Program-made: the position numbers and the translations under genes
Assembly (NCBI RefSeq): GCF_001282685.1
Contig: NZ_LN875035.1
Location: forward strand, 2,794,411-2,858,410
Reading direction: 5' to 3'
DNA: 64,000 nucleotides
Source of the DNA: Niameybacter massiliensis
Lineage (GTDB): Bacteria; Bacillota; Clostridia; Lachnospirales; Cellulosilyticaceae
In this document: one piece after another, positions 1 through 64,000 of the stretch
Layout: each line of letters begins with the position of its first letter
Numbering within the stretch: position 1 is the stretch's first letter
The notes under the pieces: generated by a model
Seen by the model: only the letters and a program-made list of their open reading frames with translations
What the model was told of the DNA's origin: nothing
Databases searched by the model: none

Positions 1-114
1 CCACCTACTGTTATTATTTTTGTTTTAGCTCAAATTGGTTTTATTATTTTCGATTATGCATTTACATTACTTATTGATTTTTATTATACTTACTGTGAAC
101 AACATATAAAGTAA
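1..114 (+). CDS. C-terminal end of a membrane protein (partial), possibly an ECF transporter S component
   Basis: An open frame enters from the left edge in frame 1 and stops with TAA at 112-114, leaving 37 residues. They are strongly hydrophobic (VIIFVLAQIGFIIFDYAF) and end in a short polar tail, so this is the last membrane helix of an integral membrane protein. The next gene encodes a DUF4430 protein; such proteins often lie beside ECF-type vitamin uptake genes, which makes an S component a reasonable guess. Too little is present to prove the family. A strong terminator follows at once. Confidence 0.5.
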   Translation, partial: PPTVIIFVLAQIGFIIFDYAFTLLIDFYYTYCEQHIK

Positions 115-118
115 TATT

Positions 119-186
119 ATACTCTCTGTATTTGTAACTTCTTTTCTTTTATAGAATAGACTAAATACAGAGAGTATTTCTTTTGT
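119..186 (+). terminator. Intrinsic terminator after the left-edge gene
   Basis: Perfect 15-bp inverted repeat (arms 119-133 and 163-177, ATACTCTCTGTATTT and its complement) with a 29-nt loop, followed by a T-rich run. It lies between the partial membrane gene and the DUF4430 gene, so the latter needs its own promoter or read-through. Confidence 0.75.
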
Positions 187-201
187 TAAAGGATGATGAC
201 T

Positions 202-660
202 ATGAATAATTTACTTCCGTTAGCAGCACTAAGCTTGTTTTATTTAAATCATCAAAAAGCATCTTATAGACAATCTGACTCAGATACAATGCCAATTACT
301 TTCTCTGTACTCGGACCAAGTGCTGCTACAATTTTACTACCTCCTACTCCAGAAGATGTTACTATTGGTGATTCCGTTCTTCAAGCCTCAATAGAAGTAT
401 TTACTAATCAAAACATCCCCTATGTATTAGGTGGAAAAAATAATAACGCTTATATTACAAGTATTAATAATATCACTCAAAACGATTATGGTAGCTCTAG
501 TCGTTGGTTTTATAAAGTAAATGGTACCTTTTCATCTCTCCCTCCTACTGATTACACACTTAAAAGTGGAGATATTGTTGAATGGGTCTATACAACCAAT
601 GATGGCATAGATATTGGCGTACCTTTTAAAAACACTGCAGGAAAAAATAATACACCTTAA
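202..660 (+). CDS. DUF4430 domain protein (transcobalamin-like C-terminal fold)
   Basis: About 152 residues. ATG codons occur at 193, 196 and 202; the AAAGG at 188-192 gives sensible spacing only to 202. The body (residues about 45-140) has the DUF4430 pattern: a Gly-Gly-Lys stretch, a D-Y-G-S-S-S-R-W-F-Y-K-V-N-G core, then YTLKSGDIVEWVYT. In other clostridia the domain sits in secreted proteins linked to cobalamin or other vitamin uptake. The N-terminus is only weakly signal-like (LLPLAALSLFYL), so export is uncertain. It lies directly after the probable transporter fragment, which fits an accessory binding role. Ligand unknown. Confidence 0.75.
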   Translation: MNNLLPLAALSLFYLNHQKASYRQSDSDTMPITFSVLGPSAATILLPPTPEDVTIGDSVLQASIEVFTNQNIPYVLGGKNNNAYITSINNITQNDYGSSSRWFYKVNGTFSSLPPTDYTLKSGDIVEWVYTTNDGIDIGVPFKNTAGKNNTP

Positions 661-678
661 ATAAATCTTAAACATACA

Positions 679-722
679 AAAAGGAACGCATTCATCATTA
701 AGATTCTGCGTTCCTTCTTTAT
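679..722 (+). terminator. Intrinsic terminator of the DUF4430 gene
   Basis: Stem AAGGAACGCA (681-690) pairs with TGCGTTCCTT (707-716), followed by a T-rich stretch. Confidence 0.8.
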
Positions 723-1004
723 TAATACCTTCTATAGATATTATTACTTTGGATATTCCGTTCCCCTACGTTCTCTATCTCTTATAGCACTTCTATCCCC
801 TTATAGTACTGCCATCCCTTATAGCAATACTACTTCTTTTATTCCCCTGTTCTTGCTTTCCCCTTATGAGAATAGATTATATCTACTTTTTAGTGCCTTT
901 TTTTATTTATGTAACGAACACTACAAACTTATGTAGTGAACTAAGTTATTTAATATAAATTAATATATGACTTACAAAAAATTAAACATAACTTTACAAA
1001 TCAA
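723..1004. other. Noncoding spacer with three imperfect CTTATAG repeats
   Basis: No open frame or RNA is apparent between the convergent genes. The only structure is a short imperfect tandem array: CTTATAG begins at 781, 800 and 818 (period 18-19) with partly conserved flanks (CTTATAGYACT). The rest is A+T-rich. No function is suggested. Confidence 0.4.
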
Positions 1005-1039
1005 TAAAAAAGTAGTGTGTAGTTATCCTACACACTACT
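1005..1039 (-). terminator. Intrinsic terminator of the GHL10 gene
   Basis: Perfect 12-bp stem (1011-1022 and 1028-1039, AGTAGTGTGTAG and its complement), 5-nt loop, with six A on the + strand at 1005-1010, which is the U tract for the minus-strand transcript ending at 1045. Confidence 0.85.
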
Positions 1040-1044
1040 CAACT

Positions 1045-2877
1045 CTATTCAATTGTAATAATTTTACTACTACTATTCCAATCAACTTTGGCTCCTAATT
1101 TTTCACTAATAAAGCGAATGGGTACCATTGTTGTTCCATTAACCATTTGCGGTGCCTCAAGTAAAGTTTCAGTCTTCCCATTAACCATAGCCTTTTTGCT
1201 ATCTATAGTTAAAACCATCATATTATTATCTTGTTGAATAATAATACTTCTACTTTCACTTTCCCATTCTACCTCTGCACCTAAGTTTTCACTAATAATA
1301 CGAAGTGGTACAAGTGTTGTCCCATTTTGAATAAATGGTGCTACTGGTGGCTTAACTTGTTTCCCCTTAATAATTAGTTTGATTGTTCCATCACTTACTG
1401 TTTGATCATTTGAATTAGGTGGAATAATTACTTCTTGATCCTCCTCTTCAACTACTTCATTATCTCCTAGTATACGAACATAATTAGAACTTACAAAACC
1501 TACTTGTCCATTTGTAAGTCCTACTTGATACCATCCATTTGCCTCTGCAAAAATAGTTACTTTTGTCCCTTTATTCAATTTGCCAATGCTACTATAAGTA
1601 GTTCCTGGTCCTTCTCTAAAGTTAAGACTATCTTCTGTAACAACGCCCATTTTCCCTACTAATTCTGGATTAGAAGTATCACCTATTTGCCCACTATCTA
1701 CCTGGTCATCCTTGATCTCATCATCACTATCATCTACCCAGGAGCCTTTATAGTAAGTTTGTAATGCTGTTGAGACACCTTTCCTATTATTCATTAAATC
1801 TTTCATACTGAAATAAATACTACCTTCAATCTGAGGGTATTTTTCATTTTCTTTTAACTGAGTAATCATTTCTTCTGCTACAGTATCTTTGTAGATACCT
1901 TGCCCTATGTAAAGTTTTACCTTTGTTCCTTTAACTTCATTTGACCACCACTCTACAAGTGTCTTGTAGTTAGCTGTTTGATGTGTTGTCTCCCAATAAA
2001 TCTGAGGTACTACATAATCAATCCATTCATTTTGTATCCATGTTCTTGTATCTGCACAAACAGTGTAGTAAGACTCTCCTCCACCTGTGTTAGATCCTGT
2101 TGGATCACTTTTTTGGTTTTTCCAAATACCAATTGGACTAATCCCAAACATCACATTAGGCTTTGTACGTTCAATAACCTTGCTTACACGTTTTACCATA
2201 TCATTAATATGTTCTCTTCTTGCATTTGCAGTAGGCCCATCTCTATCTTCACCTACTGGAAGTGGATAATTAGATGGATAGAAATAGTCGTCAAAATGAA
2301 TACCATCAATATCATAGTTTTTTACAAGTTCTTCAACAGTATCTACAATGTGTTGCTTTACTTGTTCTAATGCTGGATTATAGTAATAAGCATTGTTATA
2401 AGACATTACCCACTCTGGATTAAGTCTCGCTGGATGGGTTAAACTTAAACTATTTAAATCTGTTCCTGATTGCGTTACACGATATGGATTTAACCATGCA
2501 TGGATATCCATTCCTCTCTTATGTGTTTCTTCAATCATAAACGCTAATGGGTCATATCCTGGATATAATCCTTGTGTTCCTGTTAAAACATCTGACCATG
2601 GATTAATATTTGAGACATATAAAGCATCTGCCTTTGGTCTTACTTGCACCATAATCGTATTAATCCCAATTTCTTGCATACGATCTAATTTTTTGATAAA
2701 TTCTTGTTTTTGAGCTGTGGCATTATTCTTATTTTGTACGCTTGGGAAGTCAATATTACTTACTGTTGCCATCCATACTGCTCGCATATCATCAGTATGC
2801 TGAGCTGCTTGTATTTGGCTTGGAAAAATACTTACCAAGGAGAATATAACAAGTAATGCCATCATTGTTTTTTTCAT
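1045..2877 (-). CDS. Secreted GHL10-family glycosidase-like protein with SH3 and copper-amine-oxidase-type stalk domains
   Basis: 610 residues. Residues 1-24 are a clear Sec signal peptide ending in QIQA. Residues about 28-345 match the glycosyl-hydrolase-like 10 (DUF187, YngK-like) family: MRAVWMATVSNIDFPS near the start, then IDGIHFDDYFYP and a YVVPQIYWE segment typical of its TIM barrel. A bacterial SH3 domain follows (about 408-468, LNFREGPGTTYSSIGKL) and then a two-lobed copper amine oxidase N-terminal type domain (about 498-610), with repeats VPLRIISENLGAEVEW and VPIRFISEKLGAKVDW. The layout suggests a cell-wall-associated glycosidase acting on peptidoglycan or another polysaccharide; the substrate cannot be read. 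AAGGAG lies just upstream. Single-gene unit. Confidence 0.88.
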   Translation of the reverse strand: MKKTMMALLVIFSLVSIFPSQIQAAQHTDDMRAVWMATVSNIDFPSVQNKNNATAQKQEFIKKLDRMQEIGINTIMVQVRPKADALYVSNINPWSDVLTGTQGLYPGYDPLAFMIEETHKRGMDIHAWLNPYRVTQSGTDLNSLSLTHPARLNPEWVMSYNNAYYYNPALEQVKQHIVDTVEELVKNYDIDGIHFDDYFYPSNYPLPVGEDRDGPTANARREHINDMVKRVSKVIERTKPNVMFGISPIGIWKNQKSDPTGSNTGGGESYYTVCADTRTWIQNEWIDYVVPQIYWETTHQTANYKTLVEWWSNEVKGTKVKLYIGQGIYKDTVAEEMITQLKENEKYPQIEGSIYFSMKDLMNNRKGVSTALQTYYKGSWVDDSDDEIKDDQVDSGQIGDTSNPELVGKMGVVTEDSLNFREGPGTTYSSIGKLNKGTKVTIFAEANGWYQVGLTNGQVGFVSSNYVRILGDNEVVEEEDQEVIIPPNSNDQTVSDGTIKLIIKGKQVKPPVAPFIQNGTTLVPLRIISENLGAEVEWESESRSIIIQQDNNMMVLTIDSKKAMVNGKTETLLEAPQMVNGTTMVPIRFISEKLGAKVDWNSSSKIITIE

Positions 2878-3050
2878 CTTTCTTCTCCTTTTTTGTCTTA
2901 TTTTAATACGTTTTTATTATACTCATCTATTATATACCATAATATGCCTGTTTAGGGTTTTGTCATGAAATCGTAAAGAATTTGAAAAAAGGGTATGATT
3001 TTATACCTTTTGATAATACTAATTTATAAGAATCAACCAAGGAGGACATC

Positions 3051-3161
3051 ATGAACAAACATTATAAAGATAATGGCAAAACATCTAGTGACCCTAAAAC
3101 AGGTAATACAAAAGGTCATATTTCTTCAAAAGCAGGTATCAAAGATCCTGATACTAAATAA
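3051..3161 (+). CDS. Small hydrophilic 36-residue protein of unknown function
   Basis: Reads MNKHYKDNGKTSSDPKTGNT and continues to a Lys-rich end (TAA at 3159-3161). The case for translation is good: AAGGAGG at 3039-3045 is correctly spaced, the frame starts with ATG, and a near-perfect terminator follows within 35 bases, so it is an autonomous minigene. No hydrophobic segment, no Cys; rich in Lys, Asp, Ser, Thr and Gly, likely unstructured and soluble. The imperfect palindrome at 2987-3009 upstream may be an operator. I do not recognise the family. Confidence 0.6.
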   Translation: MNKHYKDNGKTSSDPKTGNTKGHISSKAGIKDPDTK

Positions 3162-3194
3162 GACATCACATAATCCTATACTCTTACAACTTTA

Positions 3195-3232
3195 AAAGCC
3201 ATGCATAGATTGTAACTATGCATGGCTTTATA
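3195..3232 (+). terminator. Intrinsic terminator of the 36-residue ORF
   Basis: 14-bp perfect stem AAAGCCATGCATAG (3195-3208) / CTATGCATGGCTTT (3216-3229) with a 7-nt loop, followed by a weak T-rich tail. Confidence 0.75.
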
Positions 3233-3506
3233 TTTATAACTGAATAAATTTCTATTTTACACACTCACTATCCTTTTACAGTATCTACAACAATCTCTTT
3301 AATAATATGTTTTTGACAAGTTAAATAACTATGCTCCCTATTACATTATCTATTTTTTAAATATTAGGTTTTTCAATCTCATAATTAATTTTATATTCTA
3401 TTTGGACTAATACTCTTTTTTCTCGCTACTTCTTTAAAACTCTTGTTCCTTACTTTATTTTACTCTACAATAAAATTATATCTAATTTATTCTTATAGGG
3501 GGATTT

Positions 3507-4634
3507 ATGATTAATTATACCATTGGTACATCATCTGAATACGCTGATTTATTGGATTTCGGTAATTACGTTTTTAAAATTGATTTTAAAGAGCTTCTTC
3601 CTAAGCTCTATGATGGAAGAGAAGATTTAGCACCTTATCATTTTATAGCTAAAGAAAATGACCGTATTAAAGCTATGGTAGGATGTTTTCCACTAACTTT
3701 ACAAACTGGAGATCAACTTTTAAAAGGTATGGGAATTGGTACTGTTTCTGTTCATCCTTATAGTCGTGGGCAAGGACATATGAAACAACTTATGAAAAAC
3801 GCTATGTCCTTTATTGAGACTGAACAAGCTGACTTTGCTATTTTAAGTGGCCAAAGACAACGCTATGAATACTTTGGCTTTACACCAACAGGCTCACTAA
3901 TACATTTAGTTGTTGACAAAGTAAACTTAAAACACAAAGGAATTACTCATTCAACTACAGATACACTTAAGTCTTTTGATACGCTATCTCAAGATGATCT
4001 ACAACAAATCTCAAATTGGCATCATGCTAAACCACTTCATAGCATTCGTCCATTAAAAGATTTTGTTGCTATTTGTAAATCTTGGGAAGCAAAGCCTTAT
4101 GCTCTTTATAATGATGGAATTCTAAAAGGATATATGATTCTTGCTGGCTCTAATATTTTAGATTTCTACATTGAAGATACTAGCCTTCTTGGCTCATTCT
4201 TATCTTTAATCTTAAATAAACTAGATTTAGATGGTGTTAACTTATCTATTGGCTTACACGATCAAGAGAATCTTAAATACTTGATGAGTTTTGCGGAAAA
4301 CTATAGAATGGCTACGGCAACACAACTTAAAATTGTAAACTATCAAAATTTCATTCAAGCCTTCCTAGAACTAAAAGCAAGCTATGAACCTCTTGAAAAA
4401 GGAAAACTTATTTTAGAAATCAAAGATCAAGTAATACTCTCAATTGAAGTTAGTGATACTATCCAAGTTTCACCTACAACACATACACCTGACATCAGTC
4501 TATCTCACTTAGAAGCCACACACTTTATCTGTGATCCAGTTAGCTTCATTCCTCAAGAACTAAGAAGTTTTAGTCACATTATTCACTCTTGGTTCCCACT
4601 CCCATTTAGCTATTGTCATACTGATAATGTGTAA
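3507..4634 (+). CDS. Eis-like GNAT N-acetyltransferase
   Basis: 375 residues, soluble. The N-terminal half carries the acetyl-CoA pyrophosphate-binding motif of GNAT enzymes (VSVHPYSRGQGHMKQLM, residues about 85-101), and the remainder has the length and layout of the COG4552/Eis family, which joins two GNAT folds to a sterol-carrier-like C-terminal domain. Family members acetylate amines of varied substrates; the true acceptor here is unknown. GGGGG at 3498-3502 serves the ATG. Monocistronic, with a strong terminator behind. The 277 bases in front (3230-3506) are plain A+T-rich DNA. Confidence 0.8.
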   Translation: MINYTIGTSSEYADLLDFGNYVFKIDFKELLPKLYDGREDLAPYHFIAKENDRIKAMVGCFPLTLQTGDQLLKGMGIGTVSVHPYSRGQGHMKQLMKNAMSFIETEQADFAILSGQRQRYEYFGFTPTGSLIHLVVDKVNLKHKGITHSTTDTLKSFDTLSQDDLQQISNWHHAKPLHSIRPLKDFVAICKSWEAKPYALYNDGILKGYMILAGSNILDFYIEDTSLLGSFLSLILNKLDLDGVNLSIGLHDQENLKYLMSFAENYRMATATQLKIVNYQNFIQAFLELKASYEPLEKGKLILEIKDQVILSIEVSDTIQVSPTTHTPDISLSHLEATHFICDPVSFIPQELRSFSHIIHSWFPLPFSYCHTDNV

Positions 4635-4643
4635 GTATATAAG

Positions 4644-4687
4644 AAAAGGACTAACCTATTACAATTTAATAGGTTAGTCCTTTTTAC
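4644..4687 (+). terminator. Intrinsic terminator between convergent genes
   Basis: 17-bp stem (4644-4660 with 4668-4684, AAAAGGACTAACCTATT and complement) with a 7-nt loop and U tracts on both strands; it can serve the acetyltransferase and also pepF on the other strand. Confidence 0.85.
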
Positions 4688-4755
4688 TATAAAATAAATA
4701 TTTGGTTAAGTGTGAGGGCATGTAAGTAAGCTTATTGTATTCCAACTTCTCAAAT

Positions 4756-6534
4756 TTAAATTTCGTAGCTTAATTTGATAAATGTATCAATATCTTCTTC
4801 TATTGTTTTAAGAGATGCTTTCCAGAACTCAATATCATGAACATCGATGCCTGCGGCCTTTGTAACATCTACGATTTTATTTTTACCTGTAAGTGCAAGG
4901 ATTTTCTCATATTCTTCTGGGAAAGTCTCTGGTTTTTTACAGTATTCTGCGTAGAGGCCTTTTGCAAAAAGAAGACCAAATGCATATGGGAAGTTGTAGA
5001 AGTTTCTGGTTGTGAAGTAGTAGTGTGGTTTCCATGTCCACATATATGGATGTAAATATTCTGGGTCCAAGCCATCACCATAAGCTTCTTTTTGTGCATT
5101 TAGCATGGCATTCTTAATTTCTTCTACTGTAAGTGGACTCACTTTACGTTTTTCAAATACTTCTGTTTCAAATAAATAGCGTGAATAAATATCTACAATA
5201 ACTTGTGTTGCATCAGAAATCTCTGTTTCCAATATAGAAAAGGCTGCTTTTTTATCTACTTCCTTAATAGCAGCTTTTTTCACAATAGTTTCACAGAAAG
5301 TAGATGCTGTTTCTGCAAGCGGCATTGGATAAGATGTATTAAATGGTGATTCATTATTTAAACATGCACCATGGAACCCATGTCCTAACTCGTGAGCCAT
5401 TGTAATAACATCACTAAAACTATTGCCATAATTAAGTAAAAATCTAGATTCTTTGATTGTACGAATTGTAGAACAGAATGCCCCACCACGTTTACCTGCT
5501 CTTGGATATACATCAATCCAGTGATTATCAAATGCTTTAACTGCATAGTTACCTAAGTTCTCACTGAACTTTCTAAATTGCTTTTCTACAAAAGCTTGCC
5601 CATCTTCATAACTATAAGTCATATCTGCATCACATACTGGTGCATACATTTCATAAAATGGTAACCCATTGTTATAACCTAAAAGTTCTGCTTTTCTTCT
5701 TAAATAACTTCTAAACTTAGGGAAGCTTTCACGCATTGCACCAAGCATTGCCTCAAGTGTCTCACGGTCCATACGAGATTGATTAAGTGTCATCTCAAGT
5801 GGAGATTCGTATCCTCTTAAAGCACATACAGATATAGCCTCTCCTTTAATACCATTAAGTGCAGCTGCTACACCATCCTCAATTTTTTTATATGACGCAA
5901 TTTCAGCATGATATGCACGTTCTCTTACCTTTTTATCTGTGTCATATGCCATATTAAGTGCAACTGTTAATGGATACTCTTTCATCCCCTCTTCTTCTTC
6001 AATCTCTACTTTATGAGTAGAAATAATAAGATTCTTATAATCTTCCCATGCTGAAGAACCTGTTTCTTTTAATTTTGCTAACATGGTTTCTTCTTTTTCA
6101 CTTAAGCTATGTGCATTGTTAGCTACAATTTCACTTAAGTAAAAATTATGTTCTTTAAGAAGAGATGACTTTTCTAATAATGTAGCTAAATCTTCAATTT
6201 GGGCAATCCATTTATTCACTTTCGCCATAGGTCCTGCTAATTCATTTCTTTTTGCTTGCAAAATTGCATTGTTCTTAATCGCAGGTTCATTTTTTGAATT
6301 TGTACTAAGGGTTAAATGAATAAATGCGCCTAATCTTTCTTGATAGCTATATAGTTCTAAATCTTTTTTCATAAAGTTCTCTAATTTTTCAACTTCATCC
6401 TCATGATTATTAAAATTTATGTCTATCCATTCTTTCATTTCATCAACTAAAATCGAACTTTTTTTTAAATCTTCTTTGAATTTCTCACTTTCAAATGAAT
6501 CATATAAAGGGGTTAAGTCCCACTCTAATGCCAT
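4756..6534 (-). CDS. pepF: Oligoendopeptidase F (M3 metallopeptidase)
   Basis: 592 residues from the preferred start MALEWDLTPLYDSFES. An upstream in-frame ATG at 6555 exists, but the GTGAGGCG ribosome site lies between the two and serves 6534. The zinc motif HELGHGFHG is near residues 381-389 with the downstream Glu in PLAETASTFCE; the family end signature (YPYAFGLLFAKGLYAEY) is also present. PepF enzymes are cytoplasmic and cut peptides of roughly 7-20 residues during peptide recycling. No signal peptide. A second, membrane-anchored M3 peptidase lies at 47.4 kb. Monocistronic. Confidence 0.95.
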   Translation of the reverse strand: MALEWDLTPLYDSFESEKFKEDLKKSSILVDEMKEWIDINFNNHEDEVEKLENFMKKDLELYSYQERLGAFIHLTLSTNSKNEPAIKNNAILQAKRNELAGPMAKVNKWIAQIEDLATLLEKSSLLKEHNFYLSEIVANNAHSLSEKEETMLAKLKETGSSAWEDYKNLIISTHKVEIEEEEGMKEYPLTVALNMAYDTDKKVRERAYHAEIASYKKIEDGVAAALNGIKGEAISVCALRGYESPLEMTLNQSRMDRETLEAMLGAMRESFPKFRSYLRRKAELLGYNNGLPFYEMYAPVCDADMTYSYEDGQAFVEKQFRKFSENLGNYAVKAFDNHWIDVYPRAGKRGGAFCSTIRTIKESRFLLNYGNSFSDVITMAHELGHGFHGACLNNESPFNTSYPMPLAETASTFCETIVKKAAIKEVDKKAAFSILETEISDATQVIVDIYSRYLFETEVFEKRKVSPLTVEEIKNAMLNAQKEAYGDGLDPEYLHPYMWTWKPHYYFTTRNFYNFPYAFGLLFAKGLYAEYCKKPETFPEEYEKILALTGKNKIVDVTKAAGIDVHDIEFWKASLKTIEEDIDTFIKLSYEI

Positions 6535-6703
6535 ATTCACTCGCCTCACTTTCAATTTACTTTATTTTTTAGTTTTTGTTATATATTTCATATTATAAGT
6601 TAACATTTGACTTATGTCCATTAATCTTGTTTTTTTCTGTCATGTATATTTTTTTTATACTTGCAGATAATAAATGACAAATATTACTTATTGGAGGTTT
6701 ACT

Positions 6704-7273
6704 ATGAAACGTAAATTAGCTTTATGGGGCGTCATTGCTCTAACCCTTTCATCATTATTAGGAACTGTTTGGGCAGCCAATAAACTCTATCCTATCAAGG
6801 CATCCTTAAATAATAATTATAAGTATACCCTTGATGGCAAACAAATTATGAAGAACGTTCCTGCCATTATTTATAACAATCAAGTTTATGCTCCTATTTA
6901 TAACCTAGCTAAAGATCTTGGCTATAGCGTAACAGTTACAGAAAGTGAAACAAATCTTGTAAAACCAACTACTAGTACACCAACTACTCCAGCTCAACCT
7001 AGTGATACTGTTACTATTGATCGTGCGCAAATCATTGCAATTAACTTTGCAGATGATACAGTGACAGTTGTTCCTGCCGGAAAATCTACTGATACTAAAA
7101 ATCAAATCGTACTTAAAGTTACACCTGAAACAACTATCCAAAATAGTAAAAACAAAAAAGCTTATAAACTATCTGATTTAAATACAGGTATTGATGTAAA
7201 AGTTGTTCATTCTTCTGCTATGACTAAATCTATACCTCCTCAAACAACAGCTTATAGTATTACCATTTTATAA
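6704..7273 (+). CDS. Secreted stalk-domain protein (copper amine oxidase N-terminal type, short)
   Basis: 189 residues from MKRKLALWG; GGAGG at 6693-6697 fixes this start rather than the upstream in-frame ATG at 6674. Residues 1-25 are a signal peptide (LTLSSLLGTVWAA). Residues about 26-75 form half of a copper-amine-oxidase N-terminal type domain (LDGKQIMKNVPAIIYNNQVY, then a segment ending LAKDLGYSVTV). A Thr/Pro linker (about 85-100) leads to a C-terminal beta-rich region. Despite the name no metal is bound by this module; in clostridia it acts as a surface stalk. Precise role unknown. Confidence 0.75.
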   Translation: MKRKLALWGVIALTLSSLLGTVWAANKLYPIKASLNNNYKYTLDGKQIMKNVPAIIYNNQVYAPIYNLAKDLGYSVTVTESETNLVKPTTSTPTTPAQPSDTVTIDRAQIIAINFADDTVTVVPAGKSTDTKNQIVLKVTPETTIQNSKNKKAYKLSDLNTGIDVKVVHSSAMTKSIPPQTTAYSITIL

Positions 7274-7351
7274 CTTTACTCAATATTTTTCCTTCCTTGC
7301 TTTATATGCTATAATAAGAGCTAAACATTTATAAAAAGCAGAGGAAGAATT

Positions 7352-8212
7352 ATGGATATAACACAGTTGGGCGAAATAGCCTACGAAGATGGTAAATATT
7401 TAAAAGCACTTAATTACTTTTTACAAGCTTACAACGAAGATCAAGATACCTATACTCGCTTAAATATTGCACTATGCTATCAAGCGTTAAATAATAAAGA
7501 ACAGGCTTTTTCAACTTATGAAGCTATTATCAAGGAAGATCCAGATGAATCTATGGCCTATTATGGTATTGCTTCTTTATATGATGATGATCAAAACTAT
7601 GAAATGGCCATTGCTCATTATCAAAAAGCTATTGAAATAGATCCTTTTTATGATAGAGCCTATTTTTTCTTGGCTAATGCCTATGATATCTTAGGAGAAA
7701 CCTCTAAAGCTATCGAAACGTATAAAGCACTTCTTGAAATGGTTCCTGATGATTTTTGGGCACTTACTAATCTAGGATCTATTTATGAAATTCAAGGTAT
7801 GATTGACTTTGCACATCAAATGTTTAAGCGTGCGCTAGCATTAGAACCACATCATTCAGTGGCACTCTTTAACATGGGTGTTATAAGCTCTAAGCTTAAT
7901 CGTTACACCGAAGCCATTCATTATTACAAGCAATCTTTAACTCATGATACTTCTTATCCTTATACTTATTTAAATCTGGCAGTTCTCTATAAAGAACAAG
8001 GTGAAATTGAAACAGGATTAGAAATTCTCAATGATGGTATCTCTCATATTGTTGAGGAGGGTTTTCTCTATTATAATAGAGCTTGCTTCCACGCCTTACT
8101 TGGGCATCTTGAAGAAAGTAAAATAGATTTAGAAAAAGCAATCAAGCTTCATACTGGCTTTTTAGAATACTCTAAAAAAGACCCAGATTTAAAAGCTGTT
8201 TTATCTCATTAA
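7352..8212 (+). CDS. Tetratricopeptide-repeat protein
   Basis: 286 residues made almost wholly of 34-residue TPR units, recognisable from spaced patterns such as AYYGIASLYDDDQNYEMAIA, AIETYKALLEMVPDDFWALT and TYLNLAVLYKEQGEIETGLE. About seven repeats can be counted. No signal peptide or membrane segment, so a cytoplasmic scaffold or partner-binding protein is expected. RBS AGAGGAAG precedes the ATG. It stands alone between the stalk-domain gene and a bidirectional terminator, so context does not reveal its partner. Confidence 0.85.
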   Translation: MDITQLGEIAYEDGKYLKALNYFLQAYNEDQDTYTRLNIALCYQALNNKEQAFSTYEAIIKEDPDESMAYYGIASLYDDDQNYEMAIAHYQKAIEIDPFYDRAYFFLANAYDILGETSKAIETYKALLEMVPDDFWALTNLGSIYEIQGMIDFAHQMFKRALALEPHHSVALFNMGVISSKLNRYTEAIHYYKQSLTHDTSYPYTYLNLAVLYKEQGEIETGLEILNDGISHIVEEGFLYYNRACFHALLGHLEESKIDLEKAIKLHTGFLEYSKKDPDLKAVLSH

Positions 8213-8240
8213 AAAAAGGACCTTATAGGTCCTTTTTTGC
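8211..8240. terminator. Bidirectional intrinsic terminator
   Basis: AAAAAAAGGACC TTATA GGTCCTTTTTT: the stem has A/T runs on both sides, so it ends the TPR transcript (+) and the KAS III transcript (-). It overlaps the TPR stop codon. Confidence 0.88.
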
Positions 8241-8260
8241 TACTCATAAACTTTTATTAC

Positions 8261-9250
8261 TTAATACTTCATAAGAATACTTACTATTGTCCAATGTGTC
8301 CCTACTGTCCACATGTTAATTAAATCGCCTCTTTGTATACGCTTTTCTTTTATAGCTTCATAAAGTGCTATAAAAGGTGACGATGTTCCTGTATAACCAT
8401 ACTCATTCCCTATGTATATAAACTTATCCCTTGGCACATCTAATGCCTTACTACAGTTTTCTACCAATCCTAATGCATATTGTGAAGAACAAACGAGTTT
8501 AATATCTTCTAATGTGTAAGCATTTCTATCTAACAGTTCTATTAATGCATCTTTCATATATCCCGCTACAAAATCTGCGTCAAAAGGTGTCCACTTCATA
8601 TATAGTTCTTCTACCTTTTCTGTTACACATTGTGAAAAACCTTTTTGAGGGTACGTTACTAATCCCCATGTCTTACCGTCTGTACGATATGTACTATCAA
8701 TAAAACCAGATTCTTGTTCTTTTGTTCTTTCTAAAATAACTGCACATCCTGCATCTCCAAATATAGGATAGGTATACTCATCTTTGTCTGTAGTTGTAAA
8801 AGTTAAGCACTCAGCTCCTACAATAAGTGCTCTTTTAAGATATGATTTGGCCTGCATAATTTGTACTACAGTATCAAAGCCAGTTAACATTCCTGCACAG
8901 TTAACATTGATATCCATAACCTGTGCCTTTCTACTGCCTTCAATAAGTCCATGTAAAATAACTGCCTGTGAAGGAATTAAATACTCTGGACTTTGAGAAC
9001 AAAATACTATAATGTCTATATCTTCTCCCTTCAAACCCTCTTTTTCTAAAAGTACTTTTGTAGCTTCATACCCCAATGATAATGTATTTTCTTTTTCTCT
9101 ATCAGCTATATAATACTGTTCTCTTCCATAACCTTCTAATAACCGCTCAATATTTTTTCCTTGCTTTTTAAAATGCTCAATATAAGAATCAGCGTATACA
9201 ACATTTTGTCCTCGCTGAACTTCAATACCTCTAATTTTTATATTTGTCAT
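8261..9250 (-). CDS. KAS III-like (FabH superfamily) thiolase-fold enzyme with altered active site
   Basis: 329 residues, the usual length for 3-oxoacyl-ACP synthase III. The nucleophile cysteine is present (DINVNCAGMLTG, Cys about 117). The other two triad members are not: where FabH has PHQAN the sequence reads SSQYA, so His becomes Ser, and where FabH has HGNTSA it reads YGYTGT, so Asn becomes Tyr. His and Asn are needed for decarboxylative condensation; relatives lacking them act as acyltransferases or are inactive partners. The gene lies 33 bp after a chemoreceptor gene and is probably cotranscribed with it. No other lipid genes are near. True reaction unknown; ordinary fatty-acid initiation is unlikely. 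Confidence 0.8.
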   Translation of the reverse strand: MTNIKIRGIEVQRGQNVVYADSYIEHFKKQGKNIERLLEGYGREQYYIADREKENTLSLGYEATKVLLEKEGLKGEDIDIIVFCSQSPEYLIPSQAVILHGLIEGSRKAQVMDINVNCAGMLTGFDTVVQIMQAKSYLKRALIVGAECLTFTTTDKDEYTYPIFGDAGCAVILERTKEQESGFIDSTYRTDGKTWGLVTYPQKGFSQCVTEKVEELYMKWTPFDADFVAGYMKDALIELLDRNAYTLEDIKLVCSSQYALGLVENCSKALDVPRDKFIYIGNEYGYTGTSSPFIALYEAIKEKRIQRGDLINMWTVGTHWTIVSILMKY

Positions 9251-9283
9251 CTGATATACCTCTTTTATTAGATATTAAAAGTA

Positions 9284-10813
9284 TTATTTTAGCAAAGCTT
9301 GGATCTCATCAATAATTTGGTTTAAATCTTCGATATGACATACAATTTGTTCTATAGCATGTTTATTGTCTTCAACTAATTCTGTTATTCCCTCTACTTG
9401 AGTCACTTCATCTTTCATGCTATTTGTAACTTCTTCATTAAATTCTACCGTCTGCTTCGTATACCCATATTGTTTTTCTGCCAATTCATCTACAACGGTT
9501 ACTTTATTAGCAGCTACTTTTAGCTGTTCTAACATCTGATTAATATCTTGTCCCATTTGAGTAATTACATTGTTATGATCCCCTATTTGCTTTGTATTTT
9601 CTCTCATAAGACCTTCTACTAAATTAGCATCTTGCTTGAAGTTATTAATCACTTCATTTACATTTTGTAAAGATTTTGTAGTGCTATCGGAAAGTTTCTT
9701 CACCTCATCAGCTACAACTGCAAATCCTCTACCATGCTCCCCAGCACGTGCAGCTTCTATTGATGCATTTAATGCTAATAAATTAGTTTCATTTGCAACC
9801 TGTTCTATAATATTTAATAGGCTATCCACTTGAGTTGTTTTACTTTGTAGCTCCTGTGCAACTTCTAGTGTATGATTGGTAGAAGTTGCAATTTCTTTAT
9901 TAATATTTAAAATATTATTTAGCTGTTTCTCATTATTAATAAATAACTGCACAAGCTCATTAGAAATATTTTGTGTTTCTTTCATTTGGTTTGATATATT
10001 GGCTACCCCAGTTTTTAGATTTAAAAGATTTTCTCTACTTTGTGATGACTTATCAAGCATCTTAGTATTACCTTGTACGATTCTTCTACTCACTTCATAT
10101 ATATTTTCCATAGAAGCTGTTTCCTCTTGTGCAATACAAGTTAAGGAATGAGAAGCATCTGTCAACTTATCCATTAGTAAGCTTACTTTACTAATAATCA
10201 TCTTTAATGCTTGGTTATTTTTCATCATACGTTCTTGCCCTACATTTGCCAAAATATGTCCTGAGAAATAGCTCATAACCACAATAGCAGCAGTATTTAA
10301 CCCTCCAACTAAAATCAGTGCAATCACTTCATCTCCTACAGGAACACTTTTAAGCACTGTTATAGGGTGTGTCATAAAATACATTACAATGATGGCAATA
10401 TTTATGATGACATTAATCACTGTAAGCTTAAAATCTTGCTGTAAGGCTACTAAAACTGTAAAGAAAATACACGTTGTCCAAAGTATTAATGATGGCATTA
10501 AATTAATTACCATTCCAAAGTTTAAAATACATATAATAAGTACACATGCTTTAAACTTTTGGTACGTCTTAATTACTATTTTATTTCCATCATACATTTT
10601 TTTTAGAATGTAACTTAAGATTATTATCTCTAATATTCCAATACATTCAAAAGCTATAAATCCTCCTATCGGTTTAGATGTGTAAAATCCAAATAACCTA
10701 CACCCTAATGAAACAACCATCGCTGCAGCAATAGCCCCAACAACGATCCAATACGTAGCTTTTGCTACAGACGTCTGATAAAACTCTAACGTTGTCATCT
10801 CTTGATTATCCAT
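9284..10813 (-). CDS. Methyl-accepting chemotaxis protein with multi-helix membrane domain
   Basis: 509 residues. Residues about 18-195 hold around six hydrophobic helices with very short loops, so the sensor is membrane-embedded and there is no large periplasmic-type ligand domain. No clear HAMP domain is seen. The cytoplasmic half is a long coiled coil with the highly conserved hairpin tip [19 protein letters not shown]. Such receptors pass signals to CheA/CheW; no che genes lie in the window. The first gene of a probable two-gene unit with the KAS III-like enzyme downstream. Ligand not predictable. Confidence 0.9.
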
Positions 10814-10931
10814 ATTGAGTTCTCCTGCTTTTTATATTTGTTTATGGGTAGCATAAATATTATATAATATTTTAAACACCAGTTCAAATTAGAATTGATA
10901 ATTAAATTATGTTTTCAGTCTGATTTCATAA

Positions 10932-10962
10932 TAAAAGAGACTATTGTGTCAATAGTCCCTTC
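10932..10962 (-). terminator. Intrinsic terminator of the tldD-tldE operon
   Basis: Stem GACTATTG (10939-10946) / CAATAGTC (10950-10957), 3-nt loop, extended by G-A/C-T flanks, with an A-rich + strand on the left giving the U tract for minus-strand transcription. Confidence 0.8.
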
Positions 10963-10973
10963 CTTATTTTAAC

Positions 10974-12251
10974 CTATTCTCCTGCAACCATTATATCTTC
11001 TAAGCAGATAGATACTGGACCTTCATAACCTTTTCTTACTTGACATTCCTTTGAAAGCATCAAATTATGCTGTACTTCTTGAATATTACCTGAAATTGAG
11101 CCACCTGTAAGTGGTGTAACTTTATCCCCTTCATGATAAAGAGCAAGTCTCATTTCTCCACCAAAATCTCCAGTAAAAGGATCTATTTGAAAATCGGAAA
11201 AGCTAAGGACTTCTAAATAAGTTCCTTGTTTCATTTCTTCTAATGTATGTGTACCTTCTGCAACTTTCACAGTACCATAAGACCCTGTTGGCTCTATACC
11301 TAGATAATGAGCAAACTTACATGCTCCATGAATAGTTTTTAAAACACCATCTTGAAGTAATACACGGTCTACCATTTTGATACCTTCACCACTATAGGGA
11401 TCTGTTGCTTTTAATATAATATTTAGCTTATCCCCTTTTACATCTTCCCCTTGCACACAGTCTTCTACTTTAAAATTAGAGTACTTTGGATAAACCATGC
11501 TAGATGCAGATTTAAAGGTATAGTAATCTAATAAAGTTGCTATATGGATATCTGATAATATAACTTTGTACTTACCTGTACGAGGATTGTCTTTTGCTTG
11601 TGCTCTTAATGCCGTTGTTTCTAGTGCACCTTTTACTTTAAGTGCAAGTGCCTCACATTCTAAGTTTTCATAATAGAACTCATGATAGGTCTCTACATCT
11701 TGAGGCACTCTACATTGAACGACAAACTCTCCTTTTGCACAGTATTTTTCATAGGATACATCTATCCCTTCTGAATTTAAAATATGTATTGTACGTTTTT
11801 CAACGAAGACTTCACTTGAATTTATAAAAGTTTCTTCTTGCGTATCATATTTAAATAAGGCATCTGTAAGCTTTCTAATACATTCTTCTAAAGAATAACT
11901 TGCTAAAGAGGTCTGAGTACATATCTTATCTTCTTTCTCTCCTTTAGGTAAAGGATAGTAAAGATTGTTTGCAAAAGAAGCAGCATAATATGCATCTTTA
12001 AGTGTATCATCTACTTCTTCATAAGACATACTTGGATAAATCTTTGCTGTTGCAGAGCCTCTCATCTTTGTACCATCTTTTTCAAAATCACGAAATACAT
12101 TAACAACATAGTGTGTTACTTTTTTCATGCGACTCATATCAAGTTCTTTTTTTACAAAGAATAACTCTACAGACTCTACTTCTGCTTCATTAATAAGATA
12201 GGTCTCTATCTGATTTGTTTTAAGTGCTTGTAAAATTTGTTCTTTCATCAT
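10974..12251 (-). CDS. tldE: TldD/PmbA family protein, TldE-like non-catalytic subunit
   Basis: 425 residues. Similar in layout to PmbA/TldE: no HExxxH zinc motif, with a conserved C-terminal part (LTGGSISGNIQEV, then the end region around VRKGYEGPVSICLEDIMVAGE). TldE forms a heterodimer with TldD, in which only TldD carries zinc; the complex trims unfolded peptides and matures some ribosomal peptides. Begins 9 bp after the tldD stop, with a GGGGGG ribosome site there; either of two adjacent ATG codons (12251 or 12248) could be used. Cotranscribed with tldD. Confidence 0.9.
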   Translation of the reverse strand: MMKEQILQALKTNQIETYLINEAEVESVELFFVKKELDMSRMKKVTHYVVNVFRDFEKDGTKMRGSATAKIYPSMSYEEVDDTLKDAYYAASFANNLYYPLPKGEKEDKICTQTSLASYSLEECIRKLTDALFKYDTQEETFINSSEVFVEKRTIHILNSEGIDVSYEKYCAKGEFVVQCRVPQDVETYHEFYYENLECEALALKVKGALETTALRAQAKDNPRTGKYKVILSDIHIATLLDYYTFKSASSMVYPKYSNFKVEDCVQGEDVKGDKLNIILKATDPYSGEGIKMVDRVLLQDGVLKTIHGACKFAHYLGIEPTGSYGTVKVAEGTHTLEEMKQGTYLEVLSFSDFQIDPFTGDFGGEMRLALYHEGDKVTPLTGGSISGNIQEVQHNLMLSKECQVRKGYEGPVSICLEDIMVAGE

Positions 12252-12260
12252 CTTCCCCCC

Positions 12261-13688
12261 TTATCCTAATCTTACTCGTGTTTTAATATATGGACCACCA
12301 GTAGATACTTTGACCCATTCTTTATAGCCTTTACCACAAGCACCTGTACCTACTAATTGTAGATCCTTAGATACCATAGAAATCGATTTTAATAAATCTG
12401 GTACATATCCTGTTAATACAACTGGTGAAAAGATTTTACCTGTTAACTTACCATCTTTAATTTCTCTTGCAATACTTACCATACATTGGATTCCCCAGTT
12501 TTTAGGGTCTTCCATACCACTAGCACTTGCATCAAGTAGATAGCCATCTTGAATGGAAGCAATCATTTCCTCTAAACTAGAATCTCCTGGTTTAAAATAG
12601 GTATTAGTCATACGTGTATACGCTTTTCTTTCATAGCTTTCACGTCTACCATTGCCTGTTGGTCTAGTATCTAATTTCATAGAAGTTAATCTGTCACTAA
12701 TACCTTGTTTTAAGATCCCTTTATCGATAATAACAATATCTTGGGCAAGTGTGCCTTCATCATCAAAGAAATAAGAACCTGTATTTTCTACACCAACTGC
12801 CCCATCATGCATTGTAACAAGAGGGGAGGCCACATATTCATCAATGTATTCTTTTGCAAGGGCACGGTCTTTAACAAACATATCCATCTCTACACCATGT
12901 CCAAAAGCTTCATGTGCAATAAGACCTGATACATCCGGTGCACAAATCACATCATATGTACCTGGTATCATTTTTTCACTATGTAGAAGTTCACAAGCTA
13001 TTTGTACAATTTCTTCTACCGAGCTATCCATTTCATTTAATAGCTCACTTCCACAAGCCCCTGAGAAACCTTTATAATGATAGTTATTTTTGTTACCATC
13101 ATCGCTCATACACATTAATGCACCCGTTGACCACATCAGGCTTTGCTCCAAATCTTTATTATTAGATAAAAAGCATTTACTAATTTCTAGGTATTCAAAA
13201 TCTGCACGAAAATCAACAACTCTCTCATCTAAAGATTTTCCTTTAGAATGTAATGCTGTTAATATCTCTATGATTTTTTCATCCCCTAAGCTGCGTGGAT
13301 GTTGGTCTATTTCTTTTGCTTTAGAGAAAGTACAGCTTTCTTCTTCAAGCTTTTCATATTGTCCTTCGGTAAGATTATCACTCAAATCTTCCGGCAACTT
13401 ATTTACTTTCATAATTTGGTTTAAAAGTTCATCTATACTATTTGCATCTATTTCATTAAAAACATACTCACTATAGCCTATACCATTATAAACTTTAGCA
13501 ACAAAGCCTCTTTCATCAAACATGCCATTTCCAATATTGGTCCCTGCACGTGATACCCGATAACTTTTCCCTTTAGCATCTGTCCCTAAAATAGAAGCAT
13601 ATGGGTAAACTTCTAATAACTTATTTAATAAACTTATCAAATAAGGCTTAACCTGTTTTAAATAAGGGCTCATTTCTACTTTCATCAT
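12261..13688 (-). CDS. tldD: TldD metalloprotease subunit
   Basis: 475 residues. The zinc-binding signature HEAFGHGVEMD is seen around residue 257, followed by the conserved GSYFFDDEG segment and a C-terminal VVLTGYVPDLLKS/GTGACGKGY region typical of TldD. The partner tldE follows directly, which supports a heterodimeric protease. Family role: proteolysis of unstructured peptides and maturation of modified peptides such as microcin B17; no peptide precursor is recognised nearby, so housekeeping peptide breakdown is the safer reading. Start at 13688 or the next ATG; AGGAAGG precedes. Confidence 0.93.
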   Translation of the reverse strand: MMKVEMSPYLKQVKPYLISLLNKLLEVYPYASILGTDAKGKSYRVSRAGTNIGNGMFDERGFVAKVYNGIGYSEYVFNEIDANSIDELLNQIMKVNKLPEDLSDNLTEGQYEKLEEESCTFSKAKEIDQHPRSLGDEKIIEILTALHSKGKSLDERVVDFRADFEYLEISKCFLSNNKDLEQSLMWSTGALMCMSDDGNKNNYHYKGFSGACGSELLNEMDSSVEEIVQIACELLHSEKMIPGTYDVICAPDVSGLIAHEAFGHGVEMDMFVKDRALAKEYIDEYVASPLVTMHDGAVGVENTGSYFFDDEGTLAQDIVIIDKGILKQGISDRLTSMKLDTRPTGNGRRESYERKAYTRMTNTYFKPGDSSLEEMIASIQDGYLLDASASGMEDPKNWGIQCMVSIAREIKDGKLTGKIFSPVVLTGYVPDLLKSISMVSKDLQLVGTGACGKGYKEWVKVSTGGPYIKTRVRLG

Positions 13689-13814
13689 TTCACCTTCCTC
13701 TTCTAGATTGTACTATACTTTTTTATTCTATTATGTAAAAATTCTAAATTCAACTCTATTTTCATATATTAAACATTAATTTTTGTTAATAAATAGTGCT
13801 TTTTATAAACTATA

Positions 13815-13823
13815 TGGTATACT
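13815..13823 (+). promoter_or_regulatory. Extended -10 promoter for the two-helix membrane protein
   Basis: TGGTATACT: a TG element one base before TATACT (13818-13823), 43 bases before the start codon. No convincing -35 is seen at 17 bp, which an extended -10 tolerates. Confidence 0.45.
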
Positions 13824-13865
13824 AAGACATATTAACAAATGAGGCGAAAAGCCAGGAGGTACTTT

Positions 13866-14207
13866 ATGAAACTATCTGACTTTCATGTTCAAATAGGCAC
13901 TAAGTCCATCAATGGAATATGGGCTGCCATTCTTGCAATCGTCATTGCAATCCCTATCCTTGCACTTGTAGGTGTTATTTTAGCAGGGGTATTTTCTATT
14001 GTTGGTGTCATCATTACAATCGCATTAGGTATAGCAGGTATTGCTATTATTATAGGACTTCTTTCACTCCTTATTCCAAAAAGCTGGCGTGAAAAACTAG
14101 GTATTCATGTAAACTTCTCTCGTGAGCATGCACAAACTTCTAAACCTAAAACGACGCCTGATGGAAAACCTATTATTGATGTAGACTTTGAAGAAGAAAA
14201 TAAATAA
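13866..14207 (+). CDS. Small two-helix membrane protein of unknown function
   Basis: 113 residues from MKLSDFHVQIG; AGGAGG at 13854-13859 selects this ATG over the upstream in-frame one at 13839. Two long hydrophobic segments (residues about 18-45 and 47-70, rich in Ile, Val, Ala, Gly) are followed by a charged, Lys/Pro-rich tail ending in DVDFEEENK, expected in the cytoplasm. No named family recognised. It has its own promoter and terminator. Confidence 0.7.
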   Translation: MKLSDFHVQIGTKSINGIWAAILAIVIAIPILALVGVILAGVFSIVGVIITIALGIAGIAIIIGLLSLLIPKSWREKLGIHVNFSREHAQTSKPKTTPDGKPIIDVDFEEENK

Positions 14208-14240
14208 AAAAGCTACTGCATTTAATGCAGTAGCTTTTCT
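14207..14240 (+). terminator. Intrinsic terminator
   Basis: AAAAAGCTACTGCAT / ATGCAGTAGCTTTT with a TTA loop, U tracts on both sides; can end both the small membrane protein (+) and the SGNH gene (-). Confidence 0.88.
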
Positions 14241-14273
14241 TATATCTAATACTTCTAAGTAATTATGTACTTA

Positions 14274-15632
14274 TTATACTTCTAACTTATAAGCCAACTG
14301 TAGCATTTGAGATTTTTCATTCCATAAGCCCAGTGTCTTAACTGCTCCATGAAACATATTAAGATGTCCTGCTGCCCCTGGGTGAATACAGGATTCATCC
14401 CCAGCTGCAATCCAACCACCGCGTTTAATCATTGCCAGATGAGCTTGGCCCATTTGCATCCATTCATCATAATGATTAATCAGTATAATTTCATTTTCTT
14501 TTGCACATTCTTTTATGGCTTCTACATATGGAATAAGTCTTATACCTCTTTCACTTGGTGCATCTAAACAAGGATTAGGTGCACGGAGCACAGGGATAGC
14601 CCCAACTTCTTTAATATCTTTTACTATTTTATAAAGATTTTTTCTAAAGGCTTCTAAACTCACGTCACTTACACAATCATTGGTTCCAAACATAATAAAG
14701 ACCACATCCACATACTTTTTGTACATCTCAAATCGTGCTTTATAGTTTTCAAGTTGGTCTTTTGTTGTAGCACCTGATACAGCTGTGTTAATAACCACAT
14801 CGCCCACTCTTCCATACTCATCTTTCAAAAATTGCTCAAAGAGTTGAGGAAAACTTGCATACCCATGTGTATGCAAGGCACCATGTGTAATACTATCTCC
14901 TATAAACAACCAACGTAATGGTTGATCTTTATCTCTTTGAATAAGTGACTTAATAGAGCAAGCATATGGATTTTCCTCTAGCGTACTTTGCCCCTTCTGA
15001 TATGTCTCCACTACTTCATCTAATGCAAAAGTTGTTACATCACCAATAGTTCCCTGCATCAACTGGTAGCCTATCTCTAAATGTCCGAGTGTATCTAATT
15101 CACCTTTACTATAACTTTTTCCTTTGGTCACACATTGATTATAATGATCTATTAGTATAATCATATGATCTTCTTTTGCCATCTCTATCATTACCTGAGC
15201 ACACTTGTGAGCTTGCTGATTAAGATCATCTTCTTTTGCAGGTACAGGAGTCTGCAGTATAACTACAGCACCTATTTGTTTTACTTTTTCTACAAATATT
15301 TTGAGTGCTTCTTCAAACATACTCACCGTTTCAAATTTACCGTGATAATCTTCTGGTCCTGCTAAAAAGGCTACTGCCTTAGGTTGATACATACTTACTA
15401 ATGTATCAAATTTCTCATTAATTGATTTTATATTTTGACCTGCTTGAGCAGTATTGATTGTATAACGTTCTCTTGTCCCAACATGGTCATTATCTCGCTT
15501 TTCCCATCTAATATGTTCTTCAAAATGTCCAATGAAGTTTCTAGCGCCTTGTGTTTGATGCCATCCTCCTTGTACATTTATTCCTCCTGTAAATACCCAT
15601 GTGTTACCACTCTCTAGATTAAATAAGTCCAT
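14274..15632 (-). CDS. Tandem SGNH/GDSL hydrolase, first domain apparently inactive
   Basis: 452 residues forming two SGNH-fold halves. The C-terminal half (about 235-450) is complete: WLFIGDSITHG with the nucleophile Ser near 247, the GTNDC block, and the Asp/His block DESCIHPGAAGH. The N-terminal half (about 8-210) has matching secondary structure, but the GDS box reads TGGIN and the final block is LDTLGHLEIGY, without DxxH. So the first domain probably lost catalysis and may bind substrate. No signal peptide, so a cytoplasmic esterase or carbohydrate deacetylase is likely. AAGGAGAAGG precedes the ATG. A structured RNA and terminator lie immediately upstream. Confidence 0.82.
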   Translation of the reverse strand: MDLFNLESGNTWVFTGGINVQGGWHQTQGARNFIGHFEEHIRWEKRDNDHVGTRERYTINTAQAGQNIKSINEKFDTLVSMYQPKAVAFLAGPEDYHGKFETVSMFEEALKIFVEKVKQIGAVVILQTPVPAKEDDLNQQAHKCAQVMIEMAKEDHMIILIDHYNQCVTKGKSYSKGELDTLGHLEIGYQLMQGTIGDVTTFALDEVVETYQKGQSTLEENPYACSIKSLIQRDKDQPLRWLFIGDSITHGALHTHGYASFPQLFEQFLKDEYGRVGDVVINTAVSGATTKDQLENYKARFEMYKKYVDVVFIMFGTNDCVSDVSLEAFRKNLYKIVKDIKEVGAIPVLRAPNPCLDAPSERGIRLIPYVEAIKECAKENEIILINHYDEWMQMGQAHLAMIKRGGWIAAGDESCIHPGAAGHLNMFHGAVKTLGLWNEKSQMLQLAYKLEV

Positions 15633-15662
15633 GTAACCTTCTCCTTGTACATTTATATATAG

Positions 15663-15719
15663 AAAAAGCTAATTTAAGTTGTCCCCCCTTAAAACACATA
15701 GACAAACTTAAATTAGCTT
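15663..15719 (-). terminator. Long-stem terminator between the structured RNA and the SGNH gene
   Basis: Arms 15666-15683 and 15701-15719 (AAGCTAATTTAAGTT core) form about 18 bp, and the minus strand continues into five U. The loop contains a run of six G (AAGGGGGGAC on the minus strand). It ends the upstream RNA only about 30 bases before the SGNH start codon, so it is either the RNA's own terminator or an attenuator. Confidence 0.8.
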
Positions 15720-15723
15720 CTTT

Positions 15724-15889
15724 GTAGTGCCCATTGAGCTACTACTACGCTATATTCTCCTTTATAAAACCTTCCTAGTACTATACTTTGCTTACCAGGT
15801 GCAGCAGTCCTTCACCTAATTCCTCTCTTAGTGAAAAAAGCATCCCTCTTTTTATTATACACTGCAAGGTTTCAATTTAGGCACCCTAC
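15724..15889 (-). ncRNA. Structured noncoding RNA, family not established (raiA-motif-like is one hypothesis)
   Basis: About 500 bases between bioA and the SGNH gene hold no open frame but, read on the minus strand, show nested helices: GTAG-GG-TGCC (15880-15889) pairs with GGCACTAC (15724-15731); inside it AAACCTT (15866-15872) pairs with AAGGTTT (15767-15773); inside that AGGTG (15813-15817) pairs with CACCT (15797-15801). Unpaired parts are purine-rich. A consensus promoter lies upstream at 16026-16054 and a strong terminator downstream. This could be a stand-alone RNA or a leader controlling the SGNH gene. It lacks the cores of the TPP, FMN, cobalamin, SAM, lysine, glycine and T-box classes that I know. 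Confidence 0.55.
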
Positions 15890-15960
15890 ACTTATGGATT
15901 ACATTAAGTATAAAACTAGTCATGTCTATAATCTTATAGAATGTAGCTTAATCGTTAGTG

Positions 15961-15991
15961 CTATATAATAGCCACTTTTACTATTATATAG
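15961..15991. repeat. Perfect 11-bp inverted repeat upstream of the structured RNA
   Basis: CTATATAATAG (15961-15971), 9-nt loop, CTATTATATAG (15981-15991). A second small hairpin with arms AAAGAATTG / CAATTCTTT lies at 15994-16015. Both would be in the 5' part of a transcript from the 16026-16054 promoter and may be RNA helices or operator sites. Confidence 0.5.
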
Positions 15992-16025
15992 TTAAAGAAT
16001 TGATAGCAATTCTTTTTACAATTTA

Positions 16026-16054
16026 ATTATATAAACGTTTTTTAGACAAGTCAA
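16026..16054 (-). promoter_or_regulatory. Sigma-A type promoter driving the structured RNA / SGNH transcript
   Basis: On the minus strand TTGACT (16049-16054), 17-bp spacer, TATAAT (16026-16031). Expected start near 16018, about 300 bases before the terminator at 15719. No gene begins before that, so the transcript is first of all noncoding. Confidence 0.65.
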
Positions 16055-16136
16055 TAATATTTTGCTATCAATCAAAAATATACTTATTATAAATACCTAA
16101 TATATATCTTATATAATGAAGAAACTCATTTTAAAA

Positions 16137-17501
16137 TCAAAGCTTAGATTTGTTAATTACTCCATTAAAATAGGTTTCTATACTTGCTTTGCAAATTGCA
16201 ATCATCTCATCCATTTCTTCTTCTGTCATACTAAGAGGTGGATTAAAATAGAGTACATTGCCTAATGGACGTAGTAATAATCCTTTTGACACTGCTATTT
16301 TATAAATCTCATATCCTATTCTTAACTCACTTGAAAATGGCTCCTTTGTCCTTTTATCTCGTACAAGCTCAATGCCATTAATAAAACCAATATGACGGAT
16401 CTCACCTACGTAAGGTAAATCTCCTAGCGCATCCTCTACTTTCTTATGAAATAAAGCATTTCTACTTGGTAATCCTTCTAGTATTTTTTCGTCTTCAAAA
16501 ATATTTAGTACTGCAAGTGCGCAACTTGCACCTAGAGGATTGCCACTATAAGTATGGCTATGCATAAAAGATCTCCCCTCTAAATAATCTGCATAAAAGG
16601 CGTCATATACTTTATTCGTAGTGGCTACTAAAGCCATCGGCATATATCCACCAGTCAAACCTTTAGAGAGACAAATCATATCTGGGCTTATACCTGCATG
16701 TTCACAAGCAAACATTTTCCCTGTACGCCCAAATCCAACAGCTATTTCATCTGCTATTAAGTGGATGTCATACTGGTCACATGCTTCTCTTAGCTTCTTC
16801 AGATAAATAGCTGGATATATTTTCATCCCTGCTGCTGCTTGCACCAAAGGTTCTATAATAAAAGCTGATACTTCTTGTCCATACATCTTTAATTCCTTTT
16901 CTACTTTCTCAAAGCATTCTGCTTGACAGTTCTCTCTACACTTTCCATATGGACAGCGATAACAATCTGGTCCTTGTACTCTTGTTACATCTATCATAAG
17001 TGGCTTATAAACTTCTGTATAAATATCTAAATCTCCCACTGATAATGCACCTATGGTCTCACCGTGATAAGCATCTGTCAAAGCCATAAAACGTTTCTTA
17101 TTAGACTGCCCCGTTTGTGCATGATAATGGAAACTCATTTTAAGTGCCGCCTCTACAGCAGCGGAACCATTATCCGTAAAGAAAAACTTATCTAGCCCTT
17201 TAGGCAATACTTTATGCAACCTGTCACACAGTTCAATGACAGGCTTATGTGTAAAATTAGCAAAAATCACATGCTCTAAACTTTCTACTTGTTTGCAAAG
17301 TGCAGCATTGATTTTAGGATTTGAATGTCCAAATAAATTACACCACCAAGAACTTACTGCATCTAGATATACATTACCATGTGTATCATAAAGTCTAAGC
17401 CCCTTTCCTTTTTCTATCACTATAGGCTTAAAGCTTTCATAGTCTTTCATCTGAGAACAAGGGTGCCATATATATTCTAAATCCTTTTCTATATAATCCA
17501 T
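16137..17501 (-). CDS. bioA: Adenosylmethionine-8-amino-7-oxononanoate aminotransferase
   Basis: 454 residues from [32 protein letters not shown] lies between the upstream in-frame ATG (17522) and this one and favours 17501. Class III PLP-dependent aminotransferase: the PLP lysine is in [12 protein letters not shown] (about residue 280), preceded by [14 protein letters not shown]. BioA uses SAM as amino donor to make 7,8-diaminopelargonate in biotin synthesis. The extra cysteine cluster near residues 175-195 ([17 protein letters not shown]) is unusual in its density; such inserts occur in clostridial BioA and might bind metal. Last gene of bioY-bioB-bioD-bioA, 58 bp after bioD. Confidence 0.95.
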
Positions 17502-17580
17502 TACCTCTTCACCTCTTCCCATTTCATTAATACCTATTCATTTTTTATTTAAATGAGTTTATTAGCATGAGCTCATCTAG

Positions 17581-18273
17581 CTAACTATATAGTTCAAGAA
17601 GCTTCTCTATATCTAACTCAGCTTGCTTCTCTTTGCATTTCATTCTTGGAATAGTTGCTATAACCTCCACTTTACTTAGACGTTCTATCATTTGCCTATT
17701 ATCCTCATGTAATCTATTACCTATTTCATACTCATTAAGAATAATCCCTTTAATAGGTATTCCTAATTGTCTGATATAAGCAACTGTTAGTATGGTATGA
17801 TTGATTGTTCCAAGTCCTGCACGTGCTACAATCACCACTGGAAGTTCTAATAACTTTATAATATCTTCTAACAAAATCACTTCTGTATCACTTACTTGAA
17901 TAGGACAAATAATACCGCCACTTCCTTCAACAGTAATATACTCATATCTTTTAGAGAGCGCCTCATAATCTCTTTTGATCTTATCAAGTTTAATAGGTCT
18001 TCCTTCTATTTGTGAAGCAAGATGAGGAGAAACTGCTGTTTCAAAAGTATAGGAAACACATCTATCATATTCTTCCTCTATACCTGCTCTTGTCAAAACT
18101 TCCTTTGCATCACCTGGTATAAGCTTACCATCCTCATAATAACCACCACTTAAAGCTGCCTTATAATATCCTACTTGTATACCCTGTTTTCTAAGTGCCT
18201 CTACCATCAGACTGGTTACAAAAGTCTTTCCCGCATCGGTATCTGTTGCTGTAATAAATATTCCTTTACTCAT
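17581..18273 (-). CDS. bioD: Dethiobiotin synthetase
   Basis: 230 residues. ATP-binding P-loop TATDTDAGKTFVTS at residues 8-21 and the family block VEGSGGIICP. Carboxylates 7,8-diaminopelargonate with ATP to dethiobiotin. The start overlaps the bioB stop by 8 bases, a sign of translational coupling. Cytoplasmic. Confidence 0.96.
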   Translation of the reverse strand: MSKGIFITATDTDAGKTFVTSLMVEALRKQGIQVGYYKAALSGGYYEDGKLIPGDAKEVLTRAGIEEEYDRCVSYTFETAVSPHLASQIEGRPIKLDKIKRDYEALSKRYEYITVEGSGGIICPIQVSDTEVILLEDIIKLLELPVVIVARAGLGTINHTILTVAYIRQLGIPIKGIILNEYEIGNRLHEDNRQMIERLSKVEVIATIPRMKCKEKQAELDIEKLLELYS

Positions 18274-19234
18274 CTAACTTCACCTCATACTCTAATCCTT
18301 CTAATAGTTTAAAGTCATCTTGAATGGTATTACCACATGTCGTAAGTAAGTTTCCACTAATCGTGGCATTGGCACCACCTTTAAAAGCATACCTACCTGC
18401 ATCAGTTAACTGACTTCTACCTCCAGCTAAACGGATTTTAGCATCTGGATGAATAAATCGATAGATGGCTATGGTTTTTAAAACTTCTTCTTCTGCAATA
18501 GGCCTGATCCCTTCTAACGGTGTACCTGGAATTGGAACAAGAACATTAATAGGAATAGACTTTACTTCTAATGCCCTTAAGTCAAATGCCATATCTATAC
18601 GATCTTCTAAAGTTTCTCCCATTCCAAATAAGCCTCCGCTACACACTTCCAATCCCACTCTTTTGGCTGCTTGTAATGTCTCTAGTTTATCCTCGTATGT
18701 ATGTGTTGAACAAATAAAAGGAAAATAGCGTCTAGAAGTTTCTAAGTTATTATGATAACGCCTTACACCACTTGCCTTTAACTTCTTCATGTCCTCTTCT
18801 CCTAAAAGTCCATGAGAAGCGCAAAGTGAAATCCCCACTTTTGTATGTATTTGTTCATATATAGGAATAATAGCTTCCATATCTTTTTGATTTAAACGTT
18901 TACCTGAAGTCACAATGGAATAACGAAGTACACCTTCATCCTTATGTTCTTTACCATCTCTTAAAAATGTAGCTGCCTCTTGTAGAGGATATACCTCTGC
19001 TATTCCCTTATAGTGAGCTGATTGAGCACAGTACTTACAGTCTTGTGAACAAGCTCCACTTTTCCCATTAATAATCGCACACATATCAAAACTGTTCCCA
19101 CAATGCTTTAATCTAATTTCATCTGCATACTGACTCAGTATAGGTTGAGGATACTGCATGAGCTTCATTGCTTCATCTTTTGTTACTTTGTAACCTTCTA
19201 ATACCTTATCTTTAATTGCTGTAAGCCAATCCAT
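18266..19234 (-). CDS. bioB: Biotin synthase
   Basis: 322 residues. Radical-SAM cluster CxxxCxxC at Cys62, Cys66 and Cys69 (GACSQDCKYCAQS), plus further typical blocks (GICSG-like EVCSGGLFGMGE and PINVLVPIPGTPLE). Inserts sulfur into dethiobiotin. Together with bioD and bioA it covers the late pathway; bioF and pimelate genes are absent here, so the organism may take up precursors or encode them elsewhere. 20 bp after bioY. Confidence 0.97.
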   Translation of the reverse strand: MDWLTAIKDKVLEGYKVTKDEAMKLMQYPQPILSQYADEIRLKHCGNSFDMCAIINGKSGACSQDCKYCAQSAHYKGIAEVYPLQEAATFLRDGKEHKDEGVLRYSIVTSGKRLNQKDMEAIIPIYEQIHTKVGISLCASHGLLGEEDMKKLKASGVRRYHNNLETSRRYFPFICSTHTYEDKLETLQAAKRVGLEVCSGGLFGMGETLEDRIDMAFDLRALEVKSIPINVLVPIPGTPLEGIRPIAEEEVLKTIAIYRFIHPDAKIRLAGGRSQLTDAGRYAFKGGANATISGNLLTTCGNTIQDDFKLLEGLEYEVKLDE

Positions 19235-19254
19235 CTTCTGACCTCCTAAAGTTA

Positions 19255-19830
19255 TTATGCCACTGCTCTCATCTTCCTAAGAATAGGAATAAGTTTGGTA
19301 CCAACTACTGCTGTTACAGCACATAGAAGTATATCACCAGGTGCACAAATAATTGCACCACCCCATACTGCACTCCAAAGTCCCATTTCATTTCCTATGT
19401 AAAAGTTATAAATGGCATACATGTAGATTACACCCAATACATACACCACTAATAATCCTACTAATGAAGCTATAAATAAATTTTTAAAGTTAACTGTTTT
19501 TAAGTATTCCATGCATTTCCCAATCACATAAGCCCCTACTATAAAGCCTATTAAATATCCAAATGTAGGTTTAAGTATATAGTGAAATCCACCACCTTCT
19601 GTAAAAATAGGAATACCTACTAACCCTACTAAAACATAAATAAGTTGAGATAATCCACCTATTTTAGCACCTAATAATACACCTGCTAGTGCACTAAATA
19701 GAAATTGTAGCGTAAAAGGTACTAGTGGTGGTGGTAATGGTATTTTAATAAATGCTCCTATAGCTGTTAATGCTGCAAATAATCCACATAATGTTAACGT
19801 TCTTGCATTAAATTGCTTAGTATTTTCCAT
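19255..19830 (-). CDS. bioY: Biotin transporter BioY (ECF S component)
   Basis: 191 residues with about six hydrophobic helices and the BioY features FKIPLPPPLVPFTLQFLF-like N-terminal segment (IKIPLPPPLVPFTLQ) and GGFHYILKPTFGYLIGF. S component of the energy-coupling-factor biotin importer; no EcfAAT genes in the window. First gene of the biotin operon, with an AGGAGG ribosome site and a likely BirA operator in front. Confidence 0.95.
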   Translation of the reverse strand: MENTKQFNARTLTLCGLFAALTAIGAFIKIPLPPPLVPFTLQFLFSALAGVLLGAKIGGLSQLIYVLVGLVGIPIFTEGGGFHYILKPTFGYLIGFIVGAYVIGKCMEYLKTVNFKNLFIASLVGLLVVYVLGVIYMYAIYNFYIGNEMGLWSAVWGGAIICAPGDILLCAVTAVVGTKLIPILRKMRAVA

Positions 19831-19860
19831 ATTTTTTTGCCTCCTTTAGTTTAAAAATAA

Positions 19861-19888
19861 GTTAACATACAAAAAAATATAAGTCAAC
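19861..19888 (-). promoter_or_regulatory. Candidate biotin operator (BirA type) over the bioY promoter
   Basis: Half-sites GTTAAC (19861-19866) and GTTGAC read on the minus strand (19883-19888) are 16 bp apart; BirA operators in Gram-positive bacteria carry two GTTAAC-like halves about 15 bp apart. The same bases give a promoter: TTGACT as -35 and TAACTT as -10 with a 17-bp spacer. Repression of bioYBDA by biotin-loaded BirA is the inference; birA is not in the window. Confidence 0.45.
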
Positions 19889-19920
19889 TTAATTTTGCAT
19901 TTAAGTTGACTTATATTTTT
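19873..19920 (-). terminator. Palindromic terminator of the ABC/two-component operon
   Basis: 20-bp perfect arms (19873-19892 and 19901-19920) with an 8-nt loop and a U tract on the minus strand. One arm overlaps the last codons of the response regulator and the other overlaps the bioY promoter region. Confidence 0.75.
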
Positions 19921-20689
19921 GATTCATAAATTCTTTTGGCGAAAGTCCTACCCATTTTTTAAATACTGTACAAAAACTCTTATACTCAGAAAAACCTACC
20001 TTTTCAGCAACTTCATAAATCTTATATTCATGACTTAAAAGTAACTCTGTTGCTTTTTGAATACGATAGCCATTTAAAATTTCTCCAAAGGTATGACCTG
20101 TTACTTGTTTAAACTTTCTACTCAAATAGCTACTACTAATTCCCATTTCATCTGCTATCAATTCAATACTTAAATGTCCGGTATATTCTTGCGCAATCAT
20201 TTCTAATACTTTCTCAACTTGAGGTTGGGTCCCCTTTGCCTGCTCTAATAAAATGGCTGGGTTATAGAGTCTCTCTTGTTCTTTCGCTAATTGTTTAATA
20301 TCTTGAATTTGACCCTTTTCTTCAATTTTTTGTCTCAGACGTGTTAATGCACTTTTTAGATTCTCCTCATCTACAGGTTTTAAAAGATAGTCAAAAACTT
20401 GTAACTTAATTGCTTGTTTCGCATATTCAAATTCCTCGTAACTAGTAAGTAAAATACTTTCAAAATCATGTATCTTCTTCCCTTTTCTAATCATCTCTAT
20501 CCCATCCATTACAGGCATACGAATATCTGTAATTACAACATCTGGAAGATATTCCTCAATAAGTTCTAGCCCTTCTTGCCCATCACTTGCTTCTCCTACT
20601 ATTGAGCATCCCATCTCTAGCCAATCTATTGTGCTTATAAGCCCTTTACGAATAATCCACTCATCTTCTACAATTATTATTTTTAGCAT
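19901..20689 (-). CDS. AraC-type response regulator (YesN-like)
   Basis: 262 residues: receiver domain (1-120) with phospho-acceptor Asp55 in VVITDIRMPVMDG and the Lys of LLKPV, then an AraC-type double helix-turn-helix (about 160-258, ending VGFSEYKSFCTVFKKWVGLSPKEF). Partner of the histidine kinase encoded 40 bp upstream. Such pairs usually sit with and control ABC importers, here the one at 22.5-26.4 kb. Shorter linker than classical YesN. AGGGGG precedes the start. Confidence 0.92.
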   Translation of the reverse strand: MLKIIIVEDEWIIRKGLISTIDWLEMGCSIVGEASDGQEGLELIEEYLPDVVITDIRMPVMDGIEMIRKGKKIHDFESILLTSYEEFEYAKQAIKLQVFDYLLKPVDEENLKSALTRLRQKIEEKGQIQDIKQLAKEQERLYNPAILLEQAKGTQPQVEKVLEMIAQEYTGHLSIELIADEMGISSSYLSRKFKQVTGHTFGEILNGYRIQKATELLLSHEYKIYEVAEKVGFSEYKSFCTVFKKWVGLSPKEFMNQKYKST

Positions 20690-20729
20690 CTTTGTTCCCC
20701 CTACTACCTTGCTGCAGTCTCCTTAAATC

Positions 20730-22394
20730 TTATGAGTTCAAAAGTGGTAGTGTAATTTTAATAACTGTCCCTTCATCAAGTTGACTAATAATACTTAATC
20801 CATATTGCTCTCCATACATCAATTGTATACGTCTATGCACATTATATAATCCTATATGTTGATTGCCCTTCGTATGTAAAATTTCATTAATACTTGCTAC
20901 CTTCCCAGCACTCATTCCCTTTCCATCATCATAGACCACAATAACTAGTTGTTCCTCTACTGCACGTATGGAAATCTTAATGGTAAGCTTCTTTTGGTTA
21001 TTAAAGCCATATTTAATTGCATTTTCAATGAGTGGTTGTATAGTTAGTTTGGGTACTTTATAAATCTCTGCTTGATCATAGACATCTATAGAATATGCAA
21101 AACGTTCATGAAATCTAAATTGTTGAATTTCTAAGTAACTTCTTGTATAACCAAGATCCTCTTCAATAGTTACCTCCGAAAGGCCTCCATTAATGCTATA
21201 ACGCAAAATAGATGATAGATTCAAAATGATTTTATAAGCAGTCTCTTGATCTAGTTTCATGGTATACCTTAACATTTCTAACGTATTAAATATGAAGTGA
21301 GGATTAAACTGACTTTCTAATTGTTTAATTTCTGATTGAATACTGTGGCGTGCCTTTTCTTTATTCAGTTCGATTAAAGCTTTAATGTCCTCTAACATTT
21401 GGTTATAAGCAGTTGCAATAAATTCAAATTCATCTTGTGTTTTTATGTCTAAATAAGTTTCTAAGTTACCCCTTTGGACTTCCTCAATTCCTTTTACAAT
21501 CTTATCAATTACCTTTGTTTTATCATTAGCCACCTTCTTTGCCGCAAAAGATAGAGCACCTAATAATACAATAATCATAATAAGTAAGAACAAAAAGCCC
21601 ATTCTTAATAAATCATCTAAGAAACCTATAAATGAAATCGTATAAACATATAAATTTTCTTGAAAAAGTGTAGATCTTGATATATAGACATCATTATCTA
21701 TTAGTTTTAAATATCCCGTTTCATCTGCTAAGTCATTCCTGACTTTGCCGTTTTCATTTTTAAAGCTCTCATTGGTCGTAAGAATAATATTTTTATGCCT
21801 GTCTGTAATCATGATATTATACTGACTATTTTTCCCTACCATATTCTTTAGGCTATCTTCCTTAATGTCAAATACAATAAAGCCTACTATTTCTTCACCT
21901 TGGGTAATCGCCTTGCCTATAGAAAGAATCGTAAACTTATCATGTCCTAAGTAAGTTCTATTTGGCATAGTCCATGCTGTATCAGGCTCGAGTCTCATCT
22001 TCTTAAAAATCCCCCAATTATAAGTCTGTGTACTATATTCAGGAATTAACGTTGTATTACTCATAAGAATTTTATAGTCTGTATCAAAAATATAAAAGTT
22101 ACATTGTAACTCTCTTTGGCGCATGAACGTATAAATATCTTCATACCATTTCTTCTCGTCTAAATGACTTATCTCTTTATTTAAAAGGTCTGCCAACTCC
22201 TCTGCCTTTATCTCATAAAAGTTTAATTCACTTTCTAGTTGACTTGCTAATACTTGTGTATTTTGCTCATTTCTTTTGGTTTGAGCAATATAACTCATAC
22301 TATATAAAAAGATATAGCACCCTACACATAATAAAAGGGTTGGAATCAATGCATAAACAAAGAAAGACCTTCTTATCTGTTCACTAAAACGCAT
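20730..22394 (-). CDS. Sensor histidine kinase (YesM-like)
   Basis: 554 residues: a membrane helix at about 13-35, an extracytoplasmic sensor region (about 36-255) of Cache-like character, a second helix (about 264-285), HAMP (about 285-340), then the LytS/YesM-type histidine block QFNPHFIFNTLEML (His about 363) and an ATPase domain with ENAIKYGF and DDGKGMS. Autophosphorylates and passes phosphate to the AraC-type regulator next door. Downstream of the ABC genes on the same strand, probably sensing the imported solute or its binding protein. Confidence 0.93.
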   Translation of the reverse strand: MRFSEQIRRSFFVYALIPTLLLCVGCYIFLYSMSYIAQTKRNEQNTQVLASQLESELNFYEIKAEELADLLNKEISHLDEKKWYEDIYTFMRQRELQCNFYIFDTDYKILMSNTTLIPEYSTQTYNWGIFKKMRLEPDTAWTMPNRTYLGHDKFTILSIGKAITQGEEIVGFIVFDIKEDSLKNMVGKNSQYNIMITDRHKNIILTTNESFKNENGKVRNDLADETGYLKLIDNDVYISRSTLFQENLYVYTISFIGFLDDLLRMGFLFLLIMIIVLLGALSFAAKKVANDKTKVIDKIVKGIEEVQRGNLETYLDIKTQDEFEFIATAYNQMLEDIKALIELNKEKARHSIQSEIKQLESQFNPHFIFNTLEMLRYTMKLDQETAYKIILNLSSILRYSINGGLSEVTIEEDLGYTRSYLEIQQFRFHERFAYSIDVYDQAEIYKVPKLTIQPLIENAIKYGFNNQKKLTIKISIRAVEEQLVIVVYDDGKGMSAGKVASINEILHTKGNQHIGLYNVHRRIQLMYGEQYGLSIISQLDEGTVIKITLPLLNS

Positions 22395-22541
22395 TCATCC
22401 CACCCCTTATTAACTTATTCACATTTTAAATACTGTCATTCTACTTTTTGCTAACGAGTTATGCACATACTACACATTATTTTGTTAATTATTTATTATT
22501 TTCTATTAAATTTTAACACATTTTCTTTTTATCCACAATCC

Positions 22542-24212
22542 TTAAAGACTAACCTCTTTACTTCCAGATAACTTAAAGAATATGAGTAAAGAAATAACTG
22601 TCGTTAAAGTTAGAATTGTAGATAGCGCTGCTGCTGTTCCATAACTGGCCCTTATAACTTCCGTATAAATTGCAACAGACATAGTCCTTGTAGAACCCGT
22701 ATATAAAATAACAGAAGAACTTAACTCATTAATAACTGTAATCCAACTTAAAATAGCACCAGATAATACCCCTGGTAGCATCATCATCGCTGTGATTTTG
22801 AAAAAAGTCTTGACTGGTGAGGAACCTAAACTAATAGAAGCCTCCTCCATACTTGGACTAATCTGATAAAGAATAGCCGATGAAGACCTTAATGTGTAGG
22901 GCAAACGTCTAATGACAAAAGCCACAATCATAATCATAGCTGTTCCACTTAGTAGAAGGGGCTTGCTGTTAAATGCAAGCAATAATGTAATACCTATAAC
23001 AGAACCCGGAATAATATAAGGGAACATGGTAACTGTATCAATAAATCCTGTAAAAATATTACGTCTTCTTGTTGAAAGATAAGCTATAAACATCCCTAAT
23101 AATATAATAATCACAATTGCTACTAGCCCAAATAGATAAGTATGAGTAATACTATCACCAAGCTTATTGAAAACTTTAATATAGCTATCAAAGGAGAACT
23201 CTTTTACAAACATAGAACCCTTAGTCTTTAAGAAAGACGTGTAGATCACTGTAAGCTGAGGAATAATAGATAAGAATACAACAAAATAGATAAACAAATG
23301 CATAAGAACATTTTTATAACCTTTTAATGCTTTAGGTTGAATAGGTCTTAAAGAACTCATGACAAAAGATTTCTTATTTACAATATACTTCTGCCCTAAG
23401 AAAAGAACGGCAGTAATCAAAACCATGATTGTTGCCATTGCTGCTGCAAAATTACCATTCCCCCCCATCTCACCTACAAACTCTGAATAGATAAGAACAG
23501 GCATAACATTGTATCCTTCTCCAATAAGCATTGGCGTACCAAAGTCTGCTAATGCATTCATAAAAACTAATAGTGCGCCTGATAAAAGGGTAGGTAATAT
23601 AAGAGGCATAATAATGGTTACCACTTTCTTCACTGCACTACATCCTAAACTTTCTGCTGCTTCACTTAAAGACACATCTATTTTCTTTAAAGCACCGGAG
23701 ACATAAAGATAAATAAAAGAATATAACTTTAAAGTAAAGACAAGTACAATCCCATTAAAACCATAAATAGTTGGTATTTGTATATTAAAAACTTGGTTAA
23801 AGAATTGTGTAATCACACCACTACGTCCACATAAAACAACCCAAGAATAGGCCCCAATAAACGGTGGTGATAGCATAGAAATAATAATCAATATTTCCAT
23901 CAAACCTTTTAACTTTACTTTATAAGAAGTCATAAAATATGCCATTGGTACACCTATGAGTACTGCACACACAGTAGCACAGGTCGTTACTGCAAAACTA
24001 TTAAATAACCCTTGATAATAATATTTCTTAGTGAAAAACCGACTAAAGTTCGCTAGACTCCAAGCTCCCGTTGCTGGATCTTTAAAGCTACTTATAAGCA
24101 ATGAAAATAATGGATAAATTAGAAAAAGGGCAAAGAGCAGAAAGATGATAATGGTAATCACTGACCAAAAATCCCATTTTATTTTTAAGCGTTTCACCTT
24201 TGTTTCATTCAT
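22542..24212 (-). CDS. ABC transporter permease, two fused permease halves (ferric iron / hexose-phosphate type)
   Basis: 556 residues with about 12 membrane helices and two binding-protein-dependent permease signatures, near ESLGCSAVKKVVTIIMPLILP and ISLGSSPVKTFFKITAMMMLP (EAA loops). Fusion of two permease halves is normal for the FbpB/AfuB/ThiP group. Overlaps the ATPase gene by 8 bases. Substrate class follows the binding protein and could be iron(III), phosphonate or a sugar phosphate. Confidence 0.9.
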   Translation of the reverse strand: MNETKVKRLKIKWDFWSVITIIIFLLFALFLIYPLFSLLISSFKDPATGAWSLANFSRFFTKKYYYQGLFNSFAVTTCATVCAVLIGVPMAYFMTSYKVKLKGLMEILIIISMLSPPFIGAYSWVVLCGRSGVITQFFNQVFNIQIPTIYGFNGIVLVFTLKLYSFIYLYVSGALKKIDVSLSEAAESLGCSAVKKVVTIIMPLILPTLLSGALLVFMNALADFGTPMLIGEGYNVMPVLIYSEFVGEMGGNGNFAAAMATIMVLITAVLFLGQKYIVNKKSFVMSSLRPIQPKALKGYKNVLMHLFIYFVVFLSIIPQLTVIYTSFLKTKGSMFVKEFSFDSYIKVFNKLGDSITHTYLFGLVAIVIIILLGMFIAYLSTRRRNIFTGFIDTVTMFPYIIPGSVIGITLLLAFNSKPLLLSGTAMIMIVAFVIRRLPYTLRSSSAILYQISPSMEEASISLGSSPVKTFFKITAMMMLPGVLSGAILSWITVINELSSSVILYTGSTRTMSVAIYTEVIRASYGTAAALSTILTLTTVISLLIFFKLSGSKEVSL

Positions 24213-25323
24213 ATCTTTTCACATCCTTAATGAGACTCTTCTCACCATCTGCTGTAAACACATTCATCTTTTTGGCATTCGGTACCAGATGTACCTTCTC
24301 CCCTACATCATAGATACATGTTGCATGCCCAATATCTTGTGAAACTTCTACTGGTGGTAAATTAGGTACAATCATCTTCTCCTCAACTTCTACTTGATAC
24401 GTGTTATATTTCCCGAGAAAAGTACTTGTATGAATCGTTGCACTTAATCCATCTTCTGCAAATTTAAATTCTTCTGGTCTTACTGCAATACATACTTCTT
24501 GCCCATTTTCAACTGTATCTAACAAATTATCCATCTCAACTTCATATCCATCATTAAAGACTACAAAGGTATGCCCTTCAAAGCACTTGATATGTCCTTT
24601 AAATAAATTGGAAGAACCTATAAAAGTTGCTACAAATTGATTATAAGGTCTTGTATAGAGTGTATGAGGCCTATCAATTTGTTGGATAACCCCATCCTTC
24701 ATAACCGCAATACGATCTGAAATAGAAAGTGCCTCTTCTTGATCATGAGTAACATAAACCGTTGTAATCCCTACTTCTTTTTGAATTTCCCTTATAGCTG
24801 AACGCATTTCAATACGTAATTTGGCATCTAAGTTAGAAAGAGGTTCATCCATCAGAAGTACACTGGGATGGATCACTATTGCACGTGCAAGTGCAACACG
24901 TTGCTGTTGCCCACCTGATAATCTTTCTGGTAAACGTTCTTGATAATCACGAATCTTAACAACATCTAAAATATGATCAACTTTTTCTTTGATTTCTGCT
25001 TTATTAAGTTTACGTAATTTCAAGCCATACTCTACATTTTCTCTAACTGTCATATGTGGGAAGATAGCATAGTTTTGAAATACCATTCCAATATTACGCT
25101 TATGCGCTGCAACATCATTAATACGTTTTTTGTCAAAATAAATGGAACCATCTTCTATGGAATTAAATCCTGCTATCATACGTAATAGAGTGGTCTTGCC
25201 ACATCCGGAAGGTCCAAGTAATGTAAAGAATTCTCCGTTTTTTACTTCTACTGATAAATCTGGAATAATAGTCGTTTCCCCAAACTTTTTAACTACATTT
25301 TGAATTGTAATAGCAACACTCAT
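24205..25323 (-). CDS. ABC transporter ATP-binding protein (PotA/FbpC/AfuC type)
   Basis: 372 residues: Walker A GPSGCGKTT, ABC signature RLSGGQQQRVALARA, Walker B VLLMDEPLSNLDA, switch His in THDQEEAL, then a C-terminal TOBE-like domain (about 240-360). Energises the permease encoded next. A degraded terminator-like hairpin (25346-25412) separates it from the binding-protein gene, which would lower its expression relative to the binding protein. Confidence 0.93.
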   Translation of the reverse strand: MSVAITIQNVVKKFGETTIIPDLSVEVKNGEFFTLLGPSGCGKTTLLRMIAGFNSIEDGSIYFDKKRINDVAAHKRNIGMVFQNYAIFPHMTVRENVEYGLKLRKLNKAEIKEKVDHILDVVKIRDYQERLPERLSGGQQQRVALARAIVIHPSVLLMDEPLSNLDAKLRIEMRSAIREIQKEVGITTVYVTHDQEEALSISDRIAVMKDGVIQQIDRPHTLYTRPYNQFVATFIGSSNLFKGHIKCFEGHTFVVFNDGYEVEMDNLLDTVENGQEVCIAVRPEEFKFAEDGLSATIHTSTFLGKYNTYQVEVEEKMIVPNLPPVEVSQDIGHATCIYDVGEKVHLVPNAKKMNVFTADGEKSLIKDVKRYE

Positions 25324-25345
25324 GGAATCCCCTCTTTTCTACGTT

Positions 25346-25412
25346 AAAAAGGGCTATCGCAAAAGCCGCCCTGCTCATCTTGGGAGAAGGCATTTTTACG
25401 ATGGCCCCTTTG
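25346..25412 (-). terminator. Intergenic hairpin between binding-protein and ATPase genes
   Basis: Arms AAAAAGGGCTATCG (25346-25359) and CGATGGCCCCTTTG (25399-25412) pair with one bulge and end in U residues on the minus strand. It looks like a leaky terminator or mRNA-stabilising hairpin, as is common after solute-binding-protein genes. Confidence 0.55.
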
Positions 25413-25420
25413 CCTAAACA

Positions 25421-26434
25421 TTATTTTGTATAGATTTCTTTGAAACGATCAAGCCATACTTGTTTATTAGAGTTAACTACATTAATATCATCTTCAATGA
25501 CCTTAATATTTTCATAAGGTTCAAGACCTTTTCCACCTGTAATATCACTACGTACAGAACGTCTATTAAGTTCTTCAGTAATCATTGTTTGAGCATCTTT
25601 GCTTGTTGCAAAATCTACAAAAGCTTTAGCATTGTCCATATTCTTGCAGTTTTTGATAATATAGATTCCATCTGGTTTAACAATCGTTCCTTCTTCCATG
25701 TAAACTACTTTTACAGGAGCGCCTGAATTAACATATTTAGCAGCACCTTCTTCAAATGTAAGCCCTACTGGATATTCACCATCTGCTACACCTTTATAAA
25801 CAGCTGATGAACCTGAAAGTAATGTATTGTTTGTATTCTCCATGAATTTCTCTACATAGTCCCAACCTTGTTCTGGGTCACCATTGCCCATTGCATAAAG
25901 CATATTTACTAGGTGCTCAAAAGATGAGGAAGATTTAGCTGGATCAGCCATTGCAATTTTACCTTTAAGTGCTGGATTTAGTAAGTCTTCATAACCATTA
26001 ACTTCAATATCCCCAATAATATTTGTGTTAATCATAATAACACTCGGTACAGCAGTAAAGCGTGTCATATTACCTTCTACATTCTTATAAGCATCTAAAA
26101 TAGCTTCTTCATTAACAGAGGTATAAGGTTCAAAATAATCCTTAATAGGTTCTACTGTTGTGATTGTTCCTCCCCAAAGAATATCACCTAGTGGATTATC
26201 CTTTTCAGATTCTACACGCTTCATAAGCTCTCCAGTCCCAGCAGCAATTACTTCTACAGATACACCTGTTTCAGCCTCAAATTCAGCTACAAGTGGATCA
26301 ATAAATTCAAGTGGATGAGGGCAGTATACAACTAAGTCTCCTCCCTTTGCTTCTGCCCCACCAGAAGCTTTAGCACAGCCACCTAAAGATAATGCCATTG
26401 TAAGGGCCATCAAACCTGCTACTAATTTCTTCAT
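25421..26434 (-). CDS. Solute-binding lipoprotein, ferric iron / phosphonate / sugar-phosphate family
   Basis: 337 residues with a lipoprotein signal peptide (LTMALSLGGCAKA, lipobox Cys near 20). The mature part has the type II binding-protein layout of the FbpA/AfuA/PhnS group (VVYCPHPLEFIDPLVAEFEAE near the N-terminus and ILWGGTITTVEP). First gene of a five-gene unit: binding protein, ATPase, permease, kinase, regulator. The AfuA-like proteins of pathogens bind hexose phosphates rather than iron, and a dedicated kinase fits sugar-phosphate sensing, but the ligand cannot be fixed from sequence alone. Confidence 0.88.
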   Translation of the reverse strand: MKKLVAGLMALTMALSLGGCAKASGGAEAKGGDLVVYCPHPLEFIDPLVAEFEAETGVSVEVIAAGTGELMKRVESEKDNPLGDILWGGTITTVEPIKDYFEPYTSVNEEAILDAYKNVEGNMTRFTAVPSVIMINTNIIGDIEVNGYEDLLNPALKGKIAMADPAKSSSSFEHLVNMLYAMGNGDPEQGWDYVEKFMENTNNTLLSGSSAVYKGVADGEYPVGLTFEEGAAKYVNSGAPVKVVYMEEGTIVKPDGIYIIKNCKNMDNAKAFVDFATSKDAQTMITEELNRRSVRSDITGGKGLEPYENIKVIEDDINVVNSNKQVWLDRFKEIYTK

Positions 26435-26667
26435 ATAAAATCCCCCTTCATTCTTAACGCTTACTTATACTTATATCCTATCATTTTTATCATTTTTTTC
26501 TATCCTTATATCTTTTTATTTATACTTAATACTGAACAATTTAACAACATTTACTAACTCATATAAATAACATATAATATAAGATAGTATTTAACATCAT
26601 ATTTTCAATACGCTTGAAAAGAAATATTTCGATTTTACTTATAGAACTACATCAAGGAGAACTCAAT

Positions 26668-28650
26668 ATGAATACTAAAAAACGAATACCTATTCAAAGA
26701 GCAATCTTACAGATTTCTCTCACCTCAATTATTATTACTAGCTTAATTTTATCTGGAATGTTTATCACCTACACTATTAAGTCTAGCCAAGCTTTACTGA
26801 ATAACACAATGGAAAGCTTTAATACTAGTGTTTTAAAAGAGATTAATGCACCCATTGAACAAGCTACACAAGTTCTACAAAATATAAAAGATACGCCTAT
26901 TATTAAATCTTGGAATGGTTCAGATAAAGCAGTACAAGATCTAATGAAATTTTTCAATCAAATTTTAGCTCAATACCCTCAATTTACCCATATCTATGTA
27001 GGTTTTGAATCTAAACAAATGATTGCCACAGGCTCTGTGCCACCAGGCTTTGATCCAACAACTCGTCCTTGGTATCAAGAAACTAAAAATGTTAATCACT
27101 TAACAGTTAGCAAACCTGCAATAGATGTGGCTACGAATCATCTTGTAGCTTCTATCAGTGCCCCTATTACTACTATGAACGGTGTCTTTAATGGTGTAAT
27201 TGGTGTAGACGTGGACCTCTATACTCTGGATGACATTATTAAGGAGCAATTAGACAGCCTTCTCTTTAAAGAAAGCAAAGTCTTTGCCTATTCAAATGAT
27301 TTAATGGTTGTTGCTTCTTCTGAAGAGGATATTATTGGAGCAAATTTGAACGATTTAATTCCTAACTTCTCACCTGATCTTGATGAAATTGAAATGGATG
27401 GAACAACTTATTTAACAACAGCTACACAAGATCAAGCAGGCTATCAACTTATTACACTTGCTCCTAAAAACTTAGTGTATGGTTTTGTCTTTAAAGAAAT
27501 GTTCATGGTTTCTGCTGTTGTACTTATCATTCTTATTGTTGCTTCTTTACTTATTACATTCTTTACAAGAAGGTTAGTTAAACCTATAGAAGTAATGGCT
27601 AGTGTTATGAACGCAGCCAGAGAAAAAGACTTAACTAAACGTGTAGATACCAATACTATTCCTATTCAAGAGTTATTCCTTGTGTCTGAGAATGTTAACC
27701 TCTTAATGGATAGTATGACTGCACTTATTGATACACTTAGTCATTCTTCAGAAACGCTAGCTTCTGATACACATTTTGCTCAAACAGCTATCAAGGAAAA
27801 TTGTATAACCTGTGAAGAAATTGCTTCAGCCGTTACACATATTGCTGAAGGTGCAACAGCTCAGACAATGGCTACTCAAGAAAGCATTGCTATTTCACAA
27901 GAATTACATAGTTGTATTCAATACAGTGTTGAACAAACAACACAGATGTTACGCTCTTCTTCCTTAGTAACTGAAGCTATTGGCGATGGTGTCAATCATG
28001 TAAGTTTACTAGAAAAAGCTTTTGAAAATAATAAAGTTACCTTAGCATCTCTTCAGACACAAAGTGTAACGATTGATGATAACTCTAATAAAATCCAAAA
28101 TATTGTAGGTACTATCCAACAAATTGCTGCTCAAACTAATCTTCTCGCCCTAAATGCCTCTATAGAGGCCGCACGTGCTGGTGAGTCTGGACGAGGATTT
28201 GCAGTGGTTGCAGAAGAAGTACGTAAACTAGCAGAAACTTCTTCTCATTTTGCTTCTGAAATTGAAATGATTGTTTCTGAGAATATTAAAAATGTTAAAC
28301 TTCTCAATCACCATGTTGAATCTTTCCTTACTTCACAGCATACTATGCAAGAACATGGTTTAAATACAAGCAAAAGCTTTGATAACATTCAGCATAGTAT
28401 TGAAGATATGGACAAAGTTATCAATGACATTGCACAACAAATTCATGTCATTGATCAAGGTAAAAATACTTTAGTAGAAAAAATTGAGCAAGTAGCTAAT
28501 GTTGCTACAAATGCAGCAAGTGCTACAGAAGAAGTCAGTGCCTCTACTGAGGAGCAGGTAACTGCCCTAGAAAATATAATTAAAGGCACCACACATATTG
28601 TTGAACTTGCAAATGATTTTAAAACTATTACAGATGAATATCATATCTAA
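26668..28650 (+). CDS. Methyl-accepting chemotaxis protein with dCache sensor
   Basis: 660 residues from [20 protein letters not shown] precedes this ATG, and the in-frame ATG at 26614 lacks a ribosome site. First membrane helix at about 15-40, extracytoplasmic dCache domain (about 45-275, with [12 protein letters not shown] and a following [12 protein letters not shown] typical of small-molecule binding Cache folds), second helix (about 280-305), HAMP (305-360), then the signalling coiled coil with [19 protein letters not shown]. Likely senses an organic acid or amino acid. Monocistronic, closed by a 22-bp hairpin. Confidence 0.93.
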
Positions 28651-28658
28651 ATAAATTA

Positions 28659-28706
28659 AAAGGGATGTATTGAAATGACTAAGTCATTTCAATACATCCC
28701 TTTACT
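28659..28706 (+). terminator. Strong intrinsic terminator of the chemoreceptor gene
   Basis: About 22-bp near-perfect stem: 28659-28680 (AAAGGGATGTATTGAAATGA) with 28681-28703. U-rich on both sides, so it can also stop the antiporter transcript on the other strand. Confidence 0.9.
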
Positions 28707-28748
28707 TATAAACAAATATTAATATATATACCTAACTTTACTACATTA

Positions 28749-29696
28749 TTATCTCACAATAATATAAGCCATATATGCTACATAAGTTGCTACAAGAATG
28801 CCACCTTCAACTTTATTAATACGTTTACTCATAGCAAAGAAGTAAGTTACAACTGTAATAACAATCATAATAAACATATCTGTAAAGATTGCACCACCCA
28901 GTTCAATTGGATTAATCGTTGCAGATACTCCTAAAATAAGGAAGACATTGAATATACAAGAACCAATAACGTTACCTAATGCAATATCACTTTCACCTTT
29001 TCTTGCCGCTACAATAGATGTAACAAGTTCAGGTAATGATGTTCCTACTGCAATAATTGTAAGACCTACTAATGTTTCACTCATTCCCCATGCAAGAGCA
29101 ATATTGGTTGCACTATCTACAACAATATCTCCACCAATAACAATCCCTGCAATACCACCTAATGAAAATACAATGCCTTTCCAAAGAGGCATGCCTTCTA
29201 TTTCTTCTTCCTCTTCACCATTTGCTCTAGCTTGAAGAGCAACTTCAATTAAATAGTACATAAAAATACCAAAGAAGATGAGTAACATGATTCCATCTGT
29301 ACGAGATAATATATTAGCTGATCCACTTCCTAATACTGTATCTATTGCCATAATGAATAATGCTATTCCAGCAAGAATTGTAAATGGGAATTCTTTAACT
29401 AAAATAGACTTTTTAACAACTAAAGGACAAATCATAGCGGATACCCCAACTACCATTAAAACGTTAAAGATGTTTGATCCAACTACGTTCCCAACAGCAA
29501 TACCGTTTTGTCCTTTCATAGCTGATGTAATACTTACTGCAAGCTCTGGAGCACTTGTTCCAAAAGCTACAATTGTTAAACCGATAATAAGTGCAGGTAC
29601 TTTTAATGTTTTAGCAATAGAAGATGCACCATCTACGAAGAAATCAGCACCTTTAATTAAAAGTACAAAACCAATTAATAATAAAATATAATCCAT
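28749..29696 (-). CDS. CaCA-family cation antiporter (annotated Ca2+/Na+ type), likely Mn2+ exporter
   Basis: 315 residues, about ten helices, two inverted alpha repeats with the family signatures FGTSAPELAVS and VGTSLPELVTS and paired GNVVGSNIFN / GNVIGSCIFN blocks. The YrbG-like branch usually exchanges Ca2+ for Na+ or H+. Here the gene follows a yybP-ykoY riboswitch that turns genes on when Mn2+ is high, which implies a role in Mn2+ export. The family assignment is seen; the Mn2+ role is inference from the riboswitch. RBS GGAGGG just upstream. Confidence 0.92.
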   Translation of the reverse strand: MDYILLLIGFVLLIKGADFFVDGASSIAKTLKVPALIIGLTIVAFGTSAPELAVSITSAMKGQNGIAVGNVVGSNIFNVLMVVGVSAMICPLVVKKSILVKEFPFTILAGIALFIMAIDTVLGSGSANILSRTDGIMLLIFFGIFMYYLIEVALQARANGEEEEEIEGMPLWKGIVFSLGGIAGIVIGGDIVVDSATNIALAWGMSETLVGLTIIAVGTSLPELVTSIVAARKGESDIALGNVIGSCIFNVFLILGVSATINPIELGGAIFTDMFIMIVITVVTYFFAMSKRINKVEGGILVATYVAYMAYIIVR

Positions 29697-29735
29697 CGCC
29701 TTATCCCTCCTGTTTCCTCTTTAAGTCAAGTAGCA

Positions 29736-29790
29736 TAAAAAAACCTTCAGAATAATAGGTAGCACAAAGCTAGCTTATTATTCTGAAGGT
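29736..29790 (-). terminator. Riboswitch-controlled terminator upstream of the antiporter
   Basis: 15-bp perfect stem (29743-29757 with 29776-29790, ACCTTCAGAATAATA and complement), followed on the minus strand by seven U. The upstream arm shares GACCTTC with the 3' side of the aptamer P1 helix, so aptamer and terminator exclude each other. Confidence 0.9.
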
Positions 29791-29890
29791 CTTGCATCAA
29801 GATCGTTCTTGTTAATTAACCGAGTACCAACTTGGTACTGTCATGACGACTAATTATCACTATAAATAGTGTAGCTACTCCCCTTCAAGG
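29785..29890 (-). promoter_or_regulatory. yybP-ykoY (Mn2+) riboswitch aptamer
   Basis: On the minus strand the leader reads GAAGGGGAGTAGC at the 5' side and GCAAGACCTTC at the 3' side, the two most conserved boxes of the yybP-ykoY family; between them lie GTCGTCATGAC and further hairpins. GAAGG and CCTTC close P1. The class is known to bind Mn2+ and release terminators or ribosome sites of Mn exporters. Here Mn2+ binding would hold CCTTC in P1 and prevent the terminator, switching the antiporter on. Confidence 0.9.
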
Positions 29891-29912
29891 TGTATAAAGT
29901 TGTCTACACGTT

Positions 29913-29940
29913 ATTATAGCATATTTTCTTGGTTTCGCAA
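29913..29940 (-). promoter_or_regulatory. Promoter of the riboswitch-antiporter unit
   Basis: On the minus strand TTGCGA (29935-29940), 16-bp spacer ending in an extended TGC, then TATAAT (29913-29918). Transcription would start near 29906, just before the aptamer. Confidence 0.65.
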
Positions 29941-29956
29941 TATTAATCCTTTCGCA

Positions 29957-30925
29957 TTATTGAATCTTGGCACCAATTGCTGTTGCAATATCTTCTAACA
30001 TAAGTTGTGTAGAAGTAAATCCACCACCTGATAAATACCATGGCTCAGGACTTAAGTATACAATTTGTCCTTTTTCATAAGCTTGTGTCTTTTTGACAAG
30101 TTCATTTTCAATAATTTCTTTAGCAGGTGTTGCATCGCCCATAATGGCTCCTCTATCAAGGACAAATAAGAATTCTGGGTTTTTCTCTAAAATATATTCA
30201 AATGAAATCGTTTGTCCATGTGTTGCATCTTCTAATGTTGTATCAACATTGCCAAATCCTAAATCATTAATGAATGAGAAACGTGAGTTGTTTCCATATG
30301 CATTAACTGATCCATCATTTACAAGTGTAATAAGAGCATTTGCATCTTCTTCTTTTACCTTTTCAGCTACAATAGCCATATTTTCTTCTAATGCTTGTAA
30401 TTTTACTTCAACTTCTTTTTCTACACCAAAAAGTTCACCAACAAGTGTCATGTTATCTCTAAATGAATTAATGTACTGTGTATTGTCTATTGCCATAGAA
30501 ATAGTAGGTGCAATCTCACTTAATTTTTCATATAAACTTGCTTGTCTACCACCAATGATAATAAGGTCTGGTTGTACGCCATAGATTTTTTCCATATCTG
30601 GTTCTTTTACTGAACCTACATTTACAATATCTTCTGTGTTAAAACCTTCAAGATATGATGTTAAACTATCTGTTGGGACTGCTGCAACAACTTCTTCTAA
30701 TCCAAGTTCTTGAAGTGCATCTAAAATACCAAGTTCAAATACAACAACTTTTTTAGGATTTTTAGCTACAGGAGTTTCTCCTAAAGTATGTGTTACTGTT
30801 AAAATTTCAGCTTCATCTCCTGCTCCTTCTACTGAGGCTGTGCCTCCCATACCTTTTAATGCTACAAATCCTGCTATTATAAGGAGAATAATACCTCCTA
30901 CAATTATCCCTACTTTTTTATTCAT
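29957..30925 (-). CDS. Siderophore-binding protein of an iron ABC importer (YclQ/FatB-like)
   Basis: 322 residues. The N-terminal hydrophobic stretch (VGIIVGGIILLIIAGFVAL) has no lipobox Cys, so it is a membrane-anchored rather than lipid-anchored binding protein. The mature part carries the type III fold pattern (PKKVVVFELGILDALQELGL, PDLIIIGGRQASLYEKL). Closest family: YclQ/FatB/CeuE catecholate or petrobactin-type siderophore receptors. Last gene of a four-gene iron operon with Fur-like boxes at its head. Confidence 0.9.
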   Translation of the reverse strand: MNKKVGIIVGGIILLIIAGFVALKGMGGTASVEGAGDEAEILTVTHTLGETPVAKNPKKVVVFELGILDALQELGLEEVVAAVPTDSLTSYLEGFNTEDIVNVGSVKEPDMEKIYGVQPDLIIIGGRQASLYEKLSEIAPTISMAIDNTQYINSFRDNMTLVGELFGVEKEVEVKLQALEENMAIVAEKVKEEDANALITLVNDGSVNAYGNNSRFSFINDLGFGNVDTTLEDATHGQTISFEYILEKNPEFLFVLDRGAIMGDATPAKEIIENELVKKTQAYEKGQIVYLSPEPWYLSGGGFTSTQLMLEDIATAIGAKIQ

Positions 30926-30952
30926 TCTAAATCCCTCTTTTCTTTCTTTTTA

Positions 30953-31705
30953 TTAATAATACACACAGATGTTTTGTCCATTCAGACTATGAATGTCAAA
31001 ATTCATCTCATAAATTTCTTCTAAAACTTGTTTTTTGATAATTTCTTCTGTTTTACCTGCTGCTGCTACACGACCTTTTTTAAAAGCAACAATATAATCA
31101 GAATAGCAAGAAGCAAAGTTTATATCATGCATAACGATAATCACGGTCTTACCTAACTCATGAGCTAACTTTCTAATGACTTGCATCATTTTTACTGAAT
31201 GGTGCATATCCAGATTATTAAGAGGTTCGTCTAATAAAACATATTCTGTATCTTGGGCAATAACCATTGCAATATAAGCACGTTGTCTTTGGCCCCCACT
31301 TAATTCATCTAAATATTTATGTTCTATATCTGTAAGCTCCATATAATGAATTGCCTCATCTATTTGCTTTTCATCTTCTGGTGTCAAACGACCTGCAGAA
31401 TGTGGGAATCTCCCAAAGCTTACGAGTTCTCGAATAGTGAGCTTAAGGTGATGATGATTAGATTGCTTAAGTATAGCTAACTTTTTCGCTAAGTCGTTGC
31501 TCTTATAGGCTTCTAGTGCTTGTCCATCTAACATAACTTCACCATTATCTCTAGCAATGAGTCTTGTAATCATTCCAAGCACTGTACTTTTACCAGCTCC
31601 GTTAGGGCCAATAAAGGATGTTACTTGACCTTTTGGGATAGTTACAGAGACCTCTTCTACTACTGTTTGTTTGCCGTATTTTTTTATGAGGTTTAATATT
31701 TTCAT
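30953..31705 (-). CDS. Siderophore ABC transporter ATP-binding protein (YclP/FatE-like)
   Basis: 250 residues: Walker A GPNGAGKST, signature ELSGGQRQRAYIAM, Walker B YVLLDEPLNNLD, switch His in VMHDINFAS. FecE/FepC branch, with YclP-like features. The start overlaps the upstream permease stop by 4 bases, so translation is coupled. Supplies energy to the two permeases encoded just upstream. Confidence 0.94.
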   Translation of the reverse strand: MKILNLIKKYGKQTVVEEVSVTIPKGQVTSFIGPNGAGKSTVLGMITRLIARDNGEVMLDGQALEAYKSNDLAKKLAILKQSNHHHLKLTIRELVSFGRFPHSAGRLTPEDEKQIDEAIHYMELTDIEHKYLDELSGGQRQRAYIAMVIAQDTEYVLLDEPLNNLDMHHSVKMMQVIRKLAHELGKTVIIVMHDINFASCYSDYIVAFKKGRVAAAGKTEEIIKKQVLEEIYEMNFDIHSLNGQNICVYY

Positions 31706-32655
31706 GTTTGTTTACTCTCCTTCAATAAAAGGTAGATAAAGTACAGACCACCTATTAAATTCACAACTACACTTAAAGTTGTTGTAAAGCCTAATACTTG
31801 TTCAACAATCAACTGCCCATAAAGTAAGGTAATACCGCCAAGCATCATTGAACCTAGTATTAAATAACTATGTTTATACGTCTTTAAAATTTGTCTTGCC
31901 ACATTTACAACTAATAGCCCAAGGAAAGTAATCGGTCCAATTAAAGCGGTTGAAATGGAGATAAGGATAGTAACAACCACTATTAATTTTTTCACAATCC
32001 TATCATAATCAACCCCTAAGTTAATTGCATGGTCTCTTCCTAATGTCATAACATCTAAGTATTTTAAGTCATCCCATACAAACGGAATGAGTAAAAGCAT
32101 AATAATAATTGCTATAGTAAGAATAGATGTATGTATGTTATTAAAACTGGCAAATAAATTATTTTGCAAAGCTAAAAATTCATTTGGATCAATTACACGT
32201 TGCATAAAGGATGATAGGCTTCCAAACAAAGTTCCAAAGATCATCCCCACAAGAAGTAAGAACATGACATCGCCTTTACCTCTTTCAAAAAGCACTTTAT
32301 ATAGTGCAACTGAAGCAAAGATCATAGCAGTTAAAGCAATCATAAAATTATATTGTTTGTTAACAATAAGTGGACTAGTTGAACCTAGTACAAAAACGAT
32401 AAAGGTTTGAACTAATACATAAAGGGAATCTAGCCCTAATATACTTGGTGTTAAAATATGATTATTACTGATGGTTTGAAACACTACTGTTGCACCACCT
32501 ATACAAAAGGCACTAAGTAGCATTGCAAATACTTTAGGAATACGATTTTTCATGGCATAGTCAAAATATGACCATTCCACTCCCACAAAGAGGAATAATA
32601 CAATGCCAACGATGAGTAACCCTGTGAGCCAACCTATTTTACGTTTAGCTTGCAT
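31702..32655 (-). CDS. Siderophore ABC transporter permease (YclO/FatC-like)
   Basis: 317 residues, about nine to ten helices, FecCD family (GLDSLYVLVQTFIVF, then VDYDRIVKKLIVVVTILISI and GPITFLGLLVVNVARQI). Forms a heterodimer with the permease encoded before it; the two genes overlap by 11 bases. Confidence 0.93.
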   Translation of the reverse strand: MQAKRKIGWLTGLLIVGIVLFLFVGVEWSYFDYAMKNRIPKVFAMLLSAFCIGGATVVFQTISNNHILTPSILGLDSLYVLVQTFIVFVLGSTSPLIVNKQYNFMIALTAMIFASVALYKVLFERGKGDVMFLLLVGMIFGTLFGSLSSFMQRVIDPNEFLALQNNLFASFNNIHTSILTIAIIIMLLLIPFVWDDLKYLDVMTLGRDHAINLGVDYDRIVKKLIVVVTILISISTALIGPITFLGLLVVNVARQILKTYKHSYLILGSMMLGGITLLYGQLIVEQVLGFTTTLSVVVNLIGGLYFIYLLLKESKQT

Positions 32656-33565
32656 AGTTTTTCCTCCTTAAAATTAAATATAAAAAGATAACGCTTCCCA
32701 CTACACCTACTGTAAGTCCTATTGAAATCTCATAAGGATAAATCACAATACGCCCTACTATATCACAAGCAAGTAAAAATACTGCTCCAATTAATGCTGT
32801 ATCAATAAGCGTTCCTTTTATACGATCACCTTTATAAAGCGAAACAATATTAGGAACAATAAGTCCTATAAAAGGAATGCTTCCAACTGTAATAACAACA
32901 CTTGCTGTTACCAGTGCTACAACACCTAATCCCATATATAAAATACGGTTATAGTTCACCCCTAAGTTGGTTGCAAAGTCTTCACCCATACCAGCAATAT
33001 TAAAATGATTTGCATAGATGAATGCAATCATTACAAGTGGTATACAAAGATAAAGCATCTCATAGTTTCCTTTTAAAATCATAGAAAAATCACCTTGCAT
33101 CCAAGCGCTTACATTTTGCATAATGTCATACTTATAAGCAATAAAAGTGGTAATAGATCCAATAATATTCCCAAACATAATCCCTACTAATGGAACAAAC
33201 ACTACATTTTTGAAGGTTATTTTACGAATAATAACCATAAATGTTACTGTACCAACAAGTGAAAAAATAAATGCCATCCCTGTTTTAAAAGCTATTGTTG
33301 CACCTGGTATCATAACCATTGCAATAACTATTCCTAACTGTGCAGCATCTATTGTCGCACCAGTTGTAGGTGATACAAATTTGTTGCGACTTAATTGTTG
33401 CATGATAAGTCCACTAATACTCATTCCCACTCCTGCCATAATCAAACTCACAAGACGTGGCAAACGACTAATAATGAATACATCTGTGTTTAAACTGGTA
33501 GCACCAATCAAAAGTGATGCTAAAGATAATGTAATCATAAGTATAATTAATAGAAAACGTTTCAT
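32645..33565 (-). CDS. Siderophore ABC transporter permease (YclN/FatD-like)
   Basis: 306 residues, FecCD family: RLPRLVSLIMAGVGMSISG near the N-terminus, the LGVNYNRILYMGL segment and GSIPFIGLIVPNIV. First gene of the iron operon, transcribed from the promoter at 33613-33642 that is overlapped by a Fur-like palindrome. Confidence 0.93.
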   Translation of the reverse strand: MKRFLLIILMITLSLASLLIGATSLNTDVFIISRLPRLVSLIMAGVGMSISGLIMQQLSRNKFVSPTTGATIDAAQLGIVIAMVMIPGATIAFKTGMAFIFSLVGTVTFMVIIRKITFKNVVFVPLVGIMFGNIIGSITTFIAYKYDIMQNVSAWMQGDFSMILKGNYEMLYLCIPLVMIAFIYANHFNIAGMGEDFATNLGVNYNRILYMGLGVVALVTASVVITVGSIPFIGLIVPNIVSLYKGDRIKGTLIDTALIGAVFLLACDIVGRIVIYPYEISIGLTVGVVGSVIFLYLILRRKNYAS

Positions 33566-33612
33566 TATTTTGTTCCGTCTCTTTCGATATTGATAATTCT
33601 TTTCACTTAGTG

Positions 33613-33668
33613 AGTATACACTTAGTTGATAACTATTGTCAATAAATTTTTAAGAATAATTATCATTT
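33613..33668 (-). promoter_or_regulatory. Iron-operon promoter overlapped by two Fur-like boxes
   Basis: Minus-strand promoter TTGACA (33637-33642), 18-bp spacer, TATACT (33613-33618). The palindrome TTGATAACTATTGTCAA (33626-33642) covers the -35, and AAGAATAATTATCATTT (33652-33668) lies just upstream; both resemble the Fur consensus GATAATNATTATC. Iron-dependent repression of the siderophore importer is the inference. Confidence 0.6.
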
Positions 33669-33755
33669 ACAGCTTTGCTTGCAATTTTTTTCTTGTTTTT
33701 GTATTCTAAAATCAAAAGTTTTACTTAAAATTAAAGCCTAAATTTGAGGTGAATG

Positions 33756-34547
33756 ATGAAACATTATTTAATTGGAGATGTGGCAAAGCTCCTACCTATA
33801 AGTAAAGATACGCTACGCTATTATGATAAATTAGGGCTTGTGAGTCCAAAAAAGTCTACACAAAATAATTATCGTTACTATACAAAGGAAGACCTTCTTA
33901 CACTGACTTATGTTCTCGTTTTAAAGGATCTAGAATTACCATTAGAAGAAATCAAATTACTCATATGTAATAATTCTCTAGAAAGTTTCAAGCAGCTTCT
34001 AGAAAGACAAGAACAAATTATAGACTTACGTCTTGCAAAGTTACAACATCTAAAATCTAAGCTACACTATTTCAAAGAAGATATTGAAAAGGTACCTCAG
34101 CATTTTAGAAAAATCGATTGTATTATGAGCCCTTCTTTTGTTTATAAGACCCTATCTTCAGAGTTTGACCCTAATTATTCGAATATTATGACTGAAATGG
34201 AAGAGGCCCCTTATATTAAGGCCCCTGTATTTTCTGCTCTTATTTCAAAAGATACCTTTTCTACTAACAATCAATTTGACTTATTAGTTGTAAGCGGTCT
34301 TGCTGATGAACAAAGATTTTATCACTATCCTAAAAACTATAGTTATCTCAAGCCCACTTTATGTCTTCGTACAATTTTAACTATTGGTGAAACCATTTTA
34401 GAAGAAGATTTTGAACTTATTCGTAACTATTTAGAAAAGCATGAACTGACTCTAAACGGTGATATTCTTGCTCGTTGTATTGCCTTTGAGCATCATGATG
34501 AATTACCTGTTGAATACTATGAAGTTTTCATTCCCATTAAAAATTAG
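33756..34547 (+). CDS. MerR-family transcriptional regulator
   Basis: 263 residues. Winged helix at residues about 3-70 (IGDVAKLLPISKDTLRYYDK, then YRYYTKEDLLTLTYV), a coiled-coil dimer helix (about 80-115), and a C-terminal ligand-binding-type domain of GyrI/BmrR-like size (about 130-260). No Cys cluster typical of metal sensors. GAGGTG gives better spacing to this ATG than to the one three bases earlier. Divergent from the iron operon and upstream of a MATE exporter, which it may activate in response to a drug-like ligand; a terminator lies between them. Confidence 0.88.
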   Translation: MKHYLIGDVAKLLPISKDTLRYYDKLGLVSPKKSTQNNYRYYTKEDLLTLTYVLVLKDLELPLEEIKLLICNNSLESFKQLLERQEQIIDLRLAKLQHLKSKLHYFKEDIEKVPQHFRKIDCIMSPSFVYKTLSSEFDPNYSNIMTEMEEAPYIKAPVFSALISKDTFSTNNQFDLLVVSGLADEQRFYHYPKNYSYLKPTLCLRTILTIGETILEEDFELIRNYLEKHELTLNGDILARCIAFEHHDELPVEYYEVFIPIKN

Positions 34548-34552
34548 CAAAA

Positions 34553-34587
34553 AAACCTTGACCTTAGACTTACTCCAAGGTTTATTC
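34553..34587 (+). terminator. Intrinsic terminator of the merR gene
   Basis: Stem AAACCTTG (34553-34560) / CAAGGTTT (34576-34583) with a 15-nt loop and a T-rich tail; separates the regulator from the MATE gene. Confidence 0.65.
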
Positions 34588-34626
34588 TATTAAGATGAGC
34601 AAAATTTTTTAAAAGGGGGTTATCAG

Positions 34627-35967
34627 ATGGATCATACTTTAGAACTTGGAACCGAACGCATCGGGAAACTCTTCTTGAAATATTCAATTCCTAGTATTAT
34701 TGCTATGCTTTTCTTCTCTATATACATAGTGATGGATGGCATTTTCGTAGGGCAAGCAGTAGGGCCTAGTGCCTTAGCTGCTATTAATATAGCTATGCCA
34801 TTTTTCAGTGTAGCCATGGCTATTAGTATTATGGTTTCTGCTGGTGCAAATACTATTGTTGCTATTGAACTGGGTCAAGGGCATGCAGATAAAGCTTGCA
34901 AAACTTTTAGTTTAGCTTTTTATACATTAATGGCTTTATCTATTACCGTTTCACTCATTACAATTATTTTCTTAGAACCTATTTGCCGTGCCTTAGGTGC
35001 AACAGATGAACTTATGCCTATGGTTAAAGAATACCTGGTTATTCTTTGTATCTTTGTTCCTGTATTTACAGGTGGTGGCTTACTTGCAAACGGTATTCGT
35101 AATATGGGTAAACCTAATTATTCTATGTTTTGTAATGTTATTGGTTCTGTCTTAAATATTGTATTTGACTATGTATTTGTTATGGTACTTGGCATGGGAG
35201 TCTTTGGTGCTGCATTTGCATCAGGACTGGCTTTTATGGTTTCATTCCTACTTGCTTTCTTCCCATATTTCAAGAAATCTAACATTCTTCATTTCACTAA
35301 ATGTACAATAGATATTAAGAAAATTGGACGTTTCTTCTATAATGGTTCTTCCGAGGCATTAACAGAAGTTGCCGTTGCTTTTTCAACTTATATTTTCAAT
35401 ATTGTACTTTTAAAACAAATAGGTGAAGTAGGTGTCTCTGCTTTTTCTATTATCACTTATGTAACATCATTAGTTGTTGCACTTCTTCTAGGAATTGCAA
35501 CAGGTATTGCACCGATTACAGGCTATAACTATGGTGCTAACAATAGTGAGAGAATTATTGCACTGAATCGTTTAGCCTTTAAGGTTATGCTCGTTATTGG
35601 AATTATTTGTACAGGTGGACTCTTCTTATTTGGAAAACCACTTATTTTACTCTTTGCACCAAATGATCCTGAGCTTATTGAGATGACTGTATGGGCTACT
35701 AAACTTTATGGTTTAGCCTTCCTCATCAACGGTATCAACATTTTAGGTTCTGCATACTTTACTGCACTAGAAGATGCCAAAACATCCGCTCTTATCTCTT
35801 TCCTTAGAGGAATGGCTTTCATTATCGTAGGTATTGTCTTCCTTCCTTCTATACTAGGAGAAGCAGGTATTTGGCTTACAGTATTCTTTAGTGAAGCAGT
35901 TACTTTAGTCTACACCTTATACCTCTTTAGACGATCATTTAAACAACTTCAAACTGAAGAATCTTAA
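34627..35967 (+). CDS. MATE-family multidrug efflux transporter
   Basis: 446 residues, 12 helices in two matching halves. Typical segments: FSIYIVMDGIFVGQAVGPSA, NIAMPF, GNGIRNMGKPNYSM-like LLANGIRNMGKPNYSM, and in the second half GIATGIAPITGYNYGANNSE. Belongs to the MepA-like subgroup of Na+- or H+-driven exporters. AAAGGGGG serves the ATG. A strong terminator follows. A second MATE gene, more distantly related, is at 55.4 kb. Confidence 0.93.
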   Translation: MDHTLELGTERIGKLFLKYSIPSIIAMLFFSIYIVMDGIFVGQAVGPSALAAINIAMPFFSVAMAISIMVSAGANTIVAIELGQGHADKACKTFSLAFYTLMALSITVSLITIIFLEPICRALGATDELMPMVKEYLVILCIFVPVFTGGGLLANGIRNMGKPNYSMFCNVIGSVLNIVFDYVFVMVLGMGVFGAAFASGLAFMVSFLLAFFPYFKKSNILHFTKCTIDIKKIGRFFYNGSSEALTEVAVAFSTYIFNIVLLKQIGEVGVSAFSIITYVTSLVVALLLGIATGIAPITGYNYGANNSERIIALNRLAFKVMLVIGIICTGGLFLFGKPLILLFAPNDPELIEMTVWATKLYGLAFLINGINILGSAYFTALEDAKTSALISFLRGMAFIIVGIVFLPSILGEAGIWLTVFFSEAVTLVYTLYLFRRSFKQLQTEES

Positions 35968-35983
35968 ATCACTTGATTCACAT

Positions 35984-36026
35984 AAAAACTAGGGATATTG
36001 CCTAATGCAATATCCCTAGTTTTTTA
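35984..36026 (+). terminator. Strong intrinsic terminator of the MATE gene
   Basis: 17-bp perfect stem AAAAACTAGGGATATTG (35984-36000) / CAATATCCCTAGTTTTT (36008-36024), 7-nt loop, U run. Confidence 0.9.
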
Positions 36027-36133
36027 TTCTATCTATGCCTTTTCACCAAAATCTAAATTTAAATTTGACTATCATCTAAATTTATTTTATACTCATCACA
36101 TAATATTAGATATTCATCTAAAGGAGTGTTTTT

Positions 36134-37381
36134 ATGAACATCAATAATTCTTACAAAGCATTAAAAGGTGAAAAGGAATATTGGAAACTTTTCATCGCAC
36201 ATAATATTAGCCGTTTCGGAGATTCTGTAGATGCCATTGCATTTAGCTGGATGGCCTATGAAATTACAGGTTCTGCTAGCTGGTTAGCTATTATCATGGG
36301 GATTAATGCTATCCCTACTATTCTTTTTCAGCCACTCGCTGGTGCACTTGTTGAACGCATCAACAAAAAAATGCTTATGGTTCTTACAGACTTTGGTCGT
36401 GGTTTACTCGTTCTTCTCATTGCTATGCTTTTCTTATTTGGAGAACTCTCCCCTTGGACCCTTGCCATATGTACTTTCTTAATGTCAACTTTAGAAGCCT
36501 TTGGCTTACCTGCAAGTATGGCAATCTACCCTAAAATTATTTCTAAAGAGAAGTACACCGTTGCCACTTCTTTGAATCAGTCGGCATCCCAAGTCTCTCA
36601 AATTATTGGTATGGCGTTAGCTGGTGTCATCATTGGCTTTGGGGGAACTAGCGGTGCTCTCGTTGTAGATGCTATTACCTTCTTCTTATCAGGTCTTATT
36701 CTTTGCTTCTTAAAAACGAAAAACGATGTAGATACTTCTAATAAAAGTACAATTAACTTTTCAAGCTATAAGAAAGACTTCCAAGAAGGGCTTACATATT
36801 TTAAAGGTCATAAGCTTATCCTCATTATCTGCGCTATTGGGAGCTTTATGAATGTTGTTATCTTCCCCATTGGATCTTTACAAGCTGCCTATATCAATGA
36901 AAGTCTACAACTAGATGCTATTGCTCTCTCGGTAGCAAGTATTTCTTTAACCGTTGGTATGACAATGTGCTCTTATTTGTATCCTTTTATTAGTAATAAA
37001 GTTAAACGTTATAAGCTTTTTCTTTTCTCTTGGTTTATTATGATGATTTTATTTGTTGGACTTTTTATTAATGGACCACATCTTCCACTTTGGCTTATTT
37101 GGGGACTCTTAATCCTTCTTCTTTTCCTCGTTGGATGTTGCTGCTCTCTTATTAGCTTAGCGGTTAATGTATCTTTTATGGAACATGTTGAAGAAAACTA
37201 TTTAGCACGTATTGGCTCTTTATTTAACAGTATGGTTATGCTAGCAACGCCTATTGGGTCATTCATTTTTGCAGGCATGGCAAAAGTGATGCATGTTAAT
37301 CAAATCTTTCTATTTACTGGATTATTTGGTATGATACTCTTTATTATAATGTGTTTAAACAAAACTATAAGAGAATTATAA
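36134..37381 (+). CDS. Major facilitator superfamily exporter
   Basis: 415 residues, about 12 helices. The N-terminus (FIAHNISRFGDSVDAIAFSW) and QPLAGALVERINKKMLMVLTD segment place it in the MFS_3/macrolide-exporter-like group (Mef/EntS style). AAGGAG precedes the start. The next gene, three bases downstream, encodes an ArsR-type regulator, so the pair likely forms an autoregulated efflux unit. Substrate unknown. Confidence 0.9.
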   Translation: MNINNSYKALKGEKEYWKLFIAHNISRFGDSVDAIAFSWMAYEITGSASWLAIIMGINAIPTILFQPLAGALVERINKKMLMVLTDFGRGLLVLLIAMLFLFGELSPWTLAICTFLMSTLEAFGLPASMAIYPKIISKEKYTVATSLNQSASQVSQIIGMALAGVIIGFGGTSGALVVDAITFFLSGLILCFLKTKNDVDTSNKSTINFSSYKKDFQEGLTYFKGHKLILIICAIGSFMNVVIFPIGSLQAAYINESLQLDAIALSVASISLTVGMTMCSYLYPFISNKVKRYKLFLFSWFIMMILFVGLFINGPHLPLWLIWGLLILLLFLVGCCCSLISLAVNVSFMEHVEENYLARIGSLFNSMVMLATPIGSFIFAGMAKVMHVNQIFLFTGLFGMILFIIMCLNKTIREL

Positions 37382-37393
37382 GAGGTGACATCA

Positions 37394-38488
37394 TTGAACT
37401 ATACCTTACACGAAACACTAAGTCCTATTTTAGAAGCTTACTTTGCACTTAACATGGTAGCAAATGGATCTAATCCTAAAGAAAAAGAAGCGCCACTTCT
37501 AAAAAATAATCCAGAGTTAAAAGCAGAATTTGATTCTATGATAGCATTGCCTTGTAAATTATATGACCTTGTAAAAGAACACTGCCCTTGTACCAAAGAA
37601 CGTCTTCTCTTCTTTTTCAAACATTGGGAAGATCCTGGGCAATGTATTGCTAACCTTTTTCTCTATCCTTCATTAGATACTTCTTTTGAAGCTTTACAGA
37701 TACATCTAAAGACATTATCGGATGATGAACGCTTTGAGTTTTTAAAACAAATTGTTTTACTTAGTACTTCTCTAGAAAATTTAAAAACTGATTTTAATGC
37801 CTTTACTTTAAAAACCGAAAGGGAACTGTTTCAATTTATAGAGCAATTAAGGCAACTTTCAGATTTAGAGAAATATCATATTACACTTGTTTATTATCAG
37901 TATGATACCTTGCTTACAGAATTGTACCAAGTGCTACAAGAAACCGCCCAACTTATTGCACCACTTCTAGAAGAAGCTAAGCCTCTCGTAAATACTTTTG
38001 TTACTGCTTTAGATGCAACACTTAAACAACAAGGTATAGACTATTTTAAAAATGCTTTGAATATTGCCTTACCACCTGATAGTAACATGATTATTTATCC
38101 TTCTCTTAGTGCCTATAATAGCCTTACCTTAGAAAACTTTCTAGGTGCTGGTGCTTATGATCATCTTGTCTTTGGCATTCATATTAGTAGATTAATAGAA
38201 ATACGTAATGCTTATGTTAAGCAAGAAATGGATCTTACACCTTTTCTTAAAGCTATTGCCGACTCTAGTAAATTAGATATTTTACGCTACTTAAAAGAGG
38301 AACGTCTTTATGCAAGCCAGCTAGCTGAACGACTTGGTATTAGTAATGCAACCGTTTCTCATCATGTTTCAACATTACTCAGTTTAGAACTTATAAGCTG
38401 TGAAAAAGAACAAAATAAAGTCTACTTTATCTTAAATCAAACAAAGATTCATGATTATATTGATATTCTTAAATATCTTTTTGAGTAA
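37394..38488 (+). CDS. ArsR-type winged-helix regulator with a long N-terminal domain
   Basis: About 364 residues. The best start is TTG at 37394, spaced from AGAGGTG at 37381-37387; GTG at 37385 lies inside that ribosome site. Only the last 85 residues are recognisable: an ArsR helix-turn-helix (SSKLDILRYLKEERLYASQL, then LGISNATVSHHVSTL). The first 280 residues are mostly helical, with Cys-rich spots near residues 50-65 (KLYDLVKEHCPCTK), and resemble regulators whose N-terminal half senses a ligand. Usual ArsR proteins are about 100 residues. Cotranscribed with the MFS exporter, which it may control. Confidence 0.82.
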   Translation: MNYTLHETLSPILEAYFALNMVANGSNPKEKEAPLLKNNPELKAEFDSMIALPCKLYDLVKEHCPCTKERLLFFFKHWEDPGQCIANLFLYPSLDTSFEALQIHLKTLSDDERFEFLKQIVLLSTSLENLKTDFNAFTLKTERELFQFIEQLRQLSDLEKYHITLVYYQYDTLLTELYQVLQETAQLIAPLLEEAKPLVNTFVTALDATLKQQGIDYFKNALNIALPPDSNMIIYPSLSAYNSLTLENFLGAGAYDHLVFGIHISRLIEIRNAYVKQEMDLTPFLKAIADSSKLDILRYLKEERLYASQLAERLGISNATVSHHVSTLLSLELISCEKEQNKVYFILNQTKIHDYIDILKYLFE

Positions 38489-38566
38489 ACATGTCCTTTC
38501 CCTCATACACTATAATGTGTATAATAGGATTTAGTAAAATTTTTGAATCTAGGAGCATACACAACT

Positions 38567-39679
38567 ATGGAAAATACATTTCAGGCCTTAGGCGTATCTG
38601 AAGAACTTATCAACGGCCTTTCAAAACAAAATATTACATCACCTATGCCAATTCAATCTTTAGTGCTACCAGTGGCTAAAGAAGGTAAAGATTTAATTGC
38701 TCAAGCACATACTGGAAGTGGCAAAACACTTGCCTTCTTACTTCCTCTTTTTGAGAAAATTAATCCATCTTTAAGACAAACACAAGCACTTATCTTAGCC
38801 CCTACTCATGAACTTGTTATGCAAATTCAAGAGCAAATTAGACTTCTTAATGAAGGATCTAATGCTGGCATTACTAGCCTAACCATTATGGGTGGTATGA
38901 ATATTGAAAAACAAATTGAAAAGCTTAAAAAGAATAAACCACACATTGTTGTAGGTTCAACGGGTCGTATCTTAGACCTTATGAAAAAGAAAAAGATTAC
39001 CGCTCATACCATTAAAACAATTGTTTTAGATGAAGCTGATAACCTTTTAGATAAAAATCAAAGTCACCCTATTAAAGATATTATTAAAGCAGTAATGAAA
39101 GATACTCAAATCATGCTCTTTTCTGCTACTATTAATCCTTTCACACTAACTAGTGCTAAAGAATTTATGAAAGAGCCTGTTATGCTTAATGCATGTACAG
39201 AAACGATTTTAAATCCAAACATTACTCATCTTTATACTGTAACTGAATTCCGTAAAAAGTTCGAAACACTACGTAAGATGATTAATATTCAAAACCCAAC
39301 AAAGTCACTTGTATTCCTTAACAATAACCACGAAGTTGAAGTTGCTGTAGAAAAACTTAACTACCATGGCAAACTTGCTGGTGGCTTATATGGATCACAA
39401 ACAAAAGAACAGCGTAAACAAACTTTAGACCAATTTAGAAGTGGTAAATTAGAAGTACTTGTATCTTCTGACTTATCTGCTCGTGGTTTAGATATCCAAG
39501 ATATCACACATGTATTTAGCATGGATTTACCACCAAGTGCTCATGACTATCTTCACCGTGCAGGTCGTTGTGCACGAGGACATAACAAGGGGACTTCTCT
39601 TTCGATTCTGACACCAAGAGATTTAGCAACGGTTAAAGAATATGAGAAAAAACTTGGTATTAAAATGGAAGAAGTTTAG
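38567..39679 (+). CDS. DEAD-box RNA helicase
   Basis: 370 residues from MENTFQALGVSEE; AGGAG lies 12 bases upstream, and an in-frame TTG at 38543 is a weaker choice. Motifs in order: Q motif (ITSPMPIQS), AHTGSGKT, PTHEL, VLDEADNLL, SAT, and HRAGRCARG. Core helicase only, with no C-terminal RNA-binding extension, unlike the DbpA-type helicase at 53.9 kb. Motif VI reads HRAGRCARG rather than HRIGRTGRG. Probably helps ribosome assembly or RNA decay. Monocistronic with a strong terminator. Confidence 0.92.
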   Translation: MENTFQALGVSEELINGLSKQNITSPMPIQSLVLPVAKEGKDLIAQAHTGSGKTLAFLLPLFEKINPSLRQTQALILAPTHELVMQIQEQIRLLNEGSNAGITSLTIMGGMNIEKQIEKLKKNKPHIVVGSTGRILDLMKKKKITAHTIKTIVLDEADNLLDKNQSHPIKDIIKAVMKDTQIMLFSATINPFTLTSAKEFMKEPVMLNACTETILNPNITHLYTVTEFRKKFETLRKMINIQNPTKSLVFLNNNHEVEVAVEKLNYHGKLAGGLYGSQTKEQRKQTLDQFRSGKLEVLVSSDLSARGLDIQDITHVFSMDLPPSAHDYLHRAGRCARGHNKGTSLSILTPRDLATVKEYEKKLGIKMEEV

Positions 39680-39687
39680 AAAAATAT

Positions 39688-39718
39688 AAAAGGGGCCATA
39701 GATATGGTCCCTTTTTTT
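39688..39718 (+). terminator. Intrinsic terminator of the DEAD-box gene
   Basis: AAAAGGGGCCATA ... ATGGTCCCTTTTTTT hairpin with one G-T pair and seven U. Confidence 0.88.
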
Positions 39719-39860
39719 GTATAGTATGTTGAAAGCTACAGTCTTCTACTCATTAAAGCATAAACCATCTCTCAAACCAAGCGGCTCTAAAAAACAAAAT
39801 AAGCAAGTAGAATAACGATTTATAGCTCTCCACTTGCTTATACGACCTTGGTTATATATC

Positions 39861-39904
39861 TCCTGTCCCTATTACATTCCTGAGGAGTGTAATAGGGACA
39901 GGAG
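39861..39904 (-). other. Long perfect hairpin downstream of the first DUF368 gene
   Basis: CTCCTGTCCCTATTACA and its exact complement, 17 bp around an 11-nt loop, just after the stop codon at 39906. No U tract follows on the minus strand, so it is more a 3' stabiliser or a relic repeat than a standard terminator. A weaker 8-bp hairpin (AAGCAAGT, 39801-39839) lies beyond it. Confidence 0.5.
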
Positions 39905-39905
39905 G

Positions 39906-40763
39906 CTACTTGGCTAAGTTGTAGGCAATAAAACTCCCTAATACAAAACATAGGGTCGCTGTAATCCAGCTGAAGATACCATTTACAACTACTCCAGATG
40001 TAATCCATATAGCAATAGGTGATCCAATTACTAGCCCTATAATAGCCCAGTATACTAATGTCTCACATCGTTCTAAAAGGAATTCTATTATTTTAGCTAT
40101 AAGAAAAATCCCAACAACTACACCTATTCCAAATGGAACAAGAGGCATTCCTGAGGCAATACAGGTTACCCAGTCTAAATGGATTAATGCTTTTATACAA
40201 TGATTAATAGTTTCTATAATAGGTAAATAAAAACCCATAAGTGCTAAAATCATAGAACCACTTACTCCAGGGATAACCATTGTCGCTGCAGCTATAATAC
40301 CAACTAAAAATAGCTCTATCCCTCCAGCTATACTCATCGTTAAGACCTCTTGCGTTGTACTCGTTTCTTTCATTAAACTCATTCCTACTACAATGACAAA
40401 CATAACTAAAAAAGCTAGTATATAATTTCCTTTTACTGGTTTTCCCTTAACTTTTTTATATAGAATAGGTAATGCACCTATAATAAGTCCAATAAAGAAT
40501 AAATTTGTTTCTAATGGATAGTATTTAAAAAGCCATTCTATACAAAATGACAATCCTATTATCCCTGCTACTGCTCCTATTCCATAAGGTAGTAAGGTTG
40601 TAATACTCCTTTTAGGTTGCTTGAAAAATTGTGTAATGGCTTGTATGATTTGATCATAAATCCCCATAGATACTGCAAGTGTTCCACCACTTACCCCCGG
40701 AATAATATTGGCTACGCCAATGATGGTACCTTTTAATATTTGTTTAACAAATGCTCCACTCAT
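39906..40763 (-). CDS. DUF368 membrane protein (PopT-like undecaprenyl-phosphate translocase), copy 1
   Basis: 285 residues, about eight helices with an internal duplication marked by ANIIPGVSGGTLAVSMG and TMVIPGVSGSMILALMG. DUF368 proteins were shown in other bacteria to return undecaprenyl phosphate across the membrane for cell-wall synthesis. A second copy of identical length, about four-fifths identical, is at 46411-47268 on the same strand. TCTCCTT-type complement of an AGGAG ribosome site precedes the ATG. Single gene. Confidence 0.9.
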   Translation of the reverse strand: MSGAFVKQILKGTIIGVANIIPGVSGGTLAVSMGIYDQIIQAITQFFKQPKRSITTLLPYGIGAVAGIIGLSFCIEWLFKYYPLETNLFFIGLIIGALPILYKKVKGKPVKGNYILAFLVMFVIVVGMSLMKETSTTQEVLTMSIAGGIELFLVGIIAAATMVIPGVSGSMILALMGFYLPIIETINHCIKALIHLDWVTCIASGMPLVPFGIGVVVGIFLIAKIIEFLLERCETLVYWAIIGLVIGSPIAIWITSGVVVNGIFSWITATLCFVLGSFIAYNLAK

Positions 40764-40845
40764 TATTTCTCTCCTTCGCGAGTGTTATTTATATATGTTC
40801 TATAATTTACCATCTGATTCCTTATTGCTCAATAGATTGTCTAAC

Positions 40846-40867
40846 TTCTTAACAGTTTCTTAGCAGT
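40846..40867 (+). promoter_or_regulatory. Tandem 11-bp operator for an OmpR/KdpE-type regulator
   Basis: TTCTTAACAGT followed directly by TTCTTAGCAGT: ten of eleven bases identical with an 11-bp period, the geometry bound by head-to-tail OmpR-family dimers. It sits 9 bp upstream of the -35 of the kdpDE-like operon, so positive autoregulation is likely. The same motif recurs in inverse orientation at 42733-42754. Confidence 0.55.
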
Positions 40868-40876
40868 CCTAAGCTA

Positions 40877-40904
40877 TTGTCTTTTTTATTTATTATTGTA
40901 TAAT
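40877..40904 (+). promoter_or_regulatory. Promoter of the KdpDE-like operon
   Basis: TTGTCT (40877-40882), 16-bp spacer, TATAAT (40899-40904), about 29 bases before the start codon. Confidence 0.65.
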
Positions 40905-40932
40905 TAATCATCATTAAGATAGGAGATGTTTT

Positions 40933-42003
40933 ATGTTTAATTCAAAGCTTAAAGAAACTTTATACAATCTTTGTATAACTGCTACATTACTTCTTTCAGC
41001 CACTGGATTTTCTTTCTTTTTTCATCTAGTCACCCAAAATGTAGCTAATGTTACTATTTTATATATTCTTGCACTTGTTCTTATTGCACGTTTCACCACC
41101 CATTACTGGCCTGGTATTGTAGCCTCTTTAGTTGGTGTAGTATGTGTTAACTTCCTTTTCACATATCCTTATTACGAACTTAACTTTTCTTTAAAGGGGT
41201 ATCCTTTAACCTTTATGGGTATGCTTACTATTGCACTTATTACAAGTACGACGACTTCTCATATGAAAACTCAGTCACGTATTATTCATGAAAGAGAGAA
41301 ACTTTTATTAGAAGCTGAAAAAGAAAAAATGCGTGCTAATTTATTAAGAGCTGTATCACATGACTTACGTACACCTCTTACAAGCATTATTGGTGCTAGC
41401 TCTACTTACCTAGAGCATGAAGCACGCCTAAAACCTAATGAACAATTAGATCTTGTACAACATATTCATGAAGATGCACATTGGCTCTTAAATATGGTTG
41501 AAAACCTTCTATCTGTTACCCGTATACATAACAATTCTACAACGGTTACTAAGTCTCTAGAGCCTGTTGAAGAAGTTCTTTCTGAAGCTATTTTTCGTTT
41601 AAAGAAGCGGATTCCAGATGCATCTATTACAGTTAAAGTGCCTGATGAACTCTTGATGATTCCTATGGACGCTATGTTAATTGAACAAGTACTTATCAAC
41701 CTTTTAGAAAATGCCATTATTCATGCACATTCAACCCAACCTATAGAATGTACAGTTGATCATGATACAGACTCTGCTATTTTTCATGTTCGAGATTATG
41801 GCATAGGTATTAATAGTGAACATATTGACCATCTCTTTGATGGTACCTATTCCTTAAACACATCTAGTCCTGATTCAAAAAAAGGATTTGGTATTGGATT
41901 ATCCATCTGTCAAACAATCATTGTTGCACATAATGGTACGCTCTGGGTAACACCTAATGCAATTGGCACTACCTTCTCTTTTAAACTTCCAAAGGAGGCC
42001 TAA
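40933..42003 (+). CDS. KdpD-like sensor histidine kinase lacking the N-terminal KdpD domain
   Basis: 356 residues. Residues about 12-110 hold four short helices of DUF4118 type (as in the KdpD membrane domain); next come a coiled coil and the kinase core: HisKA with VSHDLRTPLTSI (His143), then the ATP-binding domain (ENAIIHA, RDYGIGI, KGFGIGLSICQ). Full-length KdpD adds about 400 residues of KdpD and USP sensor domains that are missing here, and no kdpFABC genes are in the window. The stop codon is followed two bases later by the regulator gene. Signal unknown; the sodium-pump operon downstream is a candidate target. Confidence 0.9.
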   Translation: MFNSKLKETLYNLCITATLLLSATGFSFFFHLVTQNVANVTILYILALVLIARFTTHYWPGIVASLVGVVCVNFLFTYPYYELNFSLKGYPLTFMGMLTIALITSTTTSHMKTQSRIIHEREKLLLEAEKEKMRANLLRAVSHDLRTPLTSIIGASSTYLEHEARLKPNEQLDLVQHIHEDAHWLLNMVENLLSVTRIHNNSTTVTKSLEPVEEVLSEAIFRLKKRIPDASITVKVPDELLMIPMDAMLIEQVLINLLENAIIHAHSTQPIECTVDHDTDSAIFHVRDYGIGINSEHIDHLFDGTYSLNTSSPDSKKGFGIGLSICQTIIVAHNGTLWVTPNAIGTTFSFKLPKEA

Positions 42004-42005
42004 TC

Positions 42006-42719
42006 ATGCCTAATAAATTATCTATTTTAGTTGTAGAGGATGAAAAGAATATCTGTGACTTTATTTGTACTACTTTGATAGCCCAAGAGTACAAAACCTT
42101 TAAGGCTTATTCAGGTTCTGAAGCTTTAGCACTTATTGCTTCTCATTGTCCTGACCTTATACTACTTGATCTTGGCTTACCAGACAGAGATGGCATGGAA
42201 TTGATTCAATATGTACGTAGTTGGTCTCATATTCCTATTATTATTATTTCTGCACGTACACAAGAAAAAGATAAAGTAGATGCTCTAGATCTAGGTGCTG
42301 ATGACTATATTACAAAACCCTTTGGTACTTCTGAACTCTTAGCACGTATCCGTACAGCCATTCGTCATAGTCATAAAACCATTTCCTCCTCTCATATGAC
42401 TTCCCATCTTTTTAAAGCTGGTAGGCTGGAAATTGATTTTGATAAACGATTAGTGCTTATTGATCACCAAGACATTCACCTCACTCAAGTTGAGTATAAA
42501 ATTGTATTACTACTTGCCGAAAACTCAGGTAAAGTCATAACTTATGATACCATTATGGCCCATATTTGGGGGCCTTATACCGATACAAACAATCGTATTT
42601 TACGTGTAAATATGGCCAATATTAGACGTAAAATGGAGCGTAATCCTGCTGAACCTGAATTCATCTTTACTGAAATCGGTGTAGGTTACAGAATGATTGA
42701 AGAAGATATTCATCCATAA
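42006..42719 (+). CDS. KdpE-like OmpR-family response regulator
   Basis: 237 residues: receiver domain with Asp55 (LILLDLGLPDRDG) and TKPFG Lys, then a winged-helix DNA-binding domain ending in FTEIGVGYRM. Partner of the kinase just upstream. Tandem 11-bp repeats that fit an OmpR-type site flank the operon on both sides. Confidence 0.93.
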   Translation: MPNKLSILVVEDEKNICDFICTTLIAQEYKTFKAYSGSEALALIASHCPDLILLDLGLPDRDGMELIQYVRSWSHIPIIIISARTQEKDKVDALDLGADDYITKPFGTSELLARIRTAIRHSHKTISSSHMTSHLFKAGRLEIDFDKRLVLIDHQDIHLTQVEYKIVLLLAENSGKVITYDTIMAHIWGPYTDTNNRILRVNMANIRRKMERNPAEPEFIFTEIGVGYRMIEEDIHP

Positions 42720-42725
42720 TACTTT

Positions 42726-42766
42726 CCCCTTTCTTGCTAAGATTCTGCTAAGAAAGGGGTTTTATT
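42726..42766 (+). terminator. Terminator with embedded 11-bp repeats between the two-component and sodium-pump operons
   Basis: CCCCTTTCTT (42726-42735) pairs with AAGAAAGGGG (42750-42759), followed by TTTTATT. Inside lie CTTGCTAAGAT (42733-42743) and TCTGCTAAGAA (42744-42754), which match the inverse of the tandem repeats in front of the kinase gene. It may be both a terminator and an operator for the operon that begins at 42847. Confidence 0.7.
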
Positions 42767-42846
42767 ATTGTATACCCTTGAAAGTGATGCTATCCTAATC
42801 TTGTTAAATTTATACCATAATACATTTTTATAAAAGGAGATATTCT

Positions 42847-43119
42847 ATGGAACCCTCAAATTTATTTGTATGCCTTATGGGGATGGGAACTGTATTCGCT
42901 TGCTTAATTTGTATTATTCTACTTTGTATGCTGATGAGCTTCTTATGTCAAAAAGTTCAGCCCACCCATACTCCTCCCGCTCCTACTCCATCTACTCCAT
43001 CAGCTTCTTCGTCTATTCCAAATCATCAAGAGTTTGTTGCTGCTGTCTCTTGTGCTATTGCTGAGGATTTAGGCGAAGAAGTTAGCGGTATTCGAATTGT
43101 TTCTATTAAAAAACTATAA
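42847..43119 (+). CDS. oadG: Oxaloacetate decarboxylase gamma-like subunit (OadG family)
   Basis: 90 residues: one membrane helix (about 12-35, GMGTVFACLICIILLCMLMS), a Pro/Thr/Ser linker, and a cytoplasmic tail ending in the EDLGEEVSGIRIVSIKKL block usual for OadG-type small subunits. It anchors and assembles the sodium-translocating decarboxylase. First gene of a four-gene operon (gamma, biotin carrier, beta, alpha). Confidence 0.85.
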   Translation: MEPSNLFVCLMGMGTVFACLICIILLCMLMSFLCQKVQPTHTPPAPTPSTPSASSSIPNHQEFVAAVSCAIAEDLGEEVSGIRIVSIKKL

Positions 43120-43134
43120 GGAAGGTGTCATGCT

Positions 43135-43500
43135 ATGAAAAAGTATAAAGTTAATGTTAATGGAACTGATTATGAAATCACTGTAGAACTCCTTGGTGAA
43201 GTTCCTTCTCAAAACATCTCCTCTACTTCTAGTGCCTCTTCAACCTCACCATCTAATGTAAGTCCTACCCCATCTACTAATTCCTCTGTGACTAAAATTA
43301 CTAGCCCTATGCCTGGTACGCTTTTAGCCATTAATGTTTCCCTTGGTGTAACTGTCAAAAAAGGTGATACACTTATGATTCTTGAAGCCATGAAAATGGA
43401 AAATGAAATTCTTGCACCTAAAGATGGTAAAATCTGTGCACTTCATTTCACAAAGGGAGCAACAGTGGAATCTGGTACACTCCTTTGTGAAATTCAATAG
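43135..43500 (+). CDS. Biotin carboxyl carrier protein of the sodium-pump decarboxylase
   Basis: 121 residues. Residues about 52-121 form a biotinyl domain with the target lysine Lys87 in LEAMKMENE; a Ser/Thr/Pro linker (25-50) joins it to a short N-terminal beta segment. Carries CO2 from the alpha carboxyltransferase to the beta membrane subunit. Here the carrier is a separate protein rather than fused to alpha. Dependence on biotin ties this operon to the bio genes at 16-20 kb. Confidence 0.93.
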   Translation: MKKYKVNVNGTDYEITVELLGEVPSQNISSTSSASSTSPSNVSPTPSTNSSVTKITSPMPGTLLAINVSLGVTVKKGDTLMILEAMKMENEILAPKDGKICALHFTKGATVESGTLLCEIQ

Positions 43501-43526
43501 TACTTATCTAAAAGGAGATACATACA

Positions 43527-44702
43527 ATGGAAACCTTTATAAATTTTCTTAATCAATCAGGTTTTTCTCTTATTATGGAAGATCCTAAAGTCATTATTAT
43601 GCTCTTTATCGCTTGCTTCTTAGCTTATCTGGCTATTGTCAAAGGCTTTGAACCGCTTTTGCTTCTTCCCATTGCTTTTGGTATGTTGATTACTAACTTA
43701 CCTGGTGCCGAAATGTATCATGAAATTCTATTTGCAGATGGCTATGTGCATTGGGATTTATTTGGAGGTCACTCAGGTATTACGCCAGGTTTAGTAGACT
43801 TTTTATATTTAGGTGTAAAACTAGGTATTTATCCTTGCCTTATTTTCTTAGGGGTAGGTGCTATGACAGACTTTGGCCCACTTATTGCTAATCCCAAAAG
43901 CCTCCTTCTAGGAGCTGCTGCCCAACTTGGTATATTCTTAACCTTTGTTGGTGCTAGATATTTAGGTTTCACACCTGCTGAAGCAAGCTCTATTGGTATT
44001 ATCGGTGGTGCAGACGGTCCTACTGCTATCTTTGTTACAACCAAACTTGCGCCTCACCTACTTGGCCCTATTGCAGTAGCTGCCTATTCTTATATGGCCC
44101 TCGTGCCCGTTATTCAACCACCTATTATGAAAGCCTTAACAACTAAGAAAGAACGACAAATTGAAATGAGAGAACTTCGTCCTGTCTCTAAAATGGAAAA
44201 GATTGTCTTTCCTTTTGTCGTAACCATATTCATTGCGCTTCTTGTACCTTCTGCTACACCTTTAGTAGGTACATTAATGCTTGGTAACCTTTTTAGAGAA
44301 TGTGGTGTTGTAGACCGTTTAAGCAAAACAGCACAAAATGGACTTATTAATGTAGTTACCATCTTCCTTGGCATTTCTGTAGGTGCAACTGCAACTGCGT
44401 CTACTTTCTTAAGTACTTCCACACTTAAGATACTGGTTATGGGCGTAACAGCTTTTGCTATTGGTACTGCCGGTGGTGTGCTTCTTGCTAAATTTATGAA
44501 TCTCTTCCTTAAAAATAAGATCAATCCACTTATTGGTTCAGCAGGGGTATCCGCTGTTCCAATGGCAGCACGTGTCTCACAAGTAGTTGGTCAAAAAGAA
44601 AATCCTGGTAACTTCTTATTAATGCATGCTATGGGTCCAAATGTAGCTGGTGTTATTGGTTCTGCTATTGCTGCAGGTGTTCTACTTGCACTTTTCGGTT
44701 AA
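43527..44702 (+). CDS. oadB: Sodium-translocating decarboxylase beta subunit
   Basis: 391 residues, about ten helices. Strong family blocks: [22 protein letters not shown], here cut as [17 protein letters not shown], and [20 protein letters not shown]. The conserved Asp in the GGADGPT motif is the one linked to Na+ transport in OadB/GcdB/MmdB. Decarboxylates the carboxy-biotin carrier and pumps Na+ outward. 26 bp behind the carrier gene. Confidence 0.95.
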
Positions 44703-44716
44703 AGGAGATGGTACTT

Positions 44717-46132
44717 ATGAGTCAAAAAATTTATATTACAGATACAATCTTAAGAGATGCACATCAGTCTCAAGCCGCTACACGTATGCGTATAGAAGAT
44801 ATGCTTCCTGCATGTAAATTGTTAGATGAGATAGGCTATTGGTCCCTTGAGTGTTGGGGCGGTGCTACCTTTGATGCTTGTATGCGTTTTTTAAATGAAG
44901 ATCCTTGGGAACGCCTACGTACCCTTAAGGCACATATGCCTAATACTAAACTTCAAATGCTACTACGTGGGCAAAATATACTGGGCTATAAACACTATGC
45001 AGATGATGTAGTAGAAGCTTTCTGTAAGAAATCTATTGAAAATGGTATTGATGTTGTACGTATTTTTGATGCTTTAAATGATACTAGAAATATGGAAATG
45101 GCTATGAAATGTGTTAAAGAATATGGTGGTATATGTGAGGCTGCCATAAGTTACACAACTAGTCCCGTTCATAATGAAGACTACTTTGTTAAATTAGCTA
45201 TTGAGCTAGAAAAAAAAGGAGCTGATGTACTTTGTATTAAAGATATGGCAAATCTACTCCTACCTTTTGAAGCTTATAACTTAGTCAAACGCCTTAAAGA
45301 AAATCTCTCTATTCCCATTCATCTACACACACATAATACAACGGGTACAGGTGATATGACTTATCTTTTAGCTATTCAAGCAGGTGTTGATATTGTAGAT
45401 TGTGCCCTTTCTCCCTTAGCAAATGGTACATCTCAACCCGCCACAGAGTCACTTGTCGCTACCTTAAAAGGTACTGATTATGATACGGGTCTTTCACTAG
45501 AAAAATTAAGCCTAGCTGCTAGCCATTTTCGTACCGTAGCAGCTAAGCTTAAAGAAGAAGGTTACCTTGATTCAAAGGTTCTATCTGTTGATACCAACAC
45601 CCTCCTCTATCAAGTTCCAGGTGGCATGCTATCCAACCTCATTTCTCAACTTAAGGATGCAAAAGCTCAAGATAAATACTACCAAGTCTTGGAAGAAATC
45701 CCTCGTGTCCGAAAAGACTTTGGTTATCCTCCTCTTGTCACTCCAACAAGTCAAATTGTTGGTTCTCAAGCTGTACTTAATGTCTTATCTGGGGAACGCT
45801 ACAAAGTATTTACAAAAGAATCTAAAGGCTTGCTTCGTGGTGAATATGGTAAAGTACCTGCTCCTGTCAATCCTGAAGTAAGAGCTAAGGCAATTGGTGA
45901 TATTCCCCTCATCACTTGTCGTCCTGCTGATTTAATTGAGCCTGAACTTGCAAAGTATCGCCAAGAAATTGGTACGCTTGCTCTCTCAGAAGAAGATGTT
46001 TTAAGCTATGCTCTATTCCCTAAAGTAGCTCAAACCTTCTTTGAAAATAGAGAAAAAGCTACTCATTCCTCTAAGTTAAATGTAGATAAAGTACGTTACC
46101 TTTATGTACAAGATGATTCTTTCTCTAATTGA
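44717..46132 (+). CDS. oadA: Oxaloacetate decarboxylase alpha subunit (carboxyltransferase)
   Basis: 471 residues from MSQKIYITDTILRDAHQSQA; AAGGAGATGG lies in front, and the upstream ATG at 44708 falls inside that ribosome site. HMGL-like carboxyltransferase domain with metal ligands (TILRDAHQS and LHTHNTTG) and a PycB-type C-terminal half, but no fused biotinyl domain. Moves the carboxyl group of oxaloacetate to biotin, giving pyruvate. With the other three subunits it forms a complete decarboxylase sodium pump. Confidence 0.94.
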   Translation: MSQKIYITDTILRDAHQSQAATRMRIEDMLPACKLLDEIGYWSLECWGGATFDACMRFLNEDPWERLRTLKAHMPNTKLQMLLRGQNILGYKHYADDVVEAFCKKSIENGIDVVRIFDALNDTRNMEMAMKCVKEYGGICEAAISYTTSPVHNEDYFVKLAIELEKKGADVLCIKDMANLLLPFEAYNLVKRLKENLSIPIHLHTHNTTGTGDMTYLLAIQAGVDIVDCALSPLANGTSQPATESLVATLKGTDYDTGLSLEKLSLAASHFRTVAAKLKEEGYLDSKVLSVDTNTLLYQVPGGMLSNLISQLKDAKAQDKYYQVLEEIPRVRKDFGYPPLVTPTSQIVGSQAVLNVLSGERYKVFTKESKGLLRGEYGKVPAPVNPEVRAKAIGDIPLITCRPADLIEPELAKYRQEIGTLALSEEDVLSYALFPKVAQTFFENREKATHSSKLNVDKVRYLYVQDDSFSN

Positions 46133-46172
46133 TATAACTTTCCCAATCCTATTCCATTTCGTTCCTCATTTC

Positions 46173-46213
46173 AAAAAAACACAGAGATTATTCCTTGATC
46201 TCTGTGTTTTTTA
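46173..46213 (+). terminator. Terminator of the decarboxylase operon
   Basis: AAAACACAGAGA / TCTCTGTGTTTTTT hairpin with an 11-nt loop and a U run. The following 46214-46410 stretch is A+T-rich and shows nothing further. Confidence 0.88.
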
Positions 46214-46410
46214 CTTCGTCTATACGATCTATTATTTTTATACCTTCTATACTATTTCTATTTAAGTCTAATACCTATATTAGCTCAAATACCCGATTCC
46301 ATCTATTGTCTAGATCATAACCGACATCTTAATACAAAAATTAAAGTCTTTAGCTCTTTTTAACCATTTAAGAAATAAACCCCTATATCCTTTTAGGAAT
46401 AACCCAAAAG

Positions 46411-47268
46411 CTACTGAGCTAAATTATATGCAATGAAGCTACCTAGTATAAAGCATAAAGTTGCTGTCACTAAACTAAATATACCATTTACAACAACTCC
46501 TGATGTGATGAGAATCGCAATAGGTGAGCCTACTACTAGTCCGATAATTGCCCAATATACCAGTGTCTCACATCGCTTCAATAGGAACTCTATCATCTTT
46601 GCAATAAGGAATGTTCCAATAACAATACCTAACCCAAATGGTACTAATGTAATTCCTGTAGTAATACATGTAGCCCAATCAAAAATTACTAAACTTTTAA
46701 TACAACTATTAATGGTTTCTATAATAGGTAAATAAAAGCCCATAAGTGCTAAAATCATAGATCCACTTACTCCTGGTATAACCATTGTTGCTGCAGCTAT
46801 AACGCCAACAAAGAATAGTTCAATACCTCCACCTAAACTAATACTTAAAACCTCTTGTGTTGGTTTTGTATCTTTCATAAAGCACATACCTACTACCATT
46901 GCGAACATTATAAGAAAAGCTAGTATATGGCTTCCTTTTTTACCTTGCCCTTGAACCTTCCTATACAAAATAGGTAGCGAACCTATAATAAGCCCTATGA
47001 AAAATAAGTTAGTAGCTAATGGAAAATATTTAAAAAGCCATTCAATACAAAATGATAATCCTATTATTCCTATGACTGCTCCTATCCCATAAGGTAGAAG
47101 TGTAATAATACTTTTTTTCGGTTGTTTAAAAAATTGTGTAATGGACTCTATGATTTGATCATAAATCCCCATAGATACTGCAAGTGTTCCTCCACTTACC
47201 CCAGGAATAATATTGGCTACTCCAATAATTGTCCCTTTTAGTATTTGTTTTATAAATGCTCCACTCAT
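46411..47268 (-). CDS. DUF368 membrane protein (PopT-like), copy 2
   Basis: 285 residues, alignable without gaps to the protein at 39906-40763, with both PGVSGG/PGVSGS motifs kept. Differences cluster in loops and in the middle helices (for example KGKPVKGNY versus QGQGKKGSH). Similarity extends into the ribosome-site region, so this is a fairly recent segmental duplication. Both copies look intact. Monocistronic. Confidence 0.9.
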   Translation of the reverse strand: MSGAFIKQILKGTIIGVANIIPGVSGGTLAVSMGIYDQIIESITQFFKQPKKSIITLLPYGIGAVIGIIGLSFCIEWLFKYFPLATNLFFIGLIIGSLPILYRKVQGQGKKGSHILAFLIMFAMVVGMCFMKDTKPTQEVLSISLGGGIELFFVGVIAAATMVIPGVSGSMILALMGFYLPIIETINSCIKSLVIFDWATCITTGITLVPFGLGIVIGTFLIAKMIEFLLKRCETLVYWAIIGLVVGSPIAILITSGVVVNGIFSLVTATLCFILGSFIAYNLAQ

Positions 47269-47421
47269 GCTTTTTCTCCTTATCGAGTGTTTGATATACC
47301 CTCTAATCTATCACTGTATCCGTTATTTTTCAACAAGCTTCTTTACTAGTTTGTAGTCTTGTCTGAATTTAAGCCAATCATCCTTGGAGTCTTCCCTGTA
47401 ATCTCAAAGAATATGCTGCAC

Positions 47422-49293
47422 TCACTTTGTAAACGTTTCAAGCTCATCAATATATGCTTCAAAATGATCTGCTACCCTTTCATAATATTCTGGACTAGCT
47501 AAATTCATTCCTAATATTTCTTTTGTTAACTCATAACCTGTCTTATTTCCTCCACTTTCTAAAAAGTGCATCCAATTGGTCTGCATCTCTTCATTTCCTT
47601 TAATAACTTCACTTATAATAATTTCCGATGCTACTGATGCCGTAGCATATTGGAAAGTATAAAAATTCTCAAAGATATGAGAAATACTTGCCCATTCTCC
47701 TTCAATCGGATTACTTTCTCCAAAATAAATTCTATTTGCTTCTTTCCATAAACTATTAAGACGATCTGCCGTAAGGCTTTCTCCCTCTGCTACAAGAGTA
47801 TATGCTTTTTCTTCAAAGGTTGCTATAACCATTTGATAGAAAAGGCTATTCATTAAACTGTCTGCCTTTAGAATTAAAGCTTGCTTCCTCTGCTCATTGG
47901 TTGTCCCTTTCTGGTACATCGTTTCATAAGCACTCTTTTCTGCCGTTAAAGAGGCAATCTCTGAAGCAAAAATATCTGTTTTCCATGTATTATAAGGCTG
48001 ATTTGCTCTTGCTAATTCATAGTGTACGGCGTGTCCTAATTCATGAGCAACAACACCTAGTCCATAGGGCGTAGCCTCATAGTTTAAAATAACATAAGGA
48101 TGCGTATCATAACTTCCTATTGTAAATGCCCCATCTATTTTATACGCTTCTTTAAATGGATCTATCCAATTTTCTTCAAAAGCTCTTCTTGCAACATCTG
48201 TATATGCAGTACCAAATAACCCATAAGCTTCCTCTATTAAGGTAGGTACCTTGTTATAATGATAAGTATCTTGAGAATAGCTTAAACTCAACTTTTTTCT
48301 TATTTCTAAATAACGCTCTAATAGGGGTTGCATTTTCATAATTTCTTCTTTTGCTGTTTCATAGACTTCTAAATCAACACCTTGCTTATCTGTTAGATAC
48401 TCTATAATATTGTCATATCCTAATGCTTCACTAAAGATTATTTCTTTAGATACTTCCATATTATAAAGAGCAGCTAAGCTATATTGTTTTTCCCTAAGCC
48501 TTTTAACATAGTCTATATTCCCTTTAACCTCTCCATTATCAGCATATAAAATTTGTTCGTACACCGTATCTATCTGTTCTAGCATGGTCATCATTTTCAC
48601 ATAAAAGGTATAGCTCTTTGTATCTAGACCTTCTTCATAGATTTCTACTGCAGCTTCTAAAATTTTTTTATAAGGTTGAAAAACTTCCTTTTGTTGTAAT
48701 GCTTCTATATCACTTAAACCATATTCACCTAATTCTAATAGTATAAATTCACTCTTTTGTATATACTCTGAAAGTAGCTGCCCTATCTTTCCTTTTTGTC
48801 CCAAGGCCTGTTGGTCAGACTGGTCTAGGCTGGTCTTTAATACTGTGTAAACAGATAATTGATGAATATTCCTACTGATTTGTTCATCTAGTTTTAAGCA
48901 TTCTAGTAACTTATTTTCATCTTTTAGCTGGCCTTCATAATTTGTAAAGCTTGTAATGTCTTGAGTAACTTGCTTATAAGCTTTCTCCCATGCATTACTT
49001 GATGGATACAAATTTGTTAAATCAATTAAACTTTCCTTTACATTTTCCCCATTATTTTGAGGCACTAAATACTCAAAAAAAGGTATCAAAAGCAGTATAA
49101 TCATTAAACTACAAACACATGCAATGATTCGTTTTTTTAATCGTTTTTGTCCTTGTTTTTCCTCTTCTAACTCATTTTCTATTTCTAATTCTCTTATCTC
49201 TTCTTCTATTTCATTTTCTTCTATTATTTTATCTTTCACTTCTTGGTGTGATTCTTTATCTATTTTATTAGATTCTTCATTCACATCTATCAC
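47422..49293 (-). CDS. Membrane-anchored M3-family oligoendopeptidase
   Basis: 623 residues. Residues 1-50 are highly charged with many Glu (IEEEIRELEIENELEEEKQ), followed by a Lys/Arg cluster and one membrane helix at about 54-72 (IIACVCSLMIILLLIPFF). The rest is an M3 peptidase of PepF type with zinc motif HELGHAVHYE near residue 417 and a later Glu ligand in DIFASEIASLTAEKS. Positive residues before the helix predict the catalytic part outside the cell. PepF proteins are normally soluble and cytoplasmic, so this is an extracytoplasmic version with an acidic cytoplasmic tail. Confidence 0.88.
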   Translation of the reverse strand: MIDVNEESNKIDKESHQEVKDKIIEENEIEEEIRELEIENELEEEKQGQKRLKKRIIACVCSLMIILLLIPFFEYLVPQNNGENVKESLIDLTNLYPSSNAWEKAYKQVTQDITSFTNYEGQLKDENKLLECLKLDEQISRNIHQLSVYTVLKTSLDQSDQQALGQKGKIGQLLSEYIQKSEFILLELGEYGLSDIEALQQKEVFQPYKKILEAAVEIYEEGLDTKSYTFYVKMMTMLEQIDTVYEQILYADNGEVKGNIDYVKRLREKQYSLAALYNMEVSKEIIFSEALGYDNIIEYLTDKQGVDLEVYETAKEEIMKMQPLLERYLEIRKKLSLSYSQDTYHYNKVPTLIEEAYGLFGTAYTDVARRAFEENWIDPFKEAYKIDGAFTIGSYDTHPYVILNYEATPYGLGVVAHELGHAVHYELARANQPYNTWKTDIFASEIASLTAEKSAYETMYQKGTTNEQRKQALILKADSLMNSLFYQMVIATFEEKAYTLVAEGESLTADRLNSLWKEANRIYFGESNPIEGEWASISHIFENFYTFQYATASVASEIIISEVIKGNEEMQTNWMHFLESGGNKTGYELTKEILGMNLASPEYYERVADHFEAYIDELETFTK

Positions 49294-49381
49294 TCCTATT
49301 TAACTTTATAACTTATTATAACATTTCCTTATCCGCTTTCATCTTATAATAATAAAACATATTTAAATTTTTTATAAAATT

Positions 49382-49411
49382 AAAAGAGGTCATCTCTATG
49401 ACCTCTTTTCT
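49382..49411 (-). terminator. Terminator downstream of exonuclease III
   Basis: AAAAGAGGTCAT / ATGACCTCTTTT, 12-bp perfect stem with a 4-nt loop and U-rich ends in both directions. Confidence 0.88.
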
Positions 49412-49427
49412 CATATCTATATTCTTT

Positions 49428-50180
49428 TTATTTAAGTTCGATTCCTACTGGGCAATGGTCTGAACCCATAACCTCATTGTAAATCGTTGCTGTTTCAACT
49501 TGTTCTTGAAGGCGATTAGAAACTAAAAAGTAGTCAATACGCCACCCTGCATTTTTCTCCCTTGCTTTAAAACGATAAGACCACCAAGTATAAGCCCCTT
49601 CTTGGTCTGGATTAAAATGACGATAAGTATCTGTGAAACCACTTGCTAAAAGCTCTGTAAATTTCCCGCGCTCTTCATCTGAGAAACCTGCTGACCCTCT
49701 ATTAGTTTTAGGATTTTTAAGGTCAATTTCTTGATGAGCTACATTTAAATCACCACAAATAATAACTGGTTTCTTTTGATCTAACTCTACTAAATAGGTT
49801 CTAAAAGCATCTTCCCACATCATACGAAAATCAATACGTGCAAGTTCTGATTGTGCATTTGGTGTATAAACTGTTACAAAATAAAAGTTTTCAAATTCTA
49901 GTGTGATTACACGACCTTCTGTATCTAATTCTGGGATACCAAGCCCTAACTTCACTTCTAATGGCTCTTGCTTTGTAAAAATAGCTGTGCCTGAATAACC
50001 CTTTTTCTCAGCATAATTAAAATACTGATGATATCCTGGTAAGTCTAACTCTAACTGTCCATGTTGCATCTTTGTTTCTTGTAAACAAAGAATATCTGCA
50101 TCTACCTCATTAAAAAATTCCATAAAGTTTTTTTGTACGACTGCTCTTAAACCATTAACGTTCCATGAAATACATTTCAT
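49428..50180 (-). CDS. exoA: Exodeoxyribonuclease III / AP endonuclease
   Basis: 250 residues covering the whole exonuclease-endonuclease-phosphatase fold: SWNVNGLRA, LQETK with the metal Glu, GDLNVAH, and the final GSDHCPVGIEL. Repairs abasic sites in DNA. AGGAGG precedes. Single gene. Confidence 0.96.
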   Translation of the reverse strand: MKCISWNVNGLRAVVQKNFMEFFNEVDADILCLQETKMQHGQLELDLPGYHQYFNYAEKKGYSGTAIFTKQEPLEVKLGLGIPELDTEGRVITLEFENFYFVTVYTPNAQSELARIDFRMMWEDAFRTYLVELDQKKPVIICGDLNVAHQEIDLKNPKTNRGSAGFSDEERGKFTELLASGFTDTYRHFNPDQEGAYTWWSYRFKAREKNAGWRIDYFLVSNRLQEQVETATIYNEVMGSDHCPVGIELK

Positions 50181-50416
50181 CCTTTGTCCTCCTCATTTTT
50201 CTCTATATAATCAATAAATAATAGTTATTCTTATTTAGCTAACTTTATTATAATCTATTTCTCTATCTAAATAAAGAATATCTGGTATACTTACATTATA
50301 ATCACATATTTTCTTTTTATAGCATTACCTTATTAATAACCTTTTATTGATTAAAGTATAGTTCTTGGCATGGAGGTTATGATAATATTAACACATTATA
50401 TCTTAGGAGGATTTAT

Positions 50417-51046
50417 ATGTATAACAAAATTGATTTACCTTATGCTTATAATGCTTTAGAACCTTATATCGGAGCTGCTACTGTTGAAACACATTACAGT
50501 AAACACTTACAAACTTATGTAGAAAAACTGAATGCCACTTTAGAATCTTGGGGCGAATGGGATTCTAAAACCCATTCTCTTGAAGCTTTACTCGCTAATC
50601 CTGAACAAATTCCAGTTGGTATTAGGCAAGCTGTTATTAATAATGGTGGTGGTGTTTATAATCACAATCTCTATTTCTCTATACTCTCTCCAAATCCTAA
50701 AAAACAACCTGAAGGTAAATTACTTGAAATGATTAACAAAACTTTTGGTGATTTAGCAGGTTTAAAAGATCAACTTACTAATGCCGCTATTAATCAATTT
50801 GGCTCAGGCTATGGTGTACTATGCAAAGATTGTAAGGGTGCTCTCTCTATTAAACAAGTAAAAAACCAAGATACGCCTCTTCCTGAAGGATTGACTCCTA
50901 TCTTAAACATTGATGTTTGGGAACATGCTTACTATCTAGACTACAAAAATTTACGTATTGATTATGCTAATAAGATTTGGAATATCATTGATTGGTCAGC
51001 AGTAGAAACCCTTTATACTAAAGACTTAGACTGTCTTTGTAAATAA
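50417..51046 (+). CDS. sodA: Superoxide dismutase, Fe/Mn type
   Basis: 209 residues, typical length. Metal ligands: His in ETHYSKHLQTYV (His26), His in VYNHNLYF, and Asp/His of DVWEHAYYLDY. The iron or manganese preference is not resolved. AGGAGG serves the ATG. Oxygen defence in an otherwise anaerobic genome; the Mn-riboswitch antiporter in the same window shows that Mn levels are actively managed. Confidence 0.95.
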   Translation: MYNKIDLPYAYNALEPYIGAATVETHYSKHLQTYVEKLNATLESWGEWDSKTHSLEALLANPEQIPVGIRQAVINNGGGVYNHNLYFSILSPNPKKQPEGKLLEMINKTFGDLAGLKDQLTNAAINQFGSGYGVLCKDCKGALSIKQVKNQDTPLPEGLTPILNIDVWEHAYYLDYKNLRIDYANKIWNIIDWSAVETLYTKDLDCLCK

Positions 51047-51075
51047 TCCTCTCCTCTCACCCATAAATATACAAA

Positions 51076-51113
51076 CCCCTACCTTCTAGTCATTTACTAA
51101 AAGGTAGGGGTTA
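51076..51113 (+). terminator. Terminator of the superoxide dismutase gene
   Basis: CCCCTACCTT (51076-51085) / AAGGTAGGGG (51101-51110) with a 15-nt loop and a T-rich tail; also able to stop the gene on the other strand. Confidence 0.75.
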
Positions 51114-51140
51114 TTAATAACCTATGACTATTAAATATTT

Positions 51141-51776
51141 TTACATTTCTTCTGTAGGATTGATGTTTTCTGCTGTATTTAAAAGTGGTAAAACTACCTT
51201 TTCTACCCTTGGTAAGAAAAATTGTACTATTGGTCCAATAAGTAGAATACAAAGTATTGTTCCTATCCCAACTATACCGCCTAAGCTAATCCCTACTATA
51301 GCTGATACACCATCACATGCCATACGTACTTTTCCATATGGCTTATTAAGTTTCTCTACAAACATAAAATACATAAGATCATTAGGAGGTATGCCAAGGT
51401 CTGAACATTTGAGAATAGAAAAACCTATTCCAATAATTATACATGCCAACATGAAGAGTAAAATACGTACTCCAAAGCCATAACTTCCCATTTGTAAGGG
51501 TGCAATCAGTGCTAAATTAAAATCAATAGCAAATCCTACGAAAATCATACAAAGAAACGTTCCAAGCTTGATACTCTTACGATCAAGTATAAATAAAATC
51601 CCTAAAAATACAAAGGTTATAAGTCTATTTGCCCAACCAGGTGTGATATGTAAGATGGTTGCTAATCCTTGTGTAAATAAAGTAAACGGATCAGAACCTA
51701 AATTTAATTCAAGTAGCATTGCTACTCCTAAATGCAAAAATAAAAGTCCCCCAAAAAATGCAATTAATTTCTTCAC
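51141..51776 (-). CDS. YczE/YitT-like integral membrane protein
   Basis: 211 residues with five to six helices. Matches the YczE/YyaS/YitT pattern: LHLGVAMLLELNLGSDPFTL near the N-terminus and LGIPPNDLMYFMFVEKLN in the middle. Members are of unknown function, sometimes linked with lantibiotic or stress genes. Forms a possible unit with the sirtuin gene upstream (39-bp gap). Cytoplasmic membrane. Confidence 0.85.
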   Translation of the reverse strand: MKKLIAFFGGLLFLHLGVAMLLELNLGSDPFTLFTQGLATILHITPGWANRLITFVFLGILFILDRKSIKLGTFLCMIFVGFAIDFNLALIAPLQMGSYGFGVRILLFMLACIIIGIGFSILKCSDLGIPPNDLMYFMFVEKLNKPYGKVRMACDGVSAIVGISLGGIVGIGTILCILLIGPIVQFFLPRVEKVVLPLLNTAENINPTEEM

Positions 51777-51815
51777 GTTTTATCTCCTTCTTATATGGGT
51801 ACTATTTGATTAATT

Positions 51816-52556
51816 TTATTGAATTCCTATTACTGCTTCACTCAATACTTGACCAATTGGCTCATGAATCACTAAATCTGCTTGATTGTCATAAGGTGTT
51901 GAACTCTTATTGATCAATATGAGATGTTTACCTTTAAAATAATTAATCAAACTAGCAGCTGGCTGTACTGCTAAAGAAGTACCTCCAATAATAAGCGTAT
52001 CTGCCTCTCTAATTGCACGAACAGCTTCTGTAATTGTTGTATCATCTAAACCCTCTTCATATAAAACCACATCTGGCTTAACTGTCCCTCCACATGCACT
52101 ACATGTAGGTACACCTTCTTTTGCCATAATATAATCTAAATCATAAAAAGCATGACACTTTGTACAGTAATTACGATTAACGGAACCATGTAATTCATAT
52201 ACTTTCTTACTTCCTGCAAGTTGATGAAGTCCATCTATATTTTGAGTAATAACAGCTTTAAGCTTACCCATTTCTTCCAGTTGTGCTAATGCTAAATGAG
52301 CTTTATTTGGCATAGCTTCTTTATAAATCATCTTTTCTTTATAAAACGTATAAAACTCTTCTGTGTGTCTTTTGTAAAAGCTATGAGAAAGCATAGTTTC
52401 AGGTGAATAGCCTTTGCCATTAGATGCTTGATATAGCCCATTTTCTGAACGAAAATCTGGGATATTACTTTCTGTAGACACACCAGCTCCTCCAAAAAAG
52501 ACTATATTATTACTACTACTTAAAATCTCTGCTAACTGTTCTATCTTTTCGCTCAT
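51816..52556 (-). CDS. cobB: NAD-dependent protein deacylase (sirtuin, CobB-like)
   Basis: 246 residues from MSEKIEQLAEILSS; GGAGATG selects this ATG over the one at 52580. Sirtuin signatures: GAGVSTESNIPDFRS, TQNIDGLH with the catalytic His further on in ELHGSV, and a four-Cys zinc site (CTKC ... CSAC). Removes acyl groups from lysines using NAD. A GNAT acetyltransferase gene lies upstream, so acetylation and deacetylation genes are neighbours, though the GNAT product resembles small-molecule enzymes. Confidence 0.95.
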   Translation of the reverse strand: MSEKIEQLAEILSSSNNIVFFGGAGVSTESNIPDFRSENGLYQASNGKGYSPETMLSHSFYKRHTEEFYTFYKEKMIYKEAMPNKAHLALAQLEEMGKLKAVITQNIDGLHQLAGSKKVYELHGSVNRNYCTKCHAFYDLDYIMAKEGVPTCSACGGTVKPDVVLYEEGLDDTTITEAVRAIREADTLIIGGTSLAVQPAASLINYFKGKHLILINKSSTPYDNQADLVIHEPIGQVLSEAVIGIQ

Positions 52557-52651
52557 GTAGTCATCTCCATTTTTTATCATAGTATATTTATATACTCAAT
52601 AAACCCGTCAAAATACTTCATTTTCACTTGATCTACTCTGAATATTTTAAG

Positions 52652-53185
52652 TTACATCTTATTAAGCGGTAATTCGTAAAGTTTAAACCAAACCAATTCA
52701 GGAATACCTAATCTTAAATCCACAATACCTGCTTCTTTATATCCACACTTTGTATAAAGTGCTTGGGCTGGTGCATTACCAATAGAGGCATCTAACCTAA
52801 TTGCTTTAATCCCCTGTTCTTTTCCATAGTTTGCTGCAAACTCTAAAAGCTTCGTTGCAATACCGCGGCCTGTATACTCCGGGTGTATGGCCAATGTGTG
52901 TACTACTAATACCTCTTCGTTGTTTAATTCCTCGCTCCAGCTTCCTTCTTCATAAGCATCTGCCTGATCATGATTTAGAATAACTGTCCCAGCTAAATGC
53001 CCTTCTTCGTATATAACAAATAACTCTTCTTTTTGAATACCTGTTAATGCTGTTTCAGCATTGGGATACACACCCTTCGTCCATCCTGTATAATTCACAT
53101 GGGTTGCTAAATAATCATTTAAAGTATCATATAAATCTCTCACCGCTTCTACATCTGCCATCATTGCACGTCTAATTTGATTCAT
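52652..53185 (-). CDS. GNAT N-acetyltransferase
   Basis: 177 residues. Acetyl-CoA binding motif HTLAIHPEYTGRGIATKLLE near residues 103-122, preceded by a beta strand VLVVHTLAIH, and followed by GIKAIRLDAS and the KCGY end block. Substrate unknown. AAGAGGA precedes the start. Confidence 0.88.
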   Translation of the reverse strand: MNQIRRAMMADVEAVRDLYDTLNDYLATHVNYTGWTKGVYPNAETALTGIQKEELFVIYEEGHLAGTVILNHDQADAYEEGSWSEELNNEEVLVVHTLAIHPEYTGRGIATKLLEFAANYGKEQGIKAIRLDASIGNAPAQALYTKCGYKEAGIVDLRLGIPELVWFKLYELPLNKM

Positions 53186-53237
53186 TTGTTAATCCTCTTC
53201 GTTCTTATATTCCTTCCCTATTGTAACCACTTTTATA

Positions 53238-53266
53238 TTGTTTTTCAACTATTCCTATGGTAATAT
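53238..53266 (+). promoter_or_regulatory. Promoter upstream of the small ACT-like frame
   Basis: TTGTTT (53238-53243), 17-bp spacer, TAATAT (53261-53266). Transcription would start near 53273 and run straight into the terminator-like hairpin at 53286-53325. Confidence 0.45.
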
Positions 53267-53285
53267 ACTTTCTACTAAATATAAT

Positions 53286-53325
53286 GCCTAGAAGATTATT
53301 TGTCATTCTTCTAGGCTTTTATTTA
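53286..53325 (+). terminator. Short-leader terminator or attenuator
   Basis: GCCTAGAAG (53286-53294) / CTTCTAGGC (53308-53316), 13-nt loop, then TTTTATTTA. Lies only about 13 bases after the predicted start site and 50 bases before the next ATG, which suggests attenuation or a tiny RNA. Confidence 0.7.
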
Positions 53326-53375
53326 TATACTCTATTTTAAATATACTTTATTTTAATATGAAAGGAGAACTGATT

Positions 53376-53453
53376 ATGTCTCGTACTACTCAACTTACCT
53401 TACAGCTCTTAGAAGATACCTATGGCGTATGTCGCCTAGCACCTACTCAATAA
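53376..53453 (+). pseudogene. 25-codon frame resembling the truncated N-terminus of an ACT-domain protein
   Basis: Reads MSRTTQLTLQLLEDTYGVCR then LAPTQ and stops. A full AAAGGAGAA ribosome site precedes the ATG at good spacing. The LxLLEDTYGVCRLAP pattern recalls the start of COG3603-type ACT proteins, which continue for about 100 further residues; none of that is found before the next gene. Either the gene was cut by whatever lies at 53454-53900, or this is a genuine short peptide. The similarity is from memory and needs a search. Confidence 0.4.
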
Positions 53454-53907
53454 AAGTTACCTAGCCAGGTTCTGTAGAGCACCCCATCCCTCTCCGTTTA
53501 TCAAGTCTACTAGAATGTGCACGCTCTTACTTTATGGGTTAGGATTCCATTTTCAAGGCGTCTTATCGAACACTTGGAGGCTTTGCCTTCAAATAAGAAA
53601 TATTCACTCTAGTCTCTTCACCAAGATGTGTCACTGGAAGTGAAAACTTACTTCAATGAGTAGAAAAGGCCGGTGATGCGTAGGTGACCTCACTGGAGCT
53701 TTTTTCGAGGATGGACTTAGAATGTGTTAACGAATATGAAGGAAGGATTTTGTGCGAGTGTTTGAGCGCCAGCGAGTTTTCGCACATTCTGACTGAGTAT
53801 GAGTTTACACCTTCTTAGTCCATTTGAGCAAAAGCAAAAGGGAGAGCGCACACGTAGTGCCGACCCCTCCTTCTTAACTGCTAAGTTTTCACTCTATAAG
53901 CTATTTA
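53454..53907. other. 450-bp structured noncoding stretch of unknown nature
   Basis: No open frame of note. Local G+C is higher than in the flanks. Hairpins: CCGGTGA / TCACTGG at 53670-53696 followed by AGCTTTTTT (a + strand terminator); AGAATGTG (53720-53727) / CACATTCT (53783-53790), which competes with a longer pairing of ATGGACT near 53711 with AGTCCAT near 53817; TGTGCGA / TCGCACA nested inside. On the minus strand, motifs AAGTCCATCCTC and TACAGAACCTGGCTA vaguely recall RNase P, but the essential core is absent. May be a structured RNA or a mobile remnant. Confidence 0.45.
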
Positions 53908-55359
53908 CTACCTATCTGCCTTTGTAACTTTACGTATTCTTCCTTTAATCGGTGTGGTTTGAAGTTGATTAAGAACATCTTCACCTTTTCCATTTAAGAT
54001 TTCTACGAAAGTTGAAACATCTTGTACGTTAATAATCCCTACATCATCGGCACTCATACCTTTTAAGTTGCACAATGTACCTACGATATCTACTGGGCGC
54101 ATTTTGGTTTTCTTACCTGCATTAATATGGAGTTTAATAATGTCTTTAGATAACTTTTCACCTTTTGTTGGTGCAAGCTTAAGTGTTTTTTCATGGGTTT
54201 CATTAAACTTCTCAAGAGCTGCTTCTACATGTGCTACATCTGGTGGTGTTGTAACAGGTACTTCATAACCAATATAGTTATAAATAGCATCTAAGAATCT
54301 TTTATCTTGTTTAGTTGTAAGAGTAATAGACTTCCCTGCACGCCCCCCTCTTCCTGTTCGCCCAATACGATGTACATAGCTTTCTTTATCTTCTGGCACA
54401 TCAAAGTTAATAACATGAGTAATATGGTCAATATCAATACCCCTTGCTGCTACATCTGTTGCCACTAAGTAACGGAACTTACCAGCTCTAAAGTCCTCCA
54501 TAACACTAAAGCGGTCTCGTTGCTCCATCCCACCATGTATTTTTAGGATACGTACATCTTTTTCTTGTAAATAAGCTTCTATCTCATCTACTTGATCTTT
54601 TGTATTCGCAAAAATCATACAGCACTCTGGATTGTTTGAAACGAGTGTATGATAAAGTTCAGTTAACTTTTGCTCTCTTTCCACTAGATAGCAAACTTGT
54701 TCAATCTTATCTGCTGTAAGCTGTTTACTTTCAATACTAATATCTACTGGATGATTCATATACTTTTCACTAATACTTTGTACATTAGGCGCTAATGTAG
54801 CTGAGAAAAGTAAAGTTTGACGGTTATTAGGTAAGGCTTTCATAATACTTTCTAATTGGTCTAAAAAGCCCATTTTGAACATTTCATCTGCTTCATCTAT
54901 AACCACATAGCGAATCTCTTCTGCTATAAAAGTTTCTCTTTCTAAATGGTCTAATACACGTCCTGGTGTACCTACAACAACGTGTGTTTTTTGTTTAAGC
55001 TCTTTTTGTTGAATATGAAAAGGAGCTTTTCCATAAAGCCCTACTGTTTTAACACGTTTAAAGCGTCCGATGTTAAAGAAGTCCTCTTTGACTTGTAGTG
55101 CTAGCTCACGGGTTGGTGTTAATACCAATACTTGTGGCTTATTTTCTTCCCAACAAAGCTTCTCACATAAAGGTATAGCAAAAGCTGCTGTCTTTCCACT
55201 TCCTGTTTGAGACTTAACTAATAAGTCCTTCCCTTCTAAAGCCCTCGGAATAACTGCTTGTTGTACAGGGGTAGGCTGTGTAAAATGAAGCCCCTCTATC
55301 GCCTTTAATAATTCCTCACTTAAATTATAATCTTTAAAGTTATTACTCAATGTTGTCAT
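53908..55359 (-). CDS. dbpA: DbpA/YxiN-type DEAD-box RNA helicase
   Basis: 483 residues. Helicase core: Q motif (FTQPTPVQQAVI), SQTGSGKTAAF, PTRELALQ, VIDEADEMFKMG, SATLA, and HRIGRTGRGGRAG. The C-terminal 75 residues (about 405-480, LHINAGKKTKMRPVDIVGTL) form the DbpA RNA-binding domain that targets hairpin 92 of 23S rRNA. Role: large ribosomal subunit assembly. Followed upstream by the MATE gene with a 15-bp gap, so the two may share a transcript. Confidence 0.94.
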   Translation of the reverse strand: MTTLSNNFKDYNLSEELLKAIEGLHFTQPTPVQQAVIPRALEGKDLLVKSQTGSGKTAAFAIPLCEKLCWEENKPQVLVLTPTRELALQVKEDFFNIGRFKRVKTVGLYGKAPFHIQQKELKQKTHVVVGTPGRVLDHLERETFIAEEIRYVVIDEADEMFKMGFLDQLESIMKALPNNRQTLLFSATLAPNVQSISEKYMNHPVDISIESKQLTADKIEQVCYLVEREQKLTELYHTLVSNNPECCMIFANTKDQVDEIEAYLQEKDVRILKIHGGMEQRDRFSVMEDFRAGKFRYLVATDVAARGIDIDHITHVINFDVPEDKESYVHRIGRTGRGGRAGKSITLTTKQDKRFLDAIYNYIGYEVPVTTPPDVAHVEAALEKFNETHEKTLKLAPTKGEKLSKDIIKLHINAGKKTKMRPVDIVGTLCNLKGMSADDVGIINVQDVSTFVEILNGKGEDVLNQLQTTPIKGRIRKVTKADR

Positions 55360-55374
55360 ATTTTCTTCCTTTCT

Positions 55375-56718
55375 TTATTCGATCACAGTCTTCTTCCACC
55401 TGCCTGTTTTCATATAGATTACACAAATCACTATAGAAACCATAGAGGCAATAGGTGCTGCAAGACCTATTTCATAAAGTGTCATCTCTGTCAATCTACT
55501 TAAACCATAAGCAATTGGAATACGTACTAAGAAAGTAGCAATTAAACTATGTATCATAGCAAATAAGCTATGTCCACAACCACTTAAAAATCCGTTCATA
55601 CAAAAGATTACACATACCATAAGGCAATCTATACTATAGGACCTAAAGTATAAGCTACTGGCTACTATAACCTCTTGGTCCTTTGTAAACATTCCCATCA
55701 AAAGGCTACTGTCTCCTTGCCCATAAAGTAAGCATAAGAGACCAAAGATTGCAGAACATCCAATACCTGTGTAGAGGCATTTTTTCGCACGTTCTACTTT
55801 CCCTGCACCCATATTTTGAGTAGCCATAGCTGCAATAGCTGAAGCAAAAGCTGTTGGAGGTAACATTGCAAAGACAATCACCTTTTCTACAACACCTACT
55901 GCTGCTGCATCTATAAGTCCTCTTGAATTAATAATAGCTGTAATAATTAAAAAGGATATATTTACAAGGGCATCTTGTAAAGCAATAGGTAACCCAACCT
56001 TAAAAATAGCCTTGATCTTTACTGGGACAAAACGAATATGCTGTCTACCAAACTCAAAAGGCACACCTTTTTTCTTCAAATAGACTAATGCCAACAAGAA
56101 ACTAAGTCCTTGAGCTGTAATCGTAGCAACTGCTGCTCCTCTTGCTCCCCATTTTAATGCACCTACTAAAATAATATCTACTATAATATTAATCATACAT
56201 GCAATAGCCACAAAAATTAAAGGGGTCTTTGAATCACCTAGTCCTCTTAATATACCACTTACACTATTATAACCTGTAATAAACAAAATACCTAATGCAC
56301 AAATGTTTATGTAGTGAATCGTATCTTTCAATGCCTCTACCGGCGTATGCATAAATTGAGCAATTGGATTTGCCCCAAATGCCATAATAACTGTTAAAAT
56401 GCAGGCAATCACAGCAAACAAACTTATCATATTACCTACAATTTCAGAAATAGCTTCTTTCTTATTTGCCCCTAAATACTGACCAATAAGCACTGTTCCT
56501 CCTGTTGTAAGGCCCACTACAATGCCTGTAATCGTCTGCATAACCTGACTTCCAGTAGCAACAGCCACAACACCTGCTGCATCTGCAAAATAGCCTACAA
56601 TCACAAGGTCTGCTGCTCCATATAACGCCTGTAATAAGTTGGCAATTAAAAAAGGAATAGCAAATTTCAACAATGTAGGAAAAATACGTCCTGTTAAAAG
56701 TTCTTGATTGTTCTTCAT
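55375..56718 (-). CDS. MATE-family efflux transporter
   Basis: 447 residues, 12 helices, NorM/DinF-like: IPFLIANLLQALYGAADLVI, ATGSQVMQTITGIVVGLTTG, and GILRGLGDSKTPLIFV with second-half VVEKVIVFAMLPPTAFASAI. Expected to export cationic compounds in exchange for Na+ or H+. Precedes dbpA by 15 bp. GGAGG precedes the ATG. Different subgroup from the MATE at 34.6 kb. Confidence 0.93.
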   Translation of the reverse strand: MKNNQELLTGRIFPTLLKFAIPFLIANLLQALYGAADLVIVGYFADAAGVVAVATGSQVMQTITGIVVGLTTGGTVLIGQYLGANKKEAISEIVGNMISLFAVIACILTVIMAFGANPIAQFMHTPVEALKDTIHYINICALGILFITGYNSVSGILRGLGDSKTPLIFVAIACMINIIVDIILVGALKWGARGAAVATITAQGLSFLLALVYLKKKGVPFEFGRQHIRFVPVKIKAIFKVGLPIALQDALVNISFLIITAIINSRGLIDAAAVGVVEKVIVFAMLPPTAFASAIAAMATQNMGAGKVERAKKCLYTGIGCSAIFGLLCLLYGQGDSSLLMGMFTKDQEVIVASSLYFRSYSIDCLMVCVIFCMNGFLSGCGHSLFAMIHSLIATFLVRIPIAYGLSRLTEMTLYEIGLAAPIASMVSIVICVIYMKTGRWKKTVIE

Positions 56719-56747
56719 TATTTTTTCCTCCTTTATTTTTACTTATC

Positions 56748-56779
56748 TTTGTGTCTTGCTTGCTTTTGTGTTTTGCTTG
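56748..56779. repeat. Direct repeat of 15 bases in the MATE leader
   Basis: TTTGTGTCTTGCTTG (56748-56762) and TTTGTGTTTTGCTTG (56765-56779), one mismatch, 17-bp period. It may be a regulator site or chance slippage. Confidence 0.45.
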
Positions 56780-56875
56780 TTTCTGTATTTATCTCTTATC
56801 TATTTCATTAACAATCAAGGTGTTCTAGGAATACATATCTACTTGATTTTAATGTGAAAAATTAATTTAAAACAA

Positions 56876-56924
56876 AAAAAGAGCTGGATAAAATCACTAA
56901 TTAACATTAGCAATCTTATCCAGC
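56876..56924 (-). terminator. Terminator of the Crp/Fnr-type gene
   Basis: GCTGGATAA (56883-56891) pairs with TTATCCAGC (56916-56924); an inner CTAAT/ATTAG helix extends the fold, and the minus strand ends in seven U. Confidence 0.85.
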
Positions 56925-57018
56925 ATATTGTATTCTATATACCCTCCGATTGAGCAACTTAATGGTATCACAGCATATTTTGGGTGTCAAGCCACCCTCT
57001 AATTTATTAGACTTTAGA

Positions 57019-57702
57019 TCATAAAAACTCTTCGTTTCTCATATTTTGTGCCACTTCTAACAGTGCACCTTTATTTTTTATAATAATTTGATGGCCTCTT
57101 TTTTCTACCATTTCTTTTTTCTTAAATGTAGCCATAATACGTGATATAGTCACTGTATGTACACTTAAATACTTAGCAATCTCTATATAGTTAAAATGCT
57201 TATCTAATCTATCTTCCCCATCTATTTCACGACTTAATTTAAGTAAAAAACGACTTAGCCTTACATGGGTATACTCTTCTTTCTCCTCATGGACATGTCC
57301 TATAACTTGATGAAAATTATAAGCAATACTATGAGAAATAATATTGGCAAGCATTGGCTCTTGCTGAATGGCACTATTTAGTTGAGTATAGTAAATCTTA
57401 TAAATCTTACATGTAGTCTTGGCTAAAAAATAAGATCTAGCATCACTTTTATAATTATAGCTACTTGGCTCTTCTGCTAAATTAAAGTACACCCCTCCCA
57501 AAATATCTCCAGCTTGAAAGTAATGATAGACAACTTCCTCTCCTGCTTTTGTATATCTTACAAGGCCACATACTCCCTCTTCAAGATAATAAATAGCATT
57601 TGCTACTTGATTATTTTTCCCAAGGCTTTCACCTTTTGTAATAACTTCACTAATACCTTGTTCCATGATTACATTAATAAGTTTTTGTCTCATTTGATTC
57701 AT
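57019..57702 (-). CDS. Crp/Fnr-family transcriptional regulator
   Basis: About 227 residues from MNQMRQKLINV; AAAGGGG precedes at somewhat long spacing, while the in-frame ATG at 57750 has no ribosome site. Cyclic-nucleotide-type beta barrel (about 15-130, AIYYLEEGVCGLVRYTKAGE), long dimer helix, then a Crp-type winged helix (about 150-215, IAKYLSVHTVTISRIMATFK). No Fnr-type cysteine cluster at the N-terminus. Divergent from the transporter-sulfotransferase operon and probably its regulator; two palindromes lie in the shared region. Confidence 0.9.
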   Translation of the reverse strand: MNQMRQKLINVIMEQGISEVITKGESLGKNNQVANAIYYLEEGVCGLVRYTKAGEEVVYHYFQAGDILGGVYFNLAEEPSSYNYKSDARSYFLAKTTCKIYKIYYTQLNSAIQQEPMLANIISHSIAYNFHQVIGHVHEEKEEYTHVRLSRFLLKLSREIDGEDRLDKHFNYIEIAKYLSVHTVTISRIMATFKKKEMVEKRGHQIIIKNKGALLEVAQNMRNEEFL

Positions 57703-57784
57703 TTTACCATTATCCCCTTTCTGCCTATAAAAATTTAAAATTTTTAACATATGCTATATTTTTTTCTTTATAACACCTAATTCT

Positions 57785-57796
57785 TAATGTACATTA
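57785..57796. promoter_or_regulatory. Palindromic operator candidate in the divergent region
   Basis: TAATGTACATTA is a perfect 12-bp palindrome midway between the Crp-like gene and the transporter operon, well placed for a Crp/Fnr dimer acting on either promoter. It does not match the E. coli Crp consensus exactly. Confidence 0.45.
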
Positions 57797-57849
57797 TTTT
57801 TTTCATATCAAATCAATGTTATATTCAAGTTAGTTAATTTTTTATCTAT

Positions 57850-57863
57850 CAATGGCGCCATTG
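57850..57863. promoter_or_regulatory. Second palindrome in the transporter leader
   Basis: CAATGGCGCCATTG, a perfect 14-bp palindrome 24 bases before the start codon and just ahead of the AGGAGG site. It shares AATG...CATT halves with the palindrome at 57785-57796; centres are 66 bp apart. Confidence 0.45.
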
Positions 57864-57887
57864 GATTTTATTTTATTAGGAGGTCTT

Positions 57888-59354
57888 ATGAAAAGTTCAT
57901 CATCAAATGTTACAAAAAGCATCAATTCATCTCGTTCTCACTATATACATTGTCTAATAGGTTTTGCTCTTATGTTCATATTTTGGGTAATACCTCCCAT
58001 TAATTGTATCACACCTTTAGGTATGCGTGTAGTAGGTATTTTGCTCTGTACCCTATATCTTTGGACAACAGTAGATACTATATGGCCTAGTTTTGTAGGT
58101 ATACTTTTCTTAGGTATTTCAGGCTTTGCTCCAATGAATAGCGTAATTACCACTACTTTTGGTAATCCTCTCGCTATCCTTCTTATGTATGTTATCATTT
58201 TAACAGGTGCAATCTCCGAAGAAGGTATCTGTGAATATGTTTCAAGATGGTTTGTTACACGTAAAATCATTAATGGTCGTCCTTGGATGTTCTCTCTTAT
58301 GCTCCTTTTAGGTGTTTATCTCTTAGCAACACTTACAATGGCAACTGCTACAATCTTTATGTTTTGGCCTATTCTTTATAGCCTTTTCCAAGTCCTTGAC
58401 CTAAAAAAAGAAGATAAGTATACAACATTAATGCTTATCTCCGTTGTAATGGTAGCAACATTATCTTTTGCTTCTACACCATTTAAAAGTATTTTACCTG
58501 GATTACTAAATAGCTTTAAAGAAGTAACAGGCTCTAACATTGAATATCTTCCTTATATGTTTGTAGGAACTTGTATCTCTCTTGTAAGCATTCTAGGTAT
58601 TATCTTACTTATGAAATATGTTTTTAAACCAGATGTAAGTAAGCTTAAAAATATACATACTGATATGTTCAATCAAAACCCTTTACCACCTATGAACACA
58701 CGTCAAAAAGTTCTTATTGGTTTAGTAGGCATCTTTATTCTTTGGATGCTTGTCCCTTCACTCCTTCCTGAAGGGCCTATTAGAACCTTTTTAAATAGTA
58801 CACAAAATGCCTCTCCTATTTTATGCATTGCACTAGGCGGGTTCCTAAAAATAGATGGCAGACCACTTATTCCTTTTGCTAAAATCACATCTAAATATAT
58901 GTCATGGCCAGTATTCTTAATGGTTGCGTCTTCTAACTCTATCTTAAATGCACTAACAAGTGAGCAAACAGGTGTTACACCATTTTTACAATCTGCATTA
59001 ATGCCTATTTTTGAAGGTAAAAGTGTACTTGCCTTTACAATACTCATTATGGTGATTTGTATTATTATTACAAACCTATGCAATAACATCGTAGTCGGAA
59101 TGCTCTTTATTCCTATCATTAATATCTTTGCAAGTCAAAATAGCATTTCTCCAATTCCAATGGGTATAATTATGCTTTTTGTTGTATGTCTTGCACTGGT
59201 TACACCTGCATCTTCTGCACTAGGAGCTGCCTTACACAGTAATCAGGAATGGTTACAGGTCAAAGATATTTACAAATACACAATTATTATGAGTTTATTA
59301 ACACTTATTGTAGCTTTTGTAGTTGGTCTACCACTACTTAATCTTATATTCTAA
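57888..59354 (+). CDS. DASS/SLC13-family anion:sodium symporter
   Basis: 488 residues from MKSSSSNVTKS; AGGAGG at 57878-57883 fixes this start. About 12 helices of the divalent-anion:Na+ symporter type, with the two characteristic hairpin regions (TTFGNPLAILLMYV and ICIIITNLCNNIVVGML). Family members import dicarboxylates, sulfate or other divalent anions with Na+. The next gene, 26 bp on, encodes an arylsulfate sulfotransferase, which suggests that an organic sulfate or its partner anion is the substrate. Confidence 0.88.
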   Translation: MKSSSSNVTKSINSSRSHYIHCLIGFALMFIFWVIPPINCITPLGMRVVGILLCTLYLWTTVDTIWPSFVGILFLGISGFAPMNSVITTTFGNPLAILLMYVIILTGAISEEGICEYVSRWFVTRKIINGRPWMFSLMLLLGVYLLATLTMATATIFMFWPILYSLFQVLDLKKEDKYTTLMLISVVMVATLSFASTPFKSILPGLLNSFKEVTGSNIEYLPYMFVGTCISLVSILGIILLMKYVFKPDVSKLKNIHTDMFNQNPLPPMNTRQKVLIGLVGIFILWMLVPSLLPEGPIRTFLNSTQNASPILCIALGGFLKIDGRPLIPFAKITSKYMSWPVFLMVASSNSILNALTSEQTGVTPFLQSALMPIFEGKSVLAFTILIMVICIIITNLCNNIVVGMLFIPIINIFASQNSISPIPMGIIMLFVVCLALVTPASSALGAALHSNQEWLQVKDIYKYTIIMSLLTLIVAFVVGLPLLNLIF

Positions 59355-59380
59355 TTATACCACTAAAGGAGGTCTTTAAT

Positions 59381-61267
59381 ATGTCAACTGAAATTAAACA
59401 AATCAAACACATTATTCATACCCAAGCTGAAGCTGAGAAAGCTTTTCTACAAGAATTTGAACAAGGTCATTATACTTTTTCCAATCCTCTTGTTAAATTA
59501 AATCCTTATACCATTTGTCCACTTACTGCACTTATTCTATTTAAAACAGAAACACCAGCCAGTGTAGAACTCACAGTAAAAGGTAAAGCATCTGCTGCAG
59601 ATGTTACTCATCATTTCCCAGAAAATACTGTACATTACATCCCTGTTCTTGGATTATATGGTGGATATACTAACCAAGTTGTTTTAACACTTTCTACAGG
59701 TGAAATACATATTGTTTCTATTGAAACACCTGGTTTACCAGATAACGTTTATGCTCCAACCAAAATGGAAACAACAAGTGAGTATATGCAAGATAACATT
59801 ATGTTTGTTACTTCTGCAATGCGTTCTGTAGCTGCTGGTTATGACTACAACGGAGATTGCCGTTGGTTTACAACTGAAAATCTTACTTTTGACTTAAAAC
59901 GTATTAGTAATGGACGTATCCTTATTGGTTCTTACCGTTTCTTAGAAAAGCCTTATAATACTGTAGGTATCTTTGAAATGAGCTTACTCGGTAAAGTTTA
60001 TGCTGAATACCGTATTCCAGGTGGTTATCACCATGATAAATGGGAAATGGAAGATGGTAATATTCTTATCCTTACTCAAGATTTCACTTCTCATACTGTA
60101 GAAGATATGTGTGTTCTTGTTGATCGTCACACTGGAGAAATTCTTAAAACTTGGGATTACAAAAAATTCTTACCACAAGATGTAGCTAAGTCTGGTAGTT
60201 GGAGTGACGATGATTGGTTCCACAACAATGCCCTTTGGTATGATAAAAAAACGAATAGCATTACACTCTCTGGTAGACATCAAGATATTCTTGTAAATAT
60301 CGATTACGAGACTAGTGAAATTAACTGGATGCTTGGTGATCCTGAAGGTTGGCCACAAGAAATGGTAGATAAGTACTTCTTCACACCTGTTGGTGAAGGA
60401 GATTTTGATTGGCATTATGAACCACATGCATGTGTTATTACAGCTGAAGGCGACGTTATGGTATTTGACAATGGTCACTTCCGCTCTAAAAATCCAGAAC
60501 ACTACTTAAAAGGTGATGATAACTTCTCTCGTGGTGTACGCTACGCGATTAACACAGAAGATATGACCATTCGTCAAGTATGGCAATTTGGTAAAGAAAG
60601 AGGTAAAGACTTCTTCTCTCCATATATTTCAAATGTTGAATACTATGCAGATGGTCATTATCTTGTACACTCTGGTGGTATGGCACAAGAAGATGGTGTG
60701 ACAGTTGAAGGTATAGGCAGTCGTGCTGCTCTTAACAATCCAAATATCAAACTTTCTTCTATTACAGTAGAAGTATTAAACGATAATGTAGTCTTTGAAA
60801 TGCACTTACCTGCAAACTACTATCGTGCAGAAAAAATGCCTCTTTATGATGCAAGAGATCTCTTTACATTAGGTGAAGGTAAAATTCTCGGTACACTAGG
60901 TGTAACAGCTGAATTTGATACACCTATTGATGGCACTAGCCAAGCTACTGACCTAGCAAGTGAAAAATTTAATGCACGTTTCGAAGAAGAGTGTGACCGT
61001 TACGTATTCCACGCTGCTTTTGAAAAAGGCCAACTTGTTATGCTCGTACTTGAAGGGGATAACAATGAAGTTCATCGCTACTATATCTCAACTGCAGCAG
61101 GTGCTCCAAATGCCGCAATGTGCGTAGGTGTATTCCAAACAACTGATGAACGTATCGTACGTATGAACTTAAGTAAAGAAGGATTAAAAGGTTCTTTCGC
61201 TGCTAAACTTATTGTTGATATGGAAACTTATGATTTAGATACAACACTTACTTTCTCATCACTGTAA
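59381..61267 (+). CDS. Arylsulfate sulfotransferase (ASST family)
   Basis: 628 residues, a six-bladed propeller enzyme. Recognisable blocks: DDWFHNNALWYD with the conserved His (about 279), SGRHQDILVNIDYETSEINW, HYEPHACVITAEGDVMVFDN with His about 350, SRGVRYAINTEDM with Arg, and YLVHSGG. ASST moves the sulfuryl group from one phenolic sulfate to another phenol without PAPS, through a sulfo-His intermediate. E. coli ASST is periplasmic, but here no signal peptide is seen, so a cytoplasmic site is expected and fits the coupled importer. AAAGGAGG precedes; strong terminator follows. Confidence 0.9.
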   Translation: MSTEIKQIKHIIHTQAEAEKAFLQEFEQGHYTFSNPLVKLNPYTICPLTALILFKTETPASVELTVKGKASAADVTHHFPENTVHYIPVLGLYGGYTNQVVLTLSTGEIHIVSIETPGLPDNVYAPTKMETTSEYMQDNIMFVTSAMRSVAAGYDYNGDCRWFTTENLTFDLKRISNGRILIGSYRFLEKPYNTVGIFEMSLLGKVYAEYRIPGGYHHDKWEMEDGNILILTQDFTSHTVEDMCVLVDRHTGEILKTWDYKKFLPQDVAKSGSWSDDDWFHNNALWYDKKTNSITLSGRHQDILVNIDYETSEINWMLGDPEGWPQEMVDKYFFTPVGEGDFDWHYEPHACVITAEGDVMVFDNGHFRSKNPEHYLKGDDNFSRGVRYAINTEDMTIRQVWQFGKERGKDFFSPYISNVEYYADGHYLVHSGGMAQEDGVTVEGIGSRAALNNPNIKLSSITVEVLNDNVVFEMHLPANYYRAEKMPLYDARDLFTLGEGKILGTLGVTAEFDTPIDGTSQATDLASEKFNARFEEECDRYVFHAAFEKGQLVMLVLEGDNNEVHRYYISTAAGAPNAAMCVGVFQTTDERIVRMNLSKEGLKGSFAAKLIVDMETYDLDTTLTFSSL

Positions 61268-61321
61268 AAAATAAAATGTAGCCCTACACTTTTTACTTGA
61301 GGCGCTACATTTTATTTTTTT
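61266..61321 (+). terminator. Terminator of the transporter-sulfotransferase operon
   Basis: AAATAAAATGTAGC / GCTACATTTTATTTTT hairpin with a 20-nt loop and a long U run. Confidence 0.88.
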
Positions 61322-61629
61322 ATCTTTTTATTTTATATTTTTCTTCATTTTCTACTTTAACTTAGTTAAATCTACTAATTAGCTTTTTTCATTTTTGCTT
61401 TATTTACTTGTATAACTTGTCTATTTTTGCTTTTTTATTTTAGATATTTTAACAACAAAATAGCTCTTTTCCTAGAAATTCACTTTTTTCATTTAGAGAT
61501 AAAATCGATTAAAATTACTCCTATTTCACCTTGAAACCTCTTTTTATTTTTGTGAATAATGTCAATTGTATTTACACTTTACTCAGGTGTATAACTTTAC
61601 TATAGTCACTACATTACAACAAAATCTAA
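61322..61629. other. A+T-rich spacer with plus-strand promoter-like hexamers
   Basis: No open frame. Long T runs with TTTTTC repeats fill 61322-61560. Near the right end are promoter-like pairs on the + strand (TTGTAT 61566-61571 with TATAAC 61590-61595; TTTACT 61578-61583 with TATAGT 61601-61606). Their relevance depends on which strand of the neighbouring RNA region is transcribed. Confidence 0.35.
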
Positions 61630-62108
61630 TATAAAAGTTTAGATGAAATCACCATCCTAGGCACATGGTCTTATCTAAACCACTAAGAAGAAGTTTGAAA
61701 AGTTTTAGCCTCCCCCTTCTAAGGCCATTTAAACTTATTCTTAGGCACTAAATGGGTTGACCGTGGCAGTCTTCTCATTTAGTTACATATCTATTGACAC
61801 TTTTCTTAAAGCCATGTTCAATGCTATAACACACTTCATCTAAAGGTATGATTCAGATCTCTTTGCTTACGGTTAGTTACCCAGACAACCTGCAGTGATA
61901 ACTATAATAATAGCTCTTTCACCAACGGAACCTCTGTTATACACACCAACACAAATAGTTCATACTCTCACCTTTATATGAATGATTCTATCGTACTGAA
62001 CCCGTGCCTTACTCTTTAGTCAATAAATCATATTGCCACAAACACAACGAGCCAACCGAAGTCAGCCCATTTTAAGGGGGAGGCTAATTTCGGTTGGCTT
62101 GTTGTGTT
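61630..62108 (-). ncRNA. Large structured noncoding region, probable RNA of unknown family
   Basis: About 480 bases without a gene but full of helices: GTTTAGAT/ATCTAAAC (61637-61680) with inner ACCAT/ATGGT; CTAAGAAGAAGTTT/AAACTTATTCTTAG (61683-61744); CTAAATG/CATTTAG (61748-61782); and a 20-bp stem at 62041-62108. TTAGCCTCCCCCTT in the second hairpin loop (61705-61718) is the exact complement of AAGGGGGAGGCTAA in the last loop (62074-62087), a 14-bp long-range contact. Minus is preferred: loops are purine-rich there, a promoter-like TTGGCT-17-TATGAT is present near 62030-62060, and the 61637-61680 hairpin is followed by TTTTATATT. The strand is not certain. Confidence 0.5.
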
Positions 62109-62347
62109 TATACGATAATCTTCACTTCATCTCCATCTGCACTTTGTACATCTACAAGATGAAGTCCTTTATAACCCTTTAATGATTTTTTTATTACTTT
62201 ACAACATTGCAAAATAGATTTCTTTTGCTCCTTAGATAATTGCTCCTTCACAGCAAACCTCATAGCAGCTCTTACACCTACTCCGCTTAAGCAAAGTGGA
62301 ACAGGAATAAAGAATCTACGTCCCTCTGTCTTAATAATGATTCGCAT
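62108..62347 (-). CDS. Small protein with SADGD module (79 aa), SHOCT-like operon
   Basis: 79 residues. A hydrophobic FFIPVPLCLSGVGVRAAM segment is too short and polar-flanked to be a sure membrane helix. The C-terminal HLVDVQSADGDEVKIIV repeats the end of the upstream protein (IVSVDSADGDTVRIVIE). So the gene looks like a shortened copy of the C-terminal module of its neighbour. Eight-base gap from the upstream stop, with AGTAGGTG as ribosome site. Third gene of the DUF2089 operon. Function unknown. Confidence 0.75.
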   Translation of the reverse strand: MRIIIKTEGRRFFIPVPLCLSGVGVRAAMRFAVKEQLSKEQKKSILQCCKVIKKSLKGYKGLHLVDVQSADGDEVKIIV

Positions 62348-62355
62348 AGTTTCAC

Positions 62356-62733
62356 CTACTCAATAACAATTCTAACTGTATCTCCATCTGCTGAATCTAC
62401 ACTTACAATCTCACCCATTACTTCACTATCTAAGCAAGCAACAACAGTTTCTACAAGTTCTTCTACATTAACACCTTGTAATTTCCCCTTCGTTATAGGA
62501 AGTGTCCCTGAAACTTTTAGAATTTCTTTAATCACTTTAACTGGTAATTGTACATTAACTTTATCCCCATCAGCACTAAATACTTTGATTCTTAAAAATT
62601 TATCTTCATACTTTTTGGTACTTACTGCTGGTACATTAGAACTATTAAAAGCTTCCATTAATTCCTTTGCTTTATCTGCTGAAATCTTACCTTCTTCTAC
62701 CATTTTTAATATACGTAATACTTCTTCATTCAT
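62356..62733 (-). CDS. SHOCT-like domain protein with two SADGD motifs
   Basis: 125 residues. The N-terminal 30 residues (MVEEGKISADKAKELMEAF) are a SHOCT-like helical hairpin, often found at the start of YvlB/DUF4097-type proteins. The rest contains RIKVFSADGDKVNVQLPVKV and, at the end, IVSVDSADGDTVRIVIE, so one module occurs twice. The neighbouring DUF2089 protein ends in a related EKGEISADDAIKELKK hairpin. Probably a regulatory or membrane-stress accessory protein. No signal peptide. Confidence 0.78.
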   Translation of the reverse strand: MNEEVLRILKMVEEGKISADKAKELMEAFNSSNVPAVSTKKYEDKFLRIKVFSADGDKVNVQLPVKVIKEILKVSGTLPITKGKLQGVNVEELVETVVACLDSEVMGEIVSVDSADGDTVRIVIE

Positions 62734-62753
62734 TATATATTCCTCCCAAATCC

Positions 62754-63116
62754 CTATTTTTTTAATTCCTTAATTGCATCATCTGCTGAAATCTCACCTT
62801 TTTCTAAAGCATCTAAAATATCACTGTTTGCTTTAGACTGCTTCCCTTCTTTAGGTGTAAATCCTAAACTTATAATCACTTCATCTAACTTCGCTCTTAC
62901 TGTGGGGTAAGAAATCCCTAGTTCCTTCTCTACCTCTTTAATACTTCCTCTACATCTAATAAAAGTCTCAATGAAATAAAGTTGCTCTGCTGATAAATAA
63001 TCAAACCTTGAAAGCTTAAAATTATTCTCGATACTAGTATCACAATGTTGGCATTTCAAACGTTGTGCTATGAGTTGATGTGAACATACAGGACACTGGC
63101 TAATTATATTGTGCAT
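62754..63116 (-). CDS. DUF2089-family regulator with zinc ribbon and helix-turn-helix
   Basis: 120 residues: a four-Cys zinc ribbon at the N-terminus (CPVCSHQL ... LKCQHC), a helix-turn-helix in the middle (FIRCRGSIKEVEKELGISYP then TVRAKLDEVI), and a SHOCT-like C-terminal hairpin (ISADDAIKELKK). DUF2089 proteins typically precede DUF4097/SHOCT genes and are thought to regulate them. First gene of the three-gene operon; the 63117-63333 region upstream is very A+T-rich with no clear operator. Confidence 0.85.
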   Translation of the reverse strand: MHNIISQCPVCSHQLIAQRLKCQHCDTSIENNFKLSRFDYLSAEQLYFIETFIRCRGSIKEVEKELGISYPTVRAKLDEVIISLGFTPKEGKQSKANSDILDALEKGEISADDAIKELKK

Positions 63117-63333
63117 TCATTCACCTCTTTCTAAATTCATTATATTCAGAACTACTCATTTTGTAAAGTGATATTTTAATTTTTTTATATTTAAAATTAA
63201 AAATATTAATATCACACGTATCATTATTTGATATTATCAATTTTAATATTAATTTTTTTAATTTATCTTTTTTATATTTTATGGTTCCATATTAAAAACA
63301 CACCTATTAGAAGATTGAAGCGTTTATCTGTAT

Positions 63334-63376
63334 AAAAAACCTATAGAATAGATTTTCACTATCTATTCTATAGGTT
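63334..63376 (-). terminator. Terminator of the alpha-mannosidase gene
   Basis: AACCTATAGAATAGA (63338-63352) / TCTATTCTATAGGTT (63362-63376), 15-bp stem, followed on the minus strand by a U run. Confidence 0.88.
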
Positions 63377-63399
63377 CTATTTTTAAATCCTTGGAAATT

Positions 63400-64000
63400 T
63401 TATTTAGCTTTAATACATAAAGTTTGAATACTATAAGGTGCAATGAGACTACTTACACAGTTTCCTTCTACTGTAAGCTCTTCCCCTACTTGTCTTTCTA
63501 AGAAATCAACAGGGTAGGCTGTCTCAATTTCTCTTGCAAATTGGCATGCAACAGTTGTCTCTAAGCCATTTACTTCATGGTAGCGTACAATCCATGCTTG
63601 ATCTAAGCCCTCTGCCTTCTTAATAGTATCAACGATAATCCCTTCTCCTTCTACTTTAAGGAATGACATGGTTTGTGGCAAACTTCCTTCTTGATTTGGT
63701 TTACAACCAATGACATCCACTTGGTGGTTAAGGAGTGCGGCTTCTTGTCTAGCTTCTTCAACTCTACCTACACCTATTACAAAGTCAAAGCTATGTGTAC
63801 CATTTTCAGGATGTGTATCTGGATGATGACTGCTTCTAAGAAGTGAAAGCGCTAAACTATTTTGAAGTCCTCTATAGCCATATTTAGATTCACTTGTTAA
63901 ATAAAGTCCATAGTTAGACTGACAATGTGCCCATCCAAAGCTACTTGCTGGTACATCTTCTACAAGTGGCAAGCGAGTCACTTCGCCCATTGGCACGTCA
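63400..64000 (-). CDS. GH38 alpha-mannosidase, C-terminal part (cut by the window edge)
   Basis: About 200 residues up to the right edge; the frame is open through 63999, so the N-terminal catalytic domain lies outside. The visible part matches the C-terminal beta domain of family 38: VPMGEVTRLP, then ESKYGYRGLQNSLALSLLRS with HPDTHPENGTHSFDF, then WIVRYHEVNGLETTV. Such enzymes release mannose from glycans, usually in the cytoplasm in bacteria. No signal can be judged. Its own terminator lies downstream. Confidence 0.85.
   Translation of the reverse strand, partial: DVPMGEVTRLPLVEDVPASSFGWAHCQSNYGLYLTSESKYGYRGLQNSLALSLLRSSHHPDTHPENGTHSFDFVIGVGRVEEARQEAALLNHQVDVIGCKPNQEGSLPQTMSFLKVEGEGIIVDTIKKAEGLDQAWIVRYHEVNGLETTVACQFAREIETAYPVDFLERQVGEELTVEGNCVSSLIAPYSIQTLCIKAK

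Follow-up and report, generated by a model that had tools for sequence, protein, structure and literature searches.

RNA-only multimers are documented for the large bacterial RNAs OLE, ROOL and GOLLD, natural RNA multimers being called rare and the functions of these three being described as still poorly understood (PMC12286853, cited here and below from parts of its text). OLE is a dimer whose symmetric kissing loop is backed by palindrome switching (GGCC/GAUC/AGCU), and this argument for kissing loops was applied to OLE L9.3 and GOLLD L21a (PMC12286853). ROOL and GOLLD also form kissing loops and are encoded in phages and prophages, and many GOLLDs are longer than 800 nt (PMC12286853). The raiA motif RNA, whose conservation extends over more than 2,500 species (PMC11706538, from parts of its text), has a resolved structure that is monomeric (PMC12286853). 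The criteria for 'mobile/repeat sequence candidates' include multiple copies and inconsistent orientation (PMC11109978, likewise from parts of its text).

The locus considered here is an intergenic region (positions 61630-62108) of the window, the whole stretch of 64,000 nucleotides from Niameybacter massiliensis that was analysed. The initial annotation had described it as a large structured noncoding region that recalls OLE, ROOL and GOLLD and could not be matched to any of them.

Fold, pseudoknots and covariation

The stretch 61637-62109 was predicted to fold with a minimum free energy of -132.1 kcal/mol on the + strand (z -7.6) and -162.8 kcal/mol on the - strand (z -6.9), and on each strand 0/100 shuffles equalled this value. 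No frame of at least 50 aa overlapping 61630-62108 was found in the ORF check. With these values and the covarying paralogues described below, the description as a large structured noncoding region holds; gene decay, named initially as an alternative, is unsupported, the window copy having no long frame.

OLE, ROOL, GOLLD, raiA and HEARO are families in Rfam 15. Their covariance models gave no match in the window at the gathering score or in six copy loci (types A-E) under permissive settings, and none of the Rfam models reached its gathering score in the window, which also answers the check with large-RNA models that had been proposed. Permissive Rfam scans returned three matches to other families for the window copy and 19 matches for the six copy loci, all below the gathering score and judged to be chance. 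The complex fold with loop contacts and the lack of an Rfam match agree with the initial impression of an RNA that is like OLE, ROOL and GOLLD and belongs to none of them. No tRNA was found in the 64-kb window.

Each copy comprises hairpins P1-P3 at the 5' end, a central arm and a terminal hairpin (PT), joined by two pseudoknots, PK1 between the P2 and PT loops and PK2 between the P3 loop and the strand before PT (Table 1). A further long-range helix, P4, lies around the central arm, whose hairpin reads GUGAUAA...CUCUUUCAC as RNA and recurs in types A-E with its stem and an A-rich/pyrimidine-rich internal loop.

Table 1. Features of the window copy (positions in the window)
Feature	Position	Strand	Remarks
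Promoter-like TTGTAT-18 nt-TATAAC within TGTATAAC	61566..61595	+	Read from sequence
AATATAAAAG box just before P1	61628..61637	+	Identical in 8/26 copies
Hairpin P1	61637..61680	+	Both-side changes in 6/6 outer pairs; 93.9% of cells paired; n=19
Palindrome CCTAGG, proposed symmetric intermolecular kissing loop	61656..61661	+	P1 loop region
Hairpin P2 with inner stem	61683..61744	+	Both-side changes in 7/10 outer pairs; 95.6% of cells paired
PK1 strand, P2 loop	61705..61718	+	Exact complement of 62074-62087; duplex in 26/26 copies
Hairpin P3	61747..61783	+	Both-side changes in 8/8 outer and 4/4 inner pairs
PK2 strand, P3 loop (GTGGCAGT)	61763..61770	+	26/26 copies
P4 5' arm	61789..61798	+	Partner 62019-62028 in window
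Central hairpin GTGATAA...CTCTTTCAC	61895..61922	+	Recurs in types A-E
P4 3' arm	62019..62028	+	Partner 61789-61798
PK2 3' strand (ATTGCCAC)	62032..62039	+	Partner of 61763..61770
Terminal hairpin PT, taken as 3' end	62040..62109	+	16 outer pairs; 97% paired; n=25
PK1 strand, PT loop (AAGGGGGAGGCTAA)	62074..62087	+	Exact complement of 61705-61718

The two PK1 strands, TTAGCCTCCCCCTT and AAGGGGGAGGCTAA, are exact complements of 14 nt each (100% complementary), as had been noticed at the outset; by a rough estimate with equal base use, a match of this length is expected about 0.0005 times per 500 random nt. Of the long-range loop-loop pseudoknot that had been proposed from them, the pairing is borne out in 26/26 copies, with duplex energies of -13.0 to -28.9 kcal/mol. 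The full 14-bp core is not, being shorter in most of the seven copies that were parsed because TTAG and its partner are shared with local stems. Nor does this pseudoknot close the whole region, as had been supposed, since P1 lies outside it and a second pseudoknot exists. The mean PK1 energy was -19.6 kcal/mol with a copy's own partner versus -16.4 kcal/mol with the partners of other copies, and 0/10,000 permutations of the partners were as good, overall and within subtypes, the segments having been chosen by richness in C or G so that pairing is partly built in. On the - strand the means gave the same result with duplexes as good, and the test is thus silent on strand. In PK2, GUGGCA of the P3 loop (GUGACA in type B) pairs with UUGCCAC just before PT in 26/26 copies, 24 of them counted by script and A5 and A6 by a separate structure parse.

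In the alignments of copies, A4 was aligned with the structure of the covariance model R1 (see below) and is biased towards it; A1 and A6 rest on sequence alone, but the structures were still derived from the alignments on which they were counted. Changes on both sides of a pair were seen, always within paralogues of one genome, in 18/28 pairs for the first seven copies, in 25/28 pairs of the 5' domain for 19 copies (122 such cells vs 38 in shuffles) and in 16/21 pairs of the 3' hairpin for 25 copies (11/16 for the outer pairs of PT). Four of the five covariation measures were reached by 0/500 shuffles and the fifth, the count of pair types, by 1-3/500, and all measures collapsed when the partner was slid by 1-3 columns. 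The conserved pairing that had been sought as a check is in this way present, as compensatory changes among aligned paralogues of the same genome, and these sequences indicate that the structure is under selection. For P4, which was properly covered in the 24 copies other than A5 and A6, only 0-1 of 30 shuffles did as well in the seven type C copies and in A2, A3, B1 and D4; in the window copy 8/30 shuffles were as good and several copies were not above chance.

Copies, neighbouring genes and range

At least 26 full-length paralogues, the window copy included, were found in the one 4.57-Mb genome of N. massiliensis, with bodies of 422-516 nt (n=26) spread over four contigs (C8-C11), together with at least six partial or eroded copies (L085, L086, L089, L090, L105, L106). 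The full-length copies were grouped into types A (n=6, with the window copy), B (n=4), C (n=7), D (n=6) and E (n=3, mixed). By comparison of these copies, the existence of a multicopy structured family in this genome can be regarded as close to certain.

A DNA search of the genome gave 11 places that reduced to seven copies including the window copy, one place being the window hairpin on the opposite strand; the pieces were 71-89% identical to the window copy, itself excepted. R1, a covariance model built on the three hairpins of the 5' domain, gave 19 places, all of which were accepted, and R2, built from these 19, gave 27 places, of which 25 were accepted on reading and two (L058 and L059) were rejected as copies. 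A model of the 3' hairpin, R3, gave 83 rows, among which were other terminators and a hairpin counted on each strand, and added one full-length copy, C11:1155417(-), as well as the partial or eroded copies named above; its matches L107-L109 were unrelated terminators on reading. Frames of at least 60 aa overlap 5/26 copies (the longest, 124 aa, in C3), and no frame conserved across the 26 copies was seen.

Full and partial copies were observed to cluster, within 14-24 kb, at L115/L116 (C11:2599854-2613926) and at C11:1344940-1368445, and D1 and D5 form a tandem pair about 210 nt apart inside a copy cluster. At 15658-16054 (-) of the window itself stands a shorter, eroded relative, with a 3' hairpin detected by R3 (E 2e-9) and no match of R2 to a 5' domain. 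Another long hairpin at 19866-19928 of the window, matched by R3 at E 2e-4 (-) and 8e-4 (+) and with 18% G+C, is probably an ordinary terminator.

The flanking genes were diverse, the commonest Pfam family matching 3/96 flanking proteins; no neighbour gene was common to all 26 copies, whose orientation relative to neighbours was mixed, and no transposase or integrase was found among the most frequent 25 of the 129 Pfam families in the 96 flanking proteins. Phage-like neighbours, of replication type and/or endolysin type, were present at 4/26 copies. C4, D2 and D3 are located 78-97 nt after a gene whose product is similar to phage replication proteins and beyond which a sigma-factor-like gene lies, and C4, D3 and D4 are located 28-62 nt before an endolysin-type amidase gene. 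The amidases at C4, D3 and D4 are the genome's only matches at E<=1e-10, and in 10 loci of other genomes with related amidases (L136-L145) no such RNA was seen by eye upstream. These phage-like neighbours hint at a phage-like origin of the RNA family. The order sigma-factor-like gene, phage-type replication gene, RNA copy and endolysin-type amidase gene recurs (L122:3880-6984, L129:3209-6324 and L128:3716-6102, the last with the amidase missing) and is perhaps that of a reduced mobile unit. Elsewhere in the window, two closely similar genes of 285 aa, apparently for paralogous membrane proteins, are found 5.6 kb apart (39906-40763 and 46411-47268).

No convincing homologue was found in the genomes of the family, or in less powerful searches of wider genome sets, phages, plasmids and viral contigs. 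Among 58 other relatives, the DNA search found a single weak match, in G037 (L016, E 5e-4), which was judged to be chance on reading. The type A core pattern was present in 0/23 other genomes of the family, where R1 likewise gave nothing at E<=0.1, and R2 gave one weak match among 391 other genomes of the order and 397 of the phylum (overlapping sets), some of these wide searches having used stricter filters with seven candidates scored per genome; this match, again in G037 (L060, E 0.007), was also read as chance. Weak R3 matches were obtained in 16/39 other relatives (best E 9e-4), and R3 matched 5/390 other genomes of the class (best E 3e-6, in G588); the three of these five that were read (L100-L102) look like ordinary terminators after genes, L100 being without an R2 match. 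When GTDB was scanned, with no pattern but the type A core, five matches in unrelated taxa were obtained; on these, R3 gave one weak match (L027, E 0.02, about 0.8 kb from the pattern) and R2 one at E 0.89 (L028), both judged to be chance. Four patterns gave three matches in viral contigs, none of them matched by R2 or R3, and BLASTN against phages and plasmids, run with a single copy from each of types A, C and D, gave no match. Searches of the open-licence PMC literature showed no such family. Only one representative of the genus is among the 24 family genomes, so that the element may extend further than observed here.

Probable strand, promoter-like stretches and ends

The promoter-like stretch upstream of P1 (Table 1) is contained in TGTATAAC, which is located upstream of all six type A copies (as GGTATAAC in A4). 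A consensus promoter scan did not pick this stretch and gave six other or overlapping sites on both strands, compared with 3.8 expected. The box just before P1 is present in A1, A3, A4, A6 and B1-B4 and absent from A2, A5 and types C, D and E. In a survey that covered the sense side over all copies, TTGAC(A/T)-N17-TATA(A/T)T was found there at E2, at E3 and, as TTGACT-N17-TATAAT on the - strand, at the eroded copy of the window (15658-16054). By eye, many C and D copies have GACG(A/G)ATT or GAGGAAAAT about 13-17 nt before TATATATA-like stretches; the upstream promoter-like stretches seem to be type-specific, possibly reflecting different sigma factors or activators.

Read on the + strand, PT contains 29 G-U cells vs 2 A-C cells (cells not independent), and in the 5' domain the two are even (22:18). 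The consensus fold from alifold was -131.9 for the + strand vs -146.0 for the - strand, and only on the - strand did the terminator scan mark the PT hairpin as terminator-like. In the closest pairs (C3/C4, C5/C6 and D2/D3) the bodies are 94-97% identical and the 100 nt upstream 68-79% identical, whereas the 200 nt downstream are 18-41% identical, compared with 14-34% for unrelated stretches. Similarity upstream and near-background values downstream fit a promoter upstream and an end of the gene at the PT hairpin. Judged from these sequence features, the RNA is likely read from the + strand.

Proposed self-association, alternatives and known systems

At the same place in P1, 24/26 copies carry a palindrome, CCTAGG in 17, TCTAGA in five and GGTGGCCACC in two (CCUAGG, UCUAGA and GGUGGCCACC in the RNA); D4 and D6 are without a perfect one. 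Some 6-nt palindrome is found anywhere in 45 random nt with a chance of about 0.49, and the argument rests for this reason on aligned position and switching. Such switching points to pairing between two molecules, since adjacent bases of one loop cannot pair mutually. In minimum free energy folds of isolated P1 the palindrome was fully unpaired in 9/24 copies; in the others it took part, in whole or in part, in local pairs. In 13/26 copies the P1 loop had a partner elsewhere in its own RNA at least as good as self-pairing; few of these beat shuffles, namely C5 and C6, with D5 and C2 close to doing so (as good per 100: C5, 0; C6, 5; D5, 6; C2, 8), and no intramolecular partner fixed in position across types was found. 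From the palindrome we infer homo-oligomerisation. The switching, like the multicopy nature of the family and the second pseudoknot, was not part of the initial annotation; the same signature has been used in print for OLE and GOLLD.

The reading that we prefer, with a probability of a little under 0.6, is that the family encodes + strand RNAs that act in trans as dimers or oligomers in self-recognition classes. An RNA gene of about 470 nt with its own promoter would be transcribed from the + strand, and the RNA would fold compactly into a stable particle; such particles would join, in pairs or in larger number, by a symmetric kissing contact of the palindromic P1 loop. Because the palindrome differs between groups, the molecules would be expected to sort into the classes CCUAGG, UCUAGA and GGUGGCCACC. 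The RNA would then work in trans, as a scaffold that assembles itself, with OLE, ROOL and GOLLD as its nearest parallels, and may have arrived with a phage-like element, given that some copies have a phage-type replication gene on one side and an endolysin-type amidase gene on the other. The broader picture, of lineage-limited self-assembling RNA particles that have diversified within one genome into at least 26 genes and several orthogonal palindrome groups, possibly derived from a phage-like element, is put forward as tentative; the copies would then represent a natural set of RNA building blocks, each assembling with its own kind.

The chief rival, which we consider unlikely, is a non-autonomous selfish element, a structured mobile or repeat sequence that multiplied in the genome and whose structure serves mobility. 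The number of copies, their inconsistent orientation to neighbours, the partial copies and the phage-like neighbours at four loci would suit such an element, but the frequent flanking families include no transposase or integrase, and two copy-specific pseudoknots with sense-side promoters at some copies exceed the needs of mobility. The bodies of the close pairs are also far better conserved than their flanks, which recent movement could partly explain. It is rather improbable that the RNA is monomeric, with the P1 palindrome used within the molecule or by a protein, as in the monomeric raiA motif RNA, a precedent taken from the cited parts of PMC12286853. Good intramolecular partners of the P1 loop in C5, C6, D5 and C2 and the frequent local pairing of the palindrome in isolated P1 folds speak for a monomer; against it, no such partner is conserved in position across types, and three different palindromes occupy one place in a loop whose adjacent bases cannot pair mutually.

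Use of the structure on the other strand, as a minus-strand RNA or as folded DNA, is very improbable: the - strand folds at least as well and has the terminator-like call for PT, but the G-U excess of PT (29:2), the sense-side promoters of E2 and E3 and the similarity of close pairs upstream and not downstream all favour the + strand.

If the preferred reading of self-recognising + strand RNAs is true, the copies would be an example of large RNAs radiating as a gene family, and of RNA classes that are missed by cross-species searches and come to light when a genome is compared with itself. With 26 divergent members per cell, structure, assembly specificity and function would be testable within one organism, and the palindrome classes give a cheap and direct prediction, that like pairs with like.

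Among known systems, the family resembles OLE in being a large ornate bacterial RNA with a switching palindrome, oligomers being proposed here from sequence; unlike OLE, it has no Rfam match and at least 26 paralogues in one genome. ROOL and GOLLD are likewise large and ornate, and 4/26 copies of the new family stand beside phage-like genes, but the family differs from both in lacking an Rfam match, in the absence of tRNA from the window (the only stretch scanned) and in being multicopy and scattered over four contigs, and from GOLLD also in being shorter than the length of more than 800 nt given for many of its members. With the raiA motif RNA (ModT) it shares the character of a structured noncoding RNA of Bacillota, whereas that RNA is widespread and monomeric and the new family is without an Rfam match. 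Multiple copies and inconsistent orientation, named among the features of mobile/repeat sequence candidates, are both found here (26 copies, mixed orientation), and MRSC-65-2 is similar in having many structured copies per genome; as described in the cited parts of PMC11109978, however, MRSC-65-2 consists of one long stem and comes from diverse phyla, whereas the new family is multi-domain, pseudoknotted and found in one genome. As far as its sequences indicate, the family would work like the ornate self-associating RNAs, and by covariance model it falls outside OLE, ROOL, GOLLD and raiA.
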